This document shows, piece after piece, positions 1 through 36,461 of a stretch of DNA of 36,461 nucleotides. The notes below the pieces were generated by a model, which saw nothing but the letters and a program-made list of their open reading frames with translations, ran no database searches and was not told where the DNA came from. The position numbers and the translations under genes are program-made. Numbering within the stretch: the first letter of the stretch is position 1; the number at the start of each line of letters is the position of its first letter. The stretch is taken from contig CALIRD010000153.1 in the NCBI GenBank assembly GCA_938042355.1, forward strand, positions 1-36,461, read 5' to 3'. Source of the stretch: an uncultured Thiotrichales bacterium (GTDB lineage: Bacteria; Pseudomonadota; Gammaproteobacteria; CAZUMV01).

Positions 1-1
1 A

Positions 2-871
2 GCCGCCGACGGCCCTATGCCACAAACCCGTGAGCACATCCTGCTCTCGCGTCAGGTCGGTGTACCGTACCTGGTCGTATTCATGAACAAAGCCGACATG
101 GTAGATGACGAAGAACTGATCGAACTGGTCGAGATGGAAGTACGTGAGCTATTAGACGCCTACGAATTCCCCGGTGACGACACCCCCATCATCAAAGGTT
201 CAGCGCTTAAAGCATTAGAAGGCGACGAAAGCGACATCGGTGTACCGGCTGTAGAAGCACTGGTAGCCGCCATGGATGACTACATCCCGGAGCCAGAGCG
301 AGCCATTGACGGTGACTTCATCATGCCAGTCGAAGACGTCTTCTCCATCTCAGGTCGCGGTACAGTAGCTACCGGACGTATTGAGCGCGGCATCGTAACG
401 GTTGGCGAAGAGATCGAAATCGTCGGCATCAAAGACACCACCACCACAACGGTTACTGGTGTAGAGATGTTCCGTAAGCTACTTGACGAAGGTCGCGCAG
501 GCGACAACGTCGGAATCCTGTTACGTGGCACCAAGCGAGACGAGATTGAGCGAGGCCAGGTATTATGTAAGCCCAAGTCAATCAACCCGCACACCAAATT
601 TGAAGCTGAAGTGTACGTACTGTCAAAAGATGAAGGTGGACGTCATACTCCATTCTTCAATGGCTACCGTCCGCAGTTCTACTTCAGAACGACAGACGTA
701 ACCGGCGCCTGTGAGTTACCTAGCGGAACAGAGATGGTCATGCCTGGTGATAACGTCAAGATGGAAGTAACGCTGATAGCCCCGATAGCAATGGAAGATG
801 GTTTACGTTTCGCGATCCGCGAAGGTGGCCGTACCGTTGGTGCCGGCGTTGTTGCAAAGATAATCGAATAA
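2..871 (+). CDS. tuf: Elongation factor Tu, 5'-truncated by the window edge
   Basis: EF-Tu is the GTPase that carries aminoacyl-tRNA to the ribosomal A site. The open frame runs in from the left edge, starting with the codons for [10 protein letters not shown], which corresponds to about residue 107 of the E. coli protein. The P-loop and switch I are therefore outside the window. Visible are the guanine-specificity motif NKAD (about residue 29 of the fragment), the GSALKAL segment, and complete domains 2 and 3 ending in [10 protein letters not shown]. The ATG at 17 is an internal methionine, not the start. The stop is 18 nt before rpsJ, so tuf most likely heads or belongs to the same transcript. 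Identity of the family is certain; whether this is one of two tuf copies cannot be told. Confidence 0.97.
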
Positions 872-889
872 GATAATTGAGATAAAAAC

Positions 890-1201
890 ATGGCAAACGA
901 AAATATCCGCATACGCCTGAAGGCCTTCGATCACCGTTTAATCGATCGCTCGGCCAAAGAAATCGTTGAAACGGCGAAACGTACTGGCGCTCGGGTTAAG
1001 GGTCCTATCCCTTTACCTACGCGAAAAGAGCGTTTTACCGTACTGATTTCACCACACGTCAACAAGGATGCGCGAGATCAGTATGAACTGCGTACCCACA
1101 AGCGTTTGATGGATATTCTCGATCCTACCGATAAAACGGTAGATGCGTTGATGAAGCTTAATTTGGCCGCCGGAGTAGACGTACAAATAAAGCTTAACTA
1201 A
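890..1201 (+). CDS. rpsJ: 30S ribosomal protein S10
   Basis: S10 is part of the 30S head and, as NusE, joins the Nus antitermination complex in E. coli. The product is 103 residues, the same length as the E. coli protein, and aligns over its whole length (for example [21 protein letters not shown] at 42 onward in abbreviated form: [21 protein letters not shown]). It lies only 18 nt behind tuf, which leaves no room for the S10 leader found upstream of rpsJ in E. coli. The next gene, rplC, is 120 nt away, the largest spacer in this operon. Confidence 0.98.
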
Positions 1202-1321
1202 ATAAATATTATCTGACATACTACGCCCCCCTTGCGGCCCGGCTAATTAATTAGTGTGGGCCGCATGCGTATAATTAAGCGCATGAAAATGCCGAAAAAA
1301 CTCTGAATTGAGGTTGAATAG
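1202..1321 (+). promoter_or_regulatory. Structured rpsJ-rplC spacer with candidate promoter
   Basis: This 120-nt gap is the only long spacer in the ribosomal operon. A perfect TATAAT lies at 1270-1275, with a weak -35 candidate (TTAATT, 1247-1252) 17 nt upstream, so a start near 1282 is possible. The -35 candidate sits inside the hairpin at 1233-1265. A second short inverted repeat (CATGCG 1264-1269 with CGCATG 1280-1285) overlaps the -10 box. A good ribosome-binding site, GAGG at 1310-1313, is 8 nt before the rplC ATG. The role as promoter, attenuator or ribosomal-protein binding site is inference; no U-tract follows the hairpin. Confidence 0.4.
1233..1265. repeat. 8-bp inverted repeat enclosing a 12-bp palindrome
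   Basis: TGCGGCCC at 1233-1240 pairs perfectly with GGGCCGCA at 1258-1265. The loop between them contains the self-complementary CTAATTAATTAG (1243-1254), so the whole element can fold as one long stem with a small GG/TGT internal bulge. There is no run of T after it, so it does not look like a simple intrinsic terminator. Confidence 0.75.
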
Positions 1322-1957
1322 ATGTCTTTAGGACTAGTTGGAAAGAAGATCGGGATGACGCGTGTCTTTACGGAAGACGGTGCGTCTGTGCCCGTAACAG
1401 TCATAGAAGCCACTCCGAATCGTATTTCACAGGTGAAAACGGTCGAAACGGATGGTTATGACGCTATTCAGGTGACTACTGGCACCAAAAAATCCTCAAA
1501 AGTGAATAAAGCGGCTCAAGGCCACTTTGCCAAGAGCAAGGTAGAGCCAGGTCGTGGGTTATGGGAATTTCGTCTGGATGCTCCTAATGAGGAGTTGGCA
1601 GCGGGTTCTGAGCTGGGTCCTGACATGTTTGAGGCAGGCCAGGCAGTAGACGTAACCGGTACCAGTATTGGTAAAGGTTATGCCGGTGTCATCAAGCGTT
1701 GGCACTTCGCTGGTAAAGATGCCACACACGGCAACTCAATCAATCACAGAACTCCTGGCTCTATCGGTATGTGTCAAACACCGGGTCGAGTATTCAAGGG
1801 TAAGAAAATGACGGGCCATTTAGGCAACGTGCGCAGAACCATACAGAACCTGGAAATAGTTCGTGTGGATAACAAGCGCAGTCTATTGCTAGTAAAGGGC
1901 GCCGTACCTGGTTCTAAAGGCGGTAATGTAATCGTCAAGCCAGCGATTAAAGGGTAG
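1322..1957 (+). CDS. rplC: 50S ribosomal protein L3
   Basis: L3 is an early-assembly protein that binds near the 3' end of 23S rRNA and reaches toward the peptidyl-transferase centre. The product has 211 residues (209 in E. coli). The conserved [20 protein letters not shown] stretch contains Gln152, equivalent to the glutamine that PrmB methylates in E. coli L3. A GAGG ribosome-binding site is 8 nt upstream of the ATG. The gene follows the structured 120-nt spacer and precedes rplD by 7 nt, so it may be the first gene of a secondary transcript. Confidence 0.98.
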
Positions 1958-1964
1958 ATAGAAG

Positions 1965-2564
1965 ATGGAATTAGCAAACGCAAGCGGCGGCAAAGTGACA
2001 TTGAATGATGCTGTCTTTGGTGCCGACTTTAATGAGCCTCTGGTTCATCAAGCTGTCACTGCCTATCAGGCTGGTGGTCGTGCCGGAACGGTAAAGCAGA
2101 AAAACAGATCGGACGTTCGTGGTGGTGGTATCAAGCCCTGGAACCAGAAAGGTTCTGGTCGTGCTCGTGCTGGTACTTCACGTTCGCCTATTTGGCGTTC
2201 GGGTGGTGTGACCTTCGCTGCACGTCCACGCAGCTATAAGCAAAAATTGAATCAGAAAATGTATCGCGCTGCTATGCGTTCTATATTTTCCGAGTTGGCT
2301 CGTCAGGAGCGACTGGTTGTTTCCGGCATCAGTTTGTCTGAGCCTAAGACCAAGGCATTGACTGGTGAATTGAAAAACCTGTCAGCCGAGAATGCACTGA
2401 TCGTGGTAACTGAGGCTGACAAGAACCTTGAGTTGGCATCACGTAACTTGCCGCATACAGATTGTGTTGACGTGAAGAGCGTTAACCCGGTGAATTTGCT
2501 GCGTCATGACAAAGTGATACTCAGCCCTGAGGCGTTACAGAAGGTTGAGGAGTGGTTGGCATGA
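1965..2564 (+). CDS. rplD: 50S ribosomal protein L4
   Basis: L4 lines the polypeptide exit tunnel; in E. coli it also represses its own S10 operon through the leader RNA. The product has 199 residues (201 in E. coli). The long basic loop that enters the tunnel is intact (residues about 45-85, including [18 protein letters not shown] and SPIWRSGG). Its TGA stop overlaps the ATG of rplW (ATGA), suggesting translational coupling. Because the usual leader upstream of rpsJ is absent, any L4 feedback would need another target. Confidence 0.98.
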
Positions 2565-2854
2565 ACGAAGCAAGAATAATGGATGTGCTAAGAGCACCTC
2601 ATGTCTCTGAAAAAGCGACTTACGCTGGTGAAAATGGTCAGTATGTATTTCAAGTTGCTCCGGATGCGAACAAGCGCGAGATTAAACTGGCGGTAGAGGC
2701 CTTGTTTGAAGTCAAGGTTAAGTCTGTCCGTGTGATTAATCAAAAAGGTAAGGTTAAGAGAAGCGGTGTGCGCATGGGGCGTCGCAACAATTTACGTAAA
2801 GCTTATGTGCGGCTCGAAGCCGGGCAAGAGCTTGAACTGATGAACGTTGAGTAA
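2561..2854 (+). CDS. rplW: 50S ribosomal protein L23
   Basis: L23 sits at the tunnel exit and is the docking site for trigger factor and SRP. I chose the ATG at 2561, giving 97 residues: it overlaps the rplD stop as ATGA, has GAGGAG at 2547-2552 with 8-nt spacing, and aligns with the E. coli N-terminus ([11 protein letters not shown]). A GTG at 2552 in the same frame would add three residues but overlaps that ribosome-binding site. The C-terminal rRNA-binding part ([18 protein letters not shown]) is conserved. Confidence 0.97.
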
Positions 2855-2863
2855 GGCAGAACA

Positions 2864-3688
2864 ATGGCAACGATTAAATCAAAACCTACTTCACCTGGAC
2901 GTCGCTTTAAAGTAAGCACTGACAAGTCTGGCCTGCATAAAGGCAAGCCTTACGAGGGTTTGGTAGAAGCAAAAAGCAGAACGGGTGGTAGAAACAATAC
3001 CGGTCGCATCACTACACGTCATGTTGGCGGTGGTCACAAGCAGCGCTATCGTGTTATCGATTTCAAACGCACTAAAGACGCTATACCAGCGACTGTTGAG
3101 CGTATTGAATACGACCCAAATCGCACTGCTCATATTGCTTTGCTGAAATATGCGGATGGAGAGCGTCGTTACATTATTGCTCCACGCAAACTTGCTGCCG
3201 GTGACAAAGTTGTATCCGGTACGCATGCGCCGATTAAGGTCGGTAACTGTATGCCGTTAAGTAGTATTCCGGTTGGTTCGGTGGTTCATTGTATCGAGCT
3301 CAAGCCAGGTAAAGGCGCTCAGTTAATGCGCAGTGCCGGTACCTCGGCGCAATTGGTTGCCCGTGAAGGTGTCTACGCTACTTTGCGTTTACGTTCTGGC
3401 GAGATGCGCAAGGTGCTCAGTGAGTGCCGTGCCGTCATCGGTGAAGTTTCAAATTTCGAGCATAGTCTGCAAAAACTCGGTAAGGCTGGCGCCAAGCGCT
3501 GGCGCGGTGTTAGGCCGACAGTTCGTGGTGTAGCCATGAACCCGGTTGATCACCCGCATGGTGGTGGTGAGGGTCGTACTTCGGGCGGTCGTCATCCTGT
3601 TTCACCATGGGGTACACCGACCAAAGGCTATCGCACCCGTAGTAATAAACGTACTGATCGTTTGATCGTGCGACGTCGTAAGAAATAA
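2864..3688 (+). CDS. rplB: 50S ribosomal protein L2
   Basis: L2 is a primary 23S rRNA-binding protein needed for subunit joining and peptidyl-transferase activity. The product has 274 residues (273 in E. coli), with the OB-fold and SH3-like domains and the C-terminal conserved [15 protein letters not shown] segment, which holds the histidine equivalent to E. coli His229. The spacing is 9 nt after rplW and 12 nt before rpsS. Confidence 0.98.
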
Positions 3689-3700
3689 GAGGGATAGCAA

Positions 3701-3973
3701 GTGCCACGTTCACTAAAAAAAGGTCCATTCATTGATCATCATTTGATGAAGAAAGTGACCACTGCATCAGAGAATAACGACAAGCGTCCAATCAAGACCT
3801 GGTCTCGTCGTTCAATGGTAGCGCCTGAGATGGTTGGTTTGACGATCGCTGTGCACAATGGTCGTCAGCATGTGCCAGTGCTTATCTCGGAAAATATGGT
3901 GGGTCATAAATTGGGTGAGTTTGCGTTAACGCGAACTTTCAAAGGCCACATCGCAGATAAACAGGCTAAGTAG
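3701..3973 (+). CDS. rpsS: 30S ribosomal protein S19 (GTG start)
   Basis: S19 binds 16S rRNA in the 30S head with S13. The product has 90 residues (92 in E. coli) and begins [14 protein letters not shown], so the start must be the GTG at 3701. It is supported by GAGGGA at 3689-3694, 6 nt upstream. The C-terminal conserved segment [17 protein letters not shown] is present. This is one of two GTG starts in the ribosomal block, the other being secY. Confidence 0.97.
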
Positions 3974-3981
3974 GAAAGACG

Positions 3982-4320
3982 ATGGAAGTAGCAGCTAAAT
4001 TAAAATCAACGAGCATCTCGCCACAGAAAGTGCGCTTGGTGGCTGATCAGGTTCGAGGCATGCCAGTAGAAAAGGCAATTGACTTGCTTGCTTACAGCCC
4101 CAAAAAGGCAGCTGGCCTGGTAAAGAAAGTGCTTGAGTCTGCGATTGCCAATGCCGAGCACAACGAAGGCGCTGATATCGACGAATTACACATATCAACA
4201 ATTTTTATTGATGCTGGTCCAATCTATAAAAGAATGCGTCCACGCGCTAAAGGTCGTGGTAACCGTATTCTCAAGCGTACCAGCCACATTACTGTCTGCG
4301 TCAGCGACACAAAGAGTTAG
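3982..4320 (+). CDS. rplV: 50S ribosomal protein L22
   Basis: L22 helps form the narrow part of the exit tunnel. The product has 112 residues (110 in E. coli). The extended beta-hairpin that reaches the tunnel is visible near the C-terminus ([19 protein letters not shown]). The gene is 8 nt behind rpsS and 5 nt ahead of rpsC. Confidence 0.98.
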
Positions 4321-4325
4321 AAATT

Positions 4326-5036
4326 ATGGGTCAAAAAATACATCCAGTAGGTTTTCGTTTAGGTATCTCGGCAGACTGGCAGTCACGCTGGTATGCAGAT
4401 GGTACTGACTATGCAGACTATCTGAATAACGATATTGAAGTACGCGCCTACCTTAAAGACAAGTTGTCACAAGCTTCAGTCAGCAAGGTGCATATCGAGC
4501 GCTCTAGTGGCTCGGCGCTGATTACTATTCATTCTGCCCGTCCGGGTATCGTGATTGGTAAGAAGGGTGAAGATATCGAGAAGCTGAGACTAACTGTCTC
4601 TGAGAAGATGGGTCTGCCTATGGCTTCGGTTCGAATTAATATCGAAGAAGTGCGCAAGCCTGAGACTGACGCCATGTTGGTTGCTGAATCAATTTCCCAG
4701 CAGTTGGAGCGTCGTATCATGTTCCGTCGTGCCATGAAGCGCGCGGTGCAGAACGCCATGCGTCTAGGTGCGTTAGGTGTGAAAGTAAATATTGCGGGTC
4801 GTTTGAATGGTGCGGAGATCGCGCGTACTGAATGGTACCGCGAAGGTCGAGTGCCACTACATACTTTAAGAGCTGATGTTGATTACGGCACAGCTGAAGC
4901 GAATACCACCTATGGCATCATCGGTATCAAAGTCTGGATCTTTAAAGGCGAGGTGATGGATTTTGGTGCAATAAGTGAGAAGAAGGACGAGCAGAAACCC
5001 GGTAGGGGTCGTCCAGGTCGTTCGAGGACTGAATAA
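4326..5036 (+). CDS. rpsC: 30S ribosomal protein S3
   Basis: S3 lies at the mRNA entry channel and contributes to helicase activity of the ribosome. The product has 236 residues (233 in E. coli), with an N-terminal KH domain (GxxG-type loop in [15 protein letters not shown], about 75-90) and the conserved C-terminal domain ([20 protein letters not shown]). The tail is basic and Gly/Arg-rich (GRGRPGRSR). Its TAA shares one base with the rplP ATG. Confidence 0.98.
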
Positions 5037-5449
5037 TGTTACAACCTAAAAGAACAAAATATCGCAAGATGTTTAAAGGCCGCAATCGCGGCTTGGCGCA
5101 AAGCGGTAATAAAGTAAGTTTTGGCGAATATGGCCTTAAAGCTGTGGGTCGTGGTCGTTTGACGGCTCGTCAAATTGAAGCGGCTCGTCGTGCTATGACT
5201 CGTCACGTTAAGCGTGTTGGTAAGATCTGGATTCGCGTATTTCCTGATGTGCCTGTTTCCAAAAAACCTCTTGAAGTTCGTATGGGTAAAGGAAAAGGTA
5301 ACGTTGAGTTTTGGGTCTGCAAAATTCAGCCAGGTCGTGTGTTGTATGAAATGGAAGGTGTTGATGAGCAGACTGCTCGTGAAGCGTTTGCGCTTGCTGC
5401 AGCGAAACTGCCATTCAAGACGACCTTTGTTTCAAGGACGGTAATGTAA
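5036..5449 (+). CDS. rplP: 50S ribosomal protein L16
   Basis: L16 contacts A-site tRNA and is a late-assembly protein. The product has 137 residues (136 in E. coli). The arginine in [13 protein letters not shown] is the equivalent of E. coli Arg81, hydroxylated there by RoxA/YcfD. Both ends overlap neighbours by one base (TAATG at rpsC/rplP and rplP/rpmC), implying tight translational coupling. Confidence 0.98.
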
Positions 5450-5652
5450 TGGACGCTAAAGACTTACGCGGTCAGAGTGTGGCCGAGCTCGAAGCAGAAT
5501 TGATCAAGTTGAAAAAAGAGCAGTTCGGCTTACGTATGCAACACGGTTCAGGAGAAAGCGCTGCGCAAAACCATTTGCACGGACAAACTCGCAAGGATAT
5601 AGCCAGAGTAAAAACTGTAATGAATGAAAAGAAAAAAGCAGGTGAGAGCTAA
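5449..5652 (+). CDS. rpmC: 50S ribosomal protein L29
   Basis: L29 is a small two-helix protein near the tunnel exit, next to L23. The product has 67 residues (63 in E. coli). The helical hairpin is recognisable: [20 protein letters not shown] followed by the [14 protein letters not shown] helix. It has one-base TAATG overlaps with rplP upstream and rpsQ downstream. Confidence 0.97.
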
Positions 5653-5900
5653 TGAGCGAAGTGGCTAAAAAAGAACGCACCATGCGTGGTGTCGTTACCA
5701 GCGACAAAATGAACAAGACCATTACCGTCAAGATCGAGCGTAAAGTTCGTCACCCGGTTTATGGTAAGTACATCAAGCGTTCGAGCAAGGTTCATGCGCA
5801 TGATGAGAACAACACGGCGAAGCAGGGTGATATGGTTCTGATTACTTCGTCGAAGCCCGTATCCAAGACCAAGTCATGGTCATTGGTACGAGTTGTATAA
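5652..5900 (+). CDS. rpsQ: 30S ribosomal protein S17
   Basis: S17 is an OB-fold primary 16S rRNA-binding protein. The product has 82 residues (84 in E. coli) and carries the conserved [18 protein letters not shown] strand region and the [19 protein letters not shown] loop. In E. coli this gene ends the S10 operon; here only 24 nt separate it from rplN, so the spc genes continue the same unit. Confidence 0.98.
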
Positions 5901-5924
5901 AGCAGTACTGACAGGAATAAGACA

Positions 5925-6293
5925 ATGATTCAAATGCAGACAGTACTTAACGTGGCCGACAATAGCGGTGCGCGTCGAGTTCAATGCATCAAGGTGCTGG
6001 GTGGCTCACACCGTCGTTATGCTGGTATTGGTGATGTTATCAAGGTCAGTGTTAAAGACGCGATTCCACGCGGTAAGGTTAAAAAGGGCGAAGTCTATGA
6101 TGCAGTAGTTGTTCGTACTGCCAAAGGTGTTCGTCGACCTGATGGTTCCTTGATTCGTTTTGATACCAATGCAGCGGTTATCTTGAATGGCCAGTTGCAA
6201 CCTATTGGTACTCGTATTTTTGGTCCGGTAACACGTGAGTTGCGTACCGGAAAGTTTATGAAGATTATTTCGTTAGCACCGGAAGTGCTGTAG
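5925..6293 (+). CDS. rplN: 50S ribosomal protein L14
   Basis: L14 lies at the 50S face of the subunit interface and is the target of the silencing factor RsfS. The product has 122 residues (123 in E. coli) and matches end to end ([12 protein letters not shown] near the start, FGPVTRELR and ISLAPEVL at the end). The 24-nt spacer before it is too short to hold a separate spc promoter plus leader like that of E. coli. Confidence 0.98.
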
Positions 6294-6307
6294 GTCGCGA
6301 GGAAGTT

Positions 6308-6622
6308 ATGCAACGTTTAAAGAAAGGTGATGAAGTCATCGTAACGGCTGGTAAGGACAAGGGTCGCCGAGGCAAGATTATGTCGGTGCAAACCAATGGC
6401 CGTGTCGTCGTTGAAGGTGTGAACATGGCCAAGAAGCACAAGCGCGGTAATCCTAACGCAGGTGTCGAAGGTGGAATTGTAGACATCACTATGCCCATTC
6501 ATGCATCCAACGTGATGTTATTTAATGAGGCGAGTGGTAAAGGCGAGCGTATTGGTTACAAGACACTCGATAATGGTAAGAAAGTTCGTTATTTCCGTTC
6601 CAACGGCGAGTCTCTGGACTAA
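6308..6622 (+). CDS. rplX: 50S ribosomal protein L24
   Basis: L24 is an assembly-initiator protein located at the tunnel exit. The product has 104 residues, the usual length. The KOW motif is at the N-terminus ([20 protein letters not shown]), followed by [14 protein letters not shown]. The gene lies 14 nt from rplN and 14 nt from rplE. Confidence 0.98.
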
Positions 6623-6636
6623 CAGGTATTAAGGCA

Positions 6637-7176
6637 ATGGTTAGATTACAAGAATTCTATCAATCAGATGTAGTGCCCAAGTTGCAGGAGCAGTTTAAAT
6701 TCTCCAATACTATGCAGGTACCCAAGATTGAAAAAATCACCCTGAACATGGGTGTCGGTGAAGCGGTAGTGGATAAGAAAGTTATCACTAAAGCGGTTGA
6801 TGACATGACTAAAATTGCTGGCCAAAAGCCGGTTGTTTGTCTGGCGCGTAAATCAATCGCTGGTTTCAAGATTCGTGATGGCTGGCCAGTAGGCTGTAAA
6901 GTTACTCTACGTGGTACTCGCATGTATGAGTTTCTGGACCGTCTGATTACTATCGCTATCCCACGTATTCGAGATTTCCGTGGTATGAATGCCAAGTCTT
7001 TTGACGGGCGCGGTAATTACAGTATGGGTGTGAAAGAGCAAATCATCTTCCCGGAAATTGATTACGACAAAATTGATGTGATTCGCGGCCTGGATATCAC
7101 GATCACAACATCAACTAATAATAATGATGAAGCCAAGGCGTTGCTCGAAGCTTTCTCATTCCCATTCAGGAAATAG
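6637..7176 (+). CDS. rplE: 50S ribosomal protein L5
   Basis: L5 binds 5S rRNA and the P-site tRNA elbow. The product has 179 residues, identical in length to the E. coli protein. Conserved parts include [26 protein letters not shown]-like segment ([20 protein letters not shown]) and [14 protein letters not shown]. It is preceded by a 14-nt spacer and followed by rpsN after 9 nt. Confidence 0.98.
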
Positions 7177-7185
7177 GTAGTAACG

Positions 7186-7491
7186 ATGGCTAAAACTTCA
7201 ATGATTATGCGTGAGAGAAAGCGTGCCAGATTAGTGGCGAAGTATGCGGACAAGCGTGCGGCTCTCAAGAAAATTATTAACGATCAAAATGTAGATTTTG
7301 ACGAGAAAATGGATGCGGTCGAAGCATTGCAAAAATTACCACGTGATTCGAGCAAGAGCCGTGGAAGAAATCGTTGCCGTATGACCGGGCGACCACATGG
7401 CTATTACCGCAAGTTTGGTCTGAGTCGAAACAAATTACGTGAAATGGCGATGTCGGGTGCGATACCTGGCCTGGTCAAGGCAAGCTGGTAG
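7186..7491 (+). CDS. rpsN: 30S ribosomal protein S14, zinc-independent form
   Basis: S14 is part of the 30S head near the A site. The product has 101 residues, the long form typical of gammaproteobacteria. It lacks the CxxC pairs of the short zinc-binding form; only one Cys is visible in [19 protein letters not shown]. This means the ribosome copy encoded here does not need zinc for S14. Confidence 0.98.
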
Positions 7492-7499
7492 GTGACGTT

Positions 7500-7892
7500 A
7501 TGAGTATGAGCGATCCAATTGCAGATTTGTTAACACGTATTCGTAACGGTCAGTCTGCCAAGAAAACTTCGGTAGTAGTGCCTGCCTCTAAAGCCAAGAT
7601 GGCTGTCTTGAAGGTATTGAAAGACGAAGGTTACATAACAGACTTTAGTAGCAACAACGAGACCAAGGCTGAAATTACGGTTGAGCTTAAGTATTACCTG
7701 GGTAAGCCGGTAATTGAAAAGATCAGACGTATTAGTAGACCTGGGCTTAGAATTTTCAAGAACAAAGATGAGATTCCTGCGATTAACAATGGTCAGGGTA
7801 TTTCAATCGTCTCTACTTCAAGAGGCGTAATGACTGATCGAGCTGCTCGCGCGTTAGGCGAAGGTGGCGAGATTATTTGTTCGGTGTTTTAA
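7500..7892 (+). CDS. rpsH: 30S ribosomal protein S8
   Basis: S8 is a primary 16S rRNA-binding protein and, in E. coli, the repressor of the spc operon. The product has 130 residues, the same as in E. coli. Start: [17 protein letters not shown] aligns with the E. coli N-terminus, so the ATG at 7500 is preferred to the in-frame ATG at 7506. The rRNA-binding C-terminal signature [13 protein letters not shown] is intact. Confidence 0.98.
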
Positions 7893-7909
7893 CTTAGAGA
7901 TTTATGTAG

Positions 7910-8443
7910 ATGTCAAGAATAGCAAAAGCGCCAATAACCGTTCCATCTGGTGTTGATATTAATATCAACGGTCAGACAGTGAATGTTAAAGGGTCAAAAG
8001 GAAACATCGCACTTGATGTACACCACAGCGTAGCGGTAAAGCTTGACGATGGTGTCTTGAGTGTCAGTCCAGTCGATGAAAAGAGTACTGACTGGTCAAT
8101 GAGTGGAACCATGCGTTCCTTGTTGAGCAATTCAGTCACTGGCGTAACTGACGGTTTTGAAAAGAAGCTGGAGTTGGTTGGTGTTGGTTATCGTGCGCAG
8201 GCACAAGGCCAGAAGCTGAACCTGACTCTGGGTTTCTCTCATCCGGTGGTACACGAGTTACCTGCCGGCATTAAAGTAGAAACCCCCAGTCAAACTGAAA
8301 TAGTTGTATCTGGTATTGATAAACAGAAAGTTGGACAGGTAGCGGCTGAGATTCGCGCCTATCGTCCGCCTGAGCCTTACAAGGGCAAGGGTGTGAAATA
8401 TGCCGATGAGCGAATCATCCGCAAAGAAGCCAAGAAGAAGTAG
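7910..8443 (+). CDS. rplF: 50S ribosomal protein L6
   Basis: L6 sits near the GTPase-associated centre. The product has 177 residues, the E. coli length, with two related domains and the conserved end [19 protein letters not shown]. The N-terminal GVDININGQ segment is encoded by an 18-bp perfect palindrome at 7952-7969, just 42 nt into the gene. A 17-nt spacer precedes the ATG. Confidence 0.98.
7952..7969. repeat. 18-bp perfect palindrome inside rplF
   Basis: GTTGATATT followed directly by AATATCAAC. It encodes part of the conserved GVDININGQ segment of L6, so coding constraint explains the amino acids, though not the choice of synonymous codons. In mRNA it could form a short AU-rich hairpin near the start codon of rplF. 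Confidence 0.85.
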
Positions 8444-8449
8444 GTAACC

Positions 8450-8800
8450 ATGAATAAGAAAAATTCACGCTTACGTCGTGCTAAAAAAGCGCGCAGCAAT
8501 ATGCAGCGTAGAAACGCCGTGCGTTTGAGTGTGCATCGCACGCCAGCACATATTTATGCACAGATTATTGAAGGTTCTGGTAATACGCTTGCCAGTGCTT
8601 CTACCGTCGACAAGAGCCTGAAGAAGGATCTCAAGACCGGTGGCAATACAGATGCTGCAATCGCTGTTGGTAAATTAATTGCAGAGAGAGCTAAAGACAA
8701 AGGAATCGAAGCGGTTGCATTTGATCGTTCCGGTTTTAAATATCATGGTCGTGTGAAGGCGTTGGCAGATGCTGCGCGTGAAGCCGGCTTGAAGTTTTAG
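8450..8800 (+). CDS. rplR: 50S ribosomal protein L18
   Basis: L18 binds 5S rRNA together with L5. The product has 116 residues (117 in E. coli), with the basic N-terminal tail ([19 protein letters not shown]) and the conserved end [20 protein letters not shown]. Spacing is 6 nt after rplF and 8 nt before rpsE. Confidence 0.98.
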
Positions 8801-8808
8801 GAAATAAC

Positions 8809-9321
8809 ATGGCTAAACAAAACAAAATGGACCAAGGTCCATCAGATGGCTTACAGGAAAAGCTGGTTAACGTTAACCGGGTTGCCAAAGTAGTCAAAGG
8901 TGGTCGACAGTTTGGTTTCACAGCGCTGACGGTAGTTGGTGATGGTGAAGGCAAAATTGGCATTGGTTACGGTAAAGCCAGAGAAGTTCCATTGGCGATT
9001 CAGAAGGCGATGGAAAAAGCCCGTCGTGACATGATTACAGTGCCCATCGTTAATGGTACGTTGCAGTATCCAATCATGGGTCGTTACGGAGCGGCACGAG
9101 TCTATATGTCTCCTGCTTCTGAAGGTACCGGCATTATCGCGGGTGGCGCGATGCGTGCTGTATTTGAAGTGCTTGGTGTGAAGAACGTACTGGCCAAGTG
9201 TATTGGTACCAGAAACCATATCAATGTGGTCAAGGCTACAGTAGCTGGTCTGGAAACAATGACTTCTCCAGAAGCGGTTGCTGCCAAGCGTGGTAAAACT
9301 GTTGAAGAGATTATGGGTTAA
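8809..9321 (+). CDS. rpsE: 30S ribosomal protein S5
   Basis: S5 acts at the mRNA entry site and in decoding accuracy. The product has 170 residues (167 in E. coli). The N-terminal dsRBD-like domain ([20 protein letters not shown]) is followed by the C-terminal domain with [18 protein letters not shown]. Only 3 nt separate it from the small rpmD gene. Confidence 0.98.
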
Positions 9322-9324
9322 GTC

Positions 9325-9504
9325 ATGACTGATCTGAAAGTTACATTGAAAAAAAGCATGAGTGGCAAGCTCAAGAGTCATCAAGCTTGTGCGCGTGGCT
9401 TGGGTATTCGCAGAATGCATCATTCTGTGGTGGTTAAAGATACCCCTGAGAATCGCGGCATGATTAATAAAATCTCTTACATGTTGCAGGTAGAGGAAGC
9501 GTAA
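9325..9504 (+). CDS. rpmD: 50S ribosomal protein L30
   Basis: L30 is a small 50S protein. Direct translation from the ATG at 9325 gives 59 residues, [19 protein letters not shown] to EEA, ending in TAA; 59 residues is the usual gammaproteobacterial length. The conserved [17 protein letters not shown] segment and the [11 protein letters not shown] end identify it. The stop overlaps the rplO ATG by one base (TAATG). It is easily missed because it is so short. Confidence 0.96.
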
Positions 9505-9944
9505 TGCATTTAAACACTGTCAAGCCTGCTAAAGGCAGCCGTCCAACGCGCAAGCGTGTAGGACGCGGTATTGGTTCAGGCATCGGTAAGACCGGTGGCC
9601 GTGGCCACAAAGGTCAGAAGTCGCGCTCTGGTGGTTTCACCAAAGTTGGTTTTGAGGGTGGTCAAATGCCACTGCAACGCAGACTGCCTAAAGTAGGTTT
9701 CAGTTCACGTGTTGGTAAGCATGTGGCAGAAGTCCGATTGAATGAACTTTCGTCCATGGCAGTCGATGTGATTGATATGGATGCGTTGATTGCTGCGAAT
9801 GTTGTGCCACCAAGAACACAAAAAGCAAAGGTGTTCCTGTCGGGCGAGATGACCAAAGCAGTAACAATCAAAGGCACGAATATAAAAGCAACAGCAGGCG
9901 CTGCCAAAGCCATTGCTGATGCTGGCGGAAAGTTTGAGGATTAA
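9504..9944 (+). CDS. rplO: 50S ribosomal protein L15
   Basis: L15 is a late-assembly 50S protein. The product has 146 residues (144 in E. coli). The Gly/Arg-rich N-terminal extension ([19 protein letters not shown]) and the [16 protein letters not shown] motif are diagnostic. The stop is 2 nt before the GTG of secY, and its last codons contain the secY ribosome-binding site. Confidence 0.98.
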
Positions 9945-9946
9945 AA

Positions 9947-11311
9947 GTGGCTAAGAACAAGAACAATAGAAAACTGGCCGAAGCGGCTGTAGAGAGCGGA
10001 AGATATTCCGAGCTGATCTCTCGTCTGTTGTTTTTGTTTATGGGTTTGATCGTTTACCGTATTGGTACATTTGTACCGGTACCAGGTATAGACCCGGTAC
10101 AGCTGGCACAGTTTTTTGAACAGCAGCAGGGCACGATCCTGAGCATGGTAAATATGTTCTCTGGTGGTGCGCTGGAGCGTTTGAGTGTCATGGCTCTGGG
10201 TATCATGCCTTACATTTCGGCATCGATTATTATGCAGTTGTTGACGGTAATGGTTCCATCACTGGAACAACTGAAAAAAGAAGGTGAAGCAGGTAGACGC
10301 AAGATCACTCAGTACACTCGATATTTTGCCTTTGTGCTGGCCTTGTTCCAAAGTATCGGTGTCATGATTGCACTCGATAACCAAGGCGTTGATCTGGGTC
10401 ATATAGCTGGTCAAAGAAATATTGGTTTCCTGTTTACCGGTGCAGTAGCACTGGTCACCGGTACCATGTTCCTGATGTGGCTGGGTGAGCAGATAACCGA
10501 GCGTGGTATCGGTAACGGTATCTCAATGATTATCTTTGCCGGTATTGTTGCCGGATTACCGCGCGCCATTGGCGGTACGATTGAGTTGGCCAGAACAGGT
10601 GAGTTGAGCTCAGGTCTGGTTCTGTTCATTCTGGCGATGACGTTGCTGGTCACAGCCTTTGTTATCTTTGTTGAACGAGGGCAAAGAAGAATAACGATAA
10701 ATTACGCCAAGCAAACGCGTGGCAATAAACTCTATCAGTCACAAAGTAGTCACTTGCCTCTGAAGCTCAATATGGCTGGTGTAATTCCACCTATCTTTGC
10801 TTCAAGTATTATTCTGTTCCCGGCTACTCTGGGTCAGTGGTTTGGTAGAGCTGAAGGTTTTGGCTGGATGCAGAACATTGCTAATGCAATGGCTCCTGGT
10901 CAGCCTTTGTACATCTTGTTGTATGCATTGGCGATCGTGTTTTTCTGTTTCTTCTATACCGCGTTGCAATTCAACGCCAGAGATACAGCAGATAATCTGA
11001 AACGTTCTGGTGCGTTCATACCGGGTATACGTCCTGGTGATCAAACCGCCAAATACGTAGATGGTGTGTTAACAAAACTAACCGCTATCGGCGCGATCTA
11101 TATCACGGCGATATGTTTATTACCCGAGTTTTTGATTCTCAAGTGGAATGTACCTTTCTACTTTGGTGGTACATCACTACTGATCATTGTTGTGGTAATT
11201 ATGGACTTCATTACTCAGGTACAGGCACGATTAATGTCGACCCAATATGAAGGTTTATTGAAAAAAGCTAATCTGAAAGGCCACGGTCGTTCAGGTGGTG
11301 TTGTCAGGTAA
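9947..11311 (+). CDS. secY: Preprotein translocase subunit SecY (GTG start)
   Basis: SecY forms the channel of the SecYEG translocon in the inner membrane. The product has 454 residues (443 in E. coli) with ten predicted membrane helices. The GTG at 9947 is supported by GAGGA at 9936-9940, 6 nt upstream. Recognisable parts are the plug-region [20 protein letters not shown], the cytoplasmic loop [10 protein letters not shown]-like segment ([17 protein letters not shown]), and the C-terminal [22 protein letters not shown] region. Its place after rplO and before rpmJ is the conserved one. Confidence 0.98.
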
Positions 11312-11323
11312 GAGGTTTAGATC

Positions 11324-11437
11324 ATGAAAGTACGAGCTTCAGTAAAAAGAATGTGTCGCAATTGCAAGGTGATTAAGCGCAATCGTGTTATACGTGTTAT
11401 TTGTTCAGACCCCCGGCATAAACAGCGCCAGGGTTAA
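11324..11437 (+). CDS. rpmJ: 50S ribosomal protein L36, zinc-binding form
   Basis: Direct translation from ATG 11324 gives 37 residues: [20 protein letters not shown], then [17 protein letters not shown]. Cys11, Cys14, Cys27 and His32 make the zinc ribbon of the 'C+' type of L36. It sits 12 nt after secY and 22 nt before rpsM. The 22-nt spacer is far shorter than the E. coli alpha-operon leader. Confidence 0.96.
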
Positions 11438-11459
11438 GAGAAAAGCGGAGAACTAGAAA

Positions 11460-11816
11460 ATGGCTCGAATAGCCGGAATAAACGTACCAGTTAACAAGCA
11501 TGCCGTGATTGCATTAACATCAATCTATGGCATTGGTCGTACCACTGCGCAACAAATCTGTGACAAAGCTGGTGTTGCCACAGATGCCAAAATTAAAGAT
11601 TTGAGTGAAGCAGAGGTAGGTCAACTGCGTGATGCCGTGAGTGGCATTGTCGTAGAAGGTGACTTGCGTCGTGATATCTCTATGAACATCAAGCGTCTGA
11701 TGGATCTCGGTAGTTACCGGGGTATCAGACATCGTCGTGGTTTGCCTTTGCGCGGCCAGAGAACCAAAACGAATGCGCGTACCCGAAAAGGCCCGCGTCG
11801 TCCGATTCGTAAATAA
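11460..11816 (+). CDS. rpsM: 30S ribosomal protein S13
   Basis: S13 in the 30S head contacts P-site tRNA and bridges to the 50S. The product has 118 residues (118 in E. coli), with the helix-two-turns-helix domain ([20 protein letters not shown]) and the basic tail [19 protein letters not shown]. In E. coli the alpha-operon leader that S4 binds lies before this gene; no comparable leader fits in the 22-nt gap here. Confidence 0.98.
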
Positions 11817-11827
11817 TAGGTATTAGT

Positions 11828-12214
11828 ATGGCTGGACCAAGCAAAACTAAAAAGAAAGTTAAAATCACGGTTGTTGATGGTATTGCCCACATCAACGCGA
11901 GTTTTAACAACACAATTATCACGTTGACCGATCGCAAGGGTAATGCCTTGTCGTGGGCAACTGCCGGTGGCTCGGGTTTCCGGGGTGCGCGTAAAAGTAC
12001 GCCGTTCGCTGCTCAGGTAGCTGCCGAACGTGCCGGTGAAGCGGCCAAAGAATATGGTCTACAAAACCTGGATGTGCTGGTTAAGGGTCCAGGGCCTGGT
12101 CGTGAATCAGCGGTACGAGCATTGAATAACGTGGGCTACAAAATAACCAGTATTACTGACGTCACCCCAATACCACATAACGGTTGTCGTCCTTCAAAGA
12201 AGCGTCGGGTGTAG
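11828..12214 (+). CDS. rpsK: 30S ribosomal protein S11
   Basis: S11 forms part of the 30S platform and the mRNA exit. The product has 128 residues (129 in E. coli). Conserved elements are [35 protein letters not shown] and the terminal [13 protein letters not shown]. Spacing is 11 nt from rpsM and 9 nt to rpsD. Confidence 0.98.
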
Positions 12215-12223
12215 GAATAAATT

Positions 12224-12844
12224 ATGGCTAGATATATCGGACCAAAGTGTAAATTAAGTCGTCGTGAAGGCACTGATCTTTTATTAAAGAGTCGTGCCAG
12301 ACCGTTGGAAACCAAATGCAAACTGGAAAAAATTCCGGGGATGCATGGCGACAAGCGCGCCCGTGTTTCGGATTACGGTCTGCAGTTGCGTGAAAAGCAA
12401 AAAGTACGTCGTATGTACGGCGTACTTGAGAAGCAGTTTAGAAACTATTTCAAAAAGTCAGCTCTGCAAAAAGGATCTACCGGTGAGAACCTGCTGCGTT
12501 TGTTGGAGAGTAGGCTAGATAATGTTGTTTATCGCATGGGCTTTGGTGTTACGCGCGCTGAAGCACGTCAGCTGGTGAGTCATAAAGCGATCACGGTAAA
12601 CGGCACGGTCGTTAACATCGCTTCCTATCAGGTTAAGCCGGAAGATGTTGTCGCGATCCGTGAGAAAGCACGTAAGCAGTTGCGTATTCAGGATTCACTG
12701 AATATAGCCGAGCAGTTCGGTTTTCCGGAATGGCTCGATGTTGATGTAAAGAAAATGGAAGGTGTATTCAAGTCAGCGCCAGAACGTAGTGATCTGCCTG
12801 CTGAAATTAACGAGTCACTAATCGTAGAATTGTACTCCAAGTAA
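12224..12844 (+). CDS. rpsD: 30S ribosomal protein S4
   Basis: S4 is a primary 16S rRNA-binding protein and, in E. coli, the translational repressor of the alpha operon. The product has 206 residues, the E. coli length. It has two N-terminal cysteines (Cys9, Cys32) but no full zinc-binding set, so it is the zinc-free type. The S4 RNA-binding domain spans about 95-155 ([20 protein letters not shown]). Confidence 0.98.
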
Positions 12845-12864
12845 TAGAATCGAGAGGCTGTCAC

Positions 12865-13860
12865 ATGTCAGATAACAAACAAACTTTGTTAAAAGCGAAT
12901 CAAATTACGGTAAAAGAACTCGGCGTTAATCATGCCCGAGTCAGCGTCGAGCCCCTTGAGCGCGGTTTTGGACACACACTTGGAAACGCATTGCGTCGTA
13001 TCCTGTTGTCGTCAATACCGGGTTGCGCAATTACCGAGGCCAAGATTGAAGGTGTTCTGCATGAATACACTTCGATTGAAGGTGTTCAGGAAGATGTGGT
13101 TGAGATCATGCTTAACCTGAAAGGTATTTCGTTGTTAATGCATGAGCAAACTGAAACACAAATCAGCTTGAACAAGAAAGGCCCATGCGTTGTTACTGCG
13201 GCGGACTTTGTACTGGGTCATGATATTGAAATCACCAATCCGGACGCTGTGATTGCAACCTTGACCAAAGAAGGTTCGCTGGATATGACGGTCAAAGTCG
13301 AGAAAGGTCGTGGCTATCAGCCAGCCAGTGCTCGTCGTGATGCTGACGAGAATCGCGAGATTGGTCATTTGTTACTGGATGCCAGTTTCAGTCCTATACA
13401 CCAGGTTTCCTACACTGTAGATAACGCACGTGTAGAACAACAAACCAATATGGACAAGCTGATTCTTGAGCTTGAAACCAATGGTACTGTCGATCCAGAG
13501 CAGGCTATTCGTGATGCGGCTGGTGTATTGATGCAGCAGATCTCTGTATTTGCTAACTTCGATAGCGAAGTCAAAGCCGAGCCAGAATTGCCACAGGATC
13601 AGATTGATCCAATCCTGTTGCGACCCGTTGATGATCTGGAGCTAACAGTCCGATCAGCAAACTGTCTGAAGGCAGAGAATATTTACTACATTGGTGATCT
13701 GATTCAGCGTACAGAAGTTGAGTTGTTGAAAACACCAAATCTGGGTAAGAAGTCATTAACCGAAATTAAAGACGTGTTAGCGTCTCACGGTTTAGCTATG
13801 GGTGTACGTTTAGAGAACTGGCCACCAGCCAGTATCGATACCACTAAGCGCGCCTCTTAA
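12865..13860 (+). CDS. rpoA: DNA-directed RNA polymerase subunit alpha
   Basis: The alpha subunit dimerises to start RNA polymerase assembly and binds UP elements and activators. The product has 331 residues (329 in E. coli). The N-terminal domain (1 to about 235) holds [21 protein letters not shown] linker leads to the C-terminal domain (about 250-320), where [18 protein letters not shown] includes the arginine equivalent to E. coli Arg265 that contacts DNA. It lies 20 nt after rpsD and 18 nt before rplQ. Confidence 0.98.
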
Positions 13861-13878
13861 TATATACAGGTATACGTT

Positions 13879-14253
13879 ATGCGTCATCGTAAATCAGGTC
13901 GTCAGCTTAATAGAAACAGTAGCCATAGAAAGGCTATGTTTCAAAACATGACGAACTCATTGATCAAGCATGAATTGATCAAAACAACTTTGCCCAAAGC
14001 AAAAGAGCTACGTCGTATTGCCGAGCCATTGATTACGATGGCTAAAGAAGACGGCGTACATAAGCGTCGGCTGGCATTTGATCGTCTGCGTGATAAAGAG
14101 ACTGTTGGTAAGTTGTTTGGTGAACTTGGGCCACGCTACAAGGATCGCCCTGGCGGTTACTTACGTGTGTTGAAATGCGGTTTTCGTGCTGGTGACAATG
14201 CGCCAATGGCTTATGTCGAGCTGGTGGATAGACCCGAAGAAGACGAAGAATAA
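13879..14253 (+). CDS. rplQ: 50S ribosomal protein L17
   Basis: L17 is a 50S protein near the tunnel exit. The product has 124 residues (127 in E. coli), beginning [20 protein letters not shown] and retaining [20 protein letters not shown]. It is the last gene of the operon and is followed by a bidirectional terminator at 14284-14305. Confidence 0.98.
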
Positions 14254-14283
14254 GTCGTAAGACTTTTGTTTCAATAATAAAAA

Positions 14284-14305
14284 AGCCGGTTTAACCGGCT
14301 TTTTT
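14284..14305. terminator. Bidirectional intrinsic terminator between rplQ and uvrA
   Basis: AGCCGGT (14284-14290) and ACCGGCT (14294-14300) form a stem with a TTA loop, followed on the plus strand by six T (14300-14305). On the minus strand the same stem is followed by a T-rich stretch (complement of 14271-14284). It can therefore end both the ribosomal operon and the converging uvrA transcript. Confidence 0.9.
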
Positions 14306-14328
14306 ATTGCTTAACGAATAGTAGTGAT

Positions 14329-17151
14329 TCAATTTAATACTGGCTTAAGGAACTTGCCGGTATAGGAACGTTTACTGGTAGATACTTTTTCCGGTGTGCC
14401 GGTGGCGATTATTTGCCCACCACCATCGCCACCTTCTGGACCAAGATCCACGATCCAGTCCGCAGTTTTTATGACATCCAGATTATGCTCAATCACAATC
14501 ACAGTATTGTTTTCATCACGCAGGCGGTGCAGCACGGATAGCAACATCTGTATATCCTGAAAATGTAGACCGGTGGTTGGTTCATCCAGAATATAGATGG
14601 TCTTTCCAGTGCTTCGCTTGGACAGTTCTTTGGCCAGCTTGATGCGCTGAGCCTCACCGCCAGAAAGTGTGATCGCACTTTGTCCCAGCGTAATATAGGA
14701 AAGGCCAACATCCATTAGCGTTTGTAGTTTGCGATGGATATTGGGTACCGCACTAAAGAATTGAACGGCATCTTCCACCGTCATTTCCAGCACCTGATGT
14801 ATATTTTTTCCTTTGTAAAGTATGCCCAGAGTCTCACGGTTGTAACGTAAACCTCGGCAGACATCACAGGGTACATAAATGTCGGGTAGGAAGTGCATTT
14901 CTACTTTGATCATGCCGTCGCCCTGACAGGCTTCGCAGCGACCACCTTTAACATTAAAGCTGAAGCGACCGGGCTTATAGCCACGTGATCTAGCCTCGGG
15001 CGTACCCGAAAATAATTCTCTGATCGGTGTAAACAGCCCGGTATAGGTTGCCGGGTTGGAGCGCGGGGTACGTCCAATCGGACTTTGGTTAATATCCACC
15101 ACCTTATCAAAAAACTCCAGGCCTTCGATATCCTCGTGTGCAGCAACAGTGTGCGAACTCTTGTTAAGTTTGTTGGCGATCGCAGGATATAAGGTTTGAT
15201 TAATCAGTGTGGATTTCCCAGAACCGGAGACGCCTGTCACACAGGTCATCAAACCTACCGGTATTTCCAGTTTGACCGCTTTAAGATTGTTGGCGGTAGC
15301 ACCTGTCACCTTGAGGATCATGTTCTTGTCTATTGGTTTACGAGATTTCGGGATGTCTATGGACAGCTTTCCTGACAGGTATTGCCCGGTCAGAGATTCC
15401 TTGCTCTTAACTATTTGTTTGGGTGTTCCCGTAAAGCTAATGTGCCCGCCATGTACGCCTGCACCCGGGCCGATATCGACCACAAAGTCGGCTGTTTGAA
15501 TGGCTTCTTCATCGTGCTCAACCACGATAACCGTATTGCCCAAATCCCGAAGACGAATCAAAGTACTGATCAAACGCTGGTTATCTCGCTGATGCAGTCC
15601 GATAGATGGCTCGTCAAGAACGTACATCACGCCTACCAGACCGGCACCGATCTGGCTGGCGAGTCGTATACGTTGAGCTTCGCCACCCGAGAGGGTGTCC
15701 GCGCCACGGTTCAGAGATAAATACTCTAGACCCACATTATTCAAAAAGCTGAGGCGTGACTGTATTTCCTGAACTATTTTTTCAGCAATCTGGCCACGCT
15801 TGCCTTTGAGTTTTAATTTGGTAAAGAATTTGTCAGCGACTTTGACCGGCATGGCGGTGATTTCAGGTAATGACAACTCTTTAATAAAGACATGCCTGGC
15901 TTGTTCATTGAGACGTGTGCCGGAACAATCATCACATGAGTTGGTGGTGAGATATTTACTAAGCTCTTCGCGTACCGCATTTGAATCGGTTTCTCGAAAG
16001 CGTCGCTGCATATTGTTAACGACACCTTCAAAAGGATGGCTTTTTCTGAAGTATCCGCCTCGCTCATTTTTATAGCGAAATTCGATGACTGTTTTTCCAC
16101 TGCCATACAAGAGAATTTCTTTGTGTTTCTTACTGAGTTTGCGATAGGGGGTTTCAACATCAAATTTATAATGTCTTGCCAGAGACGACAGCATTTGAAA
16201 ATAATAGCCATTGCGTCTGTCCCAGCCACGGATAGCACCACCAGCAAGGCCCAGATCATCATTGATGACAATTTTTTCTGGATCAAAGCTTTGTCGCACT
16301 CCCAGACCATCACAGCTTTGGCAAGCGCCCACAGGACTGTTGAAAGAAAACAAACGAGGTTCGAGTTCGGAGAGTGAGTAACCACAGTGAGGGCAGGCAT
16401 ATTTAGATGAAAACACCAGATCCGCTTTCTTTGGCTTATCCATGTAGGCCAGTCTGACGATACCTTCGGATAAATTCAGGGTCGTTTCTATAGATTCTGC
16501 AAGTCGCAGTTGCAGGTCAGGTTTGACTTTAAAACGATCAACCACCACTTCAATCGTATGTTTTTGTTTTGGATTCAGCTTCGGGGTCTGATCCAGCTCA
16601 ACAATATCGCCGTTAATGCGAGCTCGAATAAATCCTTGCTGGCGCAAGTTTTCCAGAACACCTAGGTGTTCCCCTTTCCTTTCTTCGATAACCGGTGCCA
16701 GTAGCATCATACGGCTCTCTGCAGGTAGCTCAAGAATGATGTCAGTCATTTGGGACACGGTGCTGGCTTCGAGCGCTACGCCGTGCTCAGGGCATTGTGG
16801 TAAGCCTGCTCGGGCATAAAGCAGTCTCAGGTAATCATATATCTCGGTGATGGTGCCGACAGTAGATCTCGGGTTATGCGAGGTCGTTTTTTGCTCGATT
16901 GAGATCGCTGGTGAAAGTCCTTCGATATGATCTATATCTGGTTTTTCCATCATTGAGAGGAATTGCCGCGCATAGGCGGAGAGCGATTCTACATAGCGCC
17001 GCTGGCCTTCAGCAAAGATCGTGTCAAAGGCGAGTGAGGATTTCCCCGAGCCTGACAATCCAGTAATGACGATCAGTTTATTTCGCGGTAAATCAAGATC
17101 GATGTTCTTGAGATTATGGGTACGCGCGCCACGAATTGAAATTACTTCCAT
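14329..17151 (-). CDS. uvrA: UvrABC excision nuclease subunit A
   Basis: UvrA is the damage-recognition ATPase of nucleotide excision repair, working with UvrB in the cytoplasm. From the ATG at 17151 the protein has 940 residues, the E. coli length, and its N-terminus aligns ([12 protein letters not shown]). A TTG at 17169 would add six residues and seems less likely. Both ABC modules are complete: Walker [10 protein letters not shown] and GVSGSGKST, two LSGGEAQRI signatures, Walker [11 protein letters not shown] and [10 protein letters not shown]. Zinc-finger cysteines are seen in [15 protein letters not shown] and [14 protein letters not shown]. It converges on rplQ and diverges from the MFS gene. 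No LexA-type CTGT-N8-ACAG box is visible in the 59-nt upstream gap. Confidence 0.98.
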
Positions 17152-17210
17152 TAGCGAAGTGCTCTGCAAAACTTGCTAATATACACGGCTTGGCTACAAA
17201 GCGATAATAC
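17152..17210. promoter_or_regulatory. Divergent uvrA / MFS intergenic region
   Basis: Both genes must be transcribed from this 59-nt gap or from within each other. A TATATT box on the minus strand (17178-17183) could serve uvrA. A GATAAT on the plus strand (17203-17208) lies so close to the MFS ATG at 17211 that a transcript from it would be nearly leaderless. No convincing -35 box, ribosome-binding site for the MFS gene or SOS box was found. The assignment is tentative. Confidence 0.3.
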
Positions 17211-18566
17211 ATGCAATCTTCATCTACGAAATCATTGCTGGCGACTGAGCGCCGCTCAGTATTGGGTCTGGCATTGGTCTATGCGATTCGTATGCTGGGC
17301 TTGTTTTTGATCTTGCCCGTCTTCTCCTTGTATGCCAGAGAATTGCCGGGAACAACTGCCTTTATGATTGGTCTGGCGATTGGTATCTATGGTCTGACTC
17401 AGGCTATTTTTCAGATTCCTTTAGGTATTTTGTCTGACCGCATTGGACGCAAGCCAGTCATCATCGGTGGTTTGTGTATGTTGTTTGCCGGCAGTATTGT
17501 AGCGGCACTCTCGAGCTCAATCGAAGGCATTATCTTGGGCCGTGCTTTACAGGGGTGTGGTGCCATTGCGGCGGCGACTCTGGCTCTAGTGGGTGATCTC
17601 ACGCGCGATAGTGTTCGTAGTAGAGCCATGGCAGTCGTGGGGATGAGTATTGGTCTGTCATTTTTTATAGCGATGATAATCGCGCCATGGCTGGATAGTT
17701 TGATCGGTATAAAGGGGATTTTTTACTTTACTGCAGGTCTGGCAATACTCGCGATTGCTTTTGTCATCTATGTAGTGCCTTCGAGTCAGGTCGTTAGTGA
17801 GCCTGTAATTGTCCAGCAATCCTTATACAAAGTACTGCGTAACTCACAACTGTTACGCCTGGATCTTGGTATTTTTTGTTTACATTTATTATTAACGGCA
17901 GATTTCGTGGTGCTACCATTAATGCTGCTGGATTATTACCAGCTTGAGCCTGCTCGCCACTCCTGGGTTTATGCCGGGTGTCTGGTGGGTTCAGTCATTC
18001 TCATGGCTCCTTTTTTGATTTATGCAGAGAAAAAGAGGAAGCAAAAAAACATGTTCGCGGGAGCCTTGCTGGTATTGATTCTGAGTCATATCGGCTTGGC
18101 ATTTTTACCGGCTAGCCTGCTATTGGTAATCCTGTTGTTATTGCTTTTTCTGGCGGCATTTAATTTTCTGGAAGCCAGTTTACCGGCTCTCGTGACTCGC
18201 CATGCGCCGGCAGCACTCAAGGGCGCGGCGACCGGGGTGTACTCGAGTAGTCAGTTTTTTGGTATTTTCTGTGGTGGTCTGCTCGGAGGGTGGATTTACG
18301 GTCAATATGGTATGCGAGCAGTGTTTCTTGTAGGTGCTGTTCTGGTAGTGATCTGGCTGGTGTTCGCATTGGGTATGCGAGAGCCGCAAAGACTGAATAC
18401 TCACGTGGTAGACATCCCGGAAGGAAATTTAAATGATATCAAAGGCTTTAGCGATAAACTTGCAGCGCTGCCGGGGGTAGCTGAAGTAACCTTGGTAGAA
18501 AATAAAGCACATATAGAGGTGGATCCTGTTGTTTTCGATCAACAGGCGCTCGCTTTACTTGTATAA
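17211..18566 (+). CDS. yajR: MFS transporter, YajR-like with C-terminal YAM-type domain
   Basis: This is an inner-membrane major facilitator superfamily carrier with 451 residues and about twelve membrane helices. MFS motif A is present at 72-82 (GILSDRIGRKP). The whole protein follows E. coli YajR closely (RMLGLFLILPV, IGIYGLTQAIFQIPLG, ILGRALQGCGAIAAA). The last ~60 residues form a soluble extension (from about 392, including LPGVAEVTLVENKAHIEV) that matches the ferredoxin-like YAM domain of YajR. The substrate of this family is not established; drug or proton-linked efflux is the usual guess. The position between uvrA and ssb is the one seen in Pseudomonas. No ribosome-binding site is obvious before the ATG. 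Confidence 0.88.
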   Translation: MQSSSTKSLLATERRSVLGLALVYAIRMLGLFLILPVFSLYARELPGTTAFMIGLAIGIYGLTQAIFQIPLGILSDRIGRKPVIIGGLCMLFAGSIVAALSSSIEGIILGRALQGCGAIAAATLALVGDLTRDSVRSRAMAVVGMSIGLSFFIAMIIAPWLDSLIGIKGIFYFTAGLAILAIAFVIYVVPSSQVVSEPVIVQQSLYKVLRNSQLLRLDLGIFCLHLLLTADFVVLPLMLLDYYQLEPARHSWVYAGCLVGSVILMAPFLIYAEKKRKQKNMFAGALLVLILSHIGLAFLPASLLLVILLLLLFLAAFNFLEASLPALVTRHAPAALKGAATGVYSSSQFFGIFCGGLLGGWIYGQYGMRAVFLVGAVLVVIWLVFALGMREPQRLNTHVVDIPEGNLNDIKGFSDKLAALPGVAEVTLVENKAHIEVDPVVFDQQALALLV

Positions 18567-18593
18567 TGTGGGCTGAATTTGGAGGAATGAGTC

Positions 18594-19070
18594 ATGGCTG
18601 GAATAAATAAAGTTATCCTTGTGGGAAATCTGGGCAAGGATCCTGAAGTGAGATATGCGCCGAGTGGTTCGGCAATTACCAATATTACAATCGCTACCAG
18701 TGAGTCCTGGAAGGATAAGAACACGGGTGAAAAGCAGGAAAAAACCGAGTGGCACCGAGTGGTGTTTTTTAACAAGATAGCCGAGATCGCTGGTGAGTAT
18801 TTGCGTAAGGGTTCCAAGGTTTATATCGAAGGTAAATTACAAACACGCAAATGGACTGATAAAGAAGGTATGGACAGATACACCACGGAGATCGTTGTTG
18901 ATGGTTACAGTGGCGTGATGCAAATGCTGGATAGTAGAAGTGGTGGAGATTATGCGCCGCCAGCCGCAGCACCTGCTGCATCAAAACCTGCAGCGCCAGC
19001 CGCTGCTCCAGCCGCCGCTTCAGCTGCGCCAGCAATGGCTGATGATTTTGATGATGATATTCCGTTTTGA
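18594..19070 (+). CDS. ssb: Single-stranded DNA-binding protein
   Basis: SSB coats single-stranded DNA during replication, repair and recombination and recruits partner proteins. The product has 158 residues: an OB fold (1 to about 112) with the DNA-stacking tryptophans Trp39, Trp53 and Trp87 (matching E. coli Trp40, 54, 88), a linker of 120-147 made almost only of Ala, Pro and Ser/Lys, and the acidic tip DDFDDDIPF that binds partners. The linker is shorter and far more Ala/Pro-rich than the Gly/Gln-rich E. coli one. A GGAGG ribosome-binding site precedes the ATG. A strong terminator follows. Confidence 0.98.
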
Positions 19071-19108
19071 CGACTACATAAATAATAAAAGTAGATTAAA
19101 AACCTTAG

Positions 19109-19135
19109 GAGCCTGTTATTACAGGCTCTTTTTTT
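19109..19135 (+). terminator. Intrinsic terminator after ssb
   Basis: GAGCCTGT (19109-19116) pairs perfectly with ACAGGCTC (19121-19128) around a TATT loop, followed by seven T. It separates ssb from the polysaccharide genes downstream. Confidence 0.93.
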
Positions 19136-19380
19136 AGTTGATGTTTTTAGTGTGTCGGGAGCGTGATTAATAAATGTTATTTCATCGCAGGTGCCTAATA
19201 ACCAAGTGTTGTGTCGCGGGTATTTACTTGATATGTTAAAAATAATGACTCGAGAATTTGATCCAGTTCAATAAACTGTGTGTACCCTGTTGGCGTTGTC
19301 ACTGTTTTACTTTTCAAAAATGGCAATAAAACCGGCAAATTGGCATACTTGCCCAATAAATATCGGGTGAAAGTCACAAC
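19136..19380 (+). promoter_or_regulatory. Intergenic stretch before rmlA, presumed promoter region
   Basis: The 310-nt gap between ssb and rmlA holds the ssb terminator and then about 245 nt without a credible ORF. Because rmlA follows a strong terminator, a promoter for the sugar genes is expected here. I see TTGTCA at 19297-19302 but no good -10 box at the right distance. No JUMPstart/ops-type element was found. The role is inferred from position only. Confidence 0.3.
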
Positions 19381-20265
19381 ATGTCAAAACGTAAAGGGAT
19401 TATCCTTGCAGGTGGATCAGGCACGCGTTTGTATCCACTCACCATCTCGGTCAGTAAACAACTAATGCCGATCTATGACAAGCCGATGATTTACTATCCC
19501 TTGTCGACACTAATGTTAGCTGGGATTCAAGATATTCTGATTATTACTACGCCTGAAGACTCTGCTTCATTCCAGCATCTTTTGGGCGATGGCTCCCAAT
19601 GGGGTATGAACCTTAGCTTTGCTGTGCAGCCAAGTCCGGACGGTTTGGCACAAGCCTTTATCATTGGCAAAGAGTTTATTGGCGATGATAGCTGTACCTT
19701 GATTCTAGGCGACAATATATTCCACGCCGATGGTTTAGCCGAAAAGCTACAAGCCGTGAGCAATGATCTAAGTGGTGCCACAGTCTTTGGTTACTATGTG
19801 TCTGATCCTGAACGTTACGGTGTGGTAGATTTTGATGCTCAGGGTAAAGCGCTCAGCATTGAAGAAAAACCTGTCAAGCCAAAATCTCATTATGCGGTGA
19901 CCGGGTTATATTTTTATGATAATGATGTGGTCAATATTGCCAAAGAAATAAAACCATCACCACGGGGCGAGCTGGAAATTACCGATGTGAATAATGTTTA
20001 TCTCCAACGTGGAGATTTGCGAGTCGAAAAATTAAGCCGGGGAACGGCCTGGTTGGATACGGGAACGACAGCGTCTTTACTGGATGCCGCAAACTTTATT
20101 CGTGTTATTGAAGATAGACAATCACTAAAAATTGCATGTCCCGAAGAAATTGCGTATTTGCAAGGCTTTATAAATGAAGAACAGGTACGTGCGATAGCAG
20201 AGCCTCTGCGCAAAAGTGGTTATGGTGAATATCTCTTGAATGTTCTAGCCGAGCGTACCAACTAA
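19381..20265 (+). CDS. rmlA: Glucose-1-phosphate thymidylyltransferase
   Basis: RmlA (RfbA) makes dTDP-glucose from glucose-1-phosphate and dTTP, the first step toward dTDP-rhamnose. The product has 294 residues, a normal length. The nucleotide-binding signature [11 protein letters not shown] is at 11-21, [12 protein letters not shown] holds the metal-binding Asp111, and EKP and [10 protein letters not shown] are typical of the family. The stop directly abuts the rmlD ATG (no spacer), so the genes are coupled in one operon. Confidence 0.96.
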
Positions 20266-21147
20266 ATGAAAATTCTAATTACTGGTGCGGCGGGTCAGGT
20301 TGGTTGGGAATTACAGCGCTATCTGAGTGAGTCGCGACTAGCATCCGAAGTTATTGCTGTTTCCAGACTTGAGTTGGATGTTACCAACTATCAGCTGGTT
20401 CAGGAAACATTAAGTCAACACAAGCCAGACTGGGTGATTAATACTGCTGCATATACAGCAGTTGATCGAGCAGAAGATGATAAGAACCTTGCGCATGCCA
20501 TTAACTCGGATGCAGTAGGACGCTTGGCTGCAGTGTGCAAAAAAATTAATTCCCGGTTGTTGCATATTTCTACGGACTACGTGTTCGATGGCAATAGCTC
20601 GAGTTCATATGTACCTACCGATAGTACAAATCCCATTAATATTTACGGCAAGAGTAAGTTGGCAGGTGAGCTTCAAATTTTACATACTTTAGGCCAAGAT
20701 ACGTTGATCATACGAACCGGGTGGGTGTATTCAGCACACGGGCAGAATTTTGTTAAAACCATGTTGCGCCTGATGAGTGAACGCCAAAAAATTCAGGTGA
20801 TTGATGATCAGGTAGGTTCTCCTACCTGGGCGGGCGAATTGGCGCGAGTCATCTGTCTTGCAGTAGAAAAAGATGCACGTGGATTGTTTCACTGGACTGA
20901 TGCGGGTGTGGCGAGTTGGTACGATTTTGCCAATGCGATTTTACGTAACAGTCGGCGTTTGAATATTTTGAAAGATGAAATTGACATAATCCCGATATCA
21001 ACAGATGAATATCCAACCAAAGCGCAACGACCCAAGAATAGTGTGATGTGTAAACGGTCAATTCGCTCCGCTTTGGATTATCGTGGGCGTCACTGGAGAG
21101 AAACATTAAAAGATATGCTCATGGATGTGCAGAATGGGGTCAGCTAG
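20266..21147 (+). CDS. rmlD: dTDP-4-dehydrorhamnose reductase
   Basis: RmlD (RfbD) reduces dTDP-4-keto-L-rhamnose to dTDP-L-rhamnose. The product has 293 residues, an extended SDR with the N-terminal dinucleotide motif GAAGQVG (7-13), HISTDYVFDG and the catalytic YGKSK. It begins immediately after the rmlA stop and overlaps the start of rmlB. Its normal substrate is made by RmlC, but no rmlC gene is seen in this window. Confidence 0.94.
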   Translation: MKILITGAAGQVGWELQRYLSESRLASEVIAVSRLELDVTNYQLVQETLSQHKPDWVINTAAYTAVDRAEDDKNLAHAINSDAVGRLAAVCKKINSRLLHISTDYVFDGNSSSSYVPTDSTNPINIYGKSKLAGELQILHTLGQDTLIIRTGWVYSAHGQNFVKTMLRLMSERQKIQVIDDQVGSPTWAGELARVICLAVEKDARGLFHWTDAGVASWYDFANAILRNSRRLNILKDEIDIIPISTDEYPTKAQRPKNSVMCKRSIRSALDYRGRHWRETLKDMLMDVQNGVS

Positions 21148-22234
21148 ATCTCTATTAGTTACCGGCGCCGCAGGCTTCATTGGTGTCAATTTCGTCTACT
21201 ACTGGTTACAACAGTATCCACAAGATAAGGTCATTGGTCTCGATGCACTGACCTATGCCGGTAATCTGTCAAGCCTTGAAGACGCCCTTGAAAATAACAA
21301 TTTCAGTTTTGTGCAGGGGGATATCCGGGATCAGGAAATGATAGAGTCTCTGATGGCTGAGCACAGTATCGACACGATTGTGCATTTCGCTGCAGAATCA
21401 CACGTCGACCGATCAATCAGCGGGCCAGATGCATTTATTGACACCAATATCATTGGTACACATAGCATGCTCAAAGCCGCGAGAAATCAGTGGCTGTCAT
21501 CGGATGCACCTGAACCACATCGTTTCCATCATGTTTCAACGGATGAGGTATATGGTTCACTGAAACGAGATGACCCTGCCTTCACAGAAACAACTCCATA
21601 CAAGCCGAGCTCACCGTATTCAGCGAGTAAGGCAGCATCCGATCATCTTGTACATGCCTATGCTCATACTTATGGGTTAGAAACCACGATCAGTAATTGC
21701 TCCAATAACTATGGCCCGTATCAATTTCCGGAAAAGTTAATTCCGCTAGTATTGATCAATATTCTGCATGGCAAAGAGTTACCCATCTATGGTGATGGGA
21801 AACAAATACGTGATTGGCTGTATGTCGCTGACCATGCCAGAGGTATCGATTTAATTATTAACAAAGGTCGTGTGGGCGAGACCTATAATATCGGCGGTCA
21901 TAACGAGTGGCAGAATATCGATATAGTGACGCTTATCTGTGAACGTATGAATCAGCTTGCTACCGAGAATGACGAACTCAGGAAGCAATTTCCAAACATG
22001 CCAGATGATGCGAAGAGTTTAATTACTTTTGTGAAAGATCGTCCTGGACATGATCAACGTTATGCCATTGATGCCCATAAGAGTACGACTGAGTTAGGTT
22101 ATGTGCCTGAAGAGAGTTTTGAAACGGGTATCAAGAAAACAATAGAGTGGTATCTGCAACAGCAAGGCTGGTGGCAAGCGGTTATGGATGGTAGTTATAA
22201 AGAATGGATTTCAAGTCAATATCACCAAAAGTAA
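21125..22234 (+). CDS. rmlB: dTDP-glucose 4,6-dehydratase
   Basis: RmlB (RfbB) converts dTDP-glucose to dTDP-4-keto-6-deoxyglucose. The ORF from ATG 21125 gives 369 residues; the in-frame ATG at 21134 (366 residues) is equally possible, and both overlap the end of rmlD. The NAD-binding motif GAAGFIG, the HHVSTDEVYG active-site segment and the YSASKAASDH YxxxK pair are intact, as is NCSNNYGPYQFPEKLIP. The order rmlA-rmlD-rmlB is unusual compared with the common rmlBDAC order. Confidence 0.95.
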   Translation: MCRMGSARSLLVTGAAGFIGVNFVYYWLQQYPQDKVIGLDALTYAGNLSSLEDALENNNFSFVQGDIRDQEMIESLMAEHSIDTIVHFAAESHVDRSISGPDAFIDTNIIGTHSMLKAARNQWLSSDAPEPHRFHHVSTDEVYGSLKRDDPAFTETTPYKPSSPYSASKAASDHLVHAYAHTYGLETTISNCSNNYGPYQFPEKLIPLVLINILHGKELPIYGDGKQIRDWLYVADHARGIDLIINKGRVGETYNIGGHNEWQNIDIVTLICERMNQLATENDELRKQFPNMPDDAKSLITFVKDRPGHDQRYAIDAHKSTTELGYVPEESFETGIKKTIEWYLQQQGWWQAVMDGSYKEWISSQYHQK

Positions 22235-22282
22235 ATTTATCTGTCGTACAATTAAAGTACTGAATTAAAAAGTAGAATTATC

Positions 22283-23611
22283 GTGAATATCACAATTTAT
22301 GGTTCAGGTTATGTTGGCCTTGTTACTGGCGCCTGTTTAGCAGATGTTGGTAATAATGTTTTATGCGTAGATATTGATCAACAAAAAATCAAAAAGCTTA
22401 AAGAGGGTGATATTCCTATCTTTGAGCCAGGCCTTTCTGATCTAGTCAGCTCATCTATAAAGTTAGGCAATATTGATTTCACAACCGATATGCAGCATGC
22501 GGTTGATCATGCTGAGCTGCAGTTCATAGCCGTTGGTACGCCTCCTGATGAAGATGGTTCTGCTGATATTAGCGCGGTTTTGCGTGTTGCTAAAACAATT
22601 GGCTCCTTAATGGAGGAAACCAAGATCATTGTCGACAAGTCTACAGTGCCGGTCGGTACGGGAGATTTGGTAGATGCCGAAGTGAAATCGCAGCTCGATA
22701 AACGCCAGGTAGATTTTGATGTACATGTGGTATCGAATCCCGAGTTCTTAAAAGAAGGCGCAGCTATACCCGATTTTATGAAACCTGATCGTATTGTGAT
22801 CGGAACGGAGTCTGAACTGGCAATCGAAAAAATGCGTAAGTTATATGCGCCGTTCTGTCGTCAGCGTGATCGTATTATTGTGATGGACAGGCGCTCCGCT
22901 GAGTTGACCAAGTATGCTGCCAATGCCATGTTGGCCACCAAAATCAGTTTTATGAATGAGCTTTCTCAAATCGCTGAAAAAATGGATGCAAACATTGAGT
23001 TAGTGCGTAAAGGTATTGGTTCTGATCCACGAATTGGTTATCACTTTATCTACCCCGGTATTGGCTATGGTGGTTCATGTTTTCCTAAAGACGTAAAAGC
23101 TCTGAGGCAAACGGCACTGGACGTCGGTATTGAGCCATTTGTTTTATCTGCTGTAGAGCAGCGCAATGAAAAGCAGAAGAGAGTGTTGTTTGACAAAGTA
23201 AATCAGCACTATGATGGTGAGCTGAATGGGAAGACGGCAGCGATCTGGGGTCTTTCTTTCAAGCCCAATACTGATGATATGCGAGAAGCGCCGAGTCGAG
23301 TTTTGATGCAACAGTTATGGGATGCCGGTGTTACTGTTCATGTCTATGATCCTGAAGCGTTGGATGAGTGTCGACGAATCTACGGTGAACGTGATGACCT
23401 GGTCTACTTTGACAATCATATGAACGCAATTGAAGGTGTGGATATGCTCTTGATCTGCACTGAATGGAAAGTGTTCAGAAGTCCGAATTTCAAGGCGATT
23501 GCAGCTAATGTGCGCGACAAGATTGTGTTTGACGGTCGTAACCTCTATCAGTCTGAATTAGTTGCAGAAGCCGGTTTACAGTATCAGTCCATAGGTCGAC
23601 CTCAAAAATGA
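22283..23611 (+). CDS. ugd: UDP-glucose 6-dehydrogenase (GTG start)
   Basis: The enzyme oxidises UDP-glucose to UDP-glucuronate with two NAD+. The product has 442 residues. Start is the GTG at 22283, since GSGYVGLVTGACLA directly follows and no earlier start fits. The NAD-binding GxGxxG is at 7-12, STVPVGTG follows, and the catalytic Cys266 lies in YGGSCFPKD with Lys210 in SAELTKYAANAMLA. A 48-nt gap separates it from rmlB. Its stop overlaps the ATG of the next gene (ATGA), linking it to UDP-glucuronate epimerisation. Confidence 0.95.
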   Translation: MNITIYGSGYVGLVTGACLADVGNNVLCVDIDQQKIKKLKEGDIPIFEPGLSDLVSSSIKLGNIDFTTDMQHAVDHAELQFIAVGTPPDEDGSADISAVLRVAKTIGSLMEETKIIVDKSTVPVGTGDLVDAEVKSQLDKRQVDFDVHVVSNPEFLKEGAAIPDFMKPDRIVIGTESELAIEKMRKLYAPFCRQRDRIIVMDRRSAELTKYAANAMLATKISFMNELSQIAEKMDANIELVRKGIGSDPRIGYHFIYPGIGYGGSCFPKDVKALRQTALDVGIEPFVLSAVEQRNEKQKRVLFDKVNQHYDGELNGKTAAIWGLSFKPNTDDMREAPSRVLMQQLWDAGVTVHVYDPEALDECRRIYGERDDLVYFDNHMNAIEGVDMLLICTEWKVFRSPNFKAIAANVRDKIVFDGRNLYQSELVAEAGLQYQSIGRPQK

Positions 23612-24624
23612 CAACTTTGGTTACAGGCTGTGCTGGTTTTATTGGCATGCATACCTGCCTGGAGTTGTTGAAAAGAGGGAATAGGGTTGTCGGCCTCGAT
23701 AATCTGAATGATTATTATGATGTTTCTTTGAAGAACGATCGTCTCACTGAAATAAAAAATAAAAGCGATGATTCGACGTTTGTGTTTTACAAAATAGATG
23801 TTAAAGATACGCAACAATTAAAAACGCTCTTTGAGCAAGAAAAAATTGAGGCTGTTATACATCTTGCAGCTCAGGCCGGTGTTCGCTACTCCAAAGAATT
23901 CCCGGTACATACTATTGAGTCCAACATTCTGGGGTTCATTAACATTCTGGATAATTGTGTTCGTTCTGATATTCAGCATCTTGTGTATGCATCCTCCAGC
24001 TCCGTCTATGGTGCCAACCAAAAAATTCCATATGCCGTTACAGATGGTGTTGATCATCCGGTATCTATCTATGCGGCGACCAAAAAAAGTAATGAGTTGA
24101 TGGCACATGTGTATAGTGACATGTATCAATTGCCTACAACCGGATTGCGTTTTTTTACGGTCTACGGCCCATGGGGCAGGCCCGATATGTCACCTATGTT
24201 ATTCGCTAAAAATATCCAGTCAGGTGAACCCATCAAGGTTTTTAATCACGGTCAGCATAGCCGGGATTTCACGTATATTGATGATATTGTAAAGGCTGTA
24301 GTTGACGTTATGGAAACTCCAGCCACAGCCGACCATTCATGGGATTCCAGAGAGCCAAATCCATCCAGTAGCGAGGCTCCATGGCGTATATATAACATTG
24401 GCAATGAAAAGCCTGTCGAGTTAATGACTTACATAAATGAGATCGAATCTGCCCTGGATAAAAAAGCTATTATTGAATTTCTGCCCAAGCAGGACGGAGA
24501 TGTAGAGAGAACCTGGTCGGATACATCAGATCTAGAGCGCTTGGTAGGATTTAAGCCTGAAACCCAACTTTCAGTGGGAATTGTTAAATTTATTCGTTGG
24601 TATAAAAGCTACTTCAAATTATAG
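23608..24624 (+). CDS. UDP-glucuronate 4-epimerase family protein
   Basis: This is an extended SDR sugar epimerase with 338 residues, most like bacterial UDP-glucuronate 4-epimerases (LspL/CapI type), which make UDP-galacturonate. Visible motifs are GCAGFIG (7-13), LDNLNDYYDVSLK, AAQAGVRYS, YASSSSVYG, the catalytic Tyr155-x3-Lys159 in YAATKKSNE, and the family-typical RFFTVYGPWGRPDM. The overlap with ugd, which makes its presumed substrate, supports the assignment. A UDP-GlcNAc epimerase role is possible but fits less well. Confidence 0.88.
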   Translation: MTTLVTGCAGFIGMHTCLELLKRGNRVVGLDNLNDYYDVSLKNDRLTEIKNKSDDSTFVFYKIDVKDTQQLKTLFEQEKIEAVIHLAAQAGVRYSKEFPVHTIESNILGFINILDNCVRSDIQHLVYASSSSVYGANQKIPYAVTDGVDHPVSIYAATKKSNELMAHVYSDMYQLPTTGLRFFTVYGPWGRPDMSPMLFAKNIQSGEPIKVFNHGQHSRDFTYIDDIVKAVVDVMETPATADHSWDSREPNPSSSEAPWRIYNIGNEKPVELMTYINEIESALDKKAIIEFLPKQDGDVERTWSDTSDLERLVGFKPETQLSVGIVKFIRWYKSYFKL

Positions 24625-24978
24625 GAACCTTGTCACATTTGCCAAGTCTACTGTGACAGTTACCTCACAAGCGTGAAGGAATACGCGACCACAGTTCACA
24701 ATCTCATGTAGTATGCGTTCAACTGTTAGGAGAACAGCTGATAAAGGATGAGTGCAAGAGTTTCAAGGACAGAAGCTTACCTAATGCGATTCATTAATTT
24801 GTTTGTTAAAAAAGACAGATAGTGATCTAGCAAAAATACTTTAATCCCTGAACTCATGTTTTTACCGCTGACACTATCAAGTGATAAACGGTATTTATTT
24901 TAAGCTGAGAATTGCAGGTCATGCATTCCAATCAAGGATAATGTGCGACCAGATTTAAATAAGTTACTTGAGGATTAT
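24625..24978 (+). other. 354-nt non-coding gap before wecB
   Basis: No credible ORF is present. The stretch contains an inverted repeat at 24631-24658 and, further on, a weak hairpin (ACCG 24864-24867 with CGGT 24889-24892, enclosing CACT/AGTG) followed by an AT-rich run that could act as a weak terminator. A promoter for wecBC would be expected here, but no -35/-10 pair stands out. The wecB ribosome-binding site (GAGG, 24970-24973) lies at its end. Confidence 0.4.
24631..24658. repeat. 7-bp inverted repeat after the epimerase gene
   Basis: TGTCACA (24631-24637) and TGTGACA (24652-24658) are separated by 14 nt, starting six bases after the epimerase stop. There is no T-tract, so it is either a protein-binding dyad, an unusual transcription end, or chance. 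Confidence 0.5.
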
Positions 24979-26214
24979 ATGAGAATTTTATCTGTTATGG
25001 GTACCCGACCCGAAGCGATCAAAATGGCGCCACTGGCAATTGCATTAGCTGAAGATCCGCGCTTTGATGCCAGAGTATGTGTTACAGCTCAGCATCGAGA
25101 AATGCTGGATCAAGTGCTGGATCTTTTCGAAATCAAGCCTGAATACGATTTAGATATTATGAAGCCGGGACAAAGTTTGTCTGATGTGACTACTGCAATC
25201 CTCACAGGTATGCAAAATGTATTTGCTGAATTCAAACCCGATATAGTACTGGTGCACGGCGATACTGCTACTACAATCTCAACCACTCTGGCAGCTTTTT
25301 ATCAACAGATACCCGTCGCACACGTTGAGGCTGGTCTACGTACCGGAAATCTCTACTCACCGTGGCCGGAAGAAGCCAATCGAAAAATGACCGGAGTTTT
25401 GGCAGAAATACATTTTGCTCCGACATCAACCTCTGAAGCTAACCTGTTAGCCGAGGGTGTTGACGCTACAAAAATCCACGTTACTGGAAATACTGTTATT
25501 GATGCGCTTCTTGAGGTGGTTGAAAAAGTCAGTTCCAGAGATGACTTACAGCAACAATTTCAAAAGCAGTTCGAGTTCCTGGGTGATAGCAACCGCATGG
25601 TGCTGGTAACCGGGCACAGGCGAGAAAACTTCGGCGATGGTTTTGAAAACATTTGTCAGTCATTACTGCAAATAGCAAAAACTTTTCCAGATGTAAATGT
25701 GGTTTATCCGGTTCATTTAAACCCCAATGTAAGAGAGCCAGTCAATCGTCTACTTAGAGATGTTAGTAATGTGCATCTAATCGAGCCTCTTGATTACTTG
25801 CCATTTGTGTATCTGATGTCGAAAGCGACCATTATTTTGACTGATTCGGGTGGGATTCAAGAAGAAGCGCCGTCATTGGGCAAACCTGTGCTTGTCATGC
25901 GTGATACTACTGAACGACCTGAGGCAGTGGACGCAGGCACGGTAAAACTGGTCGGGACAGATCCTGATAACATCGAAAGAAACATCATAGAGTTGCTAAC
26001 AAATGATGTGGCTTACCACTCAATGAGCCAGGCTCATAACCCATATGGTGATGGTAAAGCATCGCAAAGAATTATTCGTGCCTTGGCTGATTATGCAGTT
26101 GATACACAAACCGACTTGTTAGGGGAGAATATTGATACTCCCGCTACACAATTAACCATGAAGAATAACGCTGCAGGAATGCAGAGTATTATCTCTGTTG
26201 AACCTGTGCTTTAA
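24979..26214 (+). CDS. wecB: UDP-N-acetylglucosamine 2-epimerase (non-hydrolysing)
   Basis: WecB interconverts UDP-GlcNAc and UDP-ManNAc. I chose ATG 24979 because a GAGG ribosome-binding site lies 5 nt upstream and [19 protein letters not shown] is the family N-terminus. With this start the catalytic residues Asp95, Glu117, Glu131 and His213 fall at the same numbers as in E. coli WecB. An upstream GTG at 24943 would add 12 residues without support. The protein has 411 residues against 376 in E. coli; the extra ~35 residues are a polar C-terminal tail (from about DYAVDTQTD). The gene pairs with wecC 9 nt downstream. Confidence 0.95.
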
Positions 26215-26223
26215 GGAAATAAA

Positions 26224-27519
26224 ATGAATTTTGAAAGAATATCAGTGGTAGGATTAGGCTATATAGGATTGCCAACTGCAGCTGTTTTTGCGTCACGTAA
26301 AAAGAGTGTCATTGGGGTTGATGTCAACCAAGATGCAGTAGACACGATTAATAGAGGTGAAATTCATATAGTCGAACCTGATTTAGATATGGTCGTCATG
26401 GGTGCTGTATCGCAAGGGTATTTAAAGGCAACTGTTACTCCCGAGCCTGCAGATGCTTTTGTAATTGCAGTACCTACACCTTTTAAAGATGATCATGTGC
26501 CAGATTTGGCTTATATAGAGGCGGCTAGTCGCGCGATTGCGCCTGTGCTTGAGAAAGGAAATTTAATTATTCTTGAGTCAACTTCGCCAGTTGGAGCTAC
26601 GGAGCAAATGGCAGATTGGCTATCTCAAGAAAGACCGGATCTAAGCTTTCCTCAAACTCATGGGGAAGAATCAGATATAAGGGTAGCTCATTGCCCAGAG
26701 CGAGTTTTGCCAGGACAGGTGTTAAGAGAATTAGTAGATAATGACCGCGTTATAGGTGGTATGACGCAAAAATGTTCTGAGGCTTCAGTGCAGTTATATA
26801 AAATTTTTGTTGAAGGCGAGTGTGTTATAACTAATGCGAGAACTGCTGAAATGGCAAAGTTAACCGAGAACAGTTTCCGTGATGTAAATATTGCATTTGC
26901 CAATGAGCTATCAATCATCTGTGATAAGCTTGATATCAATGTCTGGGAGTTAATCCAACTAGCGAATCGTCACCCTCGAGTTGATATTCTTCAGCCAGGA
27001 CCGGGTGTGGGAGGGCATTGCATAGCAGTGGATCCATGGTTTATTGTCAATAAAACACCAGATGAAGCTAAAATTATTAAAACTGCGCGTGTGGTGAATG
27101 ATGGTAAGCCTCAAATTGTAATTCAGACAATAACTTCTCACGCAGATAGATTGAATACAAAGACAGTACTGTGCCTGGGAGCTGCCTTTAAACCAGATAT
27201 TGACGATCTCAGAGAAAGCCCGGCCTTACGGATCATTAAATCGATTGCGTCTAAGGGCTATGCAGTAAAAGTTGTAGAGCCAAATATCGATACTTTGCCT
27301 AATGATTTACTTGAGCAAGGGTGCGAACTAATTAGTTTGGAAGAGGCGATTGATTATAAAAAACCAAATGCATTAGCTGTGCTTGTGGCACATAGACAAT
27401 TTGCAACCTCAAATGAACTGCGACTACAAGCACCTCTGGATTTTTGTGGTGCACTCAAAGAACGTAGAGCTGACAGACGTGCGATACAAGAATCTGCGGG
27501 TGTTGTGGAAGAGAAGTAG
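26224..27519 (+). CDS. wecC: UDP-N-acetyl-D-mannosamine dehydrogenase
   Basis: WecC oxidises UDP-ManNAc to UDP-ManNAcA using NAD+. The product has 431 residues of the UDP-sugar dehydrogenase family: VVGLGYIGLPTA (8-19), VPTPFKDDHVPDL, ESTSPVGATE, AHCPERVLPG, and catalytic Cys266 in GVGGHCIAVDPWF, which is the WecC-type rather than the Ugd-type context. It follows wecB by 9 nt with an AAGGAAAT ribosome-binding site. The product would feed ManNAcA into a capsule, O-antigen or enterobacterial-common-antigen-like polymer. Confidence 0.94.
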   Translation: MNFERISVVGLGYIGLPTAAVFASRKKSVIGVDVNQDAVDTINRGEIHIVEPDLDMVVMGAVSQGYLKATVTPEPADAFVIAVPTPFKDDHVPDLAYIEAASRAIAPVLEKGNLIILESTSPVGATEQMADWLSQERPDLSFPQTHGEESDIRVAHCPERVLPGQVLRELVDNDRVIGGMTQKCSEASVQLYKIFVEGECVITNARTAEMAKLTENSFRDVNIAFANELSIICDKLDINVWELIQLANRHPRVDILQPGPGVGGHCIAVDPWFIVNKTPDEAKIIKTARVVNDGKPQIVIQTITSHADRLNTKTVLCLGAAFKPDIDDLRESPALRIIKSIASKGYAVKVVEPNIDTLPNDLLEQGCELISLEEAIDYKKPNALAVLVAHRQFATSNELRLQAPLDFCGALKERRADRRAIQESAGVVEEK

Positions 27520-27612
27520 TAAATTATCAATTCCTAAGGCACATAAAGTATCAGTTTCAGCAATACTGATGATAAGGTATTGTCTAGTACTCTCCTACTG
27601 CACCATCCAAAA

Positions 27613-29172
27613 ATGCCGCAATTGACTCATTTCATAAAATGGAATTTATTGGTCCCCTTCGTTTCAAGAATGAAGAAATTGAAACGAAGCATCATAAAAA
27701 ATAAATTACAAAAGTTACGACAAGAGGCGGTAGAGTTAGAGCGCGCCGGTTATCTTGAACATGCGCGAAAAAAAATACTGGAAATGAAGTCTTCTTTCGG
27801 AACAAGCGATCTCGCTAGACTTGGTAACATCGAATGGCGATTACAACTATTAAATACTGGCTACCCTTTCCCTCAGGAAACTAATTCTAAGTTAAATACC
27901 GAGAAAAATACCGTAGCGATTTTGTTATACAACAGCCTTCCCTATACATCAGCAGGTTACGCAACTCGTAGTCACGGTCTGGCGCTCTCGCTCATTAAAA
28001 AGAACTGGAAAGTTGAGTGCTTAACCAGATATGGATTTCCAACAGATATAAGATTAAACGAAGGGAGAAATGTAAAAGCACAAGAAGAAATAGATGCAGT
28101 TCTTTATTCGCGGTTACTTCCTGTGGTAAGTGAGGTTGTGACAATTGGTAGTGAAAAATACTATTTGTTAAATAATGAGGCAGTTACTGAACGAATAAAG
28201 AAAATCAGGCCGTCTGTAATTCATGCCGCGTCTAATCACATAAATGGTATAGCTGCATGTGTGGCTGGAGCAAAACTTGGTATACCAACTATTTATGAGG
28301 TTCGAGGTCTCTGGGATATAACGCGTGCCTCTGCAGAGCCAGAATATGGAAACAGTGAATTATATTATCAGTCACTTCGCCTTGAAATTGATGTCTGCAA
28401 TAAAGTAACGAAAGTTTGTGTTATTACTTATGCGCTAAAAGAGTATTTGGTTGCGAAAGGAGTGGAGGCTGAAAAAATTACAGTAGTGCCGAATGGTGTT
28501 GATACGACACGTTTTAATCCAATGCCACGTGACCAGCACTTACTACATAAATTGAAATTAAGTAATAAAGTGATTATAGGTTATGTTGGTTCTATGCAGC
28601 AGTATGAGGGGCTGGATATTTTGTTAAATGCACTTTTTCTTTTAAATGGTAAAACCAAGTCAGGTTTTCACTTTTTAGCTGTAGGAGATGGTACCGAGTT
28701 ACAGTCCCTCAAGAAAAAAGTATCTCAATTAGGTTTAGACGAGGTCGTCACTTTTACTGGAAGAGTGCCTTATAATGATGTTGATCGTTACTACTCGCTA
28801 ATAGATATTTGTCCATTTCCACGTAAGGATCAGTTAGTATGCCAATTGGTATCTCCATTGAAACCTTTTGAGGCGATGTCAATGAGTAAGGCCATAGTAG
28901 TCTCAGATGTCAATGCACTTAAGGAGTCAGTTGAGCATAACGTCAATGGCTTGGTTCATAACGCCGGGGATGAAGGTGATCTTGCTGAGAAACTTAGAAT
29001 ATTAATCGATGATTCGAGTCTAATTGAAGAGCTCGGAAAAGCTGCACGAGAGTGGGTTGTTGAGCATCGTGACTGGCAGGCTATAGCTAAAAAGTTAGTT
29101 GGGGTATATGACAGTGCTATCAAATTGGATTGTCAGAGTGATGAAGTGCATAAGTCGCAAATGAGGATTTAA
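27613..29172 (+). CDS. GT4-family glycosyltransferase with helical N-terminal extension
   Basis: This is a retaining GT-B glycosyltransferase of the GT4 type; donor and acceptor are unknown. From ATG 27613 it has 519 residues. An in-frame TTG at 27580 and an ATG at 27670 are alternative starts; none has a good ribosome-binding site. Residues ~20-80 are charged and helical (LQKLRQEAVELERAGYLEHA), possibly TPR-like. The Rossmann domains begin near 100 (VAILLYNSLPYTSAGYATRS). Family motifs VVPNGVD (291-297), YVGSMQQYEGLD and SPLKPFEAMSMSKAIVVSD (about 414-432) are clear. The 3' end contains the ribosome-binding site for the next gene, so the two are co-expressed. Codon usage is AT-rich. Confidence 0.85.
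   Translation: MPQLTHFIKWNLLVPFVSRMKKLKRSIIKNKLQKLRQEAVELERAGYLEHARKKILEMKSSFGTSDLARLGNIEWRLQLLNTGYPFPQETNSKLNTEKNTVAILLYNSLPYTSAGYATRSHGLALSLIKKNWKVECLTRYGFPTDIRLNEGRNVKAQEEIDAVLYSRLLPVVSEVVTIGSEKYYLLNNEAVTERIKKIRPSVIHAASNHINGIAACVAGAKLGIPTIYEVRGLWDITRASAEPEYGNSELYYQSLRLEIDVCNKVTKVCVITYALKEYLVAKGVEAEKITVVPNGVDTTRFNPMPRDQHLLHKLKLSNKVIIGYVGSMQQYEGLDILLNALFLLNGKTKSGFHFLAVGDGTELQSLKKKVSQLGLDEVVTFTGRVPYNDVDRYYSLIDICPFPRKDQLVCQLVSPLKPFEAMSMSKAIVVSDVNALKESVEHNVNGLVHNAGDEGDLAEKLRILIDDSSLIEELGKAAREWVVEHRDWQAIAKKLVGVYDSAIKLDCQSDEVHKSQMRI
27657..27689. repeat. 11-bp perfect inverted repeat around an ATG
   Basis: CTTCGTTTCAA (27657-27667) and TTGAAACGAAG (27679-27689) are perfect complements with an 11-nt loop that contains the in-frame ATG at 27670. 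No T-tract follows on either strand. A smaller inverted repeat (ATCAGT 27550-27555 with ACTGAT 27565-27570) lies 87 nt upstream. Confidence 0.8.
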
Positions 29173-29173
29173 A

Positions 29174-30895
29174 TTGAAGAGTCAATCCTTTAGTTCGATT
29201 ACTTGGTTCAAAGCGTTAAGCGCGAAAATGTACAGGGTGGTACCTGGTCATACCTCACTAATTGTTATTTTAGACCTTTTATCCCAGATCTCTCTGATTT
29301 TGGCATTTTTCTTACCACTAAAAGTGATTATCCTCCTTGGATCCCCAGATCTACCCGAGTACTTTCCTAGCAGTTGGCATACTATTGAGCGTGATCGTCT
29401 GGTTGTTTTATTGTCTCTTTCCGCAGCAGTTGCTTATTTATTTTATGCTATTGTAGATAAGCTGGTAACTGTACTGACTGAGCAGGCGGCAGTAAAAATA
29501 CTAAGAACAAAGCCTCATCTACTTGAAGATATCAAGCACGAGACAATGACAAAGTTGTTATATGGGCGGTATGTGAAAATCGTCTCGAGTTTGTTGTTTT
29601 CATTGATAGCAATAATTTCAATTGCTTTCATTTACACCTCTCTATTACTGCCCTTGAGCGTGTTTTGTTTAATAGCAGGTTGTGTAGTCTATTTTATTAT
29701 TGCTAATCGAAGGAAAGTAAACTCTAACCCGTTTTCTAATATTAATGTGATTATTACTACCATAGGTGCGTTAGGTTTTTTATCGATGTTTGCATTTATG
29801 GTGAGTGATTTTATTATCTTGCCAGCACCTGGTGTTATCGCAGCAGTGATTGGATTATTACTCGTCAGGCAGTTATTTTCACGTTTGGTGGTTTTCGTTG
29901 TTAACACAACACGATTGATTGAAAACAAGCCAGTTGTGAATACGCTCTTTTTTAACCAAATAGAGTCTAAAAGTATAGCGTCTGTCAACGAAAAAAGTGC
30001 CTGGGAAATGGTGCATCAGGAGCAGAGGGAAAATTGGATTCACCCTATTCTTAAAAAGCATATGGACAGTGATACATCTGCGCTTAAGATTGAATGCATT
30101 GAGTTAGGAGAAGATGGTGTAGTTGCAATGATTGTGACTAATCTACTTATGAGTTCAAATAGTCATCATTCCAGACTCTTGCTTAAGCTTTATGATAAAA
30201 AATGTTCGCAACTATCCCGTCAAGAATCTATTTTATTGCAGAAAAACCTAGTCAATCACCTATGGCCAAAGATGTTAGCTACATACAAAGTGGGTGATTT
30301 TAATTGTCACGTATATGAGTGGCGTTCTTCAGAAATCTTACCTGAGAGCGAGTACTTGGTTAGAAATGTAGAAATTCTTGACACCTTAATGTCTACACCG
30401 GTATCTAAAAAATTACTAAGAGAGTTTGATGACTCGCGTTTTGAGACTTTTGGAAGCCTTGACGAAACAACTCTGAGGAGATTGTATTTATGTGCAAGTC
30501 CTCCAGAGACTGATTTGCTAGATACGCTGGTAGCCATTAAGCCGAAAATTATGAAAATTTGGCGGTCTTCACCAAAACAAATAGTGAATCCGGATATTAC
30601 TAAAGATAATGTATTAGTCACTGACGATAAGAGAGTATTCACATTACATTGGGGTAGGTGGTCATTACAGTCAGTAGGCTCCGGCTTGTTTATAAATCCT
30701 GAAGTCTACTCCAAATTGCCTCAAATATTTATTTCGGCAAAACAAAGTAGAGAAGACCTGAAGACTTTTTCTCTCAATACAATCAGATTGAATGCTTGTG
30801 TCTACGAATTCGAGAAGTTGTGTGCAATGCACAAATATAATTTAGCGTTAAAGGTATTGCCCGAGCTCGTCGAACACGCGTCAACACACGAATAA
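29174..30895 (+). CDS. Membrane protein with six-helix domain and degenerate kinase-like domain (TTG start)
   Basis: I do not recognise this 573-residue protein as a named family. The TTG at 29174 is supported by GAGGA at 29163-29167, 6 nt upstream; ATG 29228 is the alternative. Six membrane helices are predicted at about 29-55, 76-95, 136-156, 157-177, 192-213 and 219-243, arranged like an ABC-exporter membrane domain but with no ATPase domain. The cytosolic part (about 275-573) looks kinase-like: LLLKLYD with Lys338 (beta-3 type), Glu351 in SRQESILL, NPDITKDNVLV with Asp474 and Asn479 (catalytic-loop type, with Asn in place of His), and HWGRW (491 onward) where the metal-binding Asp of DxD/DFG would be His492. 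It is coupled to the glycosyltransferase upstream and converges on the 1319-residue gene. Function is unknown; activity may be lost. Confidence 0.75.
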   Translation: MKSQSFSSITWFKALSAKMYRVVPGHTSLIVILDLLSQISLILAFFLPLKVIILLGSPDLPEYFPSSWHTIERDRLVVLLSLSAAVAYLFYAIVDKLVTVLTEQAAVKILRTKPHLLEDIKHETMTKLLYGRYVKIVSSLLFSLIAIISIAFIYTSLLLPLSVFCLIAGCVVYFIIANRRKVNSNPFSNINVIITTIGALGFLSMFAFMVSDFIILPAPGVIAAVIGLLLVRQLFSRLVVFVVNTTRLIENKPVVNTLFFNQIESKSIASVNEKSAWEMVHQEQRENWIHPILKKHMDSDTSALKIECIELGEDGVVAMIVTNLLMSSNSHHSRLLLKLYDKKCSQLSRQESILLQKNLVNHLWPKMLATYKVGDFNCHVYEWRSSEILPESEYLVRNVEILDTLMSTPVSKKLLREFDDSRFETFGSLDETTLRRLYLCASPPETDLLDTLVAIKPKIMKIWRSSPKQIVNPDITKDNVLVTDDKRVFTLHWGRWSLQSVGSGLFINPEVYSKLPQIFISAKQSREDLKTFSLNTIRLNACVYEFEKLCAMHKYNLALKVLPELVEHASTHE

Positions 30896-30922
30896 CAGTT
30901 TGCGAACAACAAATCACAATCA

Positions 30923-33900
30923 TCAACTGCCATAATTTTGACTATCTTGAGATCTGAAGGCTATTGCCTTGTTAGAAAGGCTGATTACATTTTCTCGGTT
31001 AATGATAGTGTTTTCTTTCCCCTGCGGTGTTCTAAATAAATCGATTTCTTGACTAATAGTTTGGTCTATTGATGTTTGGTTTCTGACCCTGGCTGCGGCG
31101 TTTTCTGACATTGACAAATATAGCTCTTTGTTAAGATATAGTTTCTCAATTCCATTTGCTAAACCTTCAGCATCTTCCGCTTCTGCCAGAATGCCACAAT
31201 TTTTATCCACAAATTCTGGGATAGCAGCTACTGCTGTAGTGATTGGAACCAGGCCTGATGACATTGCCTCATCTCTTGAGACACCCTGAGAATCGGTTCG
31301 TGTTGGTACGAGTAAGACGCCATATTCTTTATGTAGTGCTGCAATTTCACTATGGGTTAAAAATTTCTGCATTAGTTTGACGTTCTTGTATTTTTTTACT
31401 GGCTTTGTAAGCTCATCAAACAACTCCCCATCACCAACAATTAAAAACTCTAATTCTGAAAACCACTCTTTAGTTGATAGTAATTCAATCGCTGCTATTG
31501 TTAGGTCATTTGCGTATTTACGAGATGCGAATGGACGAATTGATAGAATTTTTTTACGCTGAGCGGGGGGTTTTTCAACATAATTAAACACATGAGTATC
31601 AATCGGATTATGGATGATTGAGTACTTTGATTTAGGGACAGTTACTCCCAAGTCGTTCATAATTTCATCAGCGAAATATTGTGAGACGAAGACAAAATTC
31701 AAGTTCTCAGGGATGTTGGCAAATAGCTCTCGCCAAAATTTCATGCGATGTTCGCATAGTGCTTTAGTGTGCTCAACCTCAGCATTATCCATGCGTTCGA
31801 ATTCATATGTTCGTCTCTTCCAATGCTGGATTTCAGCTCCATGTATCCATGCCGTTACTTTGATGTCCGAAATATGCGGCTTTAAAATTTCCCACATATT
31901 TTTATCCATAAGATGTACCAATACATGCTCGTATTGTCCGGTTTCAATAGTATTTCTGAAGAGATGGTTGTCGCCGCTAACTACGTCAACATTTTCGAAT
32001 TCCTGGAAAAATTTATTCGGGTGTTGGTCGAGTTTGAAAACATCAACATCAGTCTGTAGATCTTTATAAGCTTTGACACGTGAATGCAGGAATCCATACT
32101 TATATAAATCATCATATGAAGGATACTGCTTTGTCATTACTAAAGCTGTGTTGTTTGCTACAACTGTCATTGGGGCTTCTTTGTTTTTTGCAAAAGTGAC
32201 CTTTCGAATGCTGGATAAGCCATTTCCAATAACTTTAAATCCTAGTCTTATATGGGTGCATTCATTGGGAATTGCCAAAGTTGTTGAGTCTTGAACTGGA
32301 CCAATATGGTGAGAGGTTTTGTTTTTATCTGAGTCGAGAAATTCAAATACTATCTTTATATGGTTTTCTTTTGTTTCACAAGACACCTGGAATTCACTGT
32401 TTTTGTTCAGGTTGAGTTCATCACGACTATATAAATTATCTAGATAGAAATAGTTATGCTGACCTGCCCCAAGTTTTGATTCAATTGTCATCTGGTTTTC
32501 ATGCATTGCTAATTTGAGTCTGCTGGATTGTGGTTGCGTGATTGACTCCATAATCGCTTCAGCGGTCAGGGTTATTTGGTCTGGTGATGGGAGTTTTTCA
32601 TTACTCTCCCTAGCTCTCAGAGAGTTTGCAGTTTGATAGAGATTATGAAGGTTTGCACCAATGTCCAGATCTTTTAAGTCGCTTACAAGATTCTCATAGA
32701 ATTCTGGTGAATATTTGGTAGCATTTTTACAGTAATGAAATTCATCCAAGGCTATAAGCGTTTTTTCAGATCTAATAATGGCATCATCGGGTGAGCTAAT
32801 AAATGCATTTAATACTCCATCATCTAGAATTTGATCGCTGATGATTGAACAGCGTAGTGGTAGATCGCCTGTTAGTTTGTATTGTTGATTATCGTCGGCA
32901 ATGAGGCATTGATCATTTTCCATGTGATAGAAGGTTTTCTTGCCATAGGCGTATCCTTCTGTATATTTCTCACCAGCCATTAGGTCAGTAAGAAAGTTTG
33001 TACCATAATAATCCTTGGGGTTAATGAATCCGTAGTACTGCGCTTTTCCAGACTCTTTATATAAGTCAGAAATTTCCGAAGTTATTTGGATATTTTGGTT
33101 TAGGTCAATACCCATAGTTTTACTCTTCGTATATATGACCAGTCTTTTGTTGGAGTAGTTTTGTCTTGTGAACTGTTCTATTACATTCTCAGCATCTTTC
33201 GCCGAACTGACTACGCTAAACACTAAAATTTCTTTTTCTTTTTGTTCGAAAGACCATTCCCGTAGCGTTAGTAGTAAATAATGTAATCTATGTCTATAAG
33301 TGTGCTCACTCATTACTTTTCTCAAAGCCATGAGGCGATGTTTTCTGTAAACAAGTTCTGAATCATTCAGTGGTGTTAATCGACGCTCTATTTCTGAATT
33401 GTTATCAGATGAAATCACAAGGTCACCAAACAATCTTCTCATGCCACGTGAAAAATTACTCACTACAATAGTGTTTGACGCCATCAATTCGAATACTCTT
33501 CGAGCGAACATGCTTTGTGATTCTTTTATTGTATTTAGATTGATACCATATTTATATCCCTTGTATGCAATATCAATATCTTCGAAAGGCAGGGTGCCTA
33601 CTATGTGTTTATTAAAAGACTCTGGAAATTGATAATGTGGATGGTCGTTTTCGTAGTTTCTATCGTAAATATCCAATTTGCCAAACTCACTTACCGCGTT
33701 CACTAGCATACCAATGTCACGCTGTCGCTCCGGGTAGCGCAGGTAATAAGACCCGGCAAAACAAAAACCGTCTTTTCTTTTTTTGCTTTCAATTGGATTG
33801 TGATTTTTAGTTTGTGCTGCAAACGGTAGAAAATACACATTGTCTGTTTCACAGTCATATTTGTATTTTGGTATGCAATCAACGTCGGTTGTAAATATGA

Positions 33901-34882
33901 AGTCAACCTGCCGTGCAATTTCTAAAAAAGTCGAATAATGCGCAGGGTCTTCCTTATTCCAAAGCATACTTGGAATGTTCTGACTTTTGCACCAGGCTAT
34001 TATTGATTTTATTTCAACAGAGTTATTGCTGATTTTAGTCTTCCATAGACCATCTAATCCTTGCCAGGCAGATTCAATGAAAACAAAATGTGGGGCAAAG
34101 TCAATTAGTTGTTGTTTCCAGTTAACAGGGTGTATCTGCAGCACATTGCATTCATTTTCATATGAGTGTTGTGTGAAGGGATCCATTATTCCTGCAACTC
34201 TAATTTCTTTCAGGGTTTCGGGTTTGGACTTTGTGGCTTCATATAAAGATGGGATCAATGCATCTGAACTAAATACATTATTTGGTAACTTGTTGCTTGT
34301 TTTCCTCTTAGCTGGCACGACTTTCTGGCTGGATACATCAATGATCATTTCATTTATTAGCAACCTTCCTTTTCCTTCGATGCGTAAGTTGAGAATAACC
34401 TTTTTGATGCCTTTTCCTGGTGTGTATCGTTTCTTTTGATTCAGTGCAATCCTTTGAATCCCGGTTCTGTAAGAGTGCCCATCAAACTCGAGTATATTCA
34501 GCGAGCACTTTAGATCCCCGGTAATGGTCCCAATGCAGTAAAGGTCCAATACCGTGTTTGTGTTTACCGATATACCTGATGATTTTGCAATTTTTTTATA
34601 CTCGCTCGTTTGAGCGTTATGAATGAAATTCAGTTCTGAATTTTTAGTGATAGTAATACTGGTGCCAAATTTATTACACTCTGTTAATACGTGCTTAGCT
34701 GCTACATTATTGTTTGTGTTCCATCCAAGGCTTGCGAATTTCTTTAGCCCCCTGACCTTAAAAAAGATATCTCTGTTATTGTATAAATGTTGGCTGATTC
34801 TTTCAGGTGACCGAAAAACTAGTAATCTATCTATTTTTTTTTGCGGAGTCTGGATACTTATTGGGGCTTTATATTTTTTCAT
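30923..34882 (-). CDS. Giant multi-domain glycosyltransferase (CgeB-like and GT4 modules)
   Basis: This 1319-residue protein has several modules. Residues ~55-185 look like a beta-sandwich. About 225-545 resemble the CgeB/DUF3880 GT-B glycosyltransferases (FCFAGSYYLRYPERQRDI, KYGINLNTIKESQSMFARRV, FELMASNTIVVSNFSRG). About 550-740 resemble a degraded GT2-like fold (ILVFSVVSSAKDAENVIEQF). About 785-900 are a second beta-sandwich. About 905-1285 are a GT4 domain with AWIHGAEIQHW, IHNPIDTHVF, LSIRPFASRKYAN and TRTDSQGVSRDEAMSSGLVP (1195-1214). No signal peptide or membrane helix is seen, so it is cytosolic. It is encoded opposite to its neighbours, in AT-rich DNA. It probably adds more than one sugar to a surface glycan; acceptor and donors are unknown. 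Confidence 0.82.
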   Translation of the reverse strand: MKKYKAPISIQTPQKKIDRLLVFRSPERISQHLYNNRDIFFKVRGLKKFASLGWNTNNNVAAKHVLTECNKFGTSITITKNSELNFIHNAQTSEYKKIAKSSGISVNTNTVLDLYCIGTITGDLKCSLNILEFDGHSYRTGIQRIALNQKKRYTPGKGIKKVILNLRIEGKGRLLINEMIIDVSSQKVVPAKRKTSNKLPNNVFSSDALIPSLYEATKSKPETLKEIRVAGIMDPFTQHSYENECNVLQIHPVNWKQQLIDFAPHFVFIESAWQGLDGLWKTKISNNSVEIKSIIAWCKSQNIPSMLWNKEDPAHYSTFLEIARQVDFIFTTDVDCIPKYKYDCETDNVYFLPFAAQTKNHNPIESKKRKDGFCFAGSYYLRYPERQRDIGMLVNAVSEFGKLDIYDRNYENDHPHYQFPESFNKHIVGTLPFEDIDIAYKGYKYGINLNTIKESQSMFARRVFELMASNTIVVSNFSRGMRRLFGDLVISSDNNSEIERRLTPLNDSELVYRKHRLMALRKVMSEHTYRHRLHYLLLTLREWSFEQKEKEILVFSVVSSAKDAENVIEQFTRQNYSNKRLVIYTKSKTMGIDLNQNIQITSEISDLYKESGKAQYYGFINPKDYYGTNFLTDLMAGEKYTEGYAYGKKTFYHMENDQCLIADDNQQYKLTGDLPLRCSIISDQILDDGVLNAFISSPDDAIIRSEKTLIALDEFHYCKNATKYSPEFYENLVSDLKDLDIGANLHNLYQTANSLRARESNEKLPSPDQITLTAEAIMESITQPQSSRLKLAMHENQMTIESKLGAGQHNYFYLDNLYSRDELNLNKNSEFQVSCETKENHIKIVFEFLDSDKNKTSHHIGPVQDSTTLAIPNECTHIRLGFKVIGNGLSSIRKVTFAKNKEAPMTVVANNTALVMTKQYPSYDDLYKYGFLHSRVKAYKDLQTDVDVFKLDQHPNKFFQEFENVDVVSGDNHLFRNTIETGQYEHVLVHLMDKNMWEILKPHISDIKVTAWIHGAEIQHWKRRTYEFERMDNAEVEHTKALCEHRMKFWRELFANIPENLNFVFVSQYFADEIMNDLGVTVPKSKYSIIHNPIDTHVFNYVEKPPAQRKKILSIRPFASRKYANDLTIAAIELLSTKEWFSELEFLIVGDGELFDELTKPVKKYKNVKLMQKFLTHSEIAALHKEYGVLLVPTRTDSQGVSRDEAMSSGLVPITTAVAAIPEFVDKNCGILAEAEDAEGLANGIEKLYLNKELYLSMSENAAARVRNQTSIDQTISQEIDLFRTPQGKENTIINRENVISLSNKAIAFRSQDSQNYGS

Positions 34883-35153
34883 TTAGAGTCACATCCTGTG
34901 AAGCGATCAATAGTATTGTTAGACTAAAAGATTGTAGTCTTAGAAACTTTAAATAGAGTTGTGTATGTTTCTGAGAGTAAATTATACAGTTTGCAGCGTT
35001 CGAATTTGGCAATTATTAATGAATAGTAAGTGTTCGAGTTCACATAATTGAAAATCACGAATTGTTGAAGGTTTAATTCATACATCTGCGTAGTGATTTC
35101 ATATTCAGATCACTTATTATGCTGTAATTGCAGCTTAACAAGTTATCTTTTTA
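34883..35153. promoter_or_regulatory. Divergent intergenic region between two glycosyltransferase genes
   Basis: The 271-nt AT-rich gap separates two divergent genes and should hold both promoters. Near the minus-strand gene lies the dyad TCACA-TCC-TGTGA (34889-34901), which overlaps its possible ribosome-binding site (AGGA on the minus strand). A weak plus-strand promoter candidate is TTGCAG (34991-34996) with TATTAA (35014-35019), 17 nt apart. No ORF is credible here. Confidence 0.3.
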
Positions 35154-36455
35154 ATGGAACAAAGAATACAAGTATCAATGATCGTTTGGAATGAGTTTCT
35201 AAATGATGCAAGAGTGCTGAAAGAGGCAGAGTCTCTACAAGCTGCTGGATATCAGGTCATCGTTTATGCACTCAAGCTTAGAGCTCAGACTCCCCGATAT
35301 ACAACATTGATTTCTGGTGTGGAGGTTGTACGGGTGGAGCATTTGGGTACGCTCGGTAGAATAAGTAAATTTTTACAGCGCGTGTTTTTGTTCAAGGCGG
35401 TGAGGGTAACCTCTTCGGTAGAAAAAAAGCCCAGTGGTCCGATTAATAAAATTCCTTTGCGAAGAAGAATCATTCTGGTTACCAGGCGCATGATGACCCA
35501 TCTGCGTTTATTGAGGATGTTAATTGCTTCAAAGCCGGATGTTGTACAGGCACATGATGTGAATACGCTGGTAACTGCATGGCTGGCCGCCAAAATTCGG
35601 CGTGTGCCATTGGTGTATGATGCCCATGAAATCAGTACCGATAGAGAAGGGTATGCCAGTTTTCGTAACCTGGTAGGGTGGGTCGAGAAACGTTTGATGC
35701 CGGGTACCGCCTTTTCAATTACAACGACTGATACTCGCGCGAAATTTTTTGCGCGTGCGTATGGCATACCGCGTCCTTTGGTATTACAAAACAGGCCTCG
35801 CTATCAGGAAGTGAAAAATACGGATCGAATACGCACCGAGTTGAATATAACTGATGATTTACCGATTGTTTTGTATCAAGGCGGATTGCAACAAGGCCGA
35901 GGCTTACATCGAATTGTTGATGCGGCCAAAAGTGTTACCAATGCTCATTTTGTGCTGATTGGAGGCGGGCGTTTAGAAGACACTTTGAAACAACAGTCAA
36001 TTGATGCTGGATTGGAAACGCGTGTTCATTTTATTCCAACCGTAGCCCTTGCCGAACTACCTGAATACACCGTTTCAGCCGATATAGGTGTGCAGGCAAT
36101 TGAAAATACCTGCCTCAATCATTTTTCGACCGATTCAAACAAGTTATTTGAGTACTTGGTCGCAGGATTACCTATTGTTGCTACCAACCTGCCTGAAATA
36201 CGGAAAATAGTTCGAGAATTCGACTTGGGTCATTTAGTCGCGCCCGGTGATACCGTACAATTAGCCGGTGCTATCCAGAAGTTGGTGGATAGTGAAGAGC
36301 TGAGAAAAAAATTCACGCTCAATGCCAGCAATACAGCGAAAGAACTGAATTGGCAGGCTCAGGAAAAGGACTTTATTGATGCCTACACGGATGTCGTCAA
36401 TGCTAATTATCAACAATCTTCAATAGGGCAATCTGTTGAAGATACTATTCCTTAG
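35154..36455 (+). CDS. GT4-family glycosyltransferase
   Basis: This 433-residue protein is a GT-B glycosyltransferase. The N-terminal domain shows VWNEFLNDARVLKEAESL (11-28) and VVQAHDVNTL (130-139), then PLVYDAHEI (152-160). The C-terminal nucleotide-sugar domain has VLYQGGLQQGRG (239-250), FVLIGGGRLED, and the family E-rich motif NKLFEYLVAGLPIVATNLPE (329-348). It is typical of capsule or exopolysaccharide clusters; the donor is unknown. It is divergent from the giant glycosyltransferase, ends six bases before the window edge, and may head an operon that continues beyond it. A clear ribosome-binding site before the ATG is lacking. Confidence 0.88.
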   Translation: MEQRIQVSMIVWNEFLNDARVLKEAESLQAAGYQVIVYALKLRAQTPRYTTLISGVEVVRVEHLGTLGRISKFLQRVFLFKAVRVTSSVEKKPSGPINKIPLRRRIILVTRRMMTHLRLLRMLIASKPDVVQAHDVNTLVTAWLAAKIRRVPLVYDAHEISTDREGYASFRNLVGWVEKRLMPGTAFSITTTDTRAKFFARAYGIPRPLVLQNRPRYQEVKNTDRIRTELNITDDLPIVLYQGGLQQGRGLHRIVDAAKSVTNAHFVLIGGGRLEDTLKQQSIDAGLETRVHFIPTVALAELPEYTVSADIGVQAIENTCLNHFSTDSNKLFEYLVAGLPIVATNLPEIRKIVREFDLGHLVAPGDTVQLAGAIQKLVDSEELRKKFTLNASNTAKELNWQAQEKDFIDAYTDVVNANYQQSSIGQSVEDTIP

Positions 36456-36461
36456 TTATTA

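Follow-up and report, generated by a model that had tools for sequence, protein, structure and literature searches.

A recurring protein of gammaproteobacterial surface-polymer clusters joins an ABC exporter-like membrane domain to a predicted pseudokinase

The window, i.e. the whole 36,461-nucleotide stretch of DNA from an uncultured Thiotrichales bacterium that was analysed here, carries on its forward strand a gene at positions 29174..30895 (the end coordinate takes in the stop codon) that encodes a protein of 573 aa. The frame is open throughout, its TTG start codon is preceded by GAGG 7 nt upstream, and the gene is found in a single copy in its own genome (2.24-Mb assembly, 72% complete). 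Searches of Pfam and NCBIfam with the 573-aa protein returned no family over cut-off, in agreement with a first-pass annotation that knew of no named family with this layout. Modelling predicts six membrane helices followed by a soluble C-terminal domain.

The gene lies in a cluster that Pfam and NCBIfam assign to nucleotide-sugar and glycan synthesis, in the order RmlA-like nucleotidyltransferase, rmlD, rmlB, UDP-glucose dehydrogenase-type gene, epimerase, wecB, wecC, GT4 glycosyltransferase, the 573-aa gene, a 1319-aa glycosyltransferase and a further GT4. The UDP-GlcNAc 2-epimerase WecB (24943..26214; TIGR00236, 548 bits) and the WecC-type UDP-ManNAc dehydrogenase (26224..27519; NF008286, 681 bits) both exceed their cut-offs and are encoded on the forward strand, as is the upstream GT4 (27580..29172; PF00534, 3.1e-26; TIGR04063, 3.4e-85 but under its cut-off), the stop codon of which is separated from the start of the 573-aa gene by a 1-bp gap. 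Convergent to these genes, 30923..34882 on the reverse strand encodes the 1319-aa protein (PF00534, PF13524), in which two regions resemble glycosyltransferases and an N-terminal stretch of about 300 residues matches nothing in Pfam. The last GT4 (35154..36455, forward strand; PF00534, 2.3e-21) is followed by the end of the contig; therefore, any export genes of the cluster fall outside the view. We also observed that L17 (rplQ), uvrA, MFS and ssb genes precede the family-bearing region both in the window (13879-19070) and in genome G053 (locus L034, 5965-12378). The family members of these two genomes are very diverged despite the common upstream gene set, and the gene order suggests a shared site for surface-glycan genes.

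Profile searches revealed 11 carriers of related genes among 369 genomes of the class and further carriers in other draws, the pairwise identity of most members being about 14-33%; a single-protein query of genome contigs gave no match. Furthermore, the motif WGxWS[LI]EPxG was turned into a degenerate DNA pattern, which matched 45 contigs in a collection of 84,980 species; 40 of these encode the protein. The 52 members that were aligned are nearly all from Gammaproteobacteria. Carriers are known in Halomonas, Billgrantia, Vreelandella, Chromohalobacter, Salinicola, Pseudomonas, Microbulbifer, Marinobacter, Gilvimarinus, Thioalkalivibrio, Ectothiorhodospira and Wenzhouxiangella; Chelativorans and a single Spirochaetaceae assembly are the outliers. 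Since the open frame and the two-domain layout recur in about 50 diverged relatives, the gene is more than a chance reading frame, and a decayed pseudogene was rejected as the frame is open and the diverged relatives are intact. The genomes nearest to that of the window, from the same genus and the same family, lack the gene, which is therefore accessory. Plasmid and phage collections contained no copies of the family, and plasmid or phage cargo was rejected on this ground.

The N-terminal membrane domain spans 29174..29959 on the forward strand. In the full-length AF2 model (28 sequences, pLDDT 85), an elbow-like helix (residues 2-22) precedes six TM helices (residues 24-56, 73-112, 120-153, 155-181, 190-215 and 221-250), and the domain modelled alone reached a pLDDT of 87 and a pTM of 0.83. 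Foldseek against the PDB returned type IV ABC exporters for all of the best 50 matches (prob 0.85-1.0), with CydDC, PCAT1 and PglK on top and MsbA also among the 50; the best E-value was 0.007, none was below 0.001, and TM-scores on the query did not exceed 0.63. Profile comparison gave 33% against ABC transmembrane domains versus no more than 0.54% for any of 15 other polytopic proteins, which is weak but specific sequence support for an exporter fold. PF00664 remained under its cut-off. At the level of models, the assignment of the membrane half to the six-helix type IV ABC exporter fold is thus well supported, and the first-pass description of about six hydrophobic helices, exporter-like and devoid of an ATPase domain, held. 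The membrane part did not turn out to be a known flippase family, which that annotation had named as counter-evidence: neither Pfam nor NCBIfam claims this part. Walker A and the LSGGQ signature are absent from all 52 members. An ordinary ABC exporter with a separate nucleotide-binding domain (NBD) was rejected, as no stand-alone NBD gene adjoins the family gene in 14 loci examined or in the window.

The TM helices of the model are about 26-40 residues long and the cytoplasmic loops are short; as such helices are short for an ABC exporter, they would leave little room for normal coupling helices. Conservation within the membrane is marked at three places: Pro48-Leu49-Lys50 near the end of TM1 (29315..29323; P in 43/43 members and K in 42/43), where Lys50 lies within the helix and is conserved at 98%; the acidic position Asp95 within TM2 (29456..29458; D or E in 82%); and Arg232 within TM6 (29867..29869; basic in 98%). 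Position 95 is the only well-conserved acidic position inside the helices, and there is no glutamate ladder. On average, the membrane domain is at least as conserved as the kinase-like lobes. A search for other architectures of the N-terminal domain found a single TM-only relative, a stand-alone 298-aa membrane domain without the kinase-like domain, encoded beside a GT2 gene (L012, 1435-2331, reverse strand).

The C-terminal domain (residues 275-573; 29996..30892, forward strand) was modelled with an N-lobe sheet, an alphaC helix and a helical C-lobe with beta6-beta8, in the order of secondary structures of a kinase. Foldseek against the PDB matched it to CcrZ (7s3l, E 2.4e-6), LicA (4r7b), APH(2'') and choline kinases, all with a prob of 1.0. 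In hhalign, the family aligned with APH proteins of related genomes at 94% (E 1.2e-7) versus less than 1% for controls with unrelated sets, and in this alignment NPD falls opposite the catalytic HxD, while HW falls opposite the metal-site Asp-Trp/Phe. Pfam matches to the same superfamily stayed below threshold and came from one member each (Choline_kinase, 0.0014, with the C-terminal domain of the window protein alone; APH, 0.02; APH_6_hur, 0.028); the best Choline_kinase score was 18.5 bits against a cut-off of 29, and the cut-offs of PF01636 and PF01633 were not reached. Sequence searches of the PDB gave nothing useful and a Pfam search with the family consensus failed to retrieve APH, so that the claim of fold stands on structure and profile comparison. 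With these, an APH/choline-kinase bilobal fold is well supported for the modelled domain, as the first reading of the sequence had supposed in calling this part kinase-like. Directly downstream of one family member, a true APH-family protein is encoded (L083, 1422-2486, forward strand; PF01636, 1.2e-6); it gave the best single-sequence score against the family (52%).

The residues singled out in the first-pass annotation, Lys338, Glu351, NPDITKDN with Asp474 and Asn479, and HWGRW with His492, lie exactly where it had placed them, and in the model they map to beta3, alphaC, the beta6-beta7 loop and just after beta8, respectively. The alphaC Glu351 (30224..30226) is invariant (50/50) and the beta3 position Lys338 (30185..30187) is K in 35 of 50 members, Q in 11 and R in 3, the window protein having both residues. 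In contrast to HxDxxxxN, the catalytic loop reads N472-P-D474-I-T-K-D-N479 (30587..30610), with N472 in 39/51, D474 in 26/51 and N479 in 11/51, and the histidine of HxD is His in no member of the alignment. The segment of the lost metal-binding Asp, H492-W-G-R-W-S-L-Q-S-V-G502 (30647..30679), has Asp at position 492 in 5/52 members only, as compared with W493 in 50/52, W496 in 51/52 and G502 in 52/52. This segment holds the best-conserved piece of the C-terminal domain, the family motif WGxWS[LI]EPxG; the sample was partly picked by that motif, position 492 being outside the selection, and most members found independently by profile have it as well. The glycine-rich beta1-beta2 nucleotide loop is absent. 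Catalytic Asp, loop Asn and metal Asp occur together in none of the 52 members, and both Asps in one (L010); with the catalytic set incomplete throughout, an active kinase was rejected. The first-pass annotation had left a choice between a pseudokinase and an altered kinase. As neither Asp474 nor Asn479 is conserved and Asp is rare at position 492, the former is favoured over the latter, and comparison of the aligned sequences gives good support to the view that the whole family, rather than one odd gene, consists of pseudokinases.

The family belongs to surface-polymer clusters and is found most often beside a glycosyltransferase. Among the 40 loci that have a co-directional gene within 150 bp, that gene is a GT4 or GT2 glycosyltransferase in 24, frequently with overlapping ends. 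The suggested tie to glycosyltransferases is therefore common but not universal, and the gene does not always sit with them: other neighbours include alginate lyase- or heparinase-like proteins, NeuB, ATP-grasp proteins, Mur ligases, and a TagD-like cytidylyltransferase with LicD-family and glycerophosphotransferase genes, the cytidylyltransferase and LicD-family genes lying near the family gene in three loci. No single partner gene is common to all loci. In two genomes, G801 and G364, the family gene is paired with Mur ligases and not with glycosyltransferases, which makes one fixed glycan substrate unlikely. In these loci (L036, 6352-14962, and L033, 10888-15091), Mur ligase-like proteins flank the family member, together with a protein that contains an HExxH-like region and a repeated domain of 550-600 aa without a Pfam match, which in G364 is fused to the Mur ligase; they possibly encode an undescribed peptide-like polymer system. 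Another locus (L026, 5411-9178, reverse strand) encodes a 1255-aa fusion of TPR, CDP-glycerol glycerophosphotransferase and GT4 beside a GDPD-domain protein; a gammaproteobacterium may therefore make a surface polymer of the teichoic-acid kind.

Within about 10 kb on each side, the family protein is the only one with at least four predicted TM segments in 8 of 14 loci (L025-L029, L035-L037). The PF01943 flippase is present in 9 of 15 carrier genomes, that of the window among them, and absent from the other 6, which include three single-contig genomes with a completeness of 100 (G055, G801 and G364); as Wzx was searched in carriers only and PF01943 was the one probe, this absence is an incomplete one. 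A Wzy_C protein occurs in 14 of the 15 genomes, about 9-11 kb from the family gene in G055 and G272, and in several Halomonas and Billgrantia the 8-kb locus itself contains Wzy_C proteins. G055 also encodes a complete ABC exporter some 20 kb from the family gene. The sole-polytopic position, the carriers without PF01943 and the Wzy_C proteins would fit a role in translocation; the nine carriers with PF01943 and the exporter of G055 speak against it.

The first-pass annotation proposed that the protein could sense, modify or flip a lipid-linked glycan. We tentatively favour, at somewhat less than an even chance, an NBD-less ABC-like carrier of an anionic lipid-linked precursor in surface-polymer assembly, with a pseudokinase in the place of the ATPase that would probably dock glycosyltransferases. 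The N-terminal half would descend from, or have converged on, the type IV ABC exporter transmembrane domain, and a non-catalytic APH/choline-kinase-fold domain would hang where the ATPase is expected. The membrane half may move or present the precursor by means of Lys50, Asp/Glu95 and Arg232 inside the helices. With no ATPase in the protein, the driving force would be an ion gradient or mass action. On the cytoplasmic side, the pseudokinase could bind a ligand or a partner glycosyltransferase through the WGxWSLEPxG segment and thereby couple synthesis to translocation. That the protein dimerises, transports and docks is our inference, as are its substrate and its source of energy. The bolder version, a new class of Gram-negative lipid-linked precursor flippase that is ABC-like without an ATPase, replaces Wzx in some pathways and is gated by a pseudokinase sensing the state of glycosyltransferases or nucleotide sugars, is rather unlikely.

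The strongest competing explanation is a pure scaffold, in which the membrane half would serve as an anchor only and the pseudokinase would gather glycosyltransferases and other enzymes without any transport. This is a substantial possibility, given the glycosyltransferase genes that adjoin or overlap in 24/40 loci, the precedent of EcpK, a pseudokinase scaffold for exopolysaccharide synthesis (PMC12004946), and the fact that the C-terminal domain is most strongly conserved in a new motif and not in its active site. However, an anchor would need neither an exporter-like fold nor a lysine and an arginine conserved at 98% inside helices, a membrane domain no less conserved than the kinase-like lobes is not expected of it, and the 298-aa relative keeps the membrane half alone.

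Two further explanations appear improbable. An altered phosphotransferase, which would use rearranged catalytic residues to phosphorylate a sugar, a lipid or an alcohol, would account for the invariant alphaC Glu, the mostly retained beta3 Lys and an Asp474 kept in half of the family; the LicA-like fold and the cytidylyltransferase and LicD-family genes of three loci are also reminiscent of the lic pathway. In contrast, the catalytic set is complete in no member and the glycine-rich loop is gone; as the equivalent Asp is essential for the activity of CcrZ (PMC9135335), its loss in the other half of the family argues against phosphotransfer. There is an equally slim chance that the protein is a regulator: its membrane half would detect a lipid-linked intermediate and its pseudokinase would pass the signal on to synthesis enzymes, in the manner of the mycobacterial lipid II flippase MviN, whose pseudokinase domain is regulated through FhaA (PMC11898655). 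Besides this precedent, the sporadic, accessory distribution with surface-polymer clusters would suit such a sensor, but no single partner gene is conserved across loci and a non-exhaustive look found no signalling partner. Finally, an ABC transporter half borrowing an NBD encoded elsewhere in the genome, which the type IV ABC-like fold and the elbow helix might recall, is highly improbable given the short cytoplasmic loops, the 14 loci without an adjacent NBD gene and a C-terminal domain that already fills the NBD position.

On the favoured reading of an NBD-less carrier, this unnamed, recurring family would consist of ABC exporter-like proteins that have a dead kinase instead of their power domain. 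It bears on how surface polymers move where no Wzx is apparent and on the role of APH-fold pseudokinases in bacteria, and carriers in cultured genera (Halomonas, Pseudomonas, Marinobacter and Microbulbifer), with Halomonas maura and Marinobacter pelagius among them, are suited to tests.

Compared with known systems, the 573-aa protein does not have the PF01943 Polysacc_synt profile or the 12-14 TM helices of Wzx. It resembles PglK, MsbA and the type IV ABC exporters in its predicted six-helix fold and in having the membrane part first and a cytoplasmic domain after TM6; these have an NBD there, whereas the family lacks Walker A and LSGGQ and has a pseudokinase in that place. Similarly, LicA, CcrZ and APH share the fold of the C-terminal domain, the alphaC Glu and, in most members, the beta3 Lys, but the family has lost the catalytic loop and the metal Asp and gained a membrane domain and WGxWSLEPxG. 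SbmA/BacA (SLiPT) proteins likewise have a type IV ABC-like TM core without an NBD or coupling helices; however, their TM helices number eight, they carry a glutamate ladder and they lack elbow helices (PMC13316013), unlike the six TM helices, elbow and added pseudokinase of the family, and the SbmA/BacA Pfam family does not match the 573-aa protein. EcpK, a tyrosine pseudokinase, is comparable as a scaffold in exopolysaccharide assembly in Myxococcus, but it has a bacterial tyrosine kinase-like fold and is a separate protein with a polysaccharide co-polymerase as its partner (PMC12004946), whereas the family protein is a fusion.

Two known ideas are combined here, the NBD-less ABC-like carrier and the carrier-pseudokinase fusion, and in the literature searched we found no description of the combination. 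The second idea is that of MviN, which has about 15 TM helices, the MOP fold and a pseudokinase of the Ser/Thr-kinase type; the 573-aa protein does not have a MurJ-type membrane domain and is not an MviN/MurJ member. As far as PMC11898655 relates it, mycobacterial MviN is a lipid II flippase with a C-terminal pseudokinase domain, regulated through FhaA (Gee et al. 2012, cited in PMC11898655), so that the likeness to MviN/MurJ is that of a polytopic lipid-precursor carrier joined to a pseudokinase in cell-envelope synthesis. The family instead has six ABC-like helices and a domain of the APH/choline-kinase type. MviN is the closest conceptual precedent, yet unlike in both parts; the family would be a second carrier-pseudokinase fusion after MviN, unrelated to it in fold.

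Follow-up and report, generated by a model that had tools for sequence, protein, structure and literature searches.

In the 36,461-nucleotide window analysed here, a contig of an uncultured Thiotrichales bacterium (CALIRD010000153.1), a single open reading frame of 1319 codons encodes a multi-module glycosyltransferase (P0001) that probably helps to build a surface polysaccharide with an acidic amino sugar. The reading that we favour, and consider reasonably likely from its sequence and that of its relatives, is that P0001 is a bifunctional polymerase whose product is a surface glycan containing ManNAcA, and that its relic glycosyltransferase and two beta-rich modules would act as a scaffold or chain holder. 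Multi-module polymerases define the structure of bacterial surface glycans, and how they gain and lose modules is little known; the relatives of this one enzyme display intact, decayed, truncated and replaced modules.

The reading frame stands as originally predicted, and we can now add its strand (Table 1). Both of the transferase modules proposed for its two ends were recovered by Pfam: residues 413-537 match Glyco_trans_1_2 (CgeB-like, PF13524) with an E-value of 3.6e-14 and 53.4 bits against a cut-off of 25, and residues 1106-1263 match Glycos_transf_1 (PF00534) with an E-value of 1.8e-18 and 67.1 bits against a cut-off of 26.4, PF13692 covering the same stretch. Residues 310-370 scored 24.4 bits against DUF3880 (PF12996), for which the gathering cut-off is 25.2, and proteins P0002 and P0003 scored above it (35.9 and 34.0). 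The Pfam scan of P0001 returned no further kinds of domain above cut-off and no terminator domain. The proposed interleaving of beta-rich with catalytic modules holds in the resulting layout.

Table 1. Features of the multi-module glycosyltransferase gene and of neighbouring genes in the window
Feature	Position	Strand	Evidence
Whole ORF, 1319 aa (P0001) plus stop	30923..34882	-	ORF list; full-length homologues
B1, N-terminal beta-rich stretch, residues 55-190	34313..34720	-	weak relation to B2 via Rossellomorea N-terminal domain
CgeB-like GT-B module, residues 226-545	33248..34207	-	PF13524, 53.4 bits; 55% mean pairwise identity, six chains
Putative decayed GT2 module, residues 546-765	32588..33247	-	hhalign to intact GT2, E 1.6e-19; catalytic motifs lost
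Lost GT2 DxD site, residues 619-627 (FINPKDYYG; DDDD in Citrobacter)	33002..33028	-	alignment
B2, internal all-beta module, residues 770-905	32168..32575	-	low-confidence model, profile comparison
C-terminal GT4 module, residues 910-1290, with D1197-x7-E1205	31013..32155	-	PF00534, 67.1 bits; motif in 7/7 aligned
wecB, UDP-GlcNAc 2-epimerase	24943..26214	+	TIGR00236, 547.7 bits, cut-off 210
wecC, UDP-ManNAc dehydrogenase	26224..27519	+	NF008286, 681.5 bits, cut-off 459
gt4a, GT4-type glycosyltransferase	27580..29172	+	relatives in Leisingera and Caballeronia loci

Judged by its motifs, the GT2 domain in the middle of the chain appears to be a dead relic that has lost catalysis. A GT2-like remnant had been proposed here, and residues 546-765 have no match to Pfam GT2 (PF00535), with the DxD replaced; profile comparison of the GT2 segment, intact group against relic group of 14 relatives aligned over their CgeB and GT2 region, nevertheless recovers the fold convincingly (Prob 99.2, E 1.6e-19), while five column-shuffled controls gave a Prob of 0.3 or less. 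The window's own segment alone matches the intact GT2 profile at E 8e-7. A plain linker at residues 550-740, the alternative named in advance, is rejected by the same hhalign match to intact GT2 domains. Intact GT2 motifs are found in five of the 14 (P. albus, Citrobacter, G030a, G030b with DIDD, and G741), and the DxD, ED-type and HTW-type positions are lost in nine (the window, three Leisingera proteins, Caballeronia, Paracoccus seriniphilus, G633, Rossellomorea and Cytobacillus). PF00535 matches all six intact-type proteins scanned, namely these five and that of E. coli ATCC 8739, and the relic region of none of the nine relics. YYGxxYLxD-like, GK and DxFNY-like positions are kept across both relics and intact forms. 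For a single origin of the GT2 decay, the tree needs two changes for that label, a result that its long branches make unsure.

Full-length homologues share an identical order of modules and are 39-47% identical to P0001 over about 1,070 residues. Among the matches listed, these include plasmid-encoded proteins of Leisingera aquaemixtae (46.6% over residues 228-1287), Leisingera sp. NJS201 (41%, with a second paralogue) and Caballeronia insecticola (39%), and a plasmid protein of P. seriniphilus aligns to residues 219-993 (33%). Another full-length chain, from a genome of the same class (G633), carries an FkbM methyltransferase in front and a coiled-coil-like stretch, the latter judged by eye. 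Across the 15 pairs of six full-length chains, mean pairwise identity is 55.2% for the CgeB-like module, 28.1% for the GT2 relic, 25.7% for B2 and 51.2% for the GT4 module, a pattern consistent with functional modules at both ends and weaker constraint on the middle. The canonical acidic motif of GT4 enzymes is E-x7-E. In P0001 its first residue is D rather than E, and this D-x7-E is kept in all seven aligned sequences, one of them free-standing. Counting against the favoured reading, the lysine that follows RPF in the GT4 module is replaced by V in Caballeronia and by R in G479, the genome whose GT4 is encoded by a gene of its own (38% over 374 aa).

The gene lies in a cassette with the order rmlA, rmlD, rmlB, ugd-like, SDR, wecB, wecC, GT4, a 573-aa protein, the multi-module glycosyltransferase gene and GT4, along which GC drops from about 0.47 to 0.37. 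The multi-module gene runs in the opposite direction to wecBC and gt4a, which counts against the favoured reading. Each of the six full-length-clade loci, the window included, has wecB and wecC, and ManNAcA is therefore most likely a component of the product; the Ugd-like and dTDP-rhamnose genes of the window mean that other donors should also be available. A dehydrogenase that resembles WecC more than Ugd was found in 10 of 11 CgeB-type plasmid loci (from the matches listed, leaving out the CgeB-type Niallia plasmid hit, H37) against two of eight control loci hand-picked from rows matched by the GT4 module only (Fisher P 0.006, from plasmid records that are not phylogenetically independent and with flanks of 7-12 kb against 12 kb in the controls). 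The Enterobacter control that has wecBC also carries a distant relative of the complete GT4 module and is thus not a clean control. The association of CgeB with wecC fails in P. albus and in the genomes G030, G741 and G673. CgeB-only genes adjoin wecB-wecC in S. meliloti, E. coli pCE1537-B and ATCC 8739, and in Citrobacter and E. coli a CgeB module with an intact GT2 is next to wecB-wecC. A gene matching that of Citrobacter occurs in 54 of 5,426 E. coli genomes, in one of which the capsule locus contains a CgeB-only gene, wecB, wecC and the CgeB-GT2 gene. The E. coli K7 antigen contains ManNAcA and Glc. No text linking this E. coli locus to K7 was found in the literature searched, the available parts of PMC13171606 included. 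The window's own genome, in an assembly about 72% complete, has Poly_export proteins and an ABC2-type permease and gave no hit to the KpsC/KpsS family, the latter counting against the favoured reading.

Under the favoured reading, the enzyme would be cytoplasmic and the growing chain lipid-linked, with the CgeB-like and C-terminal GT4 modules each adding one sugar, most likely in alternation. The CgeB-like module would transfer ManNAcA and the GT4 module its partner sugar. One donor would probably be UDP-ManNAcA, supplied by WecB and WecC from the adjacent genes, and the CgeB-like module is its likelier user because CgeB-only genes also adjoin wecBC. The GT2 relic may persist as a structural or acceptor-binding spacer, and the central part of P0001 would hold the lipid-linked chain. 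The multi-linkage enzyme of the original prediction thus survives as our preferred reading, less a third activity, as the middle GT2 appears to be dead. Because the wecB-wecC setting is mostly constant, the donor that the CgeB-like module uses lends itself to a direct test. We found no family member with tested activity, and no activity assigned to a CgeB or DUF3880 glycosyltransferase in the open-licence PMC papers, as far as their text was available.

Both GT-B modules could instead be active without alternating, one setting a primer or branch sugar once and the other adding a different single residue, so that gt4a and the other GT4 would make the rest of the repeat and P0001 would be an assembly enzyme rather than a polymerase. 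The window does hold gt4a and a second GT4 gene, and the Caballeronia locus encodes several further glycosyltransferases; single-chain polymerases with several transferase modules are known, however, in ABC-transporter pathways, according to the available parts of PMC11231755, and in G633 the FkbM methyltransferase is joined to the same chain. We regard this arrangement as unlikely, though the most credible of the departures from the bifunctional polymerase.

Changes in the number of working modules seem considerably less probable. A middle domain with altered chemistry, such as a metal-independent GT2-like transferase, would make the chain trifunctional and would account for the positions shared by relics and intact forms, but the DxD, ED and HTW motifs have been lost together, and the domain averages 28% identity beside two modules above 50%; we give it little credence. 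We are just as doubtful that the GT4 module alone is active, with the CgeB-like module a regulatory or acceptor-binding GT-B, since that module is the most conserved of the chain (55%) and is also found by itself in loci with wecBC, even if CgeB enzyme activity was not found in the accessible text of the papers searched.

By analogy, the multi-module polymerases described in PMC11231755, as far as that text was available, are the closest working model. There, the O3 and O5 polymerases have several transferase modules in one chain, one module per linkage type, and the terminators carry a coiled-coil ruler. The O-antigen polymerases WbbB and WbdA, with the terminator WbdD, likewise place several modules for one polymer in one chain, and the G633 chain similarly joins a methyltransferase to a putative polymerase (cf. 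WbbB/WbdA-WbdD; PMC11231755, available parts). The same parts of PMC11231755 do not mention a decayed module in WbbB or WbdA or show that the transferase families are those found here. E. coli ATCC 8739 and Citrobacter p1C73 have a CgeB-GT2 capsule glycosyltransferase (PF13524 plus PF00535), also among the closest known systems. It shares the CgeB module, the GT2 fold behind it, the adjoining wecB-wecC and an N-terminal beta-rich stretch, but its GT2 is intact, it has neither B2 nor a C-terminal GT4, and it lies among capsule-synthesis genes in an ABC-transporter capsule locus; no tested function was found for it.

The two beta-rich stretches had been proposed to be similar beta-sandwiches forming an internal repeat, each ending in a hydrophobic strand, a GxG turn and another strand, and we located these endings at residues 167-180 and 883-897. 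Compared directly, B1 and B2 show no significant similarity (blastp, E about 1; hhalign, P 0.39); the repeat is plausible but weak and is supported solely through bridging sequences. With a profile of B2 only, searched against 3,586 background segments, the Rossellomorea N-terminal domain came first (E 1.8e-4), B1 ranked fourth with two background segments above it, and the Citrobacter and E. coli domains ranked eleventh and 44th. With a bridge profile of B2 plus Rossellomorea, B1 rose to second, ahead of every one of the 3,586 background segments, although its E-value was only 0.065, and the Citrobacter and E. coli domains were third and sixth. Thirty shuffles of B1 scored at most 15.3, against 17.9 for real B1. 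The N-terminal stretch of P. albus did not match the B2 profiles. From the ranks with the bridge profile, B1 and B2 are probably, though not certainly, one mobile module.

As to its fold, a single-sequence model of B2 is all-beta, at low confidence (pLDDT 44); an AlphaFold model of residues 1-919, also from a single sequence, had a pLDDT of 32 and was left unused. In a search of PDB folds with the pLDDT 44 model, Asp3 (5vae_B) ranked first by Foldseek (E 3.5e-4, TM 0.54), and Gap3 and a second Asp3 were also among the matches, the three with VIA Z of 8.4, 8.1 and 7.7, where a Z near 8 can be background, many unrelated jelly-roll proteins reaching Z 7-8 among the matches listed. A comparison of 24,736 Pfam models with nine B-module members gave two matches only: Sec-ASP3 (PF15432) in one member, a Leisingera copy (E 0.098), and Phage_fiber_C in the Caballeronia copy (E 0.1). 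At 13.2 bits against a cut-off of 27, this best Sec-ASP3 score falls short of family membership, and a search of 11 genomes or records with PF15432 found nothing even at E 10. The likeness to Asp3/Gap3 of the accessory Sec system, consisting of a fold match from a low-confidence model and one sub-threshold Pfam match, is thus a lead; according to the available parts of PMC5578698, Asp3 is a separate protein that takes part in exporting Gram-positive glycoprotein adhesins, unlike B2, which lies within a chain. A carbohydrate-binding role had been suggested. Neither B1 nor B2 matches a Pfam CBM family; the fold search with the pLDDT 44 B2 model listed, among others, structures of CBM16, CBM22 and CBM61. 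B2, and probably B1, may be a mobile accessory domain and a putative chain holder.

Replacement of the C-terminal module is indicated by P. seriniphilus, in which B2 is followed by a short stub of the GT4 N-terminus and then an intact GT2 (PF00535, residues 817-931). The stub matches Leisingera by blastp at E 1e-7, with a query that took in a few B2 residues, and by profile at E 7e-7 in a one-sequence search. The CgeB tree places P. seriniphilus within a clade of seven full-length-type chains (100/99, with 89/89 at the fork of P. seriniphilus itself), and Rossellomorea, which has the relic but lacks a C-terminal transferase, branches as the sister of these seven (93/94). We tentatively propose, as a conjecture with odds against it, a lineage of ManNAcA-glycan polymerases evolving by decay and replacement, in which a dead transferase fold would be kept as a chain-holding pseudo-enzyme, followed by a mobile Asp3-like beta module and, at the C-terminus, a newly added transferase (GT4, or GT2 in P. 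seriniphilus), the pseudo-GT2 and beta modules serving as a processivity clamp.

Few genomes carry the family at the search thresholds applied. With the full-length query, one of 369 genomes of the class matched at E 1e-40, namely the window's own, and five of 398 genomes of the phylum matched at E 1e-15, with G633 the one new full-length chain. The B2 profile matched only the window's own genome and G633 among the same 398. Viral contigs searched for the glycosyltransferase gave no confirmed match, and two of 50,697 phage records had weak matches to the GT4 module only.

Homologues of the 1319-aa glycosyltransferase in other genomes differ in how their modules are arranged. In Paracoccus seriniphilus, a GT4 stub is followed by an intact GT2 module at the C terminus, by its sequence a visible module swap. 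The homologue from G633, a genome of the same class, carries an FkbM methyltransferase domain in front (residues 57-205), and this chain may combine polymerase and terminator in one protein; the stretch behind the FkbM domain looks coiled-coil-like by eye. The two Leisingera paralogues are each ~41% identical to the window protein.

Locations of the glycosyltransferase relatives and associated genes (L numbers denote fetched loci)
Feature	Location	Strand	Description
P. seriniphilus homologue	L027:11995-15486		GT4 stub, then intact GT2
G633 homologue	L035:8296-13107	-	~1604 aa
Leisingera sp. NJS201 paralogues	L025:11875-20215		two, adjacent, full-length
Enterobacter hormaechei plasmid protein	L051:8692-13065		free-standing distant relative of GT4 module
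Escherichia coli ATCC 8739 chromosomal capsule locus	L047:10141-16465		wecB-wecC flanked by two CgeB proteins
573-aa protein gene	window 29174-30895	+	between gt4a and 1319-aa glycosyltransferase gene

Between positions 18000 and 36461 of the window, GC content drops stepwise from ~0.45-0.50 to 0.37 along the polysaccharide cassette, suggesting a variable or acquired island. The N-terminal half of the 573-aa protein encoded there is hydrophobic; the protein shows a choline-kinase-like match that is very weak (E 0.008), with no plasmid relatives at E 1e-3.

The E. hormaechei plasmid protein is 24.5% identical to the GT4 module over 379 alignment columns and is encoded close to wecC; the wecB match on this plasmid is split into two pieces. 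When 5,426 E. coli genomes were searched, 54 contained a match to the larger CgeB gene of the E. coli capsule locus.
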